A DNA stretch of 64,000 nt from an uncultured Saprospiraceae bacterium. Its GTDB lineage: Bacteria; Bacteroidota; Bacteroidia; Chitinophagales; Saprospiraceae. The position numbers and the translations under genes are program-made. The notes below the pieces were generated by a model. The model made no database searches. It worked only from the letters and a program-made list of their open reading frames with translations, and was not told the DNA's origin. Shown here one piece after another: positions 1 through 64,000 of the stretch (within the stretch, counting starts at the first letter, position 1; each line of letters opens with the position of its first letter). The stretch spans positions 1-64,000 of the forward strand of contig CALIHL010000021.1 of the NCBI GenBank assembly GCA_938022935.1, written 5' to 3'.

Positions 1-1
1 A

Positions 2-890
2 GTTACGACTGAGACAATCTGTTCAGGTGAGACATTCACATGGTCAGTAAATGGACAGCAGTATACTACGAGCCAGAATGGTATCAGAGTGAGTAACGAT
101 GGTTGTACAGCGGATCAAGTATTGAACTTGAGCGTTACGCCTAAGCCAGCGGATGTAGTTACGACTGAGACAATCTGTTCAGGTGAGACATTCACATGGT
201 CAGTAAATGGACAGCAGTATACTACGAGCCAGAATGGTATAAGAGTAAGCAACGATGGCTGTACAGCGGATCAAGTATTGAACTTGAGCGTTACGCCTAA
301 GCCAGCGGATGTAGTTACAACTGAGACAATCTGTTCAGGTGAGACATATACATGGAATGGTCAGACGTACAATGCGACCGGAACATATACAGATACAAAT
401 GATGGATGTACAGCTGACGAAGTGTTGAACTTAACAGTTACACCAAAGCCAACGGATATAGTTACAAACGAGACTATATGTGAAGGTGAATCATTTGCAT
501 GGAATGGTCAGACGTATAATGCGACTGGAACATATACAGATGCGAACGACGGTTGTACAGCTGATGAAGTGTTGAACTTGACAGTTACACCGACGCAAGT
601 TGGAACAATAACTAACGAGACGATCTGTGAAGGCGAGTCATTCTCATGGGAAGGCCAGTCATATACAACAGCTGGGACATATACTGCTTCAACAGGCGGT
701 GCATGTGCAGGAGTTAACACATTGAACTTGACAGTTACACCGACGCAAGTTGGAACAACAACTAACGAGACGATATGTGAAGGCGAGTCATTCACGTGGG
801 AAGGCCAGAGCTATACGACTTCAGGAACATATACTGCTTCAACAGGTGGTGCATGTGAAGGCGTTAACACATTGAACTTGACGGTAACAG
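2..890 (+). repeat. Tandem in-frame repeats within the giant surface protein; the first two are near-identical 156-bp units (2-157, 158-313), followed by more diverged units
   Basis: Direct comparison: gttacgactgagacaatctgttcaggtgagacattcacatggtcagtaaatgg... recurs at 2 and 158 with only a few substitutions. Diverged units start near 314 and continue to about 890. Confidence 0.9.
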
Positions 891-3800
891 CAGTTCCAAC
901 TGCAACTACAACAGGTGGTACGATTACATGTGATGCGACCAGCGTAACATTGAGTGTAACAACTAATGCTACATCGATAAGCTGGAGCGGCCCTAACGGA
1001 TTCACAAGTACTCAAGCTAATCCAGTTGTAAGTACTACAGGTACATATACAGTAACGGTAACATCAGGGAACTGTAGCTCAACAGCAACAGCAGAAGTTA
1101 TTACAGATGCAACGGCTCCAACTGTTTCTGCTTCAGCAGGCGGTATCATCCCTTGTGATGGAGCTGGTGTAACTTTATCAGCTAATACTAACGGTACTGT
1201 TGTAAACTGGGTAGGACCTAATGGATTTGCATCAAATGATGCTACTCCTGTGGCTACTAATCCTGGTACATACACAGTGACTGTAAGAGGTGCTAACGGT
1301 TGTACAGCGACGTCTTCTGTTACAGTAGATAAAGATTCTTGTACTCCAGGAATCTCAATAGAGAAGTTTACGAACGGCAAAGAGGTGGCAGTGATTCTTG
1401 GAGATCTTGGAAACATGCCTACAGTAACGTGGACATACGAGGTGACAAATGCAGGAGATGTAGATCTGACTAACGTAGTTGTCAATGACGACAAAGAAGG
1501 TCAAGTATGTGTTATCGCAAGCCTACCAGTCGGAGCAACTGAGATATGTAGCTTAACAGGACAGGCTGATATGATCAACTATACTAACATAGCGACTGTA
1601 ACAGGTACAGGTAACGGACAGACTGTTACAGATCAGGATCAGTCATCTTATATCGGTGTAGGAATCAACGTTGAAAAGATTGCTGATAAAACTGAGGTTT
1701 GTCCTGGTGAGCAAGTGAACTATACACTTATCACGAGAATGTTAGGAGGTGCTCCTGGTATAGAGATCAGAGACGTTAGTGTAGCTGATAATAACTTACC
1801 AAGTCCTCTGACAACTTCAAGTTCAGAGTTTGTTAGCTCTTCTGATGTGAATAGCAACAATATGATTGACTTCATTGATAATAACAATGATGGCAAGTCA
1901 GATGAAGAGTTCGTATGGATGTACTCATTAACAATTGATGAGGACAACACGAACATTGCAGCTGATATGGGCCAAGTATACTTCAATGGTGAATTTATCG
2001 GAGAAGTAAGCAATGGAGATGAAGTGACAGTAACTGTCAACACTGACTTATGTCCTTGTGAAGATCCAACAGTAAGTATTACTGGTGGAGGTAATATCAC
2101 ATGTGACAATCCAACAGTTCAACTTCAAGTTGTGACTAATGGTGCAAGTGTAGCATGGACAGGTCCTAACGGATTTGCTTCAACTGATCTTAACCCATCA
2201 GTAAGCACACCTGGAGTATACACTGTGGTTGCTTCTACAGATGATTGTTCAACAAGTCAATCTGTAACAATAGGTGACGATAGAGACTTACCAAGTGCAA
2301 GCTTAAGTGGTGGTCAGATCACATGTACAGCATCAAGTGTGAACTTGACACCAAGTACAAGTGGAACGATCGTTAGCTTGTCAGGACCTGATGGAGCGAC
2401 AAGCGCATCTAACCCTGTAGCAACTGTACCTGGTACATATACATTGACAGTAGAAGGAAGTAACGGCTGTAGTACAACTACTACAGCGACTGTTACGGAT
2501 GATAGAGTGGCACCAACTGTTACGGCAAGTGGAGGATCTATATCATGTGCTGCTCCTTCCGTGACATTATCATTCTCTTCAACTGCACAATTGGTTGGCT
2601 GGACTGGACCTAACGGATTTAGCGGAACATCTGCTGAACCAGTTGTGACGACTCCAGGTCAATATGTTGTAACAGTAAGAAGTACCAATGGATGTGAAGC
2701 AACTGCTTCCGTGACTGTTACTGGAGATTCAACAGTACCAACATTGTCCGCTACAGGTGGTGCATTGTCATGTGCTACTGGACAAGTAACGTTAATAGCT
2801 ACTACTAATGCTGCTTCAGTAAGCTGGACAGGACCTAATGGATTCACAAGTAGTGAGATTAATCCTGTTGTCACGACGACTGGTACTTATACAGTTGAAG
2901 CAATCGGATCAAACGGTTGTACAACTTCTACAAGTGTTGAGGTAACTGGTGAAACATCTGTTCCATCAGTAAGTGCAACAGGAGGCACGTTGACTTGTAA
3001 TAGTGCATCTGTACAATTGAGTGCAACAAGTAGCGCATCGATTGTAGGATGGACTGGACCAAACAACTTCAGTTCTTCTGAGGCAAATCCAGTAGTAAGT
3101 GTAGCTGGTGATTATACAGTAACTGTAAGAACAGCAAGTGGCTGTGAGAATACTGCGATTGCTACCGTAACAAACGGTATCGAAAGTATAAATGTCTCAG
3201 CTACACCAGAAGACGCACTATGTGGGCAGTCTAATGGACGTGTACATGTAACAGTTGATGGAGGAACGGCTCCTTATACTTACGCATGGACGAATGGAGA
3301 GACCACTCAGAATGTGGCAGGACTTGCTGCAGGGTCATACAACGTAGTTGTAACAGATGCTAATGGTTGTACGGCTACGGCTTCGGCAACGGTTAACGCA
3401 TCAGGTAATGATCTCTCTGTAGGATTTGAGAATGTTAACCCTGCGTCTTGTACTCAAGGTGATGTTGGATCTGCAAGGGCAGTACCAACAGGAGGTCTTG
3501 CACCATATACATATGCATGGAGTAACGGTCAGACCACGGATGTGTCGATAGGACTGGCTGCAGGAACATATTCAGTGAATATCACTGATGCAAATGGTTG
3601 TTCAACCTCTGCTACAGTAACGATTGATAACCTTGATGACTGTAAAGCATGTATCGGAGATTTTGTCTTCGAAGATCTTAACAGAAATGGTATCCAGGAT
3701 GCTGGTGAGCCAGGACTTGCAAATATCAGAGTAAGACTTCTTGATAGAGCAGGATCTTTCATCAGAGAACAATTGACATCTGTAGATGGTCTTTACAAGT

Positions 3801-6800
3801 TCGAAAACTTGAGAGGTGGACAGTACATAGTAGAGTTCTTGAATCCTGAAGGATATGCAGTGACACTTCCTCAAAGAGGTGACAATGAGGGTCTTGATAG
3901 TGATATCAACATGGCAACTATGAGAACACCGATTATCACTCTTGGTGATGAAGAGTGTAACATGGATGTTGATGCTGGTTTCTACAGAACGGCAAGTGTA
4001 GGAGATCATGTATGGTATGATCTTGATTGTGATGGTATTAAAGATGCTAATGAGCCAGGTGCAGAAGGAGTAAGAGTAGAACTGCGAAATATCTCAAGCG
4101 AGATGTTAGCATCTACAATTACTAACGACGAAGGCTTCTATAGCTTCTTAAACCTTCCTCCAGGTGACTACTACTTGAAGTTCATAGCACCTGCCGGATA
4201 TGGTTATACTTTGGCTGATCAAGGAGGTAATGACAATATCGATAGTGATGTTGTTGATGCTGATGGTAAGACGCAATTGTTCAGCTTGAATAGTGGTGAC
4301 TTTGTAGCCAACTTAGATGCAGGTCTGAAAGGCTTCGTGGATATAGCATTGTCTAAGACAGCTACTCCATCAGTAGCACTACCTAATATGTCCGTAACAT
4401 TCACATTGACTGTTACAAACGACGGTAACTTCCCAGCAACAGGTATCTCTGTTACTGACAACTTGCCAAATGGATTTAACTCCCCATCTAATATCTCAAA
4501 CCTTGGCTCTGTCACAGGAAGTGATGTAATATGGTCAGGTGTTGATCTTGGTGTAGGAGAGTCAGTTAACTTGACATTTGATGCTGTAGTATCTGAAGGT
4601 GATAACTTGAACTACACTAACGTAGCGCAAGTGACAGCTATCGATCAGGATGATATAGATAGTACACCTAACAATGATGACGGTGATCAGAGTGAGGATG
4701 ATGAGGATTCATTTACAATAGTGATGAGCCCATGTAGCTTAACTCTTGCAGTATCAAGCACACCATCAACATGTAATGCGACGACAGGGTCTGCATCAGT
4801 AGTACCATCGGGTGGAGTCGGAACTCTATCTTACTTATGGTCTAACGGAGCGATCACATCGAGCATAAGTGATGTAGCAGCAGGTGTTTACACAGTGGAG
4901 GTTACAGACGGAGAAGGATGTGTGGTAAGCACAGATGTGACAGTAGGAATCGAAGGTTCTAATCTATCTGTTAACCTTGAGGTTAAAGATGAGTCTTGCT
5001 CTATCAATGACGGAGCGATCAAGTCTAAGATTAGTGGTGGTCAAGCTCCATTTGACTTCAACTGGAGTAACGGTGAGACTAAAGCGAACATTAAAGATCT
5101 GGATGCAGGTACATACACACTTGTTGTCACTGACGCAAATGGTTGTTCAGTAACAGCGGAAGGTGTTGTTGCTCCAGCGCCAATGGATTGTAGAGATGAT
5201 TTAATAGATCTTGAGTTAATCAAGCGTGTAAACATCGAAACACCTCAAGCTGGTGATACGATAAGATTCCAGTTGACAGTATTTAACAATAGTGAGAATA
5301 TCGCAACAGGAGTATCAGTACAAGATGTTGTTCCTAACGGTTTCCAGATCATGTCATCTGGTATCGATGAAGGAGGACAAGTGACTGGTGATAATGTGAT
5401 CACTTGGGATAACTTGACGATCGAAGGGTTGTCATTATTCAGAGTATCATTTGAAGCAGTAGTGTTGATGCCACAAGAGGGTAGATCATATAGAAACGTT
5501 GCTCAGATAACAGCAGCTGATCAAGATGATTCTGATAGTACGCCTAACAATGATGATGGTGATCAAAGTGAAGATGATGAAGACTTTGCAGATGCAATGC
5601 CTCAGATGTCTGATGTAGCGATCACTAAGACAGTAAGCGATAGCAACCCTCAAGTAGGAAGTGATATCACTTATACTATCACAGTGTCTAATGAAGGATC
5701 AGGTCCTATCACTCGAGTAGAAGTAACTGATTACATCCCAGTTGAGTACTGTACTAACTTTAGAAATATCTCTAACAGCGGTATCTTCTTAGGTGACAGA
5801 ATCATCTGGTTAGAAATCAACTTGAACCCGGGTGAGACTATGGATCTTACATTTGATGCAACAGTATCTGCTAATGCTCTTGGTAAGAACGTAATCAATA
5901 CAGCAGAAGTAACTGACATGGATCAATCAGATTCTGATAGTGCACCTGACAATATGGTTGCAGATAGCCCATCAGAGGATGATGAAGCAAGTGTGATGTT
6001 CACTGTAGGTGAAGGAATGGCTGATATCGAGTTGTTGAAGGATATCGACAAGCTAAGAGTAGGACCTAACGAGGAAGTTGAGTTTACTATTACGCTTGTG
6101 AACAATGGACCCGACCCAGCGTTTGGTATCACTGTTGAAGATGTTCTTCCTGATGGATTTACAGATGTGACTAACCTTACACATGGTGGGGTGATGGCTC
6201 AGAATAGAATCCTATGGACGATTGGCGAGATAGCAGTTGATGACTTTGTTACATTGACATTCAACGCGAGAGCGGTACATTTCCTTGATAGAGAGTGTGA
6301 TTATAAGAATGTTGCTCAAGTAACTGGAAGTATCTCAGGTGATCCTGATTCTACGCCTAACAATGACGATGGAGATCAGAGTGAGGATGATGAGGATTCT
6401 GTAGAAGCTGAGATGGTAATAGAAGGAGGTATATGTGTTGATATCAAAACAGCAGTCTTCCTTGAAGGTGCTTACGATTATGACGCAAGAGCGATGACAA
6501 CTACGTTGAATAGCCTTGGCTATCTACCAGGTCAGACGCCAAGTACGTTCTTCGGAGCATTTACTGATGCAGGTCAGCCTTATGATCAAGCACCATGGTT
6601 CCACTTCGGTACTGAAGGTGATAGCTACAAGCAAACTGGTCCAGTAGTTGGTATGAATGCTAACTATCCGATGCCAGTAACTGATTGGGTATTAGTAAGC
6701 TTGAGAACGGATGCAAGTGCAGAGTCAACTGTTGGTACAGTAGCAGCATTGCTACATAACAACGGTGAGATAGAGTTCATAGATGGATTTAACATCTGTA

Positions 6801-7189
6801 ACCTTGATCCGACTGAAGATTACTACGTAGTGATCGAGCATAGAAATCACTTGATCGTGATGTCTCACATACAAGTGCCAGTGATAAACGGTACTATATC
6901 TTATGACTTTAGACTAAGAAACTCTTATAGAAAGATTCTTGGAGCTGGTCAGAAAGAGATGTCACCAGGAGTATACGCTATGATCGCGGGTAACGGTGAT
7001 CAGGATTCAGGACCATTTGATTCGAGAGATATTAATCCAAATGACCTTACTAAGTGGTTGATAGATAACAATCTAACAAGTAGCTACTTCTTAAGAGATT
7101 TTGACTTGTCAGGTGACGTAAACGTAACTGATAAGGGTATCCTTCTGATCAACAACGGATTGTTCTCGGATGTGCCTGCGAAGGAATAA
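2..7189 (+). CDS. Giant modular cell-surface/adhesin-like protein, 5' partial (ORF open from window start). Contains tandem ICxGExFxW repeats, Ig/PKD-like GPNGF repeats, SprB repeats, SdrD-B-like domains, DUF11-type repeats and a C-terminal dockerin-like module
   Basis: The frame of the 89..7189 ORF is open back to base 2 (VTTETICSGETFTWSVNGQQYTT...). Motifs seen: APYTYAWTNGETTQNVAGLAAGSYNVVVTDANGC (SprB repeat), GDFVFEDLNRNGIQDAGEPGLANIRVRLLD (SdrD_B), four DUF11-like units, and a C-terminal DINPNDLTKWL...DFDLSGDVNVTDKGILLINNG. Confidence 0.9.
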   Translation, partial: VTTETICSGETFTWSVNGQQYTTSQNGIRVSNDGCTADQVLNLSVTPKPADVVTTETICSGETFTWSVNGQQYTTSQNGIRVSNDGCTADQVLNLSVTPKPADVVTTETICSGETYTWNGQTYNATGTYTDTNDGCTADEVLNLTVTPKPTDIVTNETICEGESFAWNGQTYNATGTYTDANDGCTADEVLNLTVTPTQVGTITNETICEGESFSWEGQSYTTAGTYTASTGGACAGVNTLNLTVTPTQVGTTTNETICEGESFTWEGQSYTTSGTYTASTGGACEGVNTLNLTVTAVPTATTTGGTITCDATSVTLSVTTNATSISWSGPNGFTSTQANPVVSTTGTYTVTVTSGNCSSTATAEVITDATAPTVSASAGGIIPCDGAGVTLSANTNGTVVNWVGPNGFASNDATPVATNPGTYTVTVRGANGCTATSSVTVDKDSCTPGISIEKFTNGKEVAVILGDLGNMPTVTWTYEVTNAGDVDLTNVVVNDDKEGQVCVIASLPVGATEICSLTGQADMINYTNIATVTGTGNGQTVTDQDQSSYIGVGINVEKIADKTEVCPGEQVNYTLITRMLGGAPGIEIRDVSVADNNLPSPLTTSSSEFVSSSDVNSNNMIDFIDNNNDGKSDEEFVWMYSLTIDEDNTNIAADMGQVYFNGEFIGEVSNGDEVTVTVNTDLCPCEDPTVSITGGGNITCDNPTVQLQVVTNGASVAWTGPNGFASTDLNPSVSTPGVYTVVASTDDCSTSQSVTIGDDRDLPSASLSGGQITCTASSVNLTPSTSGTIVSLSGPDGATSASNPVATVPGTYTLTVEGSNGCSTTTTATVTDDRVAPTVTASGGSISCAAPSVTLSFSSTAQLVGWTGPNGFSGTSAEPVVTTPGQYVVTVRSTNGCEATASVTVTGDSTVPTLSATGGALSCATGQVTLIATTNAASVSWTGPNGFTSSEINPVVTTTGTYTVEAIGSNGCTTSTSVEVTGETSVPSVSATGGTLTCNSASVQLSATSSASIVGWTGPNNFSSSEANPVVSVAGDYTVTVRTASGCENTAIATVTNGIESINVSATPEDALCGQSNGRVHVTVDGGTAPYTYAWTNGETTQNVAGLAAGSYNVVVTDANGCTATASATVNASGNDLSVGFENVNPASCTQGDVGSARAVPTGGLAPYTYAWSNGQTTDVSIGLAAGTYSVNITDANGCSTSATVTIDNLDDCKACIGDFVFEDLNRNGIQDAGEPGLANIRVRLLDRAGSFIREQLTSVDGLYKFENLRGGQYIVEFLNPEGYAVTLPQRGDNEGLDSDINMATMRTPIITLGDEECNMDVDAGFYRTASVGDHVWYDLDCDGIKDANEPGAEGVRVELRNISSEMLASTITNDEGFYSFLNLPPGDYYLKFIAPAGYGYTLADQGGNDNIDSDVVDADGKTQLFSLNSGDFVANLDAGLKGFVDIALSKTATPSVALPNMSVTFTLTVTNDGNFPATGISVTDNLPNGFNSPSNISNLGSVTGSDVIWSGVDLGVGESVNLTFDAVVSEGDNLNYTNVAQVTAIDQDDIDSTPNNDDGDQSEDDEDSFTIVMSPCSLTLAVSSTPSTCNATTGSASVVPSGGVGTLSYLWSNGAITSSISDVAAGVYTVEVTDGEGCVVSTDVTVGIEGSNLSVNLEVKDESCSINDGAIKSKISGGQAPFDFNWSNGETKANIKDLDAGTYTLVVTDANGCSVTAEGVVAPAPMDCRDDLIDLELIKRVNIETPQAGDTIRFQLTVFNNSENIATGVSVQDVVPNGFQIMSSGIDEGGQVTGDNVITWDNLTIEGLSLFRVSFEAVVLMPQEGRSYRNVAQITAADQDDSDSTPNNDDGDQSEDDEDFADAMPQMSDVAITKTVSDSNPQVGSDITYTITVSNEGSGPITRVEVTDYIPVEYCTNFRNISNSGIFLGDRIIWLEINLNPGETMDLTFDATVSANALGKNVINTAEVTDMDQSDSDSAPDNMVADSPSEDDEASVMFTVGEGMADIELLKDIDKLRVGPNEEVEFTITLVNNGPDPAFGITVEDVLPDGFTDVTNLTHGGVMAQNRILWTIGEIAVDDFVTLTFNARAVHFLDRECDYKNVAQVTGSISGDPDSTPNNDDGDQSEDDEDSVEAEMVIEGGICVDIKTAVFLEGAYDYDARAMTTTLNSLGYLPGQTPSTFFGAFTDAGQPYDQAPWFHFGTEGDSYKQTGPVVGMNANYPMPVTDWVLVSLRTDASAESTVGTVAALLHNNGEIEFIDGFNICNLDPTEDYYVVIEHRNHLIVMSHIQVPVINGTISYDFRLRNSYRKILGAGQKEMSPGVYAMIAGNGDQDSGPFDSRDINPNDLTKWLIDNNLTSSYFLRDFDLSGDVNVTDKGILLINNGLFSDVPAKE

Positions 7190-7213
7190 CATAATCAGAA
7201 CTTAGAATAGATA

Positions 7214-7246
7214 GAGGTGTCAATCATTGATTGGCACCTCTTTTTT
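7214..7246 (+). terminator. Rho-independent terminator downstream of the giant surface gene
   Basis: gaggtgtcaat-cattg-attggcacctc stem-loop followed by a T run. Confidence 0.8.
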
Positions 7247-7314
7247 GTTTAGGCTTGAAACGATTTGTTCAGATCTTGGGTTGAAAAGTTTAGTTAACCA
7301 TACAGAGATTATAT

Positions 7315-7556
7315 ATGATAAGAGTTTTCGAAGACTTGTGTAAGGGCCGACTAGTTGAATTCTCTTCGGATGAATTCCCGAAGCCTATAAAAGGATGTAT
7401 TCGTGAAAGAGGTGAAACAGGCTTTGTCATATCTTATAATGGAGGTGTAGCAAGCCTTGGCCATGATGAGAATTATTGTGATATGTGATTCTGGAAGGAT
7501 TGTTTCACGATCCTCGGGTGCTCCATGTTAAGAATGTTATGCCTGCCACTTCGTGA
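7315..7556 (+). pseudogene. Possible small frameshifted gene (57-aa ORF 7315-7488, continuing in another frame to 7556)
   Basis: ATG ORF MIRVFEDLCKGRLVEFSSDEFPKPIKGCIRERGETGFVISYNGGVASLGHDENYCDM*. The next frame reads YVILEGLFHDPRVLHVKNVMPATS* with no gap. One missing base near 7482 would give one ~81-aa protein. Confidence 0.35.
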
Positions 7557-7610
7557 CATGATCATTTTTCCTGATCTGACAATTTCAATCAAGCTTGATT
7601 GCCATATCAT

Positions 7611-7641
7611 AAAAAATGCCCGATGCACATTGCATCAGGCA
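7611..7641 (-). terminator. Terminator downstream of tRNA-Arg
   Basis: On the minus strand: tgcctgatgca-atg-tgcatcgggca followed by tttttt. Confidence 0.75.
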
Positions 7642-7653
7642 TTCATTCATCTG

Positions 7654-7727
7654 TGATCCCGCCAGGATTCGAACCTGGGACCGCCGGATTAGAAATCCGG
7701 TGCTCTATCCAGCTGAGCTACGGAACC
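7654..7727 (-). tRNA. tRNA-Arg (anticodon TCT)
   Basis: Minus strand GGTTCCGTAGCTCAGCTGGATAGAGCACCGGATTTCTAATCCGGCGGTCCCAGGTTCGAATCCTGGCGGGATCA folds as a cloverleaf. Anticodon loop TTTCTAA; the CCA end is not encoded. Confidence 0.96.
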
Positions 7728-7905
7728 ATTTATCCAGTTGAGCAAAGAACCTCTTGCACATCTTGGATTGCCAAGAGGGCAGGGAAACCATATACTTAAC
7801 TTTGCTAAGCGGGTGCAAATTTATTCCTATTCCCTTAAAACCACAACTACAGATTAGTTATTTTGGAGAAAATATGAGATATACTCATAAAGAACTGAGA
7901 TAGCT

Positions 7906-8583
7906 ATGGATCCTTCGAAGGTCAATATAGAGAGTAGCTGGCGCGATGCGCTTGCTGAAGAGTTTAAGAAACCATATTTTGACAAGATCAAAGCACATCT
8001 GCAAACCGAAAAGAAAGAAGGCCATACAGTCTATCCTCCTGGCCCCAAGATCTTTAGAGCCTTTGAGTTAACTCCCATAGATAAGGTAAAGGTTGTCATC
8101 ATTGGACAAGATCCATATCACAATCCTGGAGAAGCTATGGGGCTTTGTTTCTCGGTTCCACAAGGTGTTAGAATTCCTCCATCATTAAAGAACGTTTACA
8201 AGGAGTTAGCGACTGACACGGGCTTCGTTATGCCCGATCATGGTGATCTTACGAGTTGGGGTGAGCAAGGAGTATTTTTACTCAACGCTATGCTAACTGT
8301 AAGGCATAAGAGTGCTGGTTCGCATAAGGCTATAGGTTGGCAGGAGTTTACAGATGCGGTGATTAGGACTATCTCAGATCAAAAGGAGGGAGTGATCTTT
8401 TTGTTGTGGGGTAAGTTTGCCCAATCTAAGTTGCCTCTGATCAATCAATTTAAGCACCATGTTCTCATCGCTGCGCATCCATCGCCTTTGGCTCGCAATG
8501 CTTTTTTTAACTGTAAGCACTTCTCAAAAACTAACGAGTTACTTGACAAGATGGGTTATGATGCTATAAATTGGCAATTATGA
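7906..8583 (+). CDS. ung: Uracil-DNA glycosylase (family 1)
   Basis: VVIIGQDPYHNPGEAMGLCFSVP and HPSPLARNAFFNCKHFSKTN motifs. Confidence 0.97.
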   Translation: MDPSKVNIESSWRDALAEEFKKPYFDKIKAHLQTEKKEGHTVYPPGPKIFRAFELTPIDKVKVVIIGQDPYHNPGEAMGLCFSVPQGVRIPPSLKNVYKELATDTGFVMPDHGDLTSWGEQGVFLLNAMLTVRHKSAGSHKAIGWQEFTDAVIRTISDQKEGVIFLLWGKFAQSKLPLINQFKHHVLIAAHPSPLARNAFFNCKHFSKTNELLDKMGYDAINWQL

Positions 8584-8987
8584 TAATCGACAAGCAGACT
8601 AAAAGATATATCGCAACAGGCTTTGGACTTTTGGCCTTAGCTGTAACGATCGGTGCTTTTGGAGCACATGCATTAAAAGGTAAGATAACTGATCATTATC
8701 TGACAGTGTTTGAGACGGCTAATCGATATCACTTCATACATGGGCTAGGGATGCTGCTTGCCATCTACATTCTAAATCAGCATGCTAACGCTAAGGAGCT
8801 CAGAAGAATATTCCTTCTGTTTTTCATTGGAATAATACTCTTCAGTGGTTCTTTGTATATACTGAGTATAGCTGATCTGATCGGTCAATCAGGGTTAAAG
8901 TTTATGGGAGCGATAACACCATTAGGTGGCTTATGCTTTATTGCCGCGTGGATATATAGCGCAGTGGTTTTCTTAAAAGAGCGTTAA
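8580..8987 (+). CDS. DUF423 family small membrane protein
   Basis: GAFGAHALKGKI...FETANRYHFIHGLGMLLA, multiple TM segments. The likely ATG at 8580 overlaps the ung stop (ATGA); the ORF track used an upstream TTG. Confidence 0.88.
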   Translation: MIIDKQTKRYIATGFGLLALAVTIGAFGAHALKGKITDHYLTVFETANRYHFIHGLGMLLAIYILNQHANAKELRRIFLLFFIGIILFSGSLYILSIADLIGQSGLKFMGAITPLGGLCFIAAWIYSAVVFLKER

Positions 8988-8990
8988 GGC

Positions 8991-9503
8991 TTAAGTCAAT
9001 CTTTGTTTTAGCAACCACTCTTCTCTTTCTTTATCACTGCTTAAAATGGCAATCTCCTTTTGCCCCTCATAAACCATTATCTTTTTCAATATTCGTGGTT
9101 TCCGCACCCAGTTGAATATGAGTACATAATGTAGAAAATCAAGATCGAATCGCTCTTTGCAACCAGGAGCTGAATCGGGGCGTTGACGACCATAATGGAT
9201 AATGATACGTTTGATGACTCTATAGAGATTAGAAAGTGTACCGTTGTTTAGATAGACAATGGTATCAGAATGAGGAAGTCTTAAGTCAAGGGAACTGGAG
9301 TAATTACCATCCATGATCCACTCTTCTTGTTGCGCAAGGGCTGTCACGATTTTATTCCACTCACTTTTTTCCTTTTCTTTCCAAATAGGCTCGAAGTAGT
9401 GCTGATCAAGATGAATGATTGGAAGCTCAGTTAACTGCGCTAACTCTCGAGAGAAAGTAGATTTCCCTGCGCCACAACACCCGAGAACGACAACTCTCTT
9501 CAT
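8991..9503 (-). CDS. P-loop NTPase, adenylate kinase-like / 'DNA topology modulation protein' (FlaR-like)
   Basis: MKRVVVLGCCGAGKSTFSRELAQLTELPIIHLDQHYFEPIWKE...WIMDGNYSSSLDLRL. Confidence 0.8.
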   Translation of the reverse strand: MKRVVVLGCCGAGKSTFSRELAQLTELPIIHLDQHYFEPIWKEKEKSEWNKIVTALAQQEEWIMDGNYSSSLDLRLPHSDTIVYLNNGTLSNLYRVIKRIIIHYGRQRPDSAPGCKERFDLDFLHYVLIFNWVRKPRILKKIMVYEGQKEIAILSSDKEREEWLLKQRLT

Positions 9504-9540
9504 ATTGCTATATACTAAGAAGATTAATAATGCGAGTAAC

Positions 9541-10332
9541 CTAAGCGAAGCTAGGTTGAGGGGCTAAAGTAGGTTTGAGCCTTTTCCAGTCTCTGCAGTC
9601 CCAGCCTAAAAGCTGTTCTGTAATATGGATGTCGGCTTGGACTTCGTTGATGATTTTATTGTAAGAGATAGCAGAGAGCGAATGTTGGTAATTGCCCAAG
9701 TTCTGGGCTGAAGTATCTACTTCGAGATAAGGGACATTTAAAAATTGAAAGATCTGATATAGCATAACTTCAGTGTCATCTCTTAGATCTTCTGATTTGA
9801 TGAAGAGCAGTTGATGAGGATTAAAGTACTGACGTAAATAGTCAATCTGCGTGCTATACCTACTATTGTTCAGATAACCAGTCTCATGGGTTGATTGGTG
9901 CTGAGAAGACATATCTGAAGAGACTATCTCGTCATGGATAGATGCCGTTAAAGATCGATTTTCTGATCCTCGAGATACGGTTTCTTGCCATTGAGAATAT
10001 GCTCTATCTGCGGGGTTACGCAGGACTATGATTAATTTTATATTCGGGTTGTATCTATTTATTCTTGCTATGGCAGCAGGGTGATGTAGATAAGAATTAG
10101 ACACTTCACCACAGATCTGATTCGTATAAACTTTTGGGCAGAGCAGTTCATACGCTGATGGTGCTGGATTTCCTTTTGAGAATAATTCATCTTTGGCAAA
10201 GAAGCCATGATCTTCTTGAGCTATCAACTTGAGTTGTGGGTGTTGCGTCAAAGCATGGTGGACACTCGCATGACCACTGCGCTGTGCGCCCATAACTATG
10301 AAGGAGATTTGTTGCGATTTTTCGTAGTGCAA
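9541..10332 (-). CDS. Sulfotransferase family protein
   Basis: N-terminal MGAQRSGHASVHHALTQHPQL (PAPS 5'-phosphosulfate loop-like), LIIVLRNPADRAYSQWQ, LLFIKSEDLRDD. Confidence 0.85.
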   Translation of the reverse strand: MHYEKSQQISFIVMGAQRSGHASVHHALTQHPQLKLIAQEDHGFFAKDELFSKGNPAPSAYELLCPKVYTNQICGEVSNSYLHHPAAIARINRYNPNIKLIIVLRNPADRAYSQWQETVSRGSENRSLTASIHDEIVSSDMSSQHQSTHETGYLNNSRYSTQIDYLRQYFNPHQLLFIKSEDLRDDTEVMLYQIFQFLNVPYLEVDTSAQNLGNYQHSLSAISYNKIINEVQADIHITEQLLGWDCRDWKRLKPTLAPQPSFA

Positions 10333-10611
10333 TTGTAGCCTATTACATATTAGACTATAATTATATGTATAAAATCACGGAATAGTGCACGATACACATA
10401 TATTTTTTTGTAATGAATGACGATATTTTGTTGATCTCCCATAAGATATGTGTAAAGATTTGACTGATTTTTAATAGTGTGTGGGCACACACCGTTATGA
10501 TAATTTGAGTTTCTTTGTAGAGACAAGAGGTGTTTTGTTAAACACAATGATTAACTTCATAATGGAGAGTCCTAAAGACATGGGATATTCCACTTGATCA
10601 AATCTTAAACG

Positions 10612-12555
10612 ATGACTAAGAATAGTGAGACTAATATTGGAGAGCACCTTAAGTTTTTAATTAAGTCGGTAGAAAAGATACCGGTTAGAATATGGGACAA
10701 CGATGTTAACTGTTCTAAGCACATTGCTAGATCTATTGCTCTTGCGATACGTCAAAAGCAGCAAGAAGGAGAAACAATTGTATTGGGTTTAGCGACGGGG
10801 TCATCTCCTATTAATTTGTATCGCGAGTTGATAAGGTTACACAAAGAAGAGAACTTAAGTTTTCAAAATGTTGTCACGTTCAATCTTGATGAGTACTACC
10901 CGATGGACGCAGATGCTCCTCAGAGTTATTTCAAGTTCATGCATGAGTATTTATTTGACCATGTAGATATTCCTGCTGACAATATTCATATCCCTGATGG
11001 CACACTCGCTTTAGAGGATGTTGCGGGCTACTGTTCTCAGTATGAAAAGAAGATCAAGTCGTATGGCGGGATTGACATCCAAATATTGGGCATCGGGCGA
11101 ACTGGTCACGTGGGATTCAATGAGCCTGGATCATGGTTAGACTCCAAAACTAGATTAGTAAGATTGGATAGTCTAACGATGCGAGATGCGCGTAAGGACT
11201 TCTTTAGAGAAGAAGATGTGCCTTATCGTGCCATTACTATGGGTATCGATACAATCATGAATGCCAAGATGATCTTCTTAATGGCTTGGGGACAGCATAA
11301 GGCTGAGATTGTAAAGCGCTCAGTAGAGGGTGAGATTTCTGCAAGTGTACCTTGTACCTATCTCCAGAAGCATCCAAATGTAAAGTTCTTTGTAGATCAA
11401 GCGGCTTCTGAACAGTTAACAAGAGTTAACACTCCTTGGCTTGTCGGTATGTGCGAATGGTCAGATGACCTTATAGCAAAAGCCGTGATCTGGTTGTCAC
11501 AAAAGATCGATGTGCCACTTTTGAAATTAACTGATGAGCAGTACAATGAAAATGGGCTAAGTGAATTAATTCTAAAATTCAAAAGTGCTTATGATATCAA
11601 TATTAATGTCTTTAATAGATTACAACATACTATAACAGGTTGGCCTGGAGGAAAACCCAATGCTGATGATACCACTAGACCAGAAAGAGCCCAACCGGCT
11701 AAAAAGAGGGTTATCATCTTTAGCCCGCATCCAGACGATGATGTGATCTCTATGGGGGGGACTTTTTTAAGATTGGTAGATCAAGGGCACGATGTTCATG
11801 TTGCCTATCAAACGTCAGGAAATATAGCAGTTCATGATCATGATGCATTGAGGTATGCTGAGTTTTTTAAAGAGTTCTCTGATACATTAGAGTCTGATGG
11901 TGAAGAGATACATAAGGTAGTAAAGAAGATCAATCAATTTTTAGGAAAGAAAACTGCTAAGCAAGTAGATAGTAAAGAAGTAAGAAGTATAAAGGGTCTG
12001 ATTAGAAGAGGAGAGGCAAGAGCAGGAGCTCGGTTTTGTGGTCTCGAAGATGATCATATTCATTTTTTGAATCTTCCTTTTTATGAAACGGGTAAAACAA
12101 GGAAGAACCCTGTTTCTCAAAAGGACATAGATATCCTGAAAGAACTGATAGAAGAAGTGCAGCCTCATCAGATTTATGCAGCGGGGGATCTCGCAGATCC
12201 TCATGGCACACATAGAGTTTGTCTCGATGCAATTCTTGGAGCCCTAGACCAATTAAAAACCAACGCTTGGTTGAAGGACTGTTGGCTTTGGCTATACCGA
12301 GGAGCATGGCACGAATGGACAATTGATGAAATCCAAATGACTGTTCCAATTAGTCCAAAAGAATTATTAAGAAAGCGGAGAGCCATCTTTATGCATCAGT
12401 CTCAAAAGGATAGAGCACCTTTCCCTGGAGAGGATGATCGTGAGTTTTGGGAAAGAGCTGAAGATAGAAATAGAGATACTGCTGAAAAGTATAGAGCACT
12501 TGGATTAGCGGAGTACGAAGCGATGGAGGCTTTCAGAAGATGGGACTTCTTGTAG
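10612..12555 (+). CDS. nagB: Glucosamine-6-phosphate deaminase fused to a PIG-L/LmbE-type deacetylase domain
   Basis: N-term: LGLATGSSPINLYRELIRLHKEENLSFQNVVTFNLDEYYPM, GIGRTGHVGFNEPGS. C-term: FSPHPDDDVISMGGTFLRLVDQGHDVHVAY, DPHGTHRVC. Confidence 0.93.
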   Translation: MTKNSETNIGEHLKFLIKSVEKIPVRIWDNDVNCSKHIARSIALAIRQKQQEGETIVLGLATGSSPINLYRELIRLHKEENLSFQNVVTFNLDEYYPMDADAPQSYFKFMHEYLFDHVDIPADNIHIPDGTLALEDVAGYCSQYEKKIKSYGGIDIQILGIGRTGHVGFNEPGSWLDSKTRLVRLDSLTMRDARKDFFREEDVPYRAITMGIDTIMNAKMIFLMAWGQHKAEIVKRSVEGEISASVPCTYLQKHPNVKFFVDQAASEQLTRVNTPWLVGMCEWSDDLIAKAVIWLSQKIDVPLLKLTDEQYNENGLSELILKFKSAYDININVFNRLQHTITGWPGGKPNADDTTRPERAQPAKKRVIIFSPHPDDDVISMGGTFLRLVDQGHDVHVAYQTSGNIAVHDHDALRYAEFFKEFSDTLESDGEEIHKVVKKINQFLGKKTAKQVDSKEVRSIKGLIRRGEARAGARFCGLEDDHIHFLNLPFYETGKTRKNPVSQKDIDILKELIEEVQPHQIYAAGDLADPHGTHRVCLDAILGALDQLKTNAWLKDCWLWLYRGAWHEWTIDEIQMTVPISPKELLRKRRAIFMHQSQKDRAPFPGEDDREFWERAEDRNRDTAEKYRALGLAEYEAMEAFRRWDFL

Positions 12556-12597
12556 TTATCTTTCTCTATATTCAAGCCTAATAACTAAATAATCAAC

Positions 12598-14367
12598 ATG
12601 GAACTAAGCACACTTGACTGGTCGATAGTCGCGATATACTTTTTGTTTGTTTTGATAACGGGCTTGGTTGTTTCGCGACGAGCGAGTGATTCAGTTTCGG
12701 ATTTCTTTCTTTCTGGAAGAAATATGCCATGGTGGTTATTGGGTGTCTCTATGGTGGCAACTACCTTTTCAGCCGATACGCCGAACTTGGTAGCAGATCT
12801 CGTAAGACAAAATGGTGTCTCCGGTAACTGGGCTTGGTGGGCCTTTCTATTAACAGGCATGCTAACGGTTTTTGTATTTGCGAAGCTATGGCGTCGTTCT
12901 ATGGTGATGACGGATGTTGAGTTTTATGAGCTACGGTATAGCGGCAAGGCGGCTGCATTCTTAAGGGGATTTAGAGCATTATACTTAGGCCTTATCTTCA
13001 ATGTGTTGGTGATGGGCGCGGTTTCTCTTGCTGCAGTGAAGTTTGGAGAGATTGTTCTTGGTTTGGAAGGTTGGATGACTTTATTGATAGCGGGTTCCAT
13101 CACGCTTGCGTATAGTACACTTGGTGGTTTGAAGGCCGTCATTATAACAGATTTTGTACAGTTTATACTGGCGATGATTGGTTCGGTATGGGCGTGTATT
13201 TATATTTTAGGATTAGAGGAGATAGGAGGACTGTCCAACATGCTAGCTCATGCCAATGTGGTAGATAAGACAAGTATGCTTCCCTCATTTGATGATCCTA
13301 ATGTTTGGGTGCCTGTACTTCTTATACCACTTGCTGTGCAATGGTGGGCTTCATACTATCCGGGATCAGAACCTGGAGGCGGCGGCTATATAGCACAGCG
13401 GATGTTCTCTGCCAAAGATGAGAAGAATGCTGTAGGAGCGACTTTGTTATTCAATATAGCTCACTATGCATTAAGACCATGGCCATGGATTCTAATTGCA
13501 TTGGCATCACTTGTTGTCTTCCCAGATCTTGATTCTATAAGAAGTGTCTTTCCTAATCTGTCCGAAGATAAAGTCGGTCATGATGTAGCTTATCCCGCCA
13601 TGTTGACAATGTTGCCTCCGGGGTTACTTGGATTAGTAGCGGCTTCTTTGATTGCAGCTTTTATGTCAACTATGTCAACACAGCTTAATCTTGGTGCCTC
13701 TTACTTAGTTAATGATTTATACAGGAGATTTTTAAAACCTGAGGCTTCAGAAAAAGAATTGGTTCGTGCAGGTCAGTTATTTACAGTGGTGTCAGCCGTC
13801 TTGGGGCTTGGACTTGGATTGATGTTGACCAGTGCTGGTCAAGCATTTGACTTGTTGCTCTTGTTGGGTGCGGGTACGGGACTGATCTATATTCTTAGAT
13901 GGTTTTGGTGGCGGATCAATGCATGGACAGAGATAGTAGCTATGATAGCGTCCATTTTTGTAGCATCATATTTCACTTTTGTAAATGAAGGTTTAGAATC
14001 TTGGGAGAAGATATTATATGGAGCAATTATAACAACTGTAGTGTGGGTCGTTTCAACATACTTAACTCCCCCTACTAATGAAGACACGCTTCGTAATTTT
14101 TACGAAAAGATTGGTCCTGGGGGAAGTGGATGGAACAGTGTTATTAAGTCTGCATCTGAAGATGGGATTCAATTGAAAAAAGCGGATGACCATTTAGGAT
14201 TAGAACTACTCTGTGTCGTAATCGGCATAACGACAGTCTTTTCTGCTTTGTTCGCAACGGGTGCCATCATCTATTCGGATATGGGTCAAGCACTTGGATT
14301 TATAATCTCAACCTTGATTGGATCAGTGATTCTTTTTTTGGCTTGGGGGAAAATGAATAAGGCTTAG
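12598..14367 (+). CDS. Sodium:solute symporter (SSS) family transporter
   Basis: 12+ hydrophobic segments; DFFLSGRNMPWWLLGVSMVATTFSADTPNLV and GGGYIAQRMFSAKDEKNA are typical of SSS family members. Confidence 0.92.
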   Translation: MELSTLDWSIVAIYFLFVLITGLVVSRRASDSVSDFFLSGRNMPWWLLGVSMVATTFSADTPNLVADLVRQNGVSGNWAWWAFLLTGMLTVFVFAKLWRRSMVMTDVEFYELRYSGKAAAFLRGFRALYLGLIFNVLVMGAVSLAAVKFGEIVLGLEGWMTLLIAGSITLAYSTLGGLKAVIITDFVQFILAMIGSVWACIYILGLEEIGGLSNMLAHANVVDKTSMLPSFDDPNVWVPVLLIPLAVQWWASYYPGSEPGGGGYIAQRMFSAKDEKNAVGATLLFNIAHYALRPWPWILIALASLVVFPDLDSIRSVFPNLSEDKVGHDVAYPAMLTMLPPGLLGLVAASLIAAFMSTMSTQLNLGASYLVNDLYRRFLKPEASEKELVRAGQLFTVVSAVLGLGLGLMLTSAGQAFDLLLLLGAGTGLIYILRWFWWRINAWTEIVAMIASIFVASYFTFVNEGLESWEKILYGAIITTVVWVVSTYLTPPTNEDTLRNFYEKIGPGGSGWNSVIKSASEDGIQLKKADDHLGLELLCVVIGITTVFSALFATGAIIYSDMGQALGFIISTLIGSVILFLAWGKMNKA

Positions 14368-15215
14368 CGAAACCTATCAGTTAATTCAAACTGCACTTCA
14401 TCTTGCGGCTTTCTTTGTGCTAGCTGATTAATATCATAAGACAGCACTTGAAGTATTCTTGGATATCCTCCAGTTGTCTGGCACTCTCTCATCAAGATGA
14501 GAGGAAGACCATTAGGCAATAGTTGTATTGTGCCGGTCATCACGGGAGAAGATAGTATCTGAAATGGATCTATATCGAGGGATGGCCCATCAAGTCTATA
14601 TCCCATTCTATCTGATTGATGATTGATAACATAGGTGTTTGAAAGGATAGCCTCTTGTTGTAATTTAGAAAGCTTATGCCATTCTGGTCCAACTGTGCAT
14701 TGTATTTTTTTAGTCCTGTCGATATTTAGAGCGCTCCTTGTTGCAAACTTCTTAAGTGCCAGTGGGGTAGACTTGATACTGATTTTATCTCCTTTCTTTA
14801 TTTGTTCTTTTGTGTATCCTGACAAAGGGCTCTTGCTTCCTAGCAGGGTAGTGGATTCTATGCCTTGAGCAATAGCTATATATAATCTACATCCTTTTGA
14901 CATCGCACCTATAGATAGAATGTCTCCTTTGTTGACTTTGATGACTTGATCAATATAAATGTTCTTATCGCCTAACGTAAGATCGGCAGTTGCTCCTGCC
15001 AGAGCAATATGAGTATTACAATGAAATTGTATTTGATGCCCAGAGAAATATAATTCTAAAATGCCATCATTCATTTTGTTCCCCAGTAGTGAGTTAGCTC
15101 TTGCTAAACTGACCATATCCATAGCTCCAGATACGGGGGTGCCATAGTTTTGATATCCTTCTCTTCCGATATCGACTATACATATGTGGCTTCCTGATCT
15201 AAGTATCTCTATCAT
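14364..15215 (-). CDS. pxpC: 5-oxoprolinase subunit C (biotin-dependent carboxyltransferase-like)
   Basis: DIGREGYQNYGTPVSGAMDMVSLARANSLLGN; position in the pxpABC operon. Confidence 0.9.
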   Translation of the reverse strand: MIEILRSGSHICIVDIGREGYQNYGTPVSGAMDMVSLARANSLLGNKMNDGILELYFSGHQIQFHCNTHIALAGATADLTLGDKNIYIDQVIKVNKGDILSIGAMSKGCRLYIAIAQGIESTTLLGSKSPLSGYTKEQIKKGDKISIKSTPLALKKFATRSALNIDRTKKIQCTVGPEWHKLSKLQQEAILSNTYVINHQSDRMGYRLDGPSLDIDPFQILSSPVMTGTIQLLPNGLPLILMRECQTTGGYPRILQVLSYDINQLAQRKPQDEVQFELTDRFR

Positions 15216-15220
15216 TCTAT

Positions 15221-15901
15221 CTAAATAGACTTAAATTGAATCTTCATGCCAGAAGTAAAATCACAGGGCGGATCGTTAGAAGGGTTGAAGAGTTGATGAT
15301 CTGTTTTTCCGATTATATGCCAGCCTCCTGGGCTATCGCTTGGATAGACGCCTGTCTGCCCAGCTGCGAGTGCTACGGAGCCTGCAGGCACCTTAGTTCT
15401 GGGATTAGATCTTCTTGGTATGCTTAGCTTTTTATCAAGACCGCCTAAGTATAAAAATCCAGGTAAAAAACCTATAAAGTGGATGTCATAGACAGTGTCA
15501 GCATGTAAGGCTATCACTTCTGATTCTGTCAATCCTAAAGTTTCTGCTACAGTTGCTAGGTCAGGTCCAACCGCTCCTCCATAGGTCACTTCTATAATTG
15601 TAATATCCGAGTTTTCATGAGATGTAGCTTTTGTAATGTTTAGTTCTTCAATAATGTCGATTAAACTTTCGTGAGTATTAGTAGAAGTATCGAAGTATAT
15701 CATGATGCTATGATATCCTGGGACGATTTCATTTACGCCAGTGATATCCAAAGAGGTGATAGCCTGGATGTGCGCGTTTATAACTTGTAGCATATCATGA
15801 CTCATCGATGCAGGCCATTCTAACAATAAACTATAAGCACTATACCTAAAATAGTCTATACCTTTTTGACCAGTTATCCAACCTTCACGAAGCAGCGTCA
15901 T
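15221..15901 (-). CDS. pxpB: 5-oxoprolinase subunit B
   Basis: VTYGGAVGPDLATVAETLGLTESEVIALHADTVYDIHFIGFLPGFLYLGGLD...IPRRSNPRTKVPAGSVALAAGQTGVYPSDSPGGWHIIG. Confidence 0.94.
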   Translation of the reverse strand: MTLLREGWITGQKGIDYFRYSAYSLLLEWPASMSHDMLQVINAHIQAITSLDITGVNEIVPGYHSIMIYFDTSTNTHESLIDIIEELNITKATSHENSDITIIEVTYGGAVGPDLATVAETLGLTESEVIALHADTVYDIHFIGFLPGFLYLGGLDKKLSIPRRSNPRTKVPAGSVALAAGQTGVYPSDSPGGWHIIGKTDHQLFNPSNDPPCDFTSGMKIQFKSI

Positions 15902-16622
15902 CTTTGATGTGTTGAAGTATGTCTAAAGCAGATGGGTTGTCGCCATGTATGCAATAAGTGTTGGCTTGTACGGCGACCTTGTTCTTTTGCATGGTATGCA
16001 CAAAGCCGTGTTCGTGCATCAACACTACTTGTTCTTTGGCTCTAGTAGCATCGGTAATAACCGAGCCATCGATGCTTCGAGATGCAAGTGTGAGGTTGTC
16101 ATTGTACTGCCTATCTATAAAAGCTTCATGAAGGACAGTCATGTTGGCACTTTGTGCTTCTTCGTTTAGAAGAGATTGAAATGGTGCATAAAGTGTTAGA
16201 TCAGAAGAGACTTTTTGTATTGCCTTAACAATGGCTCTGGCGGTTGGTCTATCTATAACTGCTTTATTGTAAAGAGCGCCATGCGGTTTAACATGTATCA
16301 GCTGTCCTTTGTTAGTATGTACCATGCCAAGCATAGCACTGACTTGGTAGCGAACGATTTTTTCTAATTCATCTTCAGCGATATCCATCGTTCTTCTTCC
16401 AAATCCTTGCAGGTCCGGATAAGACGGATGAGCTCCAATCTCGATGCCATGTGCTATGGCTAACTTTATAGTTTTATCTATGACAACAGGATCGCCCGCA
16501 TGAAACCCGCAAGCGATATTGCAAGCACTTATGTAAGGCATGAGCGCTTCATCATCAACTAGTTGATAACGGCCATATGACTCACCCATGTCACAGTTGA
16601 TATGGATCTTTTTATCACTCAT
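15885..16622 (-). CDS. pxpA: 5-oxoprolinase subunit A (LamB/YcsF family)
   Basis: INCDMGESYGRYQLVDDEALMPYISACNIACGFHAGDP. ATG at 16622 overlaps the upstream VOC stop (ATGA); the ORF track start at 16667 is upstream of this. Confidence 0.94.
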   Translation of the reverse strand: MSDKKIHINCDMGESYGRYQLVDDEALMPYISACNIACGFHAGDPVVIDKTIKLAIAHGIEIGAHPSYPDLQGFGRRTMDIAEDELEKIVRYQVSAMLGMVHTNKGQLIHVKPHGALYNKAVIDRPTARAIVKAIQKVSSDLTLYAPFQSLLNEEAQSANMTVLHEAFIDRQYNDNLTLASRSIDGSVITDATRAKEQVVLMHEHGFVHTMQKNKVAVQANTYCIHGDNPSALDILQHIKDDAAS

Positions 16623-17035
16623 ACATTGGGTTTGTTGTTCCAAGGATTCATATCTCCAAAACTCCATAGATATCCTTCTGGATCACGACAAGTATATCCA
16701 GATCCATGTGGCTCTTTTTTTAAAGGAAGTACTATCTCTGCTCCCTTGTTTTTTACTTTTTTATAATGATCATCCAAATCATTTACAAAGATGTAAGCGC
16801 TCTGCGTATTATAATTATCTATCTCTGAAGGGATACAAGTGAGTTCATCAAACGGACCTTTGCGTGATGTGCCAATCATGATCATACCGTTGCCAAAAGT
16901 TAACTCAGCATGATGTACGATGTCATCGCTTTCGAACACTACGTGCTTTTCAAATCCTAAAACATCACAAAGCCATTCGATTGCTTTGTGTGCATCCTTG
17001 TATCGAAAAGCAGGTATAATATTGGCAGTAGACAT
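16619..17035 (-). CDS. VOC/glyoxalase family protein
   Basis: IIPAFRYKDAHKAIEWLCDVLGFEKHVVFESDD...AELTFGNGMIMIG...GSGYTCRDPEGYLWSFG. Confidence 0.9.
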   Translation of the reverse strand: MSTANIIPAFRYKDAHKAIEWLCDVLGFEKHVVFESDDIVHHAELTFGNGMIMIGTSRKGPFDELTCIPSEIDNYNTQSAYIFVNDLDDHYKKVKNKGAEIVLPLKKEPHGSGYTCRDPEGYLWSFGDMNPWNNKPNV

Positions 17036-17155
17036 CTATTGTTTTCAAGATTGATGGCAAGATACTAAGTTAGGATTATATCAAGGGTTTGCTGTTCGAT
17101 GGTAAGGTTGGACAACCGTTCACTTGTCAGATGCATCTTAGTTATAAACTTATGT

Positions 17156-17650
17156 ATGAGAGAGCGACTCAATCCTACGATTAACGCTGGCTCAATGGCG
17201 GATATCGCATTTTTACTTCTTCTATTCTTTCTTGTGGCAACGTCAATAGAAAATCCCATTGGCATCAGAGTGGTGTTGCCAAAGTATAGTGAGACGTCAG
17301 TTCAGATAGATGAAAGCCGAGTGCTCACAGTCCAGTTGAACAAACTCGATGAAGTATCAGTAGAGGGAGCGTATGTTGTCATAGAAAGTATTTCTGAAAA
17401 GGTAAGTGAACATATCAATCACCGCTTGTCTATAGGTCAGCAACCTATACTTTCTTTAGTTACTGATACCAGCGCGACTTATGCTACCTATATCGCAGTT
17501 TATGATGAGATCAAATCAGCATATCACGTCTTGAGAGACCAAGCTGCTATGTCTCGCTATGCTACCGACTTTGACAGACTTGATGAGGAGGATAGGAAGA
17601 GTATAAAGGAGATGATACCGATGATCATCTCTGAATCCGACCATTACTAA
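17156..17650 (+). CDS. ExbD/TolR-family biopolymer transport protein
   Basis: MRERLNPTINAGSMADIAFLLLLFFLVATSIENPIGIRVVLP: N-terminal TM helix with Asp, as in ExbD/TolR. The ATG at 17156 is more plausible than 17099. Confidence 0.82.
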   Translation: MRERLNPTINAGSMADIAFLLLLFFLVATSIENPIGIRVVLPKYSETSVQIDESRVLTVQLNKLDEVSVEGAYVVIESISEKVSEHINHRLSIGQQPILSLVTDTSATYATYIAVYDEIKSAYHVLRDQAAMSRYATDFDRLDEEDRKSIKEMIPMIISESDHY

Positions 17651-17753
17651 TTGGGAATTAGCTTATTCTCAAAAAGTCGCTGCGTAATTTCTTGATTATC
17701 GTGTTAACAATAAGTATAACAGATAATTACGTATAACAATAATAATTAATATG

Positions 17754-17761
17754 TATATTTG
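17754..17761 (+). promoter_or_regulatory. Possible Bacteroidota -7 element (TAnnTTTG) upstream of the metalloprotease gene
   Basis: TATATTTG about 40 bp upstream of the ATG at 17802; no clear -33 TTG box found. Confidence 0.35.
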
Positions 17762-17801
17762 AATTTACCCCCAAAACAGTATCTCAATAGTGTAGGTACT
17801 C

Positions 17802-19343
17802 ATGAAAATAACGACGCTAATCGTCTTGTTCTTGGCCATGCTGTCTTATGACATGCTGGGGCAGACTGTCGTATCGACTGAGTATATCAAGCTTCTTTCC
17901 ACTACAAACAACAATACTTATAAGGTCCATGACCATGTCAAGGATGATCTATACTTAAGGCGTCCTGCAAGCTTTGAGACGCTTATACCGACTGATGGAT
18001 CTATGGTGCCTCAATCATTTGAGAGAGTGGATGTGTTTGCTCAAGATGCTAAAGCTGCAACGGCAAGTGGAGCCTCTTTTAGCATAAAAAATCACCACAT
18101 ATCATATAGATCAAAAGGATCAATGATGAGTATCCTTACTATTGATGCTAATGAGGTGCGACTAAATTGTCATCATAACGCAACTGATTACATACTCGAA
18201 GAAGGGGCTTCTGTGGATAGAATACTGAGTACAGTCGCAGAGCGTGATCCCCATGAAGTGGGTTGTGCTACATCGGATAATGATGCATCGACTTTCGTCA
18301 AATTAAGAGACAACTATAAGATCTCCGAAGCGATGGACTTGCGCTTATCCCTTCATATAGATTATCAACTTTACTTGGACAATGGCTCTGAGGTACAAGC
18401 CACTATTGCATGGGTTAATGACTTGTTCTCACAAGTGGCTACTCTATTTGCAGTGCATAACATTAATCTTCAGATCTCCGAACTGTTGATATGGGATATA
18501 CCAGATCCTTATCAGAATATCCCTGGTCTCAATGAAGTCCTGCCTGCTTTTGGCGAAGAAGTGAAAGATAACTTCATCGGAGATGTGGCTCAATTGCTAA
18601 CAGGTAGGTCGATAGGTGGAGGAAAGGCCAATCTTGATAAACTATGCCAACCATATCAGCCGCTCGATCATTCTGGTCCTTATGCAGTTTCGGCGAGTAT
18701 AGATATTGACGATACTCAATCAACGTCGTATTCATTTAGCACATATGTTACTGCTCATGAGATCGGCCATGTCGTCGGCTCTCCTCATACTCATGCGTGT
18801 GCTTGGGGCCCAACTCATGATACTTCATTGGATAATTGTTTTGCTCCTGAAGGCAGTTGCTCTTTAGGCCCTGCTACTAACAATGGTGGTTCTATCATGA
18901 GCTATTGTTTTCTCAATCCCCATATTGGTATCAATTATGATCATGGATTTGGTGAAGAGCCAGGCGCCTTGATGTATGCAAAAATCTACAACTCAAGTTG
19001 TAATGACTGTTTGGTCGGGCAAGCTTGCGATGATGGTGACAGCTGTACGATGGATGATCAGCTGGATGCATACTGTAACTGTGTAGGGGTGTTTTTAGAT
19101 CATAACATGAATAACATTTGTGATCTGACAGAGCCATGCAAACCAATCGTCAATGCAGATACGATTAGTAACACGCCTATTGCTGTATTGGCTAGTAATA
19201 TGATAAAGTCTTCCACTAATGTAAATGATATCAACACTTTTAGCTCAGGACAGGCAGCTGAATTCTACCCTGGCTTTCAAGTCGATAACAATAAGATCTT
19301 TCAAGTTTACAACAGCGGCTGTGTTGAATCAGGCAACCCTTAG
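17802..19343 (+). CDS. Secreted reprolysin-like (M12-type) zinc metalloprotease
   Basis: Signal peptide MKITTLIVLFLAMLSYDMLGQ; TAHEIGHVVGSPHTHACAW matches HExxHxxGxxH; Cys-rich C-terminal part. Confidence 0.9.
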   Translation: MKITTLIVLFLAMLSYDMLGQTVVSTEYIKLLSTTNNNTYKVHDHVKDDLYLRRPASFETLIPTDGSMVPQSFERVDVFAQDAKAATASGASFSIKNHHISYRSKGSMMSILTIDANEVRLNCHHNATDYILEEGASVDRILSTVAERDPHEVGCATSDNDASTFVKLRDNYKISEAMDLRLSLHIDYQLYLDNGSEVQATIAWVNDLFSQVATLFAVHNINLQISELLIWDIPDPYQNIPGLNEVLPAFGEEVKDNFIGDVAQLLTGRSIGGGKANLDKLCQPYQPLDHSGPYAVSASIDIDDTQSTSYSFSTYVTAHEIGHVVGSPHTHACAWGPTHDTSLDNCFAPEGSCSLGPATNNGGSIMSYCFLNPHIGINYDHGFGEEPGALMYAKIYNSSCNDCLVGQACDDGDSCTMDDQLDAYCNCVGVFLDHNMNNICDLTEPCKPIVNADTISNTPIAVLASNMIKSSTNVNDINTFSSGQAAEFYPGFQVDNNKIFQVYNSGCVESGNP

Positions 19344-19428
19344 CCCGTCGGAATTATTAAATATTCTGATTTACTTTTAGTTATAGCTTGTGACCTTAAG
19401 TTGAGTTTTGTTTATTTTGTTGGACTCT

Positions 19429-21282
19429 ATGGAAAACAAAGTCACTGCACCCAAAAGAAATCACGTTCTCGCTGATTTCTTATCCAACTTTTTTAAAGTA
19501 TCTGATGATGATTCTCTAGAAGAGATCCTAAAAGTTACTTCTTACCAAGAAGTAAAAGGAGGAGAGTACTTGATGCGTAGAGGAGATCAAGGCGAAAGTA
19601 TGTATCTCTTGATCAGTGGTCGATTAGTTGCACTCGTACCAGATGCAGTTGGTAAGAGTGTAGTTGTCGGCGAGATCAGTCGGGGAGAGAGTGTTGGGGA
19701 GATGGCTTTAATCAATGAAGGGGCTACACGGACTGCTGACATCTATGCTATACGTGATAGTGTGTTGGGAGAGATCCATAAGTCAGACTTTGAAGTACTA
19801 ATTAGAAAGTACCCAGACTTCTTACTTCATATCTCCAGGTTGGTGGTGAGTCGATTAAAGAATCAACTTAGTTTTCAAAAGAAGCCCAATAACTTTGTTG
19901 TCTTCTCCATGTTCAAGGCGGATGATAGTCCTACTGTCAATCAGACGGTTGACTTATTCATTCAGTCGATTGAAAAATTTGGAATTGCAAAGGTTATAGA
20001 TTCTGAATTTATAGAAAAGGAGATTGGTGTCAGAGGTATCTCAGATAGCGAGACTGAAAGCGATCATCAGCGTATATCAGTCATGCTTAACGAATTAGAA
20101 AGTCAGAATGACTATCTCTTGCTCATCAGTAATAATGCCAATGACAATTGGAGTCAGTTGTGCTTGAGGCACTCTGATTATAGTTTGGTGATCGTAGACA
20201 CAACGTTAGGAAAGCACAAGCGCCCCATTGAAAAGATCTTCGATGACTACGTCCCAGAGAATGGATGGAATGTTAAAATGATGTTGGTCCATCCAGAGGA
20301 TTGTTTGCTGCCAGAACGGACAATAGATTGGTACGATGATCGCAAGATAAACGGACACCATCATGTCAGAGTCAATAACAAGTGTGATATATCACGAATC
20401 GCAAGAATCGTCTGTGGTCGATCTAATGGACTAGTCTTGAGTGGAGGAGGAGCGAAAGGTATGGCACATGTAGGTGTCTATAAAGCACTTGAAGAACAGA
20501 ATATCCAGATAGACTATGTATGTGGCACAAGTATCGGATCAATCATGGCAGCTTTGGTTGCTATGGATATGTCAGCCAAGGAAGTTTCTGATATGTCAGA
20601 GCAAGTATTTATGAATAACCCAACTCCTGTAAAGGATTTTAATCTCTTTCCATTTTATGGATTGTTAAGTGGGAAGAAGATTAACAAGTTGTTGAAGAGT
20701 GTCTTTAAGGATATTCAGATTGAAGATCTTTGGGTGCCGTACTTTTGTGTTTCTTCAGACTTGACGAGTGCAAAGATGAGGCTACATGAAACTGGTCCGC
20801 TGTGGAAGTCTATACGAGCGAGCATCTCTTTGCCAGGCGTATTTCCTCCGGTGATTTATGAAAACCATGTATTAGTGGATGGAGTTGTCTTCAACAACAT
20901 CCCTGTAGATATCATCACTAAAAAAGGAGTAGGCAATGTCATAGGTGTCAACTTAGACACAGACGAGATCAAAGAAGTTAATGTAACAGAGCTGCCTTCT
21001 TTCTTGGAAAGGTGGTCATCAAAGTTGTTTAGAAAAGATAAGTACGAGAATCTGCCCAATATGATGGAGACGATTGCAAAATCAACATTTGCTATGAGTG
21101 AAAATCAAAGTAGGGATCACTTCAGTAAAATAGATTTGTTTTTTAGTCCTCCCGTTTATCATTTTGGGTTGATGGATTGGAAGTCATTTCATAAGATATC
21201 TGCGATAGGGTATAAGCATGCGAAGCAGCTTATGGCCAATCGAGATGACTTGGATCAGTTTCGGGATAGTGGGGCTGTGTAG
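19429..21282 (+). CDS. Cyclic nucleotide-binding domain + patatin-like phospholipase
   Basis: GGEYLMRRGDQGESMYLLISGRL...GESVGEMALINEGATRTADIYA (cNMP-binding fold); LSGGGAKGMAHVGVYKALEE, GTSIG (GxSxG), VDGVVFNNIPVD. Confidence 0.93.
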   Translation: MENKVTAPKRNHVLADFLSNFFKVSDDDSLEEILKVTSYQEVKGGEYLMRRGDQGESMYLLISGRLVALVPDAVGKSVVVGEISRGESVGEMALINEGATRTADIYAIRDSVLGEIHKSDFEVLIRKYPDFLLHISRLVVSRLKNQLSFQKKPNNFVVFSMFKADDSPTVNQTVDLFIQSIEKFGIAKVIDSEFIEKEIGVRGISDSETESDHQRISVMLNELESQNDYLLLISNNANDNWSQLCLRHSDYSLVIVDTTLGKHKRPIEKIFDDYVPENGWNVKMMLVHPEDCLLPERTIDWYDDRKINGHHHVRVNNKCDISRIARIVCGRSNGLVLSGGGAKGMAHVGVYKALEEQNIQIDYVCGTSIGSIMAALVAMDMSAKEVSDMSEQVFMNNPTPVKDFNLFPFYGLLSGKKINKLLKSVFKDIQIEDLWVPYFCVSSDLTSAKMRLHETGPLWKSIRASISLPGVFPPVIYENHVLVDGVVFNNIPVDIITKKGVGNVIGVNLDTDEIKEVNVTELPSFLERWSSKLFRKDKYENLPNMMETIAKSTFAMSENQSRDHFSKIDLFFSPPVYHFGLMDWKSFHKISAIGYKHAKQLMANRDDLDQFRDSGAV

Positions 21283-21305
21283 AAAGATAATGATATATCC
21301 TCCCT

Positions 21306-21351
21306 AAACCACAAAGAGCGCTCTTCAATCGAAGAGCGCTCTTTGTGGTTT
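21306..21351. terminator. Bidirectional terminator between convergent genes
   Basis: Perfect 21-bp stem aaaccacaaagagcgctcttc/gaagagcgctctttgtggttt with AATC loop. Confidence 0.9.
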
Positions 21352-21381
21352 ATAATTTTGTGCTACTGAATAGCAGTCTAT

Positions 21382-22995
21382 CTATAACTTTAAAAGAATT
21401 CCTCCAGAGAGGTTTCTATTAAAGTTATCGTACCCACTCCATACTTGATATGTATCTCCGAGGATATTGTCAGCATTAAAGTTGACATTGAGTCTGTCCA
21501 GTACTTTATAAGTTAAGTTGAAGGATAGGTTCTTTCTCCAACCTGATTGATTCTTCAGAGGAGTCACAACTTCAAATGATTGTGGATTGTTGATAGTGGC
21601 TTGGAGTCCAGCTGTTAGCTTGTTGTTAAGCAGTTTTGCTTCTACATGCGGTACAAGAACTACCGTTGGTCTATGATATAAATCACTGCTCATCTTAGCA
21701 AAGTTGTCATACTGTACTTTAAGTCCAGTGCGTAACTCTGGCCATATCGTTTTTGTAACGTCTACATTAACTCTCAGACGCTCATAGTCCACTAAGTTGT
21801 AATCGAACTGTCGAGCATCAGTTCCATTCATGACAAAGTTGAGATCATCAGTAGCGTTTAGATAACTGATGCCAAAGTCAACTGATACATCATGATTAAG
21901 ATCTGATGCGACGTTCATCTGTAAGAGTCTATTAAATGAATAGTCTCTTGTGTCTCCTAAAAGTGCAGTGCTTGAAATGTATGAGTTGATCTTTGAGACG
22001 TTATCGCCTCCCCATATCGTAGCATATGCTTGTGACTTGATCTTGATGTCGGTGTCATGTCCAACTTGCCAACGTAAGTCTGCACTTGGCCATATCCTTG
22101 TTTGATCGTTGAAGTGATTGACACTTACACCTACATTAGCATAAAAGCTTCTGATGTTATAAGCGATGTTAGCAGACCCTTTGAGTATCTGTCCGTTGCC
22201 ATAAGTATCGCTAAGGGAAGTTTGATATTGTGGTGTTATAGAAAAGTCCCATTCGTCATTAACTTTATATTCTATAGTGCCAATGGCACCAATGTTTCTT
22301 TCTTGATTATTAGTATTGAGTGCATCCCATTCTGATAGCATTGTGTGGAGTCTAAAATTCCAATGATTCGGCGCTGACTTAAATGTTTGAAAACCAAAGT
22401 TAGCACTGATGCGATCATAAGCGTTAACGTTCCGCCCCTCAGATCCGACAGGGTAGAGCTCGTAACCGTATAGACCAAACTCGTTGCGATCATAAGATAC
22501 ACGAAGGTCAGTTTTAGTTTCTTTAGTTAGGTAGTACTGCATGCTGACGTCTAGTCCTTTGCTGGATAGCGACTTGTTTGTAACTGCCTTTTCATCCCTT
22601 TTGTCGTAATTAATTACAGCATTGATATTAAAGTAGTTAGGTGCTGTATAAGCATAGCCTGCTTGGCCATAGATAGGATTGAGCGTTCCTTTATCCAGCT
22701 TTACAAATCCTTTGTGTCCAGATATATCTGGTAGCGTCTTATAAGCTACTGGCTTGATTGATATATCTATGTCAGGTGTAAATGCTGATATAGTTGAAAG
22801 CGTATCTTTCTTCATGTTGAGATGAGATCGCTCAGGCACCATGATCGATGCATAATCAAATACTGGGTTTGATTGATAGATCTCATTATTGTATTCTTTC
22901 TTAACAAGTATCTCTCTGCTATCTAATGATGGCTTTTGACCAAATAATGACAGAACCAGAAAGCTCAGTAATATTGTTGTTGTAGTTTTCATCAT
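21382..22995 (-). CDS. Outer-membrane beta-barrel protein (TonB-dependent receptor-like)
   Basis: Signal peptide; long series of alternating amphipathic strands; C-terminal LNVNFNADNILGDTYQVWSGYDNFNRNLSGGILLKL resembles the end of a TonB-dependent receptor barrel. Confidence 0.7.
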   Translation of the reverse strand: MMKTTTTILLSFLVLSLFGQKPSLDSREILVKKEYNNEIYQSNPVFDYASIMVPERSHLNMKKDTLSTISAFTPDIDISIKPVAYKTLPDISGHKGFVKLDKGTLNPIYGQAGYAYTAPNYFNINAVINYDKRDEKAVTNKSLSSKGLDVSMQYYLTKETKTDLRVSYDRNEFGLYGYELYPVGSEGRNVNAYDRISANFGFQTFKSAPNHWNFRLHTMLSEWDALNTNNQERNIGAIGTIEYKVNDEWDFSITPQYQTSLSDTYGNGQILKGSANIAYNIRSFYANVGVSVNHFNDQTRIWPSADLRWQVGHDTDIKIKSQAYATIWGGDNVSKINSYISSTALLGDTRDYSFNRLLQMNVASDLNHDVSVDFGISYLNATDDLNFVMNGTDARQFDYNLVDYERLRVNVDVTKTIWPELRTGLKVQYDNFAKMSSDLYHRPTVVLVPHVEAKLLNNKLTAGLQATINNPQSFEVVTPLKNQSGWRKNLSFNLTYKVLDRLNVNFNADNILGDTYQVWSGYDNFNRNLSGGILLKL

Positions 22996-23023
22996 TGCGA
23001 TTTTTAGAATTTTGGTTGCTTTT

Positions 23024-26011
23024 CTAGTTTTGTAATTCTAAAGATTTTAATTTCTCCTTTGCAGTCTCTTTGAGACTTGGCGGGATGTTGGTCCCAGAAG
23101 ATATAAGTGCTTCGAGCGCAGCAATGGCACTATCTTTATCGTCTTTTAGTATACTGATGTCGGCGATCAGGATGATCCCTTTGGCTAACCAAGCCGGCTC
23201 TCCAAGAAGTGTGTCATAGTGATCTGTTATGCTTGTGTAGGCATCGTCAAGATTGTTATTGTTGAAGTGGGCCAGTCCTCTTTGGTAGATAAGCTTAGGC
23301 ATCTTTTTTACTAAGGAAGCGACTTTGTCGTCCTTATAAAAATCAAGAAGCCCAGTCCAGTTCTTCTTTGTAACCATAGCAGTAGACAGATCTTTAGTAA
23401 GCTGCGACTTGTCGGCAGCTTTATAAATATCTGTGTTTAAAAATTCTGTAACGGCCGCAACAGATTCAATTGTTTGATCTGTTGCGATCAATGACTTAGA
23501 CCACCTGTATTGCTCTTCTTCACTCTTGGTAACATCAGGATACTGAGTAGATCTCTTCTTCATGAGACTTAAGAAAGCAGTATACTCTTGCCGTTGATCA
23601 AAAGAGATCTCGAGCGCTCTTTTATAAGCTTCCAGTGATTTTTCTTCTGTGCTATGACTTGTTGCAGCGATATAATTTGTCTGTGCATTTTTCCAATCTT
23701 GCTGTATCTCATATGACTTCGCAAGCATAAGGTGAGTCTGAGCTTTCCCAAGATCTTGAGGGTAGTCATTGATTAGCTTCGTCCATTGCTCTATAGCTGG
23801 ACCAAGCGCTCCTTTTTCATAGTTGTCTAATGCCAGATCATAAAGCGCTTGAGATACTCCTGAGTCATCTGTGGCATTGTTGCTGGCCACTAAGTCTAGG
23901 TAGGCATCTGTATCATTGGTGTAGTCAGCATAGATCTCTTTGAGTGCTAATTGTGATCTTTGCACAATGTCTTGGTTAGCGGAGTTGTCTATCAATGATT
24001 GGAAGTAATTCTCTGCTCTATCATACTGACCAGCATTGACGCTGATCAAGCCAAGCTGTGCTGTTGACTCTTCTTGTAAATGTACTGGAGCTGCTGATGC
24101 AAGTATGTCATTGTAGAAGTTCGCAGCCTTGTCATATTCTTTAATTGTAAAGAGCGCGTTGGCAGTGTTGAATCTTGCTCTGTCAAAATATTTGCTCTGC
24201 TTATAATCAGATACAATCTCATCCAAGATTAGAATCTGATCATATGGTCTGTCGTCTAACTCTGCTATCGTTGCGGTCTGCCATAGAGCATAGTCTTTTT
24301 GCGGTCCGCCCTTATTTACAATTTGTGTATAAGCTCTTTGTGCACTTTTATATTCATCTAACAAGAAGTAGCTATCACCGATGCGGAGATAGATGTCATC
24401 TTCTTTGCTGACTATGCTTTGGTCCGATGACTTGCTCTTCAGGATATCCAATGACTTAGAAAAGTAGCCAAGTGCTGCAGAGTGATTTTTTAATTTGAAG
24501 TTGCTGTACCCTAAGAAGTATGCAACATCAAAGTCCAACTTGGAAAGTGGTTGCGCGGAAGGTCGAGTAGTCTCATAGTTAGAAAGAAGACGACTTGCCT
24601 TTTTGTAGTTTTGATCTTCATATGCCATGATGCCTCGCCATGCGGCGACATTGCCACGTTCTTCTACACGTGGATCTACATCCGCCATCATATCGAAGTA
24701 AGTTGTGGCTTTGTCTTTTTGGTTTTGCTGCAGAGCGGCAAGGGCTTTATTGTAAAGTGAAGTCTTGATGATTGACTTGTCTTCAAGCGCTACATTTAAC
24801 TGGCCTATGATGTTTTTATAAACCGTTTCATTATCGATATTGTCTACGACTTGAGAGAGTAAGGCAGTAGCTTCTTTCTTCTTGTTGCTGTCCATTAATT
24901 TGATAGCATGAAAAGCGAGCTTATCATACTTGTTGATTCTACCGTTTAGGACAGCGAGATTCCAGTTAATTTCGTCCTTGTCAAACTCTCCAGTAGCGAA
25001 GAGATTTTCAAATGTTGCAATCGCTTCAGTTGTCTTTCCTTGATTGGAGAGGTTGAGCGCATGCTCATATTGAGCCTTTGATGAGATGGTGCTTTGTACA
25101 GCAGCGATATCACTTAAATATTCGGATGAAGCTTCATTGTTCCCAGTCTTTTGATAGGCAACACCCAGTACATAGTTTTCTTCTGGTAGCAGTTGTCTCT
25201 GGCCTTGTAGCAGGTTAAGCGATGCGATAGCGCCAGGATAGTCTCCAGACTTATACTGAGCATATGCGACGATCTTTATAATGCCTTGGCTATTGTGCAG
25301 TTCCGTGTCGCGGAGTCTTGGTTCATAGTATTTCACGACAGTGTTATAGTCCTTGTTACCATAGTGAGCAGCGGCTAGATAGTAAGGCGTTTGCTTTTTT
25401 AACTTTTCGTCTTGACCTATCTTCTTTAGCTTCTCTTGTGCATTGTCATACTTCTTATTGAGCATAGCGATGAGGCCGGAGTAGTAGAAAGCATATTCGT
25501 ATTCTCCCTTGCGCTCCTTGATGATCTTATCGAAGATCTTATCCGCCTCGATGAATCTCTTCTGCTTGAAGAGCTCATATGCATAAAGAAACTTGAAGGT
25601 TGCTTGCTCATCGTATGTGAGCTTGGCATCTTCTACGATACCCCAGAAGCTATCTTCAGTATCCAATACGTGGGCTGACGACTCTTCCTTTAAGATCTGA
25701 ACGAACAGCTTGGATATCTCCTTGCCGCTGATAGTTTGCTTAGGCGTACGCTCTAACTCATATGTAAGGTCGGGATATCTGGTATGCAGCAAGCTGATGA
25801 TCTTCTGTCTATCTACTTCTTGAGCACTAGTCATGTCACTGTACGGATCTATGGTTGACAAGGCGAAGTGGTAGAGTCCTTCTGAGATTCTATCATCGAG
25901 TTCCAATGTCCTTGATCCATATAGATCTTGCTGACTGATACCTTGATAGTTTACTCCCGCCAATACGGCTAAGACTATTACTAACTGTCTGTAAAAAAAC
26001 CAATTACACAT
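23024..26011 (-). CDS. Tetratricopeptide-repeat protein, 995 aa, probably periplasmic
   Basis: Many TPR-like helical repeats (e.g. YALWQTATIAELDDRPYDQILILDEIVSDYKQSKYFDRARFNTANALFTIKEYDKAANFYNDIL); N-terminal hydrophobic signal. Confidence 0.88.
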   Translation of the reverse strand: MCNWFFYRQLVIVLAVLAGVNYQGISQQDLYGSRTLELDDRISEGLYHFALSTIDPYSDMTSAQEVDRQKIISLLHTRYPDLTYELERTPKQTISGKEISKLFVQILKEESSAHVLDTEDSFWGIVEDAKLTYDEQATFKFLYAYELFKQKRFIEADKIFDKIIKERKGEYEYAFYYSGLIAMLNKKYDNAQEKLKKIGQDEKLKKQTPYYLAAAHYGNKDYNTVVKYYEPRLRDTELHNSQGIIKIVAYAQYKSGDYPGAIASLNLLQGQRQLLPEENYVLGVAYQKTGNNEASSEYLSDIAAVQSTISSKAQYEHALNLSNQGKTTEAIATFENLFATGEFDKDEINWNLAVLNGRINKYDKLAFHAIKLMDSNKKKEATALLSQVVDNIDNETVYKNIIGQLNVALEDKSIIKTSLYNKALAALQQNQKDKATTYFDMMADVDPRVEERGNVAAWRGIMAYEDQNYKKASRLLSNYETTRPSAQPLSKLDFDVAYFLGYSNFKLKNHSAALGYFSKSLDILKSKSSDQSIVSKEDDIYLRIGDSYFLLDEYKSAQRAYTQIVNKGGPQKDYALWQTATIAELDDRPYDQILILDEIVSDYKQSKYFDRARFNTANALFTIKEYDKAANFYNDILASAAPVHLQEESTAQLGLISVNAGQYDRAENYFQSLIDNSANQDIVQRSQLALKEIYADYTNDTDAYLDLVASNNATDDSGVSQALYDLALDNYEKGALGPAIEQWTKLINDYPQDLGKAQTHLMLAKSYEIQQDWKNAQTNYIAATSHSTEEKSLEAYKRALEISFDQRQEYTAFLSLMKKRSTQYPDVTKSEEEQYRWSKSLIATDQTIESVAAVTEFLNTDIYKAADKSQLTKDLSTAMVTKKNWTGLLDFYKDDKVASLVKKMPKLIYQRGLAHFNNNNLDDAYTSITDHYDTLLGEPAWLAKGIILIADISILKDDKDSAIAALEALISSGTNIPPSLKETAKEKLKSLELQN

Positions 26012-26228
26012 AAGATAAAATGTTAATATGTAAATTTATCATTAGTTTTTGGTTTAGGCAATCTTTTGGCCTATCTAATGCCTCATTAGCACATATTCTC
26101 TGGTTTTCACGGGTATCATTGGATAAAATCAGTAAGACTTATAACTATTCGTCCCTCAGGTCGTTATCTTCATGTCACTATCTATCGGTGTGTCAACCTG
26201 TGCGCTGATCGGTTATTGAGGAGTTTAT

Positions 26229-28409
26229 ATGAAAAGTAAGATGATGATAAGAATCCTGATTGCCCTTGCCGTGCTCACCGGTGCAACCACATATTTTACA
26301 AACCAAGAAGAAGCTTATACACCTGAAAAAGAACAGGTTATACTGGAGTCAGTACTGCTCGCCCTAAGTCAAGCTCATCTACAACCAGTTGATATCGACG
26401 ATGCCTTCTCACAAAGAATATTTGATGAGTTCTTGGTGGCACTTGATAGCCGTAAGCGATTTTTCATCCAAGAAGACATTGATGCCTTAGCTGTATACAA
26501 GATGGACCTTGACGATATGCTTCAGCAGTCAGACCTTACCTTTTTTGATAAGGTCGTAGAGCTGACTGACATTAAGATCAAAGAGACGCAGGCATATTAC
26601 CAAGAGTTTTTAGCACAGCCATTTGACTTTACTAAAGAAGAGTCCATCGACATGGACTACGAGGACATGGCTTATGCTTCTTCATCAGAAGAACTTAAAG
26701 ATCGATGGCGTCAGCGCCTCAAATATTATACGTTGCAAGAACTTGAGAGTCGCATCAATGCACCTGAAACTAAAAAGTCCTCTACGTCAGAGGGAGCAGA
26801 AGATACTGAAGATGCAAAAAAGGCAGCCCCAGCGACCCGTGTAGAGATGGAAGAAGCCGCACGACAAGAAGTGAAAGATGCTTATGACAGATGGTACGCG
26901 AACTATGAGAAGACTCGTCGTTCTGACCGATTTGAGCAGTTTCTCAATGTGATCACTCGCCAGTATGATCCTCACTCAGCCTACTTTAGTCCTAAAGGAA
27001 AGCAAGACTTTAATATGCGTATGGGTGGTAAGCTCGAAGGTATAGGTGCTCAACTGTTGACGGTAGGAGAGTTAACCCAAGTTGTAACCATCGTGCCAGG
27101 AGGCCCAGTATGGAAAGATGATCGCTTAGAAGTAAATGACTACATACTCAAAGTGGCACAAGAAGGTGAGCAAGCCGTTGATATAACAGGGATGCGCATC
27201 GACGACGTCGTGTCTCTGATCAGAGGTCCAAAAGGAACAATAGTCACCTTGACCGTTCAAAAGAAAGATGAAAGCCAAGTAGATATTGAGATCGAAAGAG
27301 ATGTGATCAACTTGGAGATAGCCCGTGCTCGTGGAGCCATGCTACAGAATGAAGAGTCTTCCGACAAGTTTGGATATATAGACCTACCGATGTTCTACAA
27401 CAGCTTTGATGGGCCTGAAGGCAATAGCAGTGCTAAGGATGTCGCAGCATTTATAGATACTCTGAAAGGAGAAGGTATGGATGGTCTGATCTTAGATCTA
27501 CGCGATAACCTTGGTGGTGCACTTATAGATGCGATCGAGATCAGTGGATTGTTTATAGAAGATGGACCGATCGTACAAGTCAAGTCAAAGAATAGACGAC
27601 CTTACATCCACAAGGATACAGACAGTGGTGTACATTATGATGGGCCACTCATCGTATTGATCAATAGTTTTAGTGCTTCGGCTTCCGAGATCGTAGCGGG
27701 TGCTTTACAGGATTATGATCGAGCGATCATAGTGGGAAGCCAATCATTTGGTAAGGGTAGTGTTCAGAACTTTATAGATCTCGATCGAGCGATCAGAGGT
27801 AACGATGAGGTGAAGCCGCTTGGTGAGTTAAAACTGACAATCCAGAAGTACTATAGAGTCAATGGAGCGTCTACTCAGTTGCGTGGTGTCATGCCTGATA
27901 TAAGACTGCCAGATACATATGAGAATTTGCCGACAGGCGAAAGAGAAAATGAGACAGCGCTTCCATGGTCCAGGATAAAGGAGGTCCCGTTTGGTCAAGA
28001 AGTTCTGACCTATGAAGGTGTAGATCAGTTATCGGCTTCCAGTAAGAAGAGAGTTGGTGAGAGCGAGGAGTTTGCGATGATCAAAGAGTATGCATCGTGG
28101 CTCGTAGAGAATAAAAACAACACTAAAGTCCCACTAAACCTCGATCAATACATCGCTTACAAAGATGCGATAGATGCTCGTGGTGACAAATATGATGGAC
28201 TCTTGGACAACGAGGTTGCTGGTATGACGATCGACGCAGTTCGTATGGACTTCGAGTCAGAGATCAGTCAAAAAGAGAAAGATGCCCGAGCTGAAGTATG
28301 GCAAGAGGTTGTCTCTAAGGACTTTTATATCACTGAGGCGATGCAGATCGTTGGTGATATCGTACATCAAGAGGGTTATGTTGCCGCAGAGAAGAAGGAT
28401 AAAAACTAA
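26229..28409 (+). CDS. prc: Carboxy-terminal processing peptidase (S41A, Prc/Tsp-like)
   Basis: PDZ domain (GGKLEGIGAQL...VVTIVPGGPVWKDDRLEVNDYILKV) and catalytic core LILDLRDNLGGALIDAIEISGLFI...SASASEIVAGALQDYDRAIIVGSQSFGKGSVQ. Confidence 0.95.
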   Translation: MKSKMMIRILIALAVLTGATTYFTNQEEAYTPEKEQVILESVLLALSQAHLQPVDIDDAFSQRIFDEFLVALDSRKRFFIQEDIDALAVYKMDLDDMLQQSDLTFFDKVVELTDIKIKETQAYYQEFLAQPFDFTKEESIDMDYEDMAYASSSEELKDRWRQRLKYYTLQELESRINAPETKKSSTSEGAEDTEDAKKAAPATRVEMEEAARQEVKDAYDRWYANYEKTRRSDRFEQFLNVITRQYDPHSAYFSPKGKQDFNMRMGGKLEGIGAQLLTVGELTQVVTIVPGGPVWKDDRLEVNDYILKVAQEGEQAVDITGMRIDDVVSLIRGPKGTIVTLTVQKKDESQVDIEIERDVINLEIARARGAMLQNEESSDKFGYIDLPMFYNSFDGPEGNSSAKDVAAFIDTLKGEGMDGLILDLRDNLGGALIDAIEISGLFIEDGPIVQVKSKNRRPYIHKDTDSGVHYDGPLIVLINSFSASASEIVAGALQDYDRAIIVGSQSFGKGSVQNFIDLDRAIRGNDEVKPLGELKLTIQKYYRVNGASTQLRGVMPDIRLPDTYENLPTGERENETALPWSRIKEVPFGQEVLTYEGVDQLSASSKKRVGESEEFAMIKEYASWLVENKNNTKVPLNLDQYIAYKDAIDARGDKYDGLLDNEVAGMTIDAVRMDFESEISQKEKDARAEVWQEVVSKDFYITEAMQIVGDIVHQEGYVAAEKKDKN

Positions 28410-28557
28410 GATCATATTTTCTTCTGGATAATCGCTTTCGCAAATGTAATCTGAAGACATATTCATCGGTTCTCTCCTTTGGTTTGTCTATTCTTTCCTT
28501 GTGATCACTTGTCTTCGCCGCAGTTGATATATCTTGTTGCTTATACAACTACAACTG

Positions 28558-29436
28558 ATGCTACTTACTATACAAAATCTGCAAAAGACATATGGCAACG
28601 GCGTAAAGGCCCTAGATAACATAGACCTATCGATCTCGACAGGTATGTTTGGCCTCTTAGGTCCCAATGGTGCTGGAAAGTCAACCATGATGAGGACCAT
28701 CGCTACACTGCAAGATCCCGATGAAGGATCGATCCAACTCAACGATATCAATGTCTTAGAGTCTCCAACTGAACTTAGAAAAGTACTAGGATATCTCCCA
28801 CAAGAGTTTGGTGTATATCCTAACATCTCAGCGATGGAGTTGCTCAACTACTTCGCAACATTAAAGGGGATCTCTTCTAAAAAGGAAAGAGGAGAGATGG
28901 TCAAGTATCTACTTGAGATTACTAACTTGATGGATGCGAGAAAGAAAGCAGTATCAAGTTACTCTGGTGGTATGAAGCAGAGATTTGGTATCGCACAGAT
29001 GTTGCTCAATAATCCAAAGTTGATCATCGTAGATGAACCAACAGCGGGTCTTGATCCAGCAGAGCGTAGGAGGTTTCTCAATGTACTAAGAGAGATCGGC
29101 AGTGACCACATAGTGATCTTTAGTACGCACATCGTAGAAGACGTACAAGAGCTGTGTAATGATATGGCGATCATGAACCAAGGAAAGATCTTGCTCAGGG
29201 CTGCACCGACAGAGGCTGTAGCAGAGTTGCAAGGACATATTTGGTCTAAGTTGATAGATAGAGAGTCTGTGGAATCAGTTTCAGCTCATTATCAGGTACT
29301 CTCCACTTCTTATAATCCTGATAACTCTCTCAACTTAAGAGTTTTTGCAGATGGATCACCAGGAGCAGAGTTTAGAGAAGTACAAGCAGAACTACAAGAT
29401 GTCTACTTCACTTATCTCAATGGTTTTAAATCATAA
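28558..29436 (+). CDS. ABC transporter ATP-binding protein
   Basis: Walker A GLLGPNGAGKSTMMR, signature SYSGGMKQRFGIAQML, Walker B LIIVDEPTAGLDP. ATG at 28558 preferred to the ORF-track start. Confidence 0.97.
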   Translation: MLLTIQNLQKTYGNGVKALDNIDLSISTGMFGLLGPNGAGKSTMMRTIATLQDPDEGSIQLNDINVLESPTELRKVLGYLPQEFGVYPNISAMELLNYFATLKGISSKKERGEMVKYLLEITNLMDARKKAVSSYSGGMKQRFGIAQMLLNNPKLIIVDEPTAGLDPAERRRFLNVLREIGSDHIVIFSTHIVEDVQELCNDMAIMNQGKILLRAAPTEAVAELQGHIWSKLIDRESVESVSAHYQVLSTSYNPDNSLNLRVFADGSPGAEFREVQAELQDVYFTYLNGFKS

Positions 29437-29441
29437 TTGAT

Positions 29442-32400
29442 ATGCTGAAGACTATATTTTCATTTGAGTTTGGTAGATGGATGAACAAACCTTTGTTTTA
29501 CATCTATGCAGTGATATTACTCGGTGTTGGGGCGTTGCTCATGGCAGCGTCAGGCGGAGTATTCGATAGTAACACAGCGACAGTCAGTGGTTTGACTTTT
29601 ATAAACTCACCACTACAACTTGCATATACGATGGGGTCGTTGACGGCCTTTGCATTCTTTCTGTTGCCATCTATCGTTGGTGCGACAGTACAGAAAGATT
29701 TTAAAAGTAACATGTACAAGTTGATGTACTCTTTTCCATTTAAGAAAAGTGACTACATCTTTGGTAAGTTTTTAGTAGGGCTACTCGTATCTTTTTTTCT
29801 AATGGTACTGATTGGGCTGGGTGCCCAAGTGGGGACTTCGTTTCCAGGAGTTGATCAAAACTTGATTGCACCCTTTAGCGGTAAGGCGTATCTGCAGATA
29901 TATGGTTTGTTTGTACTGCCTAATCTGTTTTTGTTTTCAGCGATTGTGTTTAGCGTGACACTTTTTTCAAGAAGCATCATCGCTGGATTTGTAGCGATTG
30001 CTGTCTTGTACTTTGGTCAGTCGATGGCAGATGTGTATCTGGCTAATCAAGATTACACTTTAGTTGGGGCGTACTTAGATCCTTTTGGATTGAACGCGAT
30101 CAACTATTATGCAAAGTATTGGACGATTACAGAGCAAAATGAAAATTTACTGCCGATCAAAGAGATAGTTATTTATAATCGTCTTATTTGGGTGGCTATT
30201 GCAGCTGTGATATTTGCGTTTACATATTATAGGTTCTCATTTCATAGTGAGCCAATTAGTCTTAAGTTTTGGAAGAAGCAAGCAGGTCCATCGCCAACTA
30301 AGTTGCAAACTGGATTGATACAAAGAGTATCTCTTCCTAAAGTGAACTATAGTCATGGATTTGTGCAGTCGCTCAGGAGCGCATGGGCGCTAACAAAGAT
30401 AGACCTCAAGTATATAGTCAAAGGTGGTCCATTTATAGTGGTTGTGATATTGGCAATACTATTCATGATTATCATGATCGCTGTGAGTGGTCAGATCTTT
30501 CAAACGGAGACGCTTCCAGTTACAAGAGAGATTCTAACTGTACCTGGTGGGGTATTTAGTATGTTTATCGCTTTGCTCAGTTTTATATATACGGGTTTGC
30601 TGATGCAGCGATCAGAGACGACGAGGATGTTTCAATTAGAAGATGCATCTAGTGGGCGAACTTGGAGCTTTATGCTTTCCAAGTTTATGAGTGTTGTCTT
30701 CATGCAGATGATCTTGTTAGGTGTGATCATGTTGACTGGTATAGCGATTCAGATCTATAAAGGTTTTTATAATTTTGAATTTAATCTATATCTTTTTGAT
30801 CTCTATGGTGTGAAGTTGATCAACTATGTTGTGTGGTCATTCTTGGCGTTTGTCATTTATAGTATCATCCCTAATTTCTATTTGGGATTATTCGTATTGC
30901 TTGCTTTCGCAATCGGGAGCAACTTCTTAGACTTTATTGGTATTGAGCAAGCCATGTTCAAATATAACGATGGTCCTGGAGCGCGATATTCTGATATGTC
31001 AGAATACGGCATCAGCTTGCCGCGCTACTACTTATACAAGTTATACTGGAGTGGACTGGGTATATTCTTTTTATTCGCTTCATATCTTTTCTGGAGGCGA
31101 GGAGTGCGACGATCGTTTAAGAAAACATTCAAACTTGCAAAGTCAAGATTGAAATTGCCAGTGATCGGTGGTATGCTGGCCGGGTTGGCTATGTTCTTTG
31201 TGTTAGGAGGATTCATATACAACGAGACCAATATAAAAGACACATACGTCTCATCTAAAATGTCCGAACAAAGGACTGCGGATCAGGAGATAGCTTACAA
31301 GCGATATCAAACGATGCCTCAGCCGAGGATCACAGATGTGTCGCTCAATGTTGATCTATATACAAAAGAAAGAAATGTAAGAGGACAAGGAGTCTATACA
31401 TTAAAGAACAAAACAGCATCTGCCATCGATACAGTTTTTGTTAACTATAGCCGTCTGGCGAAAGAGATGACTTTTGACAGAGCATCAGATTATAAAGATG
31501 ATACGATCGCCCAGGTGAAGTTGTTTGGGTTAGAAGAATCGCTATTGCCGGGAGAAGAGATCCAATTAACTTTCGACATTAAAAACAAAGACAATACTAT
31601 ACTCAATAATAACAGCCCTGTAAGAGAGAACGGTACTTTCTTCAACAGCTCGTTTTTTCCAAGGATAGGTTATGAAGATGGAGGTGAGTTAACTGATGAC
31701 AAGACCAGGAAGAAATATGGATTAGAGCCTAAGGAGAGATTTGCAGCGCCAACAGACAGCGCTGCACTTCAGAATACTTACATCTCCGGAGATGCAGATT
31801 GGATCAACTTTGAAGCTATCGTAAGTACGTCGCCAGATCAGATCGCGATGACGCCAGGTAAGCTCCAACAGGAGTGGGAAGAAGATGGGCAGAAGTACTA
31901 TCATTATAAGATGCAGAGCAAGATGTTGAACTTCTATGCGATCATCTCAGCTCGATATGAGACCTATGAGGACAATTGGAATGGTATCCCAATCACTATA
32001 TATTATCACAAAGGTCATGATTATAATCTTGAGCGCATGATGAAAGGTGCAAAAGATGCACTTGCATATTGCTCTGAGCAGTTCTCACCTTATCAGCATG
32101 ATCAGTTAAGGATCTTAGAATTTCCAATTATAGGTGGTGGTTTTGCACAGTCATTTGCTAACACAGTTCCATTCTCAGAAGGGATTGGATTTATAGCAGA
32201 TGTTGATGATGAAGATGGAGGAGTTGATTATCCATTTGCAATATCCGCTCATGAAGTAGCGCACCAATGGTGGGCACATCAAGTGATAGGTGCCAAAGTA
32301 CAAGGTGCAACTGTCATGAGCGAAAGCCTCTCGGAGTATGTGTCACTTAAGGTACTTGAGAGAGCCAATGGACCAGAGCAGATGAGAACCTTCTTAAAAA

Positions 32401-33095
32401 GTGCCTTAGATGCATATCTATTGGGTAGGACGGTAGAGAGAAAGAAAGAACAACCACTTGCTTATGTTGAGAATCAACAGCACATACACTATAATAAAGG
32501 ATCATTAGTATTCTATGCCTTGTCAGACTATATCGGTGAGACTAACCTTAATGCTGCACTAAGCCAATATGTAGATAGTGTCGCTTTTCAAGAAGCACCT
32601 TATACGACTTGTTTAGAATTATTGGACTTTTTGTATGAAGCTACGCCTGATAGTTTAGACTACTTTATCGAGGACAACTTCGAGTATATAACAGTGTATA
32701 ATAACAGAGTAATTGATAATAACTTTAAAGAGCTTTCAGATGGTAAGTATGAAGTCAATATATCTGCCGAAGTAGTAAAGTATAGAGCTGACGATAAAGG
32801 AAAGCGTATCTATAAGAATGCAGTAGGGGACAGTCTCTTGATTCAGAAAGAAGGAGAAAAGCGACCGACTCAGTCATATCCACTTGCTGATTATGTTGAG
32901 GTAGGAGTCTTTGGGGTGGATGACGAGGGTGAAGAAGAAGTATTGTATTTGCGAAAGCATAAGATAACGGACATCACTAATAACTTTAGAATCGTTGTTG
33001 ATAAAGAACCTTCAGAAGTTGGTGTTGATCCATATAACAAACTCATCGACACCAATAGTGAAGATAATCGCAGGAAAGCCGAATCAATAGAGTAA
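29442..33095 (+). CDS. ABC transporter permease fused to an M1-family (gluzincin) aminopeptidase domain
   Basis: N-terminal ~600 aa polytopic ABC-2-like permease; C-terminal HEVAHQWWAHQVIGAKVQGATVMSESLSEY = HExxH-(18)-E. Confidence 0.93.
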   Translation: MLKTIFSFEFGRWMNKPLFYIYAVILLGVGALLMAASGGVFDSNTATVSGLTFINSPLQLAYTMGSLTAFAFFLLPSIVGATVQKDFKSNMYKLMYSFPFKKSDYIFGKFLVGLLVSFFLMVLIGLGAQVGTSFPGVDQNLIAPFSGKAYLQIYGLFVLPNLFLFSAIVFSVTLFSRSIIAGFVAIAVLYFGQSMADVYLANQDYTLVGAYLDPFGLNAINYYAKYWTITEQNENLLPIKEIVIYNRLIWVAIAAVIFAFTYYRFSFHSEPISLKFWKKQAGPSPTKLQTGLIQRVSLPKVNYSHGFVQSLRSAWALTKIDLKYIVKGGPFIVVVILAILFMIIMIAVSGQIFQTETLPVTREILTVPGGVFSMFIALLSFIYTGLLMQRSETTRMFQLEDASSGRTWSFMLSKFMSVVFMQMILLGVIMLTGIAIQIYKGFYNFEFNLYLFDLYGVKLINYVVWSFLAFVIYSIIPNFYLGLFVLLAFAIGSNFLDFIGIEQAMFKYNDGPGARYSDMSEYGISLPRYYLYKLYWSGLGIFFLFASYLFWRRGVRRSFKKTFKLAKSRLKLPVIGGMLAGLAMFFVLGGFIYNETNIKDTYVSSKMSEQRTADQEIAYKRYQTMPQPRITDVSLNVDLYTKERNVRGQGVYTLKNKTASAIDTVFVNYSRLAKEMTFDRASDYKDDTIAQVKLFGLEESLLPGEEIQLTFDIKNKDNTILNNNSPVRENGTFFNSSFFPRIGYEDGGELTDDKTRKKYGLEPKERFAAPTDSAALQNTYISGDADWINFEAIVSTSPDQIAMTPGKLQQEWEEDGQKYYHYKMQSKMLNFYAIISARYETYEDNWNGIPITIYYHKGHDYNLERMMKGAKDALAYCSEQFSPYQHDQLRILEFPIIGGGFAQSFANTVPFSEGIGFIADVDDEDGGVDYPFAISAHEVAHQWWAHQVIGAKVQGATVMSESLSEYVSLKVLERANGPEQMRTFLKSALDAYLLGRTVERKKEQPLAYVENQQHIHYNKGSLVFYALSDYIGETNLNAALSQYVDSVAFQEAPYTTCLELLDFLYEATPDSLDYFIEDNFEYITVYNNRVIDNNFKELSDGKYEVNISAEVVKYRADDKGKRIYKNAVGDSLLIQKEGEKRPTQSYPLADYVEVGVFGVDDEGEEEVLYLRKHKITDITNNFRIVVDKEPSEVGVDPYNKLIDTNSEDNRRKAESIE

Positions 33096-33196
33096 TTGCA
33101 CAGCCAAAATAGCTAAGACGAGATTAAACTTTTTAACAGCCACGTCTATCAGATAATGTTGAATACTGATATATTCGCGGCTCTAAACCAATCTAA

Positions 33197-34519
33197 ATGA
33201 AGAATATTTTTCCTTTACTAATTGCGCTATGCTGTTCTATCGGGCTAAGTGGTCAGCTGAACAAGATAGACTTCAATGAGTACGATCTTGACAACGGTCT
33301 ACACGTGATCTTACATCAAGATAAGGCCACGCCAATTGTGGTGGTATCCGTCATGTATCATGTCGGATCTAAGAACGAACGCACAGACAGAACCGGATTT
33401 GCTCACTTCTTTGAACATTTGTTGTTTGAAGGTTCTGAAAACATCGAGCGAGGAGAGTTCTTTCAGTATATCACCAATGCAGGAGGATCTAACAACGCTT
33501 ATACGTCTCAAGACAAGACGTACTATTATGAGTTACTTCCATCTAATCAGTTAGAGTTAGGACTATGGTTAGAAAGTGAGCGCATGCTTCATGCTAAAGT
33601 TGATATCAAAGGTGTAGAAACACAACGCGAAGTTGTAAAAGAAGAGCGTCGTCAAAGAGTTGAGAATCAACCATATGGTACATTCCAAGAGAATGCTATG
33701 AAACTTGCATTTAAAGATCACCCATATCAATGGACGCCTATCGGTTCAATGGAACACTTGAATGCAGCAACAGAACAAGATTATATAGATTTCTACAATG
33801 ACTTCTATACACCTAATAACGCTGTTCTCTCTATCGCAGGAGATATTGATATCGAAGAGACTAAAAAACTTATTAATAAGTACTTCTCTACGATACCAGT
33901 AAAGAAGAAAGATATCTATAGACCACAAATAGTGGAGATGCCTATGGGTGGACAAGTAATAGATACGATCTATGATAATATCCAGCTACCAGCTGCCATC
34001 ACAACCTATCGCATACCTGCTTTGGGAACAGATGATTTTTATGCTGTCAATATGTTGAATACACTTTTGTCTCAAGGACAAAGCTCTCGTCTGAATAAAG
34101 CAATTGTTGATGAACAACAGTTGGCAGTTTTCTCCGGTGGATTTCCATTTGAATTAGAAGATCCTGGTGTCGCTATCGTTTTTGGGATTGCCAATATGGG
34201 CGTTGATGTCAATAAGTTACAAAGTGCGATTGATGCAGAATTGAAAAAGGTGCAAACTGACCTGATTAGTGAGGAAGAGTTTCAAAAACTACGTAATCAA
34301 GTAGAGAGCAACTTTGTAACGGGCAACGCGCGTATCGCAGGTATAGCAGAGAGTTTGGCTAATTATCATATGTATTATGATAACACCAACTTGATCAATA
34401 CTGAATTAGATAGGTTCTTAGCTGTAACAAAAGAAGATATAAGATCAGCAGCTCAGAAGTATTACAATGTTAACAACAGAGTAGTGCTTCATTATCTTCC
34501 AAAACAAACAACACCTTAA
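33197..34519 (+). CDS. M16 family zinc metallopeptidase (catalytic)
   Basis: FAHFFEHLLFEGSENIERGEF contains HxxEH; downstream EVVKEERRQR supplies the third ligand. Confidence 0.95.
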   Translation: MKNIFPLLIALCCSIGLSGQLNKIDFNEYDLDNGLHVILHQDKATPIVVVSVMYHVGSKNERTDRTGFAHFFEHLLFEGSENIERGEFFQYITNAGGSNNAYTSQDKTYYYELLPSNQLELGLWLESERMLHAKVDIKGVETQREVVKEERRQRVENQPYGTFQENAMKLAFKDHPYQWTPIGSMEHLNAATEQDYIDFYNDFYTPNNAVLSIAGDIDIEETKKLINKYFSTIPVKKKDIYRPQIVEMPMGGQVIDTIYDNIQLPAAITTYRIPALGTDDFYAVNMLNTLLSQGQSSRLNKAIVDEQQLAVFSGGFPFELEDPGVAIVFGIANMGVDVNKLQSAIDAELKKVQTDLISEEEFQKLRNQVESNFVTGNARIAGIAESLANYHMYYDNTNLINTELDRFLAVTKEDIRSAAQKYYNVNNRVVLHYLPKQTTP

Positions 34520-34556
34520 TTAGAAAAATTATTCTTTCTTAAATAGAAACGAAGAC

Positions 34557-36746
34557 ATGAGATATATATCATACATTATAATTACGCTTTTAATCATCAC
34601 GTCGGCTTGTTCGCCTAAAGTGTCTGATTCGGCTGCGTCAGCAGAGAGTCAAGCAAAAGAGATGATGGAAAAAGAGCAAATGGCCAAAGACGATATGGCC
34701 AGCATGGATCAACATGCATTTAGAAAAACTGTACCCGCAGCAGGACCTGCTCCACAGATTAATATTGGTGAAGCAGAGAGTTTTGAACTTCCTAATGGCT
34801 TAAAGGTGATTGTGGTTGAGAACCATAAGGTGCCTCGAGTATCATTTCAATTGAGTTTGATCAATGATCCAATTAGAGAAGGAGACAAAGTTGGGAAAGT
34901 AGCGATGGCTGGAGATATTTTAGCCAGAGGTACAACAACAAAAACAAAAGCAGAGATAGATGCAGCGGTAGACTATCTGGGAGCAAACTTATCATCTTCT
35001 TCAGGAGGTATCTTTGCCAGTGCGCTCACAAAGCATCAGGACAAGTTATTGGATATCATGTCGGATATACTTTACAATCCTTCCTTTCCAGAAGATGAGT
35101 TAGATAAGATAAAGAAGCAAGTGCTTTCAGGTTTAGAATCAGCAAAGACTGATCCTAATGGCATAGCTAATAACATCAGAGCAAAAGTCCTCTATGGAGA
35201 AGATCATCCCTATGGAGAGATCCAGATACCTGACCATGTCAATAACATCACATTGGCGGATCTGAAAGCTTATTATAAAGATTACTTCGTACCATCTAAT
35301 GCCTATCTAATCATGGTGGGTGATATCACGAAGAACCAAGCTATGGGTGTAGCTAAGAAGTATTTTGCAGATTGGAAAGGTTCTAAGCCAAAGAAGCCTG
35401 CAAGAAGACCAGTTGCTATGTCAGATAGTCGCAATGTCAACTTTGCTCATAAAGACGGAGCAGTACAAAGTGTAATCATAGTAGCTAACCCTGTTGATAT
35501 AAAACCAGGTGATGCTGACGCTATCCCTGCACGAGTGATGAATACCATATTGGGTGGAGGTTTCTCAGGTAGATTAAACCTCAACTTGAGAGAAGACAAG
35601 GCATATACATATGGTGCAGGCTCTTCTATTTCCACAGATCCTTTGATGGGACGTTTTTCTGCAACAGCGAGTACACGTAGTGAAGTAACAGACAGTTCTA
35701 TCGTTCAGTTTCTTTATGAATTAGAAAGAATCAGAACTGATCTTGTAGACGAAGAAGATCTTCAGAACATTAAGAACTATATGACAGGTGGTTTTGCTAG
35801 ATCGCTTGAGTCTCCACAGACGATTGCAAGATTTGCGTATAACATCGCCCGTTATAATTTGCCTGCTGACTACTATCAAGTGTATCTCAAGAAGCTCAAT
35901 GCTGTAACTCGAGAAGACATCTTGTCGATGGCGAAGAAGTACATCCATCCAGACAAAGCCGACATTATAGTTGTAGGTAACAGAGATGATGTCGCAGATA
36001 AGCTTTCAGTTTTTGATGCGGATGGTGAGATAGCGCACTATGACGCTTTCGCAAATGAAATAAAGCTAGACGAAGTACCACTTCCTACAGACATCACGGC
36101 AGCTCAGATTGTTGGCGATTATATCAATGCAATCGGAGGAGAAGCGAAGCTCGCGGGCATAAAAAGTTTGTATACCAAGAGTGCTGCAAATATGATGGGG
36201 CAAGACATCACCATCGATCTTTATCAAATGAATGATAGTAAACTTGCCATGAAAATGGGGAGCGGTGCTATGGTCTTCATGGAACAAAAGTATGATGGAG
36301 TAAAAGGATCTGTATCTCAGATGGGACAAGCGCAAGTATTCACTGAGGGAGACGAGCTTACATCTATGAAAGAAAGCGCAAGGGTCATCCCGCAAAGATA
36401 TTATGCTAAAGAAGGTGCAACGCTTGAGTTGAAAGGTATCGAGGATGTAGAGGGAGAAAAAGCTTACCGCATCATTGTCACTGATGCCAATGGTAAAGCG
36501 TCTTCAGAATATTATAACGTAGCATCTGGACTGTTGATCAGAAGTCTTGAGACGCAAGATGGACCTCAAGGGGCAGTAACAATTACTACCGATGTAGGAG
36601 ACTACAAAGATGTTGGTGATGGTATCATGTTGCCACATGTCTTATCAGTTGTTGGTATGCTTCCAGGAGGAGCAGCGATGAAGATGACAGTAACTGAGAT
36701 ACAAGTAAACGGTAGTATTGATGAAGCTATGTTTAACGTAGAGTAG
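34557..36746 (+). CDS. M16 family peptidase-like protein, probably non-catalytic partner, with C-terminal extension
   Basis: LPNGLKVIVVENHKVPRVSFQL...; AMAGDILARGTTTKTKAEID sits where HxxEH should be. Lipoprotein-like N-terminus (LLIITSACSP). Confidence 0.92.
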   Translation: MRYISYIIITLLIITSACSPKVSDSAASAESQAKEMMEKEQMAKDDMASMDQHAFRKTVPAAGPAPQINIGEAESFELPNGLKVIVVENHKVPRVSFQLSLINDPIREGDKVGKVAMAGDILARGTTTKTKAEIDAAVDYLGANLSSSSGGIFASALTKHQDKLLDIMSDILYNPSFPEDELDKIKKQVLSGLESAKTDPNGIANNIRAKVLYGEDHPYGEIQIPDHVNNITLADLKAYYKDYFVPSNAYLIMVGDITKNQAMGVAKKYFADWKGSKPKKPARRPVAMSDSRNVNFAHKDGAVQSVIIVANPVDIKPGDADAIPARVMNTILGGGFSGRLNLNLREDKAYTYGAGSSISTDPLMGRFSATASTRSEVTDSSIVQFLYELERIRTDLVDEEDLQNIKNYMTGGFARSLESPQTIARFAYNIARYNLPADYYQVYLKKLNAVTREDILSMAKKYIHPDKADIIVVGNRDDVADKLSVFDADGEIAHYDAFANEIKLDEVPLPTDITAAQIVGDYINAIGGEAKLAGIKSLYTKSAANMMGQDITIDLYQMNDSKLAMKMGSGAMVFMEQKYDGVKGSVSQMGQAQVFTEGDELTSMKESARVIPQRYYAKEGATLELKGIEDVEGEKAYRIIVTDANGKASSEYYNVASGLLIRSLETQDGPQGAVTITTDVGDYKDVGDGIMLPHVLSVVGMLPGGAAMKMTVTEIQVNGSIDEAMFNVE

Positions 36747-36769
36747 TCAAAGTACAATCGATATAAAAG

Positions 36770-36803
36770 AAGGCGAAGCACTACAAGGTGTTTCGCCTTT
36801 TTC
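36770..36803 (+). terminator. Rho-independent terminator after the M16 pair
   Basis: aaggcgaagcac-tacaag-gtgtttcgcctt followed by ttttc. Confidence 0.8.
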
Positions 36804-36860
36804 AATTGAAGCAATTGTTATTCTGGATTATCGTCTTATCTTTTGATTCTAAACCTGGAT

Positions 36861-39275
36861 ATGATGATTCGACTACTTACTTTTTCTTTCGTTTTCTTGC
36901 TATTATGCTTTGACTCAGCAGCACAATCTACAAGCACTTTTGATATAGATGGACTGCAAGCAGAAGTAGAGATCATAACAGATCGATGGGGTGTCCCGCA
37001 CATCTATGCACAGAATGAAAAGGACCTCTTTTTCGCACAAGGATATTATGCTGCTAAGGATCGGTTATTTCAATTTGAGATCTGGAGAAGACAAGCGACA
37101 GGAACAGTTGCAGAGATCTTGGGAGAAAGAGAACTGAAGCGAGATATCGGTACTCGGTTATTTCAATTTCGCGGTGATATGGATCAAGAGATGAATCACT
37201 ACCATCCTCATGGTAAGTCGATCATAGAATCATATGTCGAAGGTGTTAATGCTTATATCAGCTATGTCAACGCCAATCCTAAAGAACTACCGATGGAGTT
37301 TGGACTTTTGGGTATCAAGCCTGGAGTATGGACGCCAGCAGTCGTTATATCAAGACACCAAGGATTGTTAGGAAATATCGGCGCAGAGTTAGCTACAGTC
37401 CGCGCTGTTGCTGCTATAGGGGCAGAGAAAGTGAAGGAACTAGGATGGTTTCATCCTCAAGAACCAAATCTTGATATAGATCCGGCGATCAATACTGACT
37501 TGCTTAAAGAAGATGTAATCGAGCTGTATAACGCCTATCGTAGACCATTACAATTTCAACCAAGTGACATCATCGCATATGAGCATAGTAACCAATCAAA
37601 CTACTATGATTTGGCGAAAGCTGAGGATGCCTCGTATGAAGCTTTTGTACGCGATGATCTGCAAGATATGGGAAGTAACAATTGGGTGATCGACGGAAGT
37701 CTTACCGAGTCTGGTTTTCCAATCATGGCCAATGATCCACATAGAAGACAATCTACACCTTCGCTAAGGTACATGGCTCACCTTGTTGCTCCGGGTTGGG
37801 ATGTGATCGGTGGAGGAGAACCTGAGATACCGGGTATCTCTATTGGGCACAATCAACATGGTGCTTGGGGACTTACGGTTTATCGGACTGATGCAGAAGA
37901 TCTATACGTCTATGAGTTGCATCCTGATGATCCGCACAAGTACAAGTATCGAGGACAGTGGGAGTCAATGACGATCATTAAAGACATTATAAAAGTAAAA
38001 GGGCAAGATGACGTAGAGGTAGAGCACGCCTATACAAGACATGGTCCAGTCACTAAGATTGATGCTTCTAACAACGTAGCTTATGCGATCAGATGTGGTT
38101 GGTTAGAAGTTGGAGGGTCTCCTTATCTCGCCAGTCTTAGGATGAATCAAGCGAAGAACTGGGAAGAGTTTAAAGAAGCATGTAATTATAGTCATATCCC
38201 CGGAGAGAACATGATCTGGGCGGACAGAGAAGGCAACATCGGTTGGCAAGCAGTCGGCATCGCACCAGTAAGGTCAGGATGGAGTGGGCTGATACCAGTG
38301 CCTGGAGATGGCAGGTACGAATGGTCGGGATATCTACCTATCATAGCGAAGCCATCATCTTATAACCCTGCTTCAGGTATCATCAATACATCCAATGAAA
38401 ATGTAACGCCAAGAGATTATGAGCACTGGGACGCAGTGTCCTTTCAATGGTCCGATCCATATCGAGGAGATCGAGTGTTAGAAGTCTTGAAGAATGGTCG
38501 TAGTCATAGCATGGCCGATATGGCGGCGCTGCAGACTGATTATCTTGCCATACCAGCTCGCCAGATCCTGCCATTGTATAAAAATATTGCAGGTTCAACT
38601 GACATGGATAAGAAGGCTTTAGCACTTTTACAATCTTGGGATTATCACATGACGCCAGATTCTAAAGCTGCAGGCATCTATAACGAATTAGAAAAACAAA
38701 TCAAGAAGGCAATTACCTACTTGAAAGTACCACCTGATCAAGGTGTCAATGTTAGCGTTCCCATTAAGAGAATTATAGAATGGTTGTACTTGCCAGATGG
38801 TGATTTTGGAGATGATCCATTGAAGGGGAGAGATGCAGTTCTACAGAGCGCCTTGCAAAAGACAGTTGCATCGCTCACTTCTAAGTTGGGTAAGAACATA
38901 GATGATTGGCAGTATGGGCAAGCTGATTACAAGCATGTCACGCTACGCCATCCAATGAGTAGCGCAGTATCAGAAGCCGTTAGGAAGAAGCTAGATGTTG
39001 GCCCTGCGCCCAGAGGTGGTTACAGTTTAACAGTCAATAATACTGGTGGACAGGACAACCAGCCCTCAGGAGCATCATTTAGAGTGATCTGTGATGTAGG
39101 AGATTGGGATCATACTTTAGCGTCTAACACACCAGGACAAAATGGAAATCCAGATCATCCGCATTATAAAAATCTCTTTGACATGTGGGCGAAAGATCAG
39201 TTCTTTCCATTGTTCTATACAAGGAAGAAGGTAGAAAGTGTTACCGATTATACGACAGTCTTGACGCCTAAGTAG
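36861..39275 (+). CDS. Penicillin acylase family (Ntn-hydrolase) protein
   Basis: ITDRWGVPHIYAQNEKDLFFAQGYYAAKDRLFQFEIWRR; SNNWVIDGSLTESGFPIMANDPHR (nucleophile Ser region). ATG at 36861 likely. Confidence 0.95.
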   Translation: MMIRLLTFSFVFLLLCFDSAAQSTSTFDIDGLQAEVEIITDRWGVPHIYAQNEKDLFFAQGYYAAKDRLFQFEIWRRQATGTVAEILGERELKRDIGTRLFQFRGDMDQEMNHYHPHGKSIIESYVEGVNAYISYVNANPKELPMEFGLLGIKPGVWTPAVVISRHQGLLGNIGAELATVRAVAAIGAEKVKELGWFHPQEPNLDIDPAINTDLLKEDVIELYNAYRRPLQFQPSDIIAYEHSNQSNYYDLAKAEDASYEAFVRDDLQDMGSNNWVIDGSLTESGFPIMANDPHRRQSTPSLRYMAHLVAPGWDVIGGGEPEIPGISIGHNQHGAWGLTVYRTDAEDLYVYELHPDDPHKYKYRGQWESMTIIKDIIKVKGQDDVEVEHAYTRHGPVTKIDASNNVAYAIRCGWLEVGGSPYLASLRMNQAKNWEEFKEACNYSHIPGENMIWADREGNIGWQAVGIAPVRSGWSGLIPVPGDGRYEWSGYLPIIAKPSSYNPASGIINTSNENVTPRDYEHWDAVSFQWSDPYRGDRVLEVLKNGRSHSMADMAALQTDYLAIPARQILPLYKNIAGSTDMDKKALALLQSWDYHMTPDSKAAGIYNELEKQIKKAITYLKVPPDQGVNVSVPIKRIIEWLYLPDGDFGDDPLKGRDAVLQSALQKTVASLTSKLGKNIDDWQYGQADYKHVTLRHPMSSAVSEAVRKKLDVGPAPRGGYSLTVNNTGGQDNQPSGASFRVICDVGDWDHTLASNTPGQNGNPDHPHYKNLFDMWAKDQFFPLFYTRKKVESVTDYTTVLTPK

Positions 39276-39964
39276 TGTGTGCTCAGGTGATCATAATAAG
39301 CTACAGTATCTTCTTTCAGTTGTTTGGGAAAGATAACAAAGAAAGCATGTAGCATGATAATGCAGATTGATAATAGAAAGCTGAACAATACAACCTTAGC
39401 AATAGTTAGCTCCATTAGCTGGAACTTGCCATGCATATCAAATAGCAGGTATGGAAGCACAGGGATACCGCCTATTGTTTTGTGATAGGCTTCGGATGAG
39501 ATAAGAGTTAGATCGCCATTTCCTTTTTTATAGGAGAAAAACCAAGTATGCATCAGCCATATCACATAAAGTAAGGTTGTGGTTTTAATCCCATAACCAA
39601 TAATTTGATTTGGATTTTGACTATTCAACAGGGTTATGCTGAAACAACCAGTTAGGGCAAGTAAAATCAAAACTTTAGGGAGTTTAAAATAACTAACCAA
39701 GTAGCCCCATAACTTCTTATTCCAACTCCAATATAGGTGATGCTTTTTCTCTTTGATTAAAGCGTTGATCTTGTCAGCTGGCCACTTTTTTAGTTCTGAG
39801 ACTACAAGGTCTATAGTTTGTCGAGTATTGTTATTAGCTAGTTCTTCTTCAACACCGCTGGCTATGTGATCGACTAACTCAAGCTCGACATCATAGTAGT
39901 TGATGTTAAGGGACTTTATCCATTTATGGATCTCTTGTATGTAGTGCGTGTGTAAGTTGGGCAT
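39248..39964 (-). CDS. Uncharacterised membrane protein with N-terminal E-x-x-D-H helical motif (array member 6)
   Basis: INYYDVELELVDHIASGVEEEL followed by four hydrophobic segments; paralogous to the neighbouring units. Confidence 0.8.
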   Translation of the reverse strand: MPNLHTHYIQEIHKWIKSLNINYYDVELELVDHIASGVEEELANNNTRQTIDLVVSELKKWPADKINALIKEKKHHLYWSWNKKLWGYLVSYFKLPKVLILLALTGCFSITLLNSQNPNQIIGYGIKTTTLLYVIWLMHTWFFSYKKGNGDLTLISSEAYHKTIGGIPVLPYLLFDMHGKFQLMELTIAKVVLFSFLLSICIIMLHAFFVIFPKQLKEDTVAYYDHLSTHYLGVKTVV

Positions 39965-40653
39965 CTAAGACAGTTTTAAGTGTTTATGGTATTCTGAAGT
40001 TTCTGTCCTTAGCTTCTTAGGAAGTTCAATTATAATCGCATGAGCGATGATGAGCATGAATCCCATGACTACACTGTGTATCACGTTTATGTGATCAGCA
40101 ATTAAAGTGTAATCAGTTGAGTTTAAGAAAATCTCAACGAAACCTACTGGTAAGAATACGAAGATTGCAGTATTGAAAAAAGCCTTTACTGTAAGAAGCC
40201 TGGGTTTTCTAAAATAGAATATTCGCTCTAATTTAAAAACACGAAGAACGCTATAACCTAAAAACGCCCATAGATTAATCTTGTAAAAAGCATTACTCGT
40301 GACTTCAAAATTGCCATAGAGCAAAACGGAGTTGTAAATAATAATACTCAAAGTGATCCAGATTATAATTTTCGGAAGTCTAAAATACTCTAAAACAAGT
40401 CTCACGATCTTTCTGGTCCAACTCCAGTATAATTGATGATTTTTTTCTTTGATGAGCTTCGTGATTTTATCGTTTACCAGTACTGTATCTCTTGATCAAA
40501 TACTGCTTGTAGGGACTGACTTGGATCTTTGGACATCTGAGCTTCTATCGAGGTCGCCAGATGATCGACTATCTCTAATTGAACATCATAATATTCAATA
40601 CCTTGGATTTTGGTCCATTCGTGTGGTGATTGTATGTTTTCCTTGCTGAGCAT
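39965..40653 (-). pseudogene. Frameshifted E-x-x-D-H membrane protein paralog (array member 5)
   Basis: ORF 40653-40474 (MLSKENIQSPHEWTKIQGIEYYDVQLEIVDHLATSIEAQMSKDPSQSLQAVFDQEIQYW*) continues in another frame as VNDKITKLIKEKNHQLYWSWTRKIVRLVLEYFRLPK, aligning to member 6 KWPADKINALIKEKKHHLYWSWNKKLWGYLVSYFKLPK. Restoring one G (tgg[g]taaac) rebuilds the gene. Confidence 0.88.
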
Positions 40654-40716
40654 CTTGCGGAATTCTTATAACAGATCAGTGATTGTCACTACTTGATGGT
40701 TAGTTAATTGCGCCAT

Positions 40717-41373
40717 TTAAGAAGAACTTGCAGTTAGTTTATTCACAACTTCAAGTTCCTCCATCATCATTTTATATACAGCTCTATGTCTCAAAAGCAT
40801 ATAAATGATTGCGATATAGGTCAGTGTAAAAACTATCGAGGAGTATTCTAAAGTGAGAATTGTGTCATGTTCTTTAATGACAGAAAAACAAGTCATTACC
40901 AAGCAGTAGGGAAGGATGGTGCTAAAGAGAATTCCATCTGCCAATAAGTGTATTCTTCTTTTGCTACTTGCAAATCTCTTGTAGACAACATAAGCAATCG
41001 GAATCATGGAAGCTTTATATAATATTCCAAGATCTGTGTTCTTAGCAAATCCGCTTTGTAAAAGAAAAAGTAATAGTATGACTGATAATGTAAGTTCAAT
41101 CCAGCTGATGGATTTTAGTGTTCTCTTGACAACCTCTATCTGGCTTCTTCGCAACTTTGATTGAAGTGTCTTGAGAATTGCTTTTTGTCCTCCATAGTTT
41201 CTCAATGATATTTTAAGTGAATTGTAAAAAGATATGGAGCTATCTTCTGTCATTCTCTTTTCAATATCGGTGATGATGTGATCCGCTATTTCTAATTTTA
41301 CAATAGGGACGTCAGTATTCATTCTTGAGGAAATTGCTCTTTCGGCTAAATCTATTTCTTCTTTATTTAGCAT
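40717..41373 (-). CDS. Uncharacterised membrane protein with E-x-x-D-H motif (array member 4)
   Basis: VPIVKLEIADHIITDIEKRM and C-terminal TM segments. Confidence 0.78.
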   Translation of the reverse strand: MLNKEEIDLAERAISSRMNTDVPIVKLEIADHIITDIEKRMTEDSSISFYNSLKISLRNYGGQKAILKTLQSKLRRSQIEVVKRTLKSISWIELTLSVILLLFLLQSGFAKNTDLGILYKASMIPIAYVVYKRFASSKRRIHLLADGILFSTILPYCLVMTCFSVIKEHDTILTLEYSSIVFTLTYIAIIYMLLRHRAVYKMMMEELEVVNKLTASSS

Positions 41374-41383
41374 ACTGTTGGAT

Positions 41384-41542
41384 TTATGATTCTATGGATT
41401 TCTTAGAAATAAGATCTTTGGACATCTGAGCTTCTATCGAGTTAGCAAGGTGGTCGGCAATTTCATATTGCACATCGTAATATTCAACACCTTGGATTTT
41501 AGTCCATTCGTGAAGTGATTGTATGTTTTCGTTGGTGAGCAT
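41384..41542 (-). pseudogene. N-terminal stub of an E-x-x-D-H paralog (array member 3, truncated)
   Basis: 52-aa ORF MLTNENIQSLHEWTKIQGVEYYDVQYEIADHLANSIEAQMSKDLISKKSIES*; matches the N-terminus of member 5, shares an identical 29-nt stretch and lacks the membrane part. Confidence 0.8.
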
Positions 41543-41547
41543 CCGTT

Positions 41548-42291
41548 TTATCCAGTTGGTCTAAGCTTGCTACTCAATTCGCTATGCCTGATATGATCGA
41601 TAGTATATCTTCTCCAAGTGAAGTATGATACACCAAATAAGACAAATGCAAAAAACCGAGATGACAAAATAGTCTCATCAAGAGTGAAGTAGAAAGCTGT
41701 TGCGAATAAGCTGATTGCAACCCATTGTAAGTTTTTTGCGATTACACCTTTATGCTTATTGTCATTGTTATTACTATATCTCTGGAAGTTTAAAGATGTT
41801 AACTTATAAGTAGCGTGAAGTAATAGAATAGAAAGCGTTATAAACGAGATGTAAACTAAGTATTTGCCAATTCCTGAGGAGCCGTCAAGAATAGTAACAG
41901 AAGAAGCTCCAATAATCCCAGGCATAACAATGTTGTCTATATTTCTGAAGCGTATTGCAATTTTGCTCTCTTCGACCTGCTTGATTTTAACTCGATCATA
42001 CACCATCTTCCTGATCCCTGAGCCTTTCCCAAAAGAGTTGTATAGCTCTTCATATTTTGCAAGAAACTCTGCTTTTGTAAGTTGGTTTGGGCTGCTTTCG
42101 ATCGCCTCGATGAAGTGATCAGTCACTTCAGTTTTGACTTGAGTATGATTGCTAAAGTTATTTTTAAAGACTTGCTCTATCTTATACGTGACGTATGCCT
42201 GGCGTTCTTCAGGAGTCGGATATTCACTGAGGACAGGAGTGTTGCTGCTTTTGAATGGATTCCAGTTTATAATGGCAGTTGCAATGCTCAT
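41548..42291 (-). CDS. Uncharacterised membrane protein with E-x-x-D-H motif (array member 2)
   Basis: THTQ-like region QVKTEVTDHFIEAIESSP followed by TM segments; start overlaps the upstream gene stop by 4 nt. Confidence 0.78.
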   Translation of the reverse strand: MSIATAIINWNPFKSSNTPVLSEYPTPEERQAYVTYKIEQVFKNNFSNHTQVKTEVTDHFIEAIESSPNQLTKAEFLAKYEELYNSFGKGSGIRKMVYDRVKIKQVEESKIAIRFRNIDNIVMPGIIGASSVTILDGSSGIGKYLVYISFITLSILLLHATYKLTSLNFQRYSNNNDNKHKGVIAKNLQWVAISLFATAFYFTLDETILSSRFFAFVLFGVSYFTWRRYTIDHIRHSELSSKLRPTG

Positions 42292-43025
42292 ATTCCAATT
42301 GTTCTATTTGAAGTGAGATCATTGAACTTTAACTCTATGTATACATGGTATACCGCTAGGATATAAGTCAGTGGAATGACAATGGCCATAGCATGTGAGA
42401 TTTCGAGTTCGAACCAACCCATATAGATTGGAAAGCTACTGAAGGCTAAAGAGACAAGAAAGACTTTCAAAAGTTCACCTCGATAGGTGGTAAGGATAAG
42501 GTCTACATTTTCTATTTTTTTCAGTTTAATGTAGCCCAGATACCATGATCTAATCATCACTGCGACTATTGTTATAGCGCAGATACTTGCCAAGCATTTA
42601 ATGACGATTTCGTTTAGGTCAAAAATGACCACGTTAAGAAGCATGATCAATATCAAAATGATACCTGATACCTTGTCTTGAGCCCACCAATACAAAAATC
42701 CTCTATGCAAATGACGGTAACTCATATGCATACTATGATACCCCATACTTCTGACCATAAGCGCTCCACCCAGCTCTTTGTAGATTTTATGATAAGCTTT
42801 GCAGAAGTCTTCTTTACTATCACTATTGGTTTGCTCTTCTAGACTGAGCATGAAGTGATCAAGCATCTCCGCTTTGAAGATGGTAAAGTCGCCCACCTGA
42901 TTCTCAAAGATCTCATCCAGCTTGGCCATGATAAAAGCCTCTTGTTCTTCCATAGTTGGAGTGTCGCTGAGTAACTCTTCAGCCTTCTTTCTCCCTGGTT
43001 CCCAGTATCCATCTATGGTTCTCAT
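42288..43025 (-). CDS. Uncharacterised membrane protein with E-x-x-D-H motif (array member 1, next to PadR)
   Basis: FTIFKAEMLDHFMLSLEEQT followed by TM segments; N-terminal QEAFIMAKLDEIFENQ parallels member 2 RQAYVTYKIEQVFKNN. Confidence 0.78.
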   Translation of the reverse strand: MRTIDGYWEPGRKKAEELLSDTPTMEEQEAFIMAKLDEIFENQVGDFTIFKAEMLDHFMLSLEEQTNSDSKEDFCKAYHKIYKELGGALMVRSMGYHSMHMSYRHLHRGFLYWWAQDKVSGIILILIMLLNVVIFDLNEIVIKCLASICAITIVAVMIRSWYLGYIKLKKIENVDLILTTYRGELLKVFLVSLAFSSFPIYMGWFELEISHAMAIVIPLTYILAVYHVYIELKFNDLTSNRTIGI

Positions 43026-43026
43026 A

Positions 43027-43359
43027 TCACGTAAGTTTTGGATTCATGATAAGAGAGATGCTATTGATGAAGTCCTGCATGGCGGAAAGCCTTGTGGTCA
43101 CTTCGGTCTTGCCTTCTTCAGTCAGTCGATAGTACTTGCGCATGCGATTACCGATGTTGCGTATCTCTGTTGTGAGTATGCCTTTCCCTTCTAGTCTGTG
43201 TAGAGCAGGGTAGAGGGCTCCTTCTGTGAGTTGCATTTCACCCTGAGTGATATCTTTCACCTTAGAGGTGATCTCATAGCCATACATCTCGTCGTTCTCG
43301 CTCAGGAGCTTTAAGATGATAGTGTCGAGACTGCCTCGGAGTAGTTTTGGATCAACCAT
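43027..43359 (-). CDS. PadR family transcriptional regulator
   Basis: LRGSLDTIILKLLSENDEMYGYEITSKVKDIT...LTEGALYPALHRLEGKGILTTE...RKYYRLTEEGK. Confidence 0.96.
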   Translation of the reverse strand: MVDPKLLRGSLDTIILKLLSENDEMYGYEITSKVKDITQGEMQLTEGALYPALHRLEGKGILTTEIRNIGNRMRKYYRLTEEGKTEVTTRLSAMQDFINSISLIMNPKLT

Positions 43360-43368
43360 AATCCAAAT

Positions 43369-43406
43369 ATACCTAAAAATCTTAGGTAACTAAGGTTCTT
43401 AGGTAT
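43369..43406. promoter_or_regulatory. 38-bp near-perfect palindrome upstream of padR; candidate autoregulatory operator
   Basis: ATACCTAAAAATCTTAGGT|AACTAAGGTTCTTAGGTAT; half-sites agree at 16/19 positions; ends 9 bp before the padR ATG. Confidence 0.75.
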
Positions 43407-43559
43407 GTATTCGACTAACAGCACAGCTCATTCGATCAAAATAGACTGCCGTATACTCTCGTTTTTAGAAAATACATTGATATTTTAATTATTAATTTAA
43501 TCTCTATTTATATCTTGCTGGCTACTGATTATCAATCATTTATAAAGAGCGGACCCGAT

Positions 43560-45968
43560 ATGAGACTTATATTTATACTTGTTATTTTTTTCTCACTCAT
43601 AACTCTTGGGTACTCAGACCCTACAGAGAAGTATAAGCCTAAAACTTGTACAACAAAGCATTGTAGTGACTGGGACTGGAAGAACAAAAGGGGGCTTTTT
43701 GATCCTCACTCTATCCGTTGGCCGCTTCACTACACTGGAGAGACATTTCTCGACCGTGTTGATGGCGGTGATACCGATATCGATGTAGTTTTCAATCATT
43801 ATGGACATCGCTACCGCTTGCCTCTTCGCGAATACCGCGGCTCAAAGTATCATACTGACCCTTGGTTTTTGGATCAAGGTCTTGACATGCATGATTCCTT
43901 CGTATGTGAGGCATGGGTTGAAGATGAGCCTACTTGGGATGATAACTATTGCTCAATGATTGTGAGTACTTATGAGGATAAGCCATTCTATGCGGATGGA
44001 CCTTCATGTAGCAAGATCATCAGAGAGTGGACAGTCATAGATTGGTGTAAGTATGAACCTAACACTGTTGCTAACTCCAGACCGGAGAAGTATTCGCTTG
44101 TCAAAGACATTAAACGACATGAGGTATACTGGTCTTATGGTAAGAATAGACAAGACGTTGAGCATGACGGTTGGTATAGCTTCCAGCAAGTGATCAAAAT
44201 ATTGGATGAGCATGCTCCTGCACTTGCAGATTGCTCTGACTTAGAGTTTGATGTAGAAGGAGATTGTAACGCTAAGATTAAGATAAAGAACAAAGTGATT
44301 GATTCGGGACCATGTCCAGGTATCAATATGAGAGTTGAGTATGTTGTGAAGAACTCAGATGGTCGTGTTGTTGCCTCTGATTGGATCAATACGAAGAACG
44401 AGCAAGAGTTTGCGGTAAGCTTAGGCTACTTGGTTGCTGATCACTATGAGATCCACTGGACGGTAACAGATGGTTGTAACAATCTGGGCAACTGTGTTCA
44501 GAAGCTTAAAATACTGGATAAGAACCCGCCACATCTGATTTGTCTACAAGACTTAAGCACGTCAATTAGCGATGATTCTGGTGTGTCGATCTGGGCTGCT
44601 GATTTTGTGCATAAGGTGATGGGACCATGTCACGATAACAACTTGACTTATAGTTTCTTTCCAGATTCTATAGCGACAAGCTTGCATTTTGACTGCCCAG
44701 ATGGAGTAGGGCTTAACAATGTTGAAGTCTATGTCACCTCTGGCAATGGCGTTCAAGTGTCTTGCAATGCAAGCATATTTATAGCGGATCATGCGGCTTG
44801 TGAGCCAGATGCGATGCAGATCGCTGGAGTAGTTACGGATAGATTTCGCAATCCGATAATGGGGACTGAGGTATCCGTAATGGCTGAAGAAAGTCTTATA
44901 AACTCAGGCATGTCCAACGAGCATGGAATTTATGGTGTCAAAGGCATCTCGTTTGATCTGGGTAGACCACAGATCACTGCGTCTTTCAAATCAGATGATA
45001 AGACTAAAGGACTTGACGGAGTTGACTTGATCTATATGTTGCGTCATATCCAAGGTATCGAAGCGCTTAAAAAGACAGATCAAAAAGCAGCGGCTGATAT
45101 CAATAGTGATGGAGCTATCGATATGGATGACTATTGGGATCTTGTACATCTTATCTATACGATCCCTAGTCGAGAAAGTGGAGAGATCACACCATGGAAG
45201 TTCTTTGATGAAAAGCAACTCTTCTTTGGTACGACAAATCCAGAAAAATTAGTAAGCCCAGTCAAGATCGCTCGATATAGACACCAATATTCTTTGATAG
45301 GTATCAAGACAGGAGATCTTGACTTCTCATGGAGGCCTGGTACAGTAGCTTCTAATCGTTCTGGGATGAAGAGATCTGACTATCGTCTGATAGGTACAGA
45401 TGCTGGAAGCACATATGAGGTTGAGGTGCCAAGTTTTGGAGAGATACGTTCATTGAGCCTTTCGGCAAATGATCTTTCTCAATCCGATATACTCAGTGTC
45501 TCAGTGGCTGGACAATCATTGGCTTTTGTTGTCGAGCAAGATGACACTGGTCAAAACCTCGTCATCTTGTCCGTTGACAATCTTGCTGGCAAGGACATAG
45601 TCATCATAACAACAGGAGCGATACAACTGACCAATGAGGGAGCGCTGTATGAAGGGGTTCAAGCTGAGGAGACCGTGATTGTAGATTGGCAATTAAGCAA
45701 CTCAACAATTGTTGAGACAAGTGCCATGACGGTGAGTCCTAACCCTTTTGATGATGCTTTCTTAGTGTCAATCAATCAAGAGCGTGCATCTGATGGGATC
45801 ATTCAGATTTACTCGGCTCAAGGCCAATTGGTATCACAGCAAGATGTAGTGCTTTCTGCTGGTAGTAACCAACAGCTAGTAGATGGATCTTCCTTGAACT
45901 CTGGTTTGTACATTATTGTTCTTCAGTCTGGAGACCAACAATTTGTAAAACGAATAGTCAAAAATTAA
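43560..45968 (+). CDS. Secreted surface protein with DWC/HYR-like modules, carboxypeptidase-regulatory-like and dockerin-like regions and a T9SS type A sorting domain
   Basis: Signal MRLIFILVIFFSLITLGYS; REWTVIDWCKYE; GVDLIYMLRHIQGIEAL...ADINSDGAIDMDDYW; C-term VSPNPFDDAFLVSI...GLYIIVLQSGDQQFVKRIVKN. ATG at 43560. Confidence 0.88.
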   Translation: MRLIFILVIFFSLITLGYSDPTEKYKPKTCTTKHCSDWDWKNKRGLFDPHSIRWPLHYTGETFLDRVDGGDTDIDVVFNHYGHRYRLPLREYRGSKYHTDPWFLDQGLDMHDSFVCEAWVEDEPTWDDNYCSMIVSTYEDKPFYADGPSCSKIIREWTVIDWCKYEPNTVANSRPEKYSLVKDIKRHEVYWSYGKNRQDVEHDGWYSFQQVIKILDEHAPALADCSDLEFDVEGDCNAKIKIKNKVIDSGPCPGINMRVEYVVKNSDGRVVASDWINTKNEQEFAVSLGYLVADHYEIHWTVTDGCNNLGNCVQKLKILDKNPPHLICLQDLSTSISDDSGVSIWAADFVHKVMGPCHDNNLTYSFFPDSIATSLHFDCPDGVGLNNVEVYVTSGNGVQVSCNASIFIADHAACEPDAMQIAGVVTDRFRNPIMGTEVSVMAEESLINSGMSNEHGIYGVKGISFDLGRPQITASFKSDDKTKGLDGVDLIYMLRHIQGIEALKKTDQKAAADINSDGAIDMDDYWDLVHLIYTIPSRESGEITPWKFFDEKQLFFGTTNPEKLVSPVKIARYRHQYSLIGIKTGDLDFSWRPGTVASNRSGMKRSDYRLIGTDAGSTYEVEVPSFGEIRSLSLSANDLSQSDILSVSVAGQSLAFVVEQDDTGQNLVILSVDNLAGKDIVIITTGAIQLTNEGALYEGVQAEETVIVDWQLSNSTIVETSAMTVSPNPFDDAFLVSINQERASDGIIQIYSAQGQLVSQQDVVLSAGSNQQLVDGSSLNSGLYIIVLQSGDQQFVKRIVKN

Positions 45969-45979
45969 AGACATAATAG

Positions 45980-46011
45980 TGCAGTGGGTTTTATATCCGC
46001 TGCATTTTTTT
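45980..46011. terminator. Terminator between convergent genes
   Basis: tgcagtggg-ttttata-tccgctgca followed by ttttttt. Confidence 0.75.
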
Positions 46012-47968
46012 ATTCCTCTACATAAAAGGTTCCTCGGTCAGCGATGACACCTTCTGATATCGTAACATAAGTATATCTACCCCTTGATAGGCCAATGATC
46101 TGCTCAAACTGAGTATTAGATTTTCCAATTGCAGATCGGACTATAGTTTCCTTAACTAATATCATCTCTTGATTATACACTTGGAAAGTAAGATTAGAAT
46201 AATCAGACTTTCTAATTATAAAGTTGATCTCACCGCGAGATGGGATAGGCCATACCTTATCTATATATCGAGTACTACTCTTTAAGTGCGCTTCGTCTGC
46301 TACAATGTTAGAACAAGGCCCTGGATAGAAACCAGCATTGAGCAATGGTCCAAGCCCATTGGAGTTAGAGTTAGAATAGATATTGGCACACCTTGAAGTA
46401 TTAGTATTAGGATCACAAACCACTACTCTAAAAGAAGAGTTGCCACAATTTTGTATCCTTCTGGCCTCTCTAAAGCTGTAGGCTGAGATGGCTACCTCAT
46501 CGGTGGCTATGCAGCCGTTGGCATCAACAACAGTTAAGGTGTACGTCACATCTTGGGTTGGGCAAGTCGTTATAACAGCAGCGGTAGTGTTGTTCGGATC
46601 TATATCTGACGACCATATATATGAGTATGGCGCTAAACCACCTGACGCTTTGGCTGAAAGATCCACGCAGCTATATCTTCCAAAGAATCCCCTGTTACTA
46701 TACAAGACACCTTTATCAATACCAGCGTTTGCGACAAGGCTGTCACAGGTATATGTTTCGCACATTCTATTATTCGGTTGTTGATATTCGATAGCACCTA
46801 TATCTGTAGAGCTTCCTACTGTTCTCGCTAATCCCAGTTGATCAGTATCAGTATTTGACAAGGTATATCCTTTGTCTATGGCAGGCGAACACTCTTCTAA
46901 ACTATAAATCTCAGAGTCGTCTCCATTATTACTTGGTGGTCCTAAGATTGGGTCTAAAGGTTCTGATATGCTTCCCAAGATATGGTTAGAGCCAGGGAAA
47001 ACTGATGGGCCACCCCAGATGCCTATTAAGTTATTTTGTATGAGGTTTTGATTAGTCCAGGTGAGTAAAGGGTTGATATCTGCAGTTGCCAATCGGCTAC
47101 CTTGGTTGGTAGCTATGATGTTGTTAGTTAGTAGATCTATATCACCTGCGCAGTATAGGCCTCCACCTTCTCTTGCTACGTTTCCAATAACAGTACAGTT
47201 GTACATAGTGAGCGATGCATTCTGATTGGTCAGATAGATGCCTCCTCCATTTAGTCCTGCTTTATTATTAGATATGGTGCTTTGGGAGATCTCGAGATAT
47301 TGGGTAATCATGAGGCCTCCTGCGCTGCCATCGGCAAAGACATTTCCCGATCTCATTTTTTCTATTCTACCTTGCGCCTCGTTTTTATTGATAGCAGAAT
47401 ATTTTGCTATCATTACGTTTGCACAGATGCCCCCGCCATCTTTGTAGCTTTTGTTGTTGGAGATAGTACAGTGGCTCATTTTTAAAGAATCAGCCCATAC
47501 TCCGCCACCATATGCTGATTGACAATTATTGATGGTGCATTCTTCTAGCCGCAGTCTACCTTCAGAAAAGATTCCGCCTCCTCTCGAGTTTATATCTGAA
47601 GCATCAGGAGGTATATAGCCACTATCGATGTTTAACCCAGTGATCAAGACATCGCAACGGTCATCTATTCTTACAACTTGGGATTTGCCTTGAGTAGTTA
47701 TGGTAACTCGATTGTCGCTATTGTTTATGATGGATAGACTCTTGGATATAGAAAGTGCTCCAGAGGTAAGTACAATTGTGCTTCCTTCTACCTGCGGACT
47801 GAACAATACTTGCCCACCAGGCGAAACATCTATGATTGCCTGACGCAGTGATCCCGGTCCGTCGTTGTTGTTATTAGTGACCCGTTCTACCTGTACTGCT
47901 TTCACGATGGGAGTCGACAGCAAACAGATTACTATAACTAAGCTCCAAGTTTTGGATCTCTTAGTCAT
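46010..47968 (-). CDS. Right-handed beta-helix surface protein (choice-of-anchor Q-like) with T9SS-type C-terminus
   Basis: NNNDGPGSLRQAIIDVSPGGQVLFSPQ; GGGIFSEGRLRLEECTINNCQSAYGGGVW; SPAIDKGYTLSNTDTDQLGLARTVGSSTDIGAIEYQ; C-term VWPIPSRGEINFII...GLSRGRYTYVTISEG. Confidence 0.85.
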   Translation of the reverse strand: MTKRSKTWSLVIVICLLSTPIVKAVQVERVTNNNNDGPGSLRQAIIDVSPGGQVLFSPQVEGSTIVLTSGALSISKSLSIINNSDNRVTITTQGKSQVVRIDDRCDVLITGLNIDSGYIPPDASDINSRGGGIFSEGRLRLEECTINNCQSAYGGGVWADSLKMSHCTISNNKSYKDGGGICANVMIAKYSAINKNEAQGRIEKMRSGNVFADGSAGGLMITQYLEISQSTISNNKAGLNGGGIYLTNQNASLTMYNCTVIGNVAREGGGLYCAGDIDLLTNNIIATNQGSRLATADINPLLTWTNQNLIQNNLIGIWGGPSVFPGSNHILGSISEPLDPILGPPSNNGDDSEIYSLEECSPAIDKGYTLSNTDTDQLGLARTVGSSTDIGAIEYQQPNNRMCETYTCDSLVANAGIDKGVLYSNRGFFGRYSCVDLSAKASGGLAPYSYIWSSDIDPNNTTAAVITTCPTQDVTYTLTVVDANGCIATDEVAISAYSFREARRIQNCGNSSFRVVVCDPNTNTSRCANIYSNSNSNGLGPLLNAGFYPGPCSNIVADEAHLKSSTRYIDKVWPIPSRGEINFIIRKSDYSNLTFQVYNQEMILVKETIVRSAIGKSNTQFEQIIGLSRGRYTYVTISEGVIADRGTFYVEE

Positions 47969-48286
47969 AACCGAGGACTTTAATAGTTCTTAATAGAACC
48001 CAACTAATTTCGGTACGTTAAGCCAAATATAATGATTTATTATAATGTATCAAATGCTGATATTCTATTAGTTGTATGATATTCTAAAGTCATACTAGTC
48101 ATGTGAAGATTTATGGCAGACTTGCGGTCTAAACATATATAGATTTTTCACATAAAAGTTTTCGCTATATGTTCTTGATTTCCTTAGCTTTATAGCGATT
48201 ATTGACCCAGGGCTGGATTGACCTTTTTCGTGCCAATTCGTAAGATTTAAAACCGGGAGTATTTAGCCTAAGACAATAGTTGCACT

Positions 48287-48310
48287 AATGATGTTAGAAC
48301 CGACATCATT
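48287..48310. repeat. Inverted repeat 19 bp upstream of the 48329 gene
   Basis: aatgatgt-tagaaccg-acatcatt, perfect 8-bp arms. Confidence 0.55.
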
Positions 48311-48328
48311 GGTGGAAGATAATAGACC

Positions 48329-51300
48329 ATGCCGACCTTGAGAAGGACAATATCCTTGCAGTATCGTCATACTGCGATTATTGTTATTAGTATGTTATAC
48401 ATACTGATGCCTTGTCGTACTTATGCTCAGACTGTTCTGTTTCAATCAGACTTTGAGAATACCTCTGGAGACAACAATTGGGTCATGCAGGGAGGAGCAA
48501 GTGATGGCGATTGGGTGATTGGCGCACCATCTCCTTATACCACCAATGGCATCCAGATGGAGATCGGAGCTTTCGAAGGTAATCAAGACCTCGTCACAGG
48601 CAATATCCAAAATCAAGATGTAGACGGTGGACCCACAAGAGCGAGATCACCAAGCATTACCTTACCGACGAGCGGCACACTTACCTTAGAGTTTGATTAC
48701 TACTTTTCATACTATACCAACTCAAGTATCGATGATCATTTTAGATTAGAGATACGACGGTCTTCTAACAACGCTTTGCTTAGAAGAGTCGTCAATGACA
48801 GGGGAAGCACGAGTGGGCAAAATGCCGCTTGGCAACATGTAGTAGAGGACATCACTCCTTTTGCGGGAGAAACAGTATACATAAGAGTTCAATCAAGGGA
48901 TATAAGTAATGGCAGTAAAGTTGAAGCTGCAGTGGACTTGGTGAAGATCTCTTCTCAAAGTCCTAACAATGTCCAAGGGCAAGTATTTGAAGACAGTGAC
49001 AATGATGGAGTAAATGACGCGACAGAAGTGGGAGTTGGCGGTGTTGCAGTAGCGCTTTATGATGCTAATGGCTTGTTGACACAGACGACAACGGCATCAG
49101 ATGGCTCTTACTCCTTTGGTAGCCTTACCCAAGGGACAGATTATCAGATTATTTTTTCAGGATGGGGGGCAGAGTTCACACCTTCTATTATTGGAGCAGA
49201 CAGCAAGGGGCCAATCATCTATGTTGAAGCTGGCGACAATGGAAGTTTTGGATTGCACGAACCAGACTTTGTTTGCTCCGACGATCCTTATCTGATAATT
49301 CCCTGTTATGTCGAAGGAGTTAATGGATCTGTTGCATCAGAACCAGCTATAGTAAAAGTGAGATCATCTGCCGACGGTCATGACTTCACAGGAGGTATTT
49401 ACAACAGCAACTATCAAGGAGAAGCGATTGCAGATTATAGTGATGTAGGGACAGTTTATGGTATAGCTTATCAGTCGAAGCAAAGTAGATTTTACGCAAG
49501 TGCTTTTCATAAGCGGTATGCGAGCTATGGGCCTTCTGGGGCAGATGCCATTTATCAATTAGACTTAAATGGTAATATCCTCGGCACCTTAGATTTTGAT
49601 GTTCTTACTGGAATTACAAACTCTACAGGTGGAGATGTCCATGACTTTACAACTTTATATAACGGAGATATAGTCGATCTCGGTAGTGGAGACATAAGTT
49701 TTGATGCCGTTGGAAAAAGAGGCTTTGGAGATATAGAGATGTCGTCTAACGACTCAACGATGTATGTAGTCAATCTCTTTGATCGAAAGATATATGCCCT
49801 TGATGTTGGTACTGGTCAATTAAGCGATGTTACAATTATAAACTCCTGGTCAACTCCAGACCCTACTGGAGCAGGAAGACATCGGCCATTCGGTCTTGCT
49901 TATGATGATGGACAAGTATGGTTAGGTTCCGTTGATGAAAACGGGCAATCAGCGTATGTGCATTCTTTGGATCTATCTACTGGATCGTTTACGCTTGAGT
50001 TGACGATTCCGCTTCAGTTCGAGCGACAGTCTTTCTTTGGTCTTGCGACAAATACGGTTGCAGCACCTGCGCAATGGAACCCCTGGCAGACAAATACTTC
50101 ATCATTTACGCCATACAATGTAGGAGGAGAGATAGCGTATCCCCAACCTATGTTGTCGGATATAGAGTTTGACGCAAGTGGAGATATGGTGATAGGCTTT
50201 AGAGATAGGTTTGGAGATCAGAGTGGCGCAGACAAGCACTTTAATACGTCGACTGCTGCCAAATCTTGGGCCATCTCACAAGGAGATATCATGAAGGCAT
50301 GTGCGGGCGGCTCTACTTTTGTGTTAGAAAGTGGACCTGCAGGTTCTTGCCCGGCTACTTTTGATGGCGCGGGCAATGCAGGTCCTGGTGGACAAGAGTT
50401 CTATTATTGGGACTTCTTTGAAGTAGGGACTGGCGTATGGGATCCTGCAGCAAATGGAGGAGGCTTTCACTGGGAGACGGCGCAAGGGGGACTTTACCAG
50501 ATAGACGGTAAGGACTATATAATATCAACAGCGATGGATCCTATCGATGATTTCTCAGGTGGGTATGTCAAGTTCAATAATATCACAGGAGGACGTGAAG
50601 GAGTAGGAGCCACTTCAACTGCTGCCAATCTAGTTGGCGGCTACACTATATATGATGCAGGAGACTATCAAAACAATACGCTCCCTCCTGCTAATGGATT
50701 TGCCGCTAAGGCCAATGGACTTGGAGATATAGAAGGAGCTTGTGATGTGTCATCAGCGATTGGTAACTATGTCTGGTTTGACACGAACCAAGATGGTCTA
50801 CAGATGGCAGGTGAACCGGGGTTGGCTAACGTCACGGTTGAGCTATATAAAGATGGTGTGAAGATCGGTGAGGTGATAACCGATAGTAAAGGGTACTACT
50901 TCTTTGGTGGTCCTAACAACGTGGGACTTAATAGTGGTTATGCTATACAAGGCTTGGCTAACTATGATATCAGAATAGAGATGTCAAGTGCACAAGCCAA
51001 TGATGGTTCAATAACAACTGTATCCGGTATAACAACTGCCAATAGTGGAGATGATTCATTGGATAGCGATGCCTCGACACAAGGGTCTTATGCTTTCATA
51101 TCCATTACGACGGCCAGTCTAGGCATCAATGATTATTCTTTTGATTTTGGGTTTACTGACTGTATGCCTGTGTATGCAGATAACCTCTATGATGGATGCC
51201 AAGGAGATGGATATATGTCAGTAGTTGGAACAAGTACTTATGATGAATCTAATCCTTCAGGTATAGATACAATAACATCATCCTTGGGATGCGACAGCGT

Positions 51301-52780
51301 TGTGACAACTATGTTGACTTTTGACAATGGTAATATATATGTCAGTTACCTTCAAGATACTTCGGTATGTATAGATGAAATGTTAGTTATAACTGGTCCT
51401 CCTAACAATACTATTATAATCACCAATCATGCGTGGACGGATCTTGGTCTTGGTACTTCTACGGGGTATCAACTTTCTGGTGTGACCACTGCGGATGTAA
51501 CCATAGATCCTTCCAATGCAACTCCTGGATCTATCTTTTTAGAATACAAAGGATCGACAGATAACTGTGATATCATTGATACTGTTTTGGTACAGGTCTT
51601 TAGTAATCCAACAGCTAATATACTCAGTGAGGTTGACACTATATGTTCTGGAGCCAGCCTGACTCTAATGGCGGAAGAGCAGTTTGTTGTACAACCAGAT
51701 AGCGGCATGGTAATTTCTTCAAGTGGACAAGGTGTGACTTTGTTGCATGAGATTGTGGGAGTTTTAGATCCTGTAACTACTAAGATCATTATCACATTGC
51801 CGACATGGGATGATCACTTTGACACGATGCTTGTCAATGGCCTCATGGTATTACCTGAGATATTTGAACAGGCATCTTACAATGCACAGGGTATGAACTG
51901 TCAGACTCCTTGGATCGCAAATGTCAATGGTTTGCCAAGATCTATCTTAGAGATCACAAGTACTGAGGTCAAGTACTTTAGTAGCTTGACACCTAATAGT
52001 ACTGTGATGACTCAGGTGTTTCCGACGAATTGGACAACAACACCACAACCATTGGTACAAGGGCTTAATCAATTGCAGTTTGGTATCCAGAACACTGCAG
52101 GCCCTGTGAGCGGAAGTTGGTTTGTAGAAGTACAGAGCGAACCTAAGATCTACTACGAGTGGAGTACTGGTGATACTACAAGTGAGATCACAGTCAATCC
52201 CGTAACAACGACAACTTATATGCTCACTGTTACCGCTCCTAATGGATGCAAGTCAGTTACGGATAAAACTATATATGCCGGTGTAGACGCTTATGAGGAT
52301 ATCACCTACCAAGGTTGTAGTGGAGATGGTTACGCTGTATCGATCAATGGCAACTTATATGATGAGTCCAATCCATCAGATACTTTATCAGTACCAACTG
52401 TAAGTGGTTGTGATAGTATATACTATATCAGTCTGACATTTGCTCCTCCTCCTATCGTTGAAGCAGGTGATCTGCCAGCTCCCCTTTGTTCTTCGGATGT
52501 GCTCACTTTGGCGGATCTACAGGCTAGTATAACGGGGGGGATCACCACTGGAGATTGGACGTCTGCTGGTGGTGGAGTCTTCGATAATAGTGGCAACTTT
52601 GGAGGATCTAATCCTGCAACAACTTACACGCCCAGCGCATCAGAAATCAACGATGGTAAGCTTATCCTAACGCTCACTTCTGATGATCCACCTGGCTCAT
52701 GCGAACCTGAAGCAGATGCAGTTATGGTCTTGATTAATGACATCAGATGTAGTTCTTTCCCTTGGTCTGGTGGCCAATAA
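48329..52780 (+). CDS. Large secreted modular protein (jelly-roll/MAM-like N-terminal region, SdrD-B-like domains, Ig-like modules)
   Basis: TVLFQSDFENTSGDNNWVMQGGASDGDWVIG...; QGQVFEDSDNDGVNDATEVGVGGVAVALYDANG; IGNYVWFDTNQDGLQMAGEPGLANVTVELYKDG. Confidence 0.87.
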   Translation: MPTLRRTISLQYRHTAIIVISMLYILMPCRTYAQTVLFQSDFENTSGDNNWVMQGGASDGDWVIGAPSPYTTNGIQMEIGAFEGNQDLVTGNIQNQDVDGGPTRARSPSITLPTSGTLTLEFDYYFSYYTNSSIDDHFRLEIRRSSNNALLRRVVNDRGSTSGQNAAWQHVVEDITPFAGETVYIRVQSRDISNGSKVEAAVDLVKISSQSPNNVQGQVFEDSDNDGVNDATEVGVGGVAVALYDANGLLTQTTTASDGSYSFGSLTQGTDYQIIFSGWGAEFTPSIIGADSKGPIIYVEAGDNGSFGLHEPDFVCSDDPYLIIPCYVEGVNGSVASEPAIVKVRSSADGHDFTGGIYNSNYQGEAIADYSDVGTVYGIAYQSKQSRFYASAFHKRYASYGPSGADAIYQLDLNGNILGTLDFDVLTGITNSTGGDVHDFTTLYNGDIVDLGSGDISFDAVGKRGFGDIEMSSNDSTMYVVNLFDRKIYALDVGTGQLSDVTIINSWSTPDPTGAGRHRPFGLAYDDGQVWLGSVDENGQSAYVHSLDLSTGSFTLELTIPLQFERQSFFGLATNTVAAPAQWNPWQTNTSSFTPYNVGGEIAYPQPMLSDIEFDASGDMVIGFRDRFGDQSGADKHFNTSTAAKSWAISQGDIMKACAGGSTFVLESGPAGSCPATFDGAGNAGPGGQEFYYWDFFEVGTGVWDPAANGGGFHWETAQGGLYQIDGKDYIISTAMDPIDDFSGGYVKFNNITGGREGVGATSTAANLVGGYTIYDAGDYQNNTLPPANGFAAKANGLGDIEGACDVSSAIGNYVWFDTNQDGLQMAGEPGLANVTVELYKDGVKIGEVITDSKGYYFFGGPNNVGLNSGYAIQGLANYDIRIEMSSAQANDGSITTVSGITTANSGDDSLDSDASTQGSYAFISITTASLGINDYSFDFGFTDCMPVYADNLYDGCQGDGYMSVVGTSTYDESNPSGIDTITSSLGCDSVVTTMLTFDNGNIYVSYLQDTSVCIDEMLVITGPPNNTIIITNHAWTDLGLGTSTGYQLSGVTTADVTIDPSNATPGSIFLEYKGSTDNCDIIDTVLVQVFSNPTANILSEVDTICSGASLTLMAEEQFVVQPDSGMVISSSGQGVTLLHEIVGVLDPVTTKIIITLPTWDDHFDTMLVNGLMVLPEIFEQASYNAQGMNCQTPWIANVNGLPRSILEITSTEVKYFSSLTPNSTVMTQVFPTNWTTTPQPLVQGLNQLQFGIQNTAGPVSGSWFVEVQSEPKIYYEWSTGDTTSEITVNPVTTTTYMLTVTAPNGCKSVTDKTIYAGVDAYEDITYQGCSGDGYAVSINGNLYDESNPSDTLSVPTVSGCDSIYYISLTFAPPPIVEAGDLPAPLCSSDVLTLADLQASITGGITTGDWTSAGGGVFDNSGNFGGSNPATTYTPSASEINDGKLILTLTSDDPPGSCEPEADAVMVLINDIRCSSFPWSGGQ

Positions 52781-52877
52781 AGGCATATTTCCCTTCTATA
52801 TGACGGTCTTTTAAGGAGAGATTGTAGTCATTTCAGTCGTTTTTCCCCTCTTTATGTACCGTTTTACACCCAATTAA

Positions 52878-52934
52878 AATCAAAAGAGTCCGGCTTCTTG
52901 TCCTTGCGGCCGTGTCAGGTATGCTCTTTTGATT
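52878..52934. repeat. Long-range inverted repeat in the intergenic region before the 53204 gene
   Basis: aatcaaaagag (52878-52888) and ctcttttgatt (52924-52934), perfect 11-bp arms around a 35-nt GC-richer loop. Confidence 0.5.
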
Positions 52935-53203
52935 CTCTATAAATCACTCATTTCTACTTCAATGAGCACATCTCCTGTTTTTCTCAGAATTAGGCGGTTT
53001 CCACCCAAATACCGGTTTGAGGACTATTTTTCACTAAAATCATTCGGGATTTCTTAACGGCAATTTATTGCTGTAACAGTCTGTAAATCAGTTTTTTATA
53101 TATAGTTAAATTACTCTTTTAAAACTCATATAGATATTTCTACATGTAAGATGGTTTTTGGCAAAATACTTGGCGTAGTAGGCGTGAATAATAGTATCTC
53201 GAA

Positions 53204-56200
53204 ATGGATATGAACCGTACGACTATGGCACCAAGTGCAAACAACAATAATGTAAACCAAGAATCGATGAAATATTTAAACTTCACGAGATGGCTGATCC
53301 TTGCAGTCTTAATGATCGCTGGGAATCTTAGCTTAAGTGGGCAGACTGCTCCCAGTTTCGAAAGTACATGTGAATGTACGGACGAAGGTGTACGAGTGAG
53401 AGACTCAATAGTATTTACTTCAGCTACAGAAGTAATGCTGGTTGATTACTCCGGTTACTTTTTACCAGACAGTGCTCTCTACTTAGGGGCGACATCTGAT
53501 GAATTTTATTTGTCAAGCGATCTTCCACAAGAGGATATCTTAACTGACAATGGAGATGGAACCTGGACATTTGTAAGTTACAGAAATGGAAACATTCCAT
53601 TTTCTGAAATTAACTTTGTCAATACAGCGGGAACGACCTTTCAGGCTACATTTCCTATTTGTAGTGCCACAGTCGATGATGCTATTACGTCTTCAGTTGG
53701 AGATACGATTTGCTTAAACGATGGAACATCTACATTTACGCTTCCGGCTGGATTGATGTTTGATCCAACTGCGGTAAATTGGGTGATAACGGCTGCGAAT
53801 GCAGCTACAGGTTCATCAACTCCAGCGACCGGGTCGATGACAGCAGCGGCTTCATTATTTGCCACTTTTAATACGGCTGGTAATTATAATATAGCAGTTT
53901 CAGGTCTTTCTACGAGCAACTGCCCAATCGATGCAAATATTGATGTTCACATAATAGATACAGGCTTCGAGATAGAAGGGTTCGATTTTGGGTGTACGGG
54001 AGAATTGATTCCATTCAATTTGTCTGCTGGTTTTACAACAGCACTTTATGATACTGTTACTTGGACAGTTGATGGTGCTCCAGTAGGCGTGAGTTTCAGC
54101 GGAGATTCTATTGATGTTGGAAATGTTAATATTCAATTTGACAATGCAGGCATTTATATTGTAGAAGTAGAAGCTATGCAATCGGAAGGTGCGATGTGTG
54201 ATTTTTCAGATACTTTTGAAATTACAATTGGAAACATTCTTAGTGCAAGTATAGTTGGTGATGATGTTGTTTGTGCTGATCAGATTAGATTGTACGAATC
54301 TAATGTCAACAACCTACAAAGTATAACATGGACTTCAGCAAATGGCGTTATCATTGGCGATAATAATACTGCAGATGTAAATGTAAGATTCTTCGGTGCT
54401 GGTTTTGACACACTTAGAGTAAGTGGAATGACTGCGGGCGGATGTACTGTAACAGATTCTATAATAGTAGATATAAAAGATTCTAATATTTCGCTTGATG
54501 GCGCTGACGAAGTATGTGTTGGAAGTGTCGAAGGATATAGAGCGATGTACTCAGACGCTACTGTAGCGAACTTCACATCCATCGAATGGTCAGTCATCCC
54601 AATGAATGCTGGGAACACAACCGCACTTGATACAGTATTGAGCCCTAATGATTCACTAACAGTGACATGGGGAGCGATTGGTGAATATATGATACAAGTA
54701 AATGGTGTCACTGATCTTGGATGTGATTTGATGGATGAGTTCATGGTCAATGTTCAAGATACTGCGCAAGTCATCTTAGGTCCAACATTAGTTTGTGCAG
54801 GAGATGTACTTAATTATACTTTAGTTCAAGGAACAGATAGTTCAGCAATTGGAGGGACAGGCATAATCTGGAAAGTCTTTAGACTTATCAATGGTACTAT
54901 GAATGTAGGAGAAGCTGTAGCTGATACAGATGGTGATGCTACATTAGTACATTCATTTTCTACTGGTACAGTAAATGATGATTTAGCATATGTTGTAGTT
55001 GCTGAAGGTGTAAGTGCTAACGGTTGTCTAATATCTGACTCATTAAGAGTAGAGACTATAGGTAATCAAGATTTATCTATTGATGGACCAATAACTACAT
55101 GTGCAGGAGGAGTAGAGACATTTAAGTTGCTACTTGATACCTCACTACAGACTGGTCCAGTAACATGGAGTGCATTTCAAAAAAGTAACAATGCACCGGT
55201 GATACCAGGTGCAATTACACAATTAGGAGATACATCTGCAATTATAGATTTTCCAAATGTTGCAGATACATTTATAGTTCAAGTTACGGGTACAGCAGGT
55301 CCATCTTGTATGTTCACTGTAGAACATGAGATTGTAATAACTGATAATCTAAGTATAGTAGATGCTGCAGCGATTGACACATTGTGTCTTACAGGTGATA
55401 GTACTTGGTATGCGGTTAATATAGATACAGCACTTGTAGATCTTGCAAGTGTTACTTGGAGTATCACTAACAATGCTGGTGGAGGCGCGATCTTCCCAGC
55501 TATAACTGGTAGTGGTTCTTCATCATTCTTATCAGCAGCTTATGTTTATCCAGGTCCTGGTATCTATACCCACAGAGTAAGAGGTGTAGAAGAAGGAACA
55601 GGATGTGAGTTTGATGAGATACTTGAAGTAACAGTAAAAGATACAGTTTATAACTTATTAGGAGATACACAGATCTGTATCGGAGATACTACAGAGTATG
55701 TATTCTTAGATGCTAACATGATGCCTCTTATGGATTTTGACACAGTTGGAGGGACTAATACTCTTAACTGGGTGATCGGTGGAGCTCCTGTTCAGGCAGG
55801 TGCTGTCACAGGTACAGGATCTTTATCATCAATGTCTCTGGGATATAGCTTTGCAGAGTTTGGTGCAGGTTTCCAAGATACGATTAGAATAGTTTGGTCA
55901 GAAGCTGGCCCAAGAACGATCTCAGTAGTGGATAGCACGATGTGTTGCCCTATAGACTTTACACAAGAGATCTTAGTTAGAGATTCTTTATCATTTATGT
56001 TAGAAGGACCAACTGAGGTTTGTGCTGGCGATACGACAGGTTATAAGATTACTGCATTTGGTAGTGCTATAGATGATATCAATCCTGATTCTACAGTATG
56101 GAGCGTACAACAAGGATCAGTACTCAATGCGGGTACAGATAGCTTAACGATCCTTTGGAATGTTGCAGGAGACTTCATCAATACTACAGATACGATAACA

Positions 56201-59200
56201 TTTGAAGGATATACACTTGATGGATGTCCGATCTATGATACACTGGTTGTAGACATAAGAAGCCTTGATGTAATTGTACTCGGTGACTTAAATGTCTGTC
56301 AAGGAGATCCTATCAACTTTGAATTGGTTAATGCTGCTGATTCATCAGTGATTGCGGATTTAGATAGCTTGTACTGGATCTTCAGTGCAGGAAACGACAC
56401 CTTAAAATTAGATAGTACAGTCCTTGATGTATGGGTAGATGCAGATAGCATCATCCAGAACACTTGGACAGAAGAAGGGACCTATACGATAAAGACATTA
56501 GGATTTACTAATGGAACATGTAGTGTAGAGTCAGAGTTTATCGTGATGGTAAATGCTAATCCTAATCCTACAATTGTAGGAGATCAAAACACTTGTATCA
56601 ATAGCTCAGATGTCTTCTCAGTAGATATCGACATGAGCAACATACAGAGCATCACATGGACAGCTGCAGGATTCGCAGGAACACCTAGTAGTGGAGTGAG
56701 AATCTTAAGTGGACAAGGTACTGCTGAGATCATCGTACAATGGGATGGTACAGGAGACTTCTACATCGATGTGATGGGTGTGACTACAGGTGGATGTACA
56801 TTTACCGACAGGTTAGAAACCTTAGTTATAGATGCAGCTAACATAGGTCAGCTTGCATGTAACAACAATATAAACGTAACACTTCCTGATAACTGTGAGC
56901 TTCAGCTTACTTCAGGCCAGATCCTTCAGAAAGACAGCGTAACTGCTCTTATCCCTGAAGATCAGTTTGAGATCGTTGTAGAAGATGCAGCGTCAGGAGT
57001 TAGATTATCTAATGATGGTATCGTCGATGCCTCACTATTAGGTATAGAGTTGAAGGTGATCATCACACATGAATGTTCAGGACAGACATGTTGGGGATTC
57101 ATCACACTTGAAGACAAGACGATACCAGAACTACTATGCAGCAACGATACGATACCGTGTACGACAAGTGCGGATCCAAGTGTCTTAGGCTTCCCAGTAG
57201 ATGCTGCGTCAACTGTGACGACTGTAACTACCAATCCTCCAGTATATGATGTTGCAGGATTTGAAAAATGTGGAGTTGCAAGACTTACATATAATGACAG
57301 AACTTCTTCTGAAGTTTGTACTGGAGACTATGGTACAGTAATCTATAGAGACTGGACATTGACTAACTCAGCAGGGTTGACGTCAGAATGTACAGATACG
57401 ATACTTATAGAAAGAATCAATGTTGATAGCATGGATCTTTCAGGATTGGGCAATTTCATCGGAGACGAAGGATTCTCATGTGATGAGGTGACGAGAGCGG
57501 ACTTAGAGCCAGGATCACGTACAGGTAACTTAAGTGTTATCGCTACTGATTACTGTTTCAATGCGCAAGCGACTCATTCAGATGTAGAAAGTGCATTCTG
57601 TGGAACTGCATCGTACAGATTGACTCGTACATGGACGATACTTGACTGGTGTTCTGGTAATGTTAGAACACACATACAGACGATCGATGTCTTAGACAGA
57701 GAAGGTCCAAGTATCAATCTTTCTTCAGGTCCGATCCGTATATCTGCGACAGACCACGACTGTAGTGGACTATATGATCTTACACCTGATGTAACCATTT
57801 CAGATAACTGTTCTCCAGAGGAAGGTATAAGTACGACCCTTAGAATATTTGAAAATGATGAGACAGGCTCATTATTATATACGATCACTGACGGTGATTA
57901 TTCAGGATTAGCTTTTGATCCATCAGTAACTCAGATATTTATAACTGTACAAGCTACTGATGATTGTAATAGATCCAATCAGAACTCTATCACACGTGAG
58001 ATTACAATTACTGATGATGTAAAACCTATCCCTATCTGTGATGAGAGCACTACGATCTCTATCGGAAGTCAAGGATGGGCGATAGCAGACTGGCATGCAT
58101 TTGATGATGGCAGTATCGATAACTGTGGTATACAAGATATACAGATCCGTCGTATGGAAAACAACTGTTCAGACTTCCCAGAGAATCTACAGTTTGGTGA
58201 CTATGTGAAGTTCTGTTGTCAAGATGCCATGTTAGGCGAACCGATACTTGTACAACTACGAGTAACGGATGTCAATGGTAATGTCAATGAATGTATGGTA
58301 TCAGTAACCGTACAGGATAACAGTGCGATATCTAAAGTTGTAGCAGAAGGTGACAGAGCGATCTCTTGTCAAGCAGATGTTACTCCATTGTTGACTGATG
58401 ATGGAACAACAGTGACATTCTTAACTGCCACATGTGGTATACCTATGGCGCCAGACTTCTTTACGGCAGCTGTTGATACAACAGATTGTGGATCAGGAAC
58501 GATCGTAAGAAATTGGTTAATAACAGATGAGTTAGGTAATACACTTTCTCATACACAAACGATAACAAGAGGTCTTCCAGGAGAGACATTTGATCCTGCT
58601 GACCTTGCAAGCATATGGCCTGCAGACTACGAAGGAGAAGGATGTGCAGGACCTAATACAACACCTGAGTCACTACCTGAGGCGTTCAGACCGAACTTAG
58701 ATCTTGCAGGATACTCATGTAGTAGTCTTGGACTTGATTATGAAGACTTGATCTTCAGAGATGTAGAAGGGCTTTGTGCTAAGGTGATCAGAACTTGGAC
58801 ACTATATGACTGGTGTCAGAGAGATCCAAGCAATCCTGATGCAGGTAAGTGGGAGTATGTTCAGATCCTTAAGTTGACAGATACTGTTGACCCAGTGATT
58901 ATCACAGGATGTGAGACAGAGACATTTGCTGCTGACAGTGCAAACTCATGTAGTGCTAATGTTACGACGACAGCTGTTGCTGATGATTGTCATGCAAGTG
59001 AAGACTTGATCTGGTCATTTGAAGTGACTAATGCTTCAGGTATCGCAGTACTACAAGGTAACAGAAGTACGATATCAACTACGCTTGAAGTAGGAGACTA
59101 TACAGTAACATGGACAGCTACAGACCCTTGTGGTAACTCAGCGACATGTGATAAGGTGTTGATCGTAGCAGATACACAAGAGCCTAATGGCGTACTTGTA

Positions 59201-60721
59201 GATATATCAAGAGATATAACTGTAGCAGGTATCACAGTAGATGGTTCAGATGTAGTGATTAGAGCATCTGACAACTGTTCAGATGATGCTAATATCACAG
59301 TACACTTCAACACAGCAGATGGGCCAACAAGCCTATCGTTTGATTGTGCATCGATGTTGGGTATGGACTTTAGATCTATACACCCAGATGTATACTTAGT
59401 GGATGAAGCAGGCAATGCTTGGAAAGGACACGTGAATATCTCACTATCTGATCCTAACAATGTATGTGAGAACAGTAACAACGGTGGCAACACTGGAGAT
59501 GGCTTGATAGCAGGTCAAGTATTTACAGAGCAAGACTTTACAGTAGATGATGTTGAAGTAACATTGACTACTATGAATTCTGGGGCGTCAACATTTGAGA
59601 TGACGCCACTGGAAGGAAGATATGCATTTGACAATGTAACGATGGCTGAGTCTTACGAGATCAGTGCTTCAAGAGATGATGACTACCTCAACGGTGTCTC
59701 TACACTTGACTTAGTATTGATACAGAGACACATCTTAGGACTTAGCACTTTAGACAGTCCTTATAAAGTGATCGCTGCCGATGTTGATGGATCTGATCAC
59801 GTATCAGCGATTGACTTGGTACACATGAGAAGGTTGATCCTTGGACAGACTGAAGCATTCCCGATTGGAAAGCCTTGGACGTTCGTTGATGCAAGTCAAG
59901 TATTTGATACACCACGTACACCATTCCCATACACAGAAGTGTTGAGGATAGATGATATGTCTACAGACTTTAGTGACATGGACTTTGTAGGTGTGAAGCT
60001 TGGAGATGTCAATGGTAATGTACAATTAGAAAGTGCACTACTGGGTATCACAAGATCTATCGCTTCTATCGAAGTATCAGAACTGAGTACTACAGGAAGT
60101 CAGAAGGTGATCGGGCTTACGCCAAATGAATCAGCAGAGATAGCAGGATTACAATTATCACTTGGATTGAATGACAACGTACAAGTTGTAAGTGTTCAGT
60201 CTGATGTAATTGAAATCACTGAAGATAACTACACTGTCGTAAATAATGAACTCCGTATCAGTTGGAATGATATCGAAGCAGTGGCGATCTCAGAAGATGC
60301 TTTCATCAAGGTAACATTGAGATCTACGGATGCATCAGCATCAATAGAAGAGATGATAACACTTACTGATACACGTATCACTTCAGAGATATATACTGAA
60401 GAGACAGGAGAGATAGAAGTAAGCGATGTGTTCTTAAGTTTTGCTGATGTTGCAAGCGAAGGATTTGTCGTAGAGCAGAACGTTCCTAACCCGTTCAATG
60501 GTCAGACGAACATCAAGTTCTACCAGCCAGAGAGCAGTGAAGTGAGTTTCTCAATCTTCGATCTATCAGGTAGGCAAGTAATGAATAATAAGAATACATA
60601 TGCAAAAGGATGGCATGAGATCAACGTATCGACTGCAGATCTTCCTGGAGCAGGAATCTATATATATGAGATGTCTAATGGCACTGATCTGATTAGAAAG
60701 AAAATGATCACCATAGACTAA
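53204..60721 (+). CDS. Giant (2505 aa) T9SS surface protein with PKD/Ig-like repeats, DWC/HYR-like modules, dockerin-like module and T9SS type A sorting domain
   Basis: TRTWTILDWCSGN, RTWTLYDWCQRD; NGVSTLDLVLIQRHILGL...AADVDGSDHVSAIDLVHMRRLILG; C-term VEQNVPNPFNGQTNIKFYQPESSEVSFSIFDLSGRQV...GIYIYEMSNGTDLIRKKMITID. Confidence 0.92.
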   Translation: MDMNRTTMAPSANNNNVNQESMKYLNFTRWLILAVLMIAGNLSLSGQTAPSFESTCECTDEGVRVRDSIVFTSATEVMLVDYSGYFLPDSALYLGATSDEFYLSSDLPQEDILTDNGDGTWTFVSYRNGNIPFSEINFVNTAGTTFQATFPICSATVDDAITSSVGDTICLNDGTSTFTLPAGLMFDPTAVNWVITAANAATGSSTPATGSMTAAASLFATFNTAGNYNIAVSGLSTSNCPIDANIDVHIIDTGFEIEGFDFGCTGELIPFNLSAGFTTALYDTVTWTVDGAPVGVSFSGDSIDVGNVNIQFDNAGIYIVEVEAMQSEGAMCDFSDTFEITIGNILSASIVGDDVVCADQIRLYESNVNNLQSITWTSANGVIIGDNNTADVNVRFFGAGFDTLRVSGMTAGGCTVTDSIIVDIKDSNISLDGADEVCVGSVEGYRAMYSDATVANFTSIEWSVIPMNAGNTTALDTVLSPNDSLTVTWGAIGEYMIQVNGVTDLGCDLMDEFMVNVQDTAQVILGPTLVCAGDVLNYTLVQGTDSSAIGGTGIIWKVFRLINGTMNVGEAVADTDGDATLVHSFSTGTVNDDLAYVVVAEGVSANGCLISDSLRVETIGNQDLSIDGPITTCAGGVETFKLLLDTSLQTGPVTWSAFQKSNNAPVIPGAITQLGDTSAIIDFPNVADTFIVQVTGTAGPSCMFTVEHEIVITDNLSIVDAAAIDTLCLTGDSTWYAVNIDTALVDLASVTWSITNNAGGGAIFPAITGSGSSSFLSAAYVYPGPGIYTHRVRGVEEGTGCEFDEILEVTVKDTVYNLLGDTQICIGDTTEYVFLDANMMPLMDFDTVGGTNTLNWVIGGAPVQAGAVTGTGSLSSMSLGYSFAEFGAGFQDTIRIVWSEAGPRTISVVDSTMCCPIDFTQEILVRDSLSFMLEGPTEVCAGDTTGYKITAFGSAIDDINPDSTVWSVQQGSVLNAGTDSLTILWNVAGDFINTTDTITFEGYTLDGCPIYDTLVVDIRSLDVIVLGDLNVCQGDPINFELVNAADSSVIADLDSLYWIFSAGNDTLKLDSTVLDVWVDADSIIQNTWTEEGTYTIKTLGFTNGTCSVESEFIVMVNANPNPTIVGDQNTCINSSDVFSVDIDMSNIQSITWTAAGFAGTPSSGVRILSGQGTAEIIVQWDGTGDFYIDVMGVTTGGCTFTDRLETLVIDAANIGQLACNNNINVTLPDNCELQLTSGQILQKDSVTALIPEDQFEIVVEDAASGVRLSNDGIVDASLLGIELKVIITHECSGQTCWGFITLEDKTIPELLCSNDTIPCTTSADPSVLGFPVDAASTVTTVTTNPPVYDVAGFEKCGVARLTYNDRTSSEVCTGDYGTVIYRDWTLTNSAGLTSECTDTILIERINVDSMDLSGLGNFIGDEGFSCDEVTRADLEPGSRTGNLSVIATDYCFNAQATHSDVESAFCGTASYRLTRTWTILDWCSGNVRTHIQTIDVLDREGPSINLSSGPIRISATDHDCSGLYDLTPDVTISDNCSPEEGISTTLRIFENDETGSLLYTITDGDYSGLAFDPSVTQIFITVQATDDCNRSNQNSITREITITDDVKPIPICDESTTISIGSQGWAIADWHAFDDGSIDNCGIQDIQIRRMENNCSDFPENLQFGDYVKFCCQDAMLGEPILVQLRVTDVNGNVNECMVSVTVQDNSAISKVVAEGDRAISCQADVTPLLTDDGTTVTFLTATCGIPMAPDFFTAAVDTTDCGSGTIVRNWLITDELGNTLSHTQTITRGLPGETFDPADLASIWPADYEGEGCAGPNTTPESLPEAFRPNLDLAGYSCSSLGLDYEDLIFRDVEGLCAKVIRTWTLYDWCQRDPSNPDAGKWEYVQILKLTDTVDPVIITGCETETFAADSANSCSANVTTTAVADDCHASEDLIWSFEVTNASGIAVLQGNRSTISTTLEVGDYTVTWTATDPCGNSATCDKVLIVADTQEPNGVLVDISRDITVAGITVDGSDVVIRASDNCSDDANITVHFNTADGPTSLSFDCASMLGMDFRSIHPDVYLVDEAGNAWKGHVNISLSDPNNVCENSNNGGNTGDGLIAGQVFTEQDFTVDDVEVTLTTMNSGASTFEMTPLEGRYAFDNVTMAESYEISASRDDDYLNGVSTLDLVLIQRHILGLSTLDSPYKVIAADVDGSDHVSAIDLVHMRRLILGQTEAFPIGKPWTFVDASQVFDTPRTPFPYTEVLRIDDMSTDFSDMDFVGVKLGDVNGNVQLESALLGITRSIASIEVSELSTTGSQKVIGLTPNESAEIAGLQLSLGLNDNVQVVSVQSDVIEITEDNYTVVNNELRISWNDIEAVAISEDAFIKVTLRSTDASASIEEMITLTDTRITSEIYTEETGEIEVSDVFLSFADVASEGFVVEQNVPNPFNGQTNIKFYQPESSEVSFSIFDLSGRQVMNNKNTYAKGWHEINVSTADLPGAGIYIYEMSNGTDLIRKKMITID

Positions 60722-60758
60722 GCTAATTAGAATAAGAACAAGCTAAAAGACACTCACT

Positions 60759-63700
60759 ATGAATTATAGTTTAGATAAAGAGAAAATGATGATCCCAACA
60801 ATCATTCAAAACAGAGAATCAATGACAAATTCTAATAACCGCATGTCCATCATGCCTGCAAGGCGATATGCCGTAGCTATCATGATGATGGTGCTATCTA
60901 TGTTTGCATATGATATGCAAGCACAGTGTGGACAGTCTGCGCTCGTATGTAATAACTTAGTACGTGTATCGCTGGATACATCTTGTACTGCGCTTATTAC
61001 GCCAGATGTAGTTCTTAAAGCGGCGAATATAGATACATCACTTTATGATGTAGAAGTATACGACCCTTCAGGAAATCTTATACCAGATGATCTGATTACG
61101 GATGATTATGATGGCGAGCGACTCGAAGTAAGAATCTACTGTAGAGGTTCTAACCTTTACTGCTGGGGTAATATCATCGTAGAAGATAAGATACCTCCAA
61201 CGATAGAGATTACACCTATGGATACGATTCTTAGTTGTATCGTGATGCCATTTGAGTTAGATCCTAATTCATTGGTATCCAGCGTAAGCTTTACGGATGA
61301 AGGTTGTACAAAGCCTGATACATTTAGTATTACTGACTTTGAAGAGACAGTTTTCCCATGTAGCGATACGGTTAAGATTATAAAGAGAGTATTCAGCACA
61401 TTTGACGATGCTGGTAATCAGGCTTCTAAAACACAGACGATCTACTTGTTGAGAGGAAAACTCAGTGAGATCACTTATCCAAAAGATACGATCATCGATT
61501 GTCTTGATGAAGCAGACTTATCTGCAGCAAAATTAGGTATGCCTGATGTTGGATCATGTGATCACTTTGAGATCAACATGAGTGATGCTGAGATCATCAC
61601 TTGTGGTGTAGCTCGTAAGATCTTAAGAAGATGGAGAATCACAGATATATGTACTAACCAGGATACAATTGTATCACAAGTGATTAAGATAGAAGACAAC
61701 ACTGCACCAAAGTTTACATTTGATAACTTTGATATTCCTATTGATAAAGTAGTAACAGATAAGTTCGATTGTACAGCAAGTGTAAAAGGTATCAACAATC
61801 CTCAGATCACAGATTGTAATCTTGAGCAGACAGTACTAACTACTTTCTATCAACTTACAGATGAGAATGGAGTGCCTCAAGGAGAATTATTTCCTGCTGC
61901 AGTCAATGATATGCTCTCTGATCCTGCGAGTCCTATGACTGGGACGATGGTTTGGGATCTGAACGATGTGCCAGTAGGTGTAAACTTCAGAGTGATCTTT
62001 GTAGCAGATGATCAGTGTGGCAATATAGCAAGAGATACAAGTGCGATCTTCGCACTTCCAGATACTTCACCACCTAATGCAGTTTGTGAAGGCAACACTA
62101 CAGTTGTTCTTAACAACGATGGTGTAACTGAGGTGATGGCAGAGACATTTGACGATAACAGTTTTGATAACTGTGGTGTAGTAAGTAAGCAAGTTAGAAG
62201 ATTTACTACAAGTTGTGATGGTGCTGATAGTGACCAAACATTTGGCGAAAGCGTACACTTCTGTTGTGACGATATTGCTAACAATCCTATTAAAGTTGTA
62301 TTCAGAGTATTTGATGCATCTGGAGGATTTAGTGATTGTGTTGTGAGTGTGTTTGTCCAAGATAAGCGACCTATAGACTTAGTCTGTGGAGATGATCTTA
62401 GTTTCAATTGTGGAACTGACTCAACATTTATAATAAATACGATCAGAACCAGTGCTCCAGCAGTAACATGGGTCTGTGGAGAAGAATCTCTTGAAGCAGA
62501 TATACCTTCTTGGACTGAGTCTGAGTGTGGTGGTGCTAACTTTACAGTTACATGGACAGCTAAGGATAACAATGGTCAGACGGCTACTTGTACACAGAAT
62601 GTTGTAATAGGCAATCTTGTAGATGCAACAGTTGTGAGACCAAACTTGGATATAGCTCTTGCATCATGTGGAGCAGGTACAGAGCCTGCAGATATCGCAG
62701 GTAGCGAGCCAACTGTCAATGATGTAGATTGTGAAAACATCCTGACGACTTGGGAAGATGAGATTGGAGAAGGAACAGGAAGTTCTTGTGTTGTTATCAC
62801 AAGAAAGTGGGCTGTTATTGACTGGTGTAAGTTTGACGGAGGAAACCTTGATGAAGCTATCATCGATGCGTTTGACCAGATCATAACGATCAGCGATACT
62901 CAGCAGCCAGAGATCAGCAACTGCTCTCAGAATAGTCTACTATTTGTTGATGCAGATAATTCTTGTGATGAACAAGTCACTTTGTCTATAAGAGCAACGG
63001 ATGATTGTACACCAACAGAGGACTTGTCATATGGATATGAGATAGACCTTAACAGTGATGGATCAGTGGATCGAACAGGAGCAGGTGGAACACTTACAGA
63101 TAGACTGCCAGTTGGATCACATAGCATCACATGGACAGTAGGTGACCTTTGCGGTAACGCTGTGACATGTACTTACGGATTTGACATAGAAACACGTAAA
63201 GAACCTACAGCGATATGTATCGGACTTACGGAAGCAGTGATAGGTGCAGATGGTACTGCAACAGTACTGGCATCTTCTCTTGATGTAAGTAGCTCATTGG
63301 GCTGTGATCAGGGAAGTGAAGGATTGATATTTGCTTTCAACGAAGGTGGTGATCAATCACAGATGGTTTTCAGATGTTCTGATATAACTAATGGTGTCGT
63401 TGGAGAAGCGACTATAGATCTATATGTTATAGATCCTAATGGTGGGTTCTCAGTTTGTCCAGTTGTCATCTCTATAAGTGATAGACAAAACAATATGTGT
63501 GCTGACAACGTAGTATCATCAGTTGTCTCAGGATTTATAACTGATGAAGATATGAGTGCAGTTGGCGAGGTGCCAGTGACAGCTACTAGAATGTCTACAG
63601 GAGAAGTATTCTCTTCTATGACAGATGAGAATGGCTTCTATGCATTTAACAATTTGGAAAGTAGTGATGACTACGAGATCAACCCTGTACTTAATGGTTA

Positions 63701-64000
63701 TCCATTAGCAGGTATCACAACACTTGACCTTGTGATTATCCAACAACATATATTAGGTATCAACAGATTGACATCTCCTTACAAGTTGTTAGCTGCGGAT
63801 GTTAACAATTCTAATTCTATAACGGCTCTTGACTTAGTAGCACTAAGACAATTGATCTTAGGTATTAAAGATGAGATTCCTAATGATGATTGGAAGTTTG
63901 TAGATGGAGCATTTGAGTTTGATCCAACTAACAATTGGTTCTATGATGATAACATCATGGTAGAAGATGCGAGCGCTGTAGAAGATGAAAATAACTTCAT
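60759..64000 (+). CDS. Large surface protein, 3' partial (runs off the window); same family as the upstream giant protein, with DWC/HYR-like and dockerin-like modules
   Basis: ATG at 60759: MNYSLDKEKMMIPTIIQNRESMTNSNNRMSIMPARRYAVAIMMMVLSMFAYDMQAQCGQSALVCNNLVRVSLDTSCTALITPDVVL...; open to the window end with RKWAVIDWCKFDGG and GITTLDLVIIQQHILGINRLTSPYKLLAADVNNSNSITALDLVALRQLILG. Confidence 0.9.
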   Translation, partial: MNYSLDKEKMMIPTIIQNRESMTNSNNRMSIMPARRYAVAIMMMVLSMFAYDMQAQCGQSALVCNNLVRVSLDTSCTALITPDVVLKAANIDTSLYDVEVYDPSGNLIPDDLITDDYDGERLEVRIYCRGSNLYCWGNIIVEDKIPPTIEITPMDTILSCIVMPFELDPNSLVSSVSFTDEGCTKPDTFSITDFEETVFPCSDTVKIIKRVFSTFDDAGNQASKTQTIYLLRGKLSEITYPKDTIIDCLDEADLSAAKLGMPDVGSCDHFEINMSDAEIITCGVARKILRRWRITDICTNQDTIVSQVIKIEDNTAPKFTFDNFDIPIDKVVTDKFDCTASVKGINNPQITDCNLEQTVLTTFYQLTDENGVPQGELFPAAVNDMLSDPASPMTGTMVWDLNDVPVGVNFRVIFVADDQCGNIARDTSAIFALPDTSPPNAVCEGNTTVVLNNDGVTEVMAETFDDNSFDNCGVVSKQVRRFTTSCDGADSDQTFGESVHFCCDDIANNPIKVVFRVFDASGGFSDCVVSVFVQDKRPIDLVCGDDLSFNCGTDSTFIINTIRTSAPAVTWVCGEESLEADIPSWTESECGGANFTVTWTAKDNNGQTATCTQNVVIGNLVDATVVRPNLDIALASCGAGTEPADIAGSEPTVNDVDCENILTTWEDEIGEGTGSSCVVITRKWAVIDWCKFDGGNLDEAIIDAFDQIITISDTQQPEISNCSQNSLLFVDADNSCDEQVTLSIRATDDCTPTEDLSYGYEIDLNSDGSVDRTGAGGTLTDRLPVGSHSITWTVGDLCGNAVTCTYGFDIETRKEPTAICIGLTEAVIGADGTATVLASSLDVSSSLGCDQGSEGLIFAFNEGGDQSQMVFRCSDITNGVVGEATIDLYVIDPNGGFSVCPVVISISDRQNNMCADNVVSSVVSGFITDEDMSAVGEVPVTATRMSTGEVFSSMTDENGFYAFNNLESSDDYEINPVLNGYPLAGITTLDLVIIQQHILGINRLTSPYKLLAADVNNSNSITALDLVALRQLILGIKDEIPNDDWKFVDGAFEFDPTNNWFYDDNIMVEDASAVEDENNF

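Follow-up and report, generated by a model that had tools for sequence, protein, structure and literature searches.

What does a PadR regulator control when six related membrane-protein genes lie behind it in tandem, and do these proteins form a family of their own or a branch of a known one? The question was raised by a locus in a 64,000-nucleotide stretch of DNA from an uncultured Saprospiraceae bacterium (assembly GCA_938022935.1, contig CALIHL010000021.1, positions 1 to 64,000), hereafter the window. The original prediction, made from the sequence alone, proposed a PadR-linked family of membrane proteins expanding by tandem duplication, analogous to the HAAS/DUF1700 proteins of Firmicutes but distinct from them in sequence.

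Organization of the PadR-headed array

The array is composed of padR and six further minus-strand units, of which four are intact, one is a stub (M3) and one is frameshifted (M5). The gene padR (43027..43359) encodes a winged-helix regulator of 110 amino acids which scores 77.9 bits against PF03551 (E 6e-22; gathering score 27) and is thus a member of the PadR family. It is followed by M1 (42288..43025, 245 amino acids), its paralogue M2 (41548..42291, 247 amino acids), M4 (40717..41373, 218 amino acids) and M6 (39248..39964, 238 amino acids), which all associate a HAAS-like N-terminal domain (residues 1-85 in M6) with a transmembrane core. M3 (41384..41542) is limited to the HAAS-like domain; this truncated copy of 52 amino acids is closest to M5. 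In M5 (39965..40653), a frameshift near position 40476 separates the HAAS-like domain (40474-40653) from the transmembrane core. The units are closely packed, with a gap of 1 nt between padR and M1, an overlap of 4 nt between M1 and M2, and gaps of 5 nt (M2/M3), 10 nt (M3/M4), 63 nt (M4/M5) and 0 nt (M5/M6). The coordinates, the gaps, the position of padR as first gene and the presence of two degraded units all agree with the original prediction. The several transmembrane helices announced for the members were found in M1, M4 and M5, whereas the hydropathy plot gives fewer in M2 and M6; the structural model of M6 displays more long helices than this plot. The 3' end of M6 overlaps by 28 bp a convergent penicillin-acylase-like gene.

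Selection was analyzed by comparison with the sister genome G196. The PadR protein is 100% identical in the two genomes at a dS of 0.63, and M6 is 96% identical. Purifying selection was detected on each of the intact members tested, M1, M4 and M6 (dN/dS of 0.16, 0.29 and 0.11, respectively). The stub M3 is common to both genomes, the G196 copy also being devoid of a start and of the D-H pair. M5 differs from an intact copy of 229 amino acids in G196 by one missing base. Since both halves of M5 are under purifying selection (dN/dS of 0.07 and 0.12), its break is either recent or an assembly error. With six units, the array is the largest of the 83 loci seen, the copy number being 1 to 4 elsewhere; this bears out both the unusual size and the expansion by tandem duplication that had been put forward. 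We propose that the tandem copies are diverged variants, arising and decaying by duplication.

The N-terminal domain and its relation to HAAS

One domain profile recovers all six units of the array, with E-values down to 1e-28 in the family; the N-terminal helical domain is common to the six. The residues Glu28, Asp31, His32 and Glu38 are invariant in 14 full-length members. Over 81 domains, the Asp and the His are invariant and the following Glu is nearly so, being conserved in at least 90% of sequences. The window-type proteins of the family correspond to no Pfam domain model and have no NCBIfam name. The Pfam HAAS profile (PF22564) displays no match with the window proteins at E<=1, nor with any of 59 domain members at E<=10, whereas real HAAS sequences, used as positive control, match it at 1e-10 to 1e-17. 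A search with PF08006 matched in no genome, the controls among them, and has no bearing on absence. The distinctness in sequence from HAAS/DUF1700 is therefore upheld.

The AlphaFold (AF2) model of the domain (pLDDT 91) contains helices at residues 6-17, 24-44, 50-59 and 63-84. As in HAAS, three consecutive helices are present and the third is kinked, the break falling between residues 59 and 63. The GxP motif, a hallmark of HAAS at this kink, is not found in the family consensus, which is FGxxG (an F-G hinge). Unrelated folds for the D-H segments, named in the original prediction as the outcome that would speak against it, were not what the model gave. When the full-length model of M6 was compared with the PDB by Foldseek, only noise from transmembrane helices was obtained, and the domain alone was required as query. 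The DUF1048 entries 2o4t and 2o3l then head the list by TM-score (0.46 and 0.47), with E-values of 1.7 and 8.3 that are non-significant alone. The alignment by hhalign of the domain with 18 HAAS sequences gave a score of 22.7 with a probability of only 25-30% (29.5, with an E-value of 5.7e-4, in one comparison). A local rerun reached 18.4 against a maximum of 6.2 for shuffled columns, and an unrelated PadR profile used as control gave a score of 15.8 and a probability of 2.2. The NCBIfam model perm_prefix_1 (NF038403) matches 30 of the 81 members weakly (best E 1.4e-6), on the same segment as the domain where this was checked; the scores seen range from 13 to 24 bits, all under the 30-bit cut-off, and no match was obtained among the full-length units of the window. 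The HAAS topology of the model, the DUF1048 structures and the weak perm_prefix_1 matches together make it probable that the domain belongs to the HAAS/permease-prefix-1 superfamily as a divergent branch. The predicted resemblance to HAAS/DUF1700 is thus retained, but as probable remote homology rather than mere analogy.

Concerning the known systems, the array follows the HAAS-PadR pattern. The HAAS-PadR dyad (PF22564/DUF1700; DUF1048 structures 2O3L and 2O4T; PMC11237479) shares with the array a small three-helix N-terminal domain with a broken third helix, an adjoining stand-alone PadR gene placed first, and fusions to many transmembrane cores, including MacB_PCD/FtsX. The fusions to GldL/GldM-like and M23 parts seen in the array family are absent from the consulted passages of that description. 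The family also differs by its invariant D-H, where HAAS has D-Y-x-x-H, by its F-G hinge in place of GxP, and by the fact that neither PspC nor Toastrack was seen among the members scanned. With permease prefix domain 1, the likeness includes, besides the weak profile matches, L069, an ADOP/FtsX-like permease, and L070, of the same length and N-terminus, but most members of the family are not permeases; no paper containing the phrase "permease prefix domain" was found. In Listeria monocytogenes, a PadR gene (LltR) precedes the DUF1700 membrane protein gene lmo0600, which is repressed about 118-fold, with strong autorepression (PMC6624303); this pair comes from another phylum, and its protein is a Pfam-recognised HAAS with a DUF4097 partner. 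In Elizabethkingia anophelis, where a PadR gene (vsr1) also stands ahead of a membrane protein gene, loss of the regulator derepresses the operon and alters an envelope phenotype, the mutants overexpressing vsr1-ORF551 and gaining vancomycin resistance (PMC10812688). ORF551, for its part, carries a phage-shock-type domain.

PadR linkage and the operator-like palindrome

PadR is present at 75 of the 76 informative loci. Homologs consistently devoid of PadR, the other contrary outcome named beforehand, were therefore not encountered, and the family is PadR-linked as predicted. The only exception is the distant member L081 (genome G157), which also lacks the D-H pair. A family member occurs in about a fifth of the genomes surveyed in the bacterial class; a plasmid search, with M6 and a consensus-like relative as queries, gave no matches. 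The members are membrane proteins with transmembrane cores, as expected, but the family is wider than small membrane proteins: elsewhere the domain is fused to cores of 3-4 transmembrane helices, MacB_PCD/FtsX permeases, GldL_N/GldM-like motor parts and M23 peptidases. These fusions repeat the HAAS pattern and so point to the envelope. A role in anti-phage defence was rejected: PADLOC is silent for the membrane proteins, in agreement with the predicted absence of a defence-type enzymatic domain, and gives only weak PadR echoes (Csa3, NDT) that reflect shared winged-helix similarity.

Upstream of padR, a perfect PadR operator-like palindrome, TACCTAAGATTTTTAGGTA, occupies positions 43370..43388 (-29 to -11 of padR), and a second one with 1 mismatch (43387..43405), detected by DNA motif search, overlaps it. 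The putative promoter -7 element TAnnTTTG (TATATTTG, 43364..43371, minus strand) ends 4 nt before the ATG of padR and shares its first TA with the perfect palindrome. The 19-bp palindrome TACMTAA-N5-TTAKGTA was found with at most 2 mismatches at 66 of 79 family padR promoters, 40 of them perfect (shuffles: mean 0.7, maximum 3), typically over the -7 element; it lies at -29 to -11 in 26 of the 79, the window's included. TAnnTTTG was observed 53 times in these promoters against 3.7 expected, and exactly 4 nt from the padR start in 34 of 79. A blind search of 12 genomes recovered 10 exact palindromes, 8 at family padR promoters and two inside ORFs. The window's own 4.06-Mb assembly contains only 5 palindromes with at most 1 mismatch, and both family operons of this genome are headed by one. 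The layout is that of the EMSA-tested cdPadR1 site, TACT-N11/12-AGTA with an AT-rich core (PMC5050560). Because the palindrome marks the padR promoters, in the blind search and at both operons of the window's own genome, PadR very probably autorepresses the operon.

A working model and its alternatives

We consider it fairly probable that the array is an autorepressed PadR operon for inner-membrane proteins with a HAAS-like cytosolic adaptor domain, and represents this class's form of the HAAS-PadR signalling pair. The operon would be kept off by a PadR dimer sitting on TACMTAA-N5-TTAKGTA, where this palindrome covers the -7 element of the almost leaderless padR promoter. In the membrane proteins, the helical N-terminal domain would lie on the cytosolic side, close to the membrane; an envelope change felt by the transmembrane part would alter this domain, with its conserved E/D/H face and the break in helix 3, which would then bind or release PadR. 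Once PadR had left the DNA, the operon would be strongly expressed and the stress would be countered by the membrane proteins or, in other species, by the permease, GldL/GldM-like part or M23 peptidase to which the domain is fused, along with a co-transcribed DUF5687 ABC transporter; fresh PadR would then reset the switch. The return signal from the membrane proteins to PadR is an inference. Against this model stand the lack of a Pfam HAAS match, the non-significant Foldseek E-values, the low hhalign probability, the perm_prefix_1 scores under the cut-off and the loss of both D-H and PadR in L081. In addition, the D-H signature is out of register with the D-Y-x-x-H of HAAS, and direct binding of small molecules is known for PadRs such as LmrR (drugs for the LmrR type).

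This last property would suit a PadR that is itself the sensor, with an LmrR-like ligand pocket, the HAAS-like proteins being output only and their N-terminal domain a docking or oligomerisation handle of envelope effectors that never touches PadR. The wide variation of the effectors (permease, M23, GldL/GldM) beside a constant domain and PadR, and the ABC transporter genes downstream in several genomes of family f50, agree with such an arrangement. However, a mere handle would not predict the PadR coupling at 75 of 76 loci, and the loss of D-H in the sole PadR-less member would be unexpected; we regard this explanation as unlikely. More doubtful still is that the family consists of accessory subunits of a DUF5687/ABC transporter, the window array being a remnant that decays after transporter loss. 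Operons of the type PadR-family-DUF5687-ABC do exist in six genomes (G127, G445, G556, G622, G630 and G607), and two of the six window units are broken; but many loci, among them the window, G076, G210 and G214, have no adjoining ABC genes, and M1, M4 and M6 are maintained by selection. No paper joining DUF5687 and PadR was found. A fortuitous resemblance between unrelated short helical segments beside PadR genes, to which the low pairwise identity in the family (about 10-50%, mostly under 30%) might lend itself, is already contradicted by the D-H pair invariant over 81 sequences, the single profile recovering all members, the PadR linkage and the common operator.

Returning to the autorepressed HAAS-PadR pair, the new elements are the 19-bp palindrome at family padR promoters and a domain missing from the main protein-family libraries. 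The domain profile, the invariant D-H and the operator motif bring scattered "hypothetical membrane proteins" together into one testable PadR-controlled envelope system, PadR is now tied to GldL/GldM-like parts and cell-wall peptidases, and the operator motif allows regulon prediction genome by genome. More tentatively, the family may represent a class-wide, unmodelled signalling system, offering another option besides two-component and ECF-sigma sensing. In such a system, one PadR, an operator of its own placed over an almost leaderless promoter, and a portable cytosolic adaptor domain would serve varied envelope machines, such as GldL/GldM-like parts and peptidoglycan peptidases. The occurrence of the domain beside PadR genes throughout the class suggests a widespread, uncatalogued route for sensing or repairing cell-envelope damage.

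Organization of the operon and selection on its units

The PadR-headed operon of six units is real. The padR gene and the six membrane-protein units that follow it (M1 to M6, in transcription order) form a tight row on the minus strand, from 43359 to 39248, as described in the original prediction. M1 (245 aa), M2 (247 aa), M4 (218 aa) and M6 (238 aa) are intact. The two units that had been regarded as degraded are M3, a stub of 52 aa, and M5, which is split by a single missing base. In a second genome of the same genus (G196), the counterpart of M5 is unbroken (229 aa, DNA identity of 85%) whereas M3 is likewise a stub, from which the start codon and the signature D-H pair of the N-terminal domain are gone; the M3 stub is therefore old. 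The dN/dS values of the two halves of M5 are of 0.07 and 0.12, indicating purifying selection on both, so that the break is either young or an assembly error. The values for M1, M4 and M6 are of 0.16, 0.29 and 0.11, respectively, and the PadR protein is identical despite a dS of 0.63. The 3' end of M6 overlaps a convergent penicillin-acylase-like gene (36843-39275, plus strand) by 28 bp (39248-39275).

The HAAS-like domain family and its linkage to PadR

All six units were recovered by a single profile of the N-terminal region (about 85 residues). In 81 diverse members of this HAAS-like domain family, the D-H pair is invariant and a Glu located six residues after the His is conserved in at least 90% of sequences. 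A search by full-length alignment detected the family in 75 of 392 genomes from the class; among the good genomes, the figure is 66 of 335. Judging by gene content (genes of GldL/GldM type and the -7 element TAnnTTTG), this class would be Bacteroidia. Stretches were fetched for strong and weak matches alike, and a padR gene is present at 75 of 77 distinct loci; this linkage, together with the absence of a convincing Pfam match in 59 domain members at E≤10, supports the interpretation of a sequence-distinct, PadR-linked family. Of the two remaining loci, L065 stops at the edge of its stretch and the other contains the orphan L081:4381-5109 (genome G157), without padR nearby, where the D-H pair is also lost. 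In L045 and L046, padR is located directly downstream of the membrane-protein gene, not upstream. The loci contain at least one (64 loci), two (13), three (2) or four copies (3), and the array of six is the largest among 83 loci, some of the other stretches ending early. In another genome of the same genus (G198), a remnant of the family TM part only (L031:9761-10210), with no padR found, adjoins a sensor kinase/NtrC pair.

Besides cores of 3-4 TM helices, as in the window, the domain heads several other architectures. In L069:2375-5411 and L070:2450-5498, padR is followed by proteins of about 900 aa with the HAAS-like domain at the N-terminus, the former being an ADOP/FtsX-like permease (MacB_PCD and FtsX) and the latter alike in length. 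Other PadR-linked fusions (L058, L063, L071, L072 and similar) contain GldL_N-like TM helices and GldM-like domains, the matches being to GldL_N and GldM_1st and, in L072, to GldM_1st and GldM_2nd; GldL and GldM belong to the gliding/type IX secretion motor. A fusion to peptidase M23 is found in L076, and the second operon of the window's genome (contig 192, L138:2530-4655) encodes an M23-LysM protein, PadR and a protein combining the HAAS-like domain, a TM part and M23. In several genomes of family f50 (L013, L078, L139-L142), the operon runs from padR through 2-4 family genes into genes for a DUF5687 permease and an ABC ATPase, and a gene resembling ferredoxin reductase lies divergently to padR.

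In its published description, HAAS comprises three helices, the third of which is kinked; it always adjoins a stand-alone PadR and occurs in fusions with many TM parts, FtsX/MacB among them. Its authors unified DUF1048 with it and suggested that HAAS-PadR could serve in place of two-component systems (PMC11237479). The family resembles this system by its position next to padR, its fusion to TM parts including MacB/FtsX and, in the structural model, its broken third helix. By the Pfam test it is not a HAAS member, and the window membrane proteins have no match in Pfam or NCBIfam. We compared the family with 18 plasmid-encoded HAAS domains; the majority adjoin an annotated padR, and six were checked as PF22564. 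The hhalign algorithm aligned the whole domain (probability 29.5, score 22.7); a local rerun gave 18.4 versus a maximum of 6.2 with shuffled columns, but an unrelated PadR profile obtained 15.8, so that the sequence evidence alone is only suggestive. Modelled with AlphaFold from 81 sequences (pLDDT 91), the M6 domain displays helices at 6-17, 24-44, 50-59 and 63-84, the third being broken at the F-G hinge of the family. The 68 Foldseek matches from 350,542 chains include the DUF1048 structures 2o4t (ranked 2nd) and 2o3l (45th), which surpass the other matches listed in query TM-score (0.46 and 0.47), with E-values that are not low (1.7 and 8.3). The NCBIfam model of permease prefix domain 1 matches 30 of 81 members (best E-value 1.4e-6) and, in the proteins checked, aligns with the same segment, all scores being below the 30-bit cut-off. 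From sequence and model, the domain is probably a divergent branch of the HAAS/permease-prefix superfamily.

Predicted operator and regulation

The palindrome TACMTAA-N5-TTAKGTA (at most 2 mismatches) is located upstream of 66 of 79 family padR genes, 40 being perfect, against a mean of 0.7 and a maximum of 3 after dinucleotide shuffling of the 79 upstreams. The best site (at most 3 mismatches) begins exactly at -29 in 26 of 79. Of 80 upstream stretches, 53 contain the putative -7 element TAnnTTTG (3.7 expected), and in 34 padR promoters a spacing of 4 nt separates its end from the ATG, which suggests that the leader of these transcripts is very short or absent. As the palindrome had been defined on the same promoters, 12 genomes were searched blindly: eight of ten exact palindromes fall at family padR promoters and two inside ORFs, and three genomes contain none. 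The 4.06-Mb assembly of the window has five sites with at most one mismatch: two overlapping at the window padR, one heading the contig 192 operon and two elsewhere without padR. The reversed pattern, used as a control in this assembly, gives 11 per strand, so it is the position and not the number of sites that is informative. The layout of the predicted site, TACM-N11-KGTA, is that of the EMSA-tested cdPadR1 site, TACT-N11/12-AGTA with an AT-rich core (PMC5050560).

By precedent of LltR (PMC6624303) and vsr1 (PMC10812688), PadR would repress its own operon. By analogy, the HAAS-like domain may pass a signal to PadR, and the trigger could be envelope stress. In the main rival explanation, PadR itself would sense a ligand and the domain would be a mere effector handle. 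For the link between the D-H pair and PadR, the orphan L081 represents a natural test. The wider family and its operator-like palindrome are of more interest than the six-copy array.
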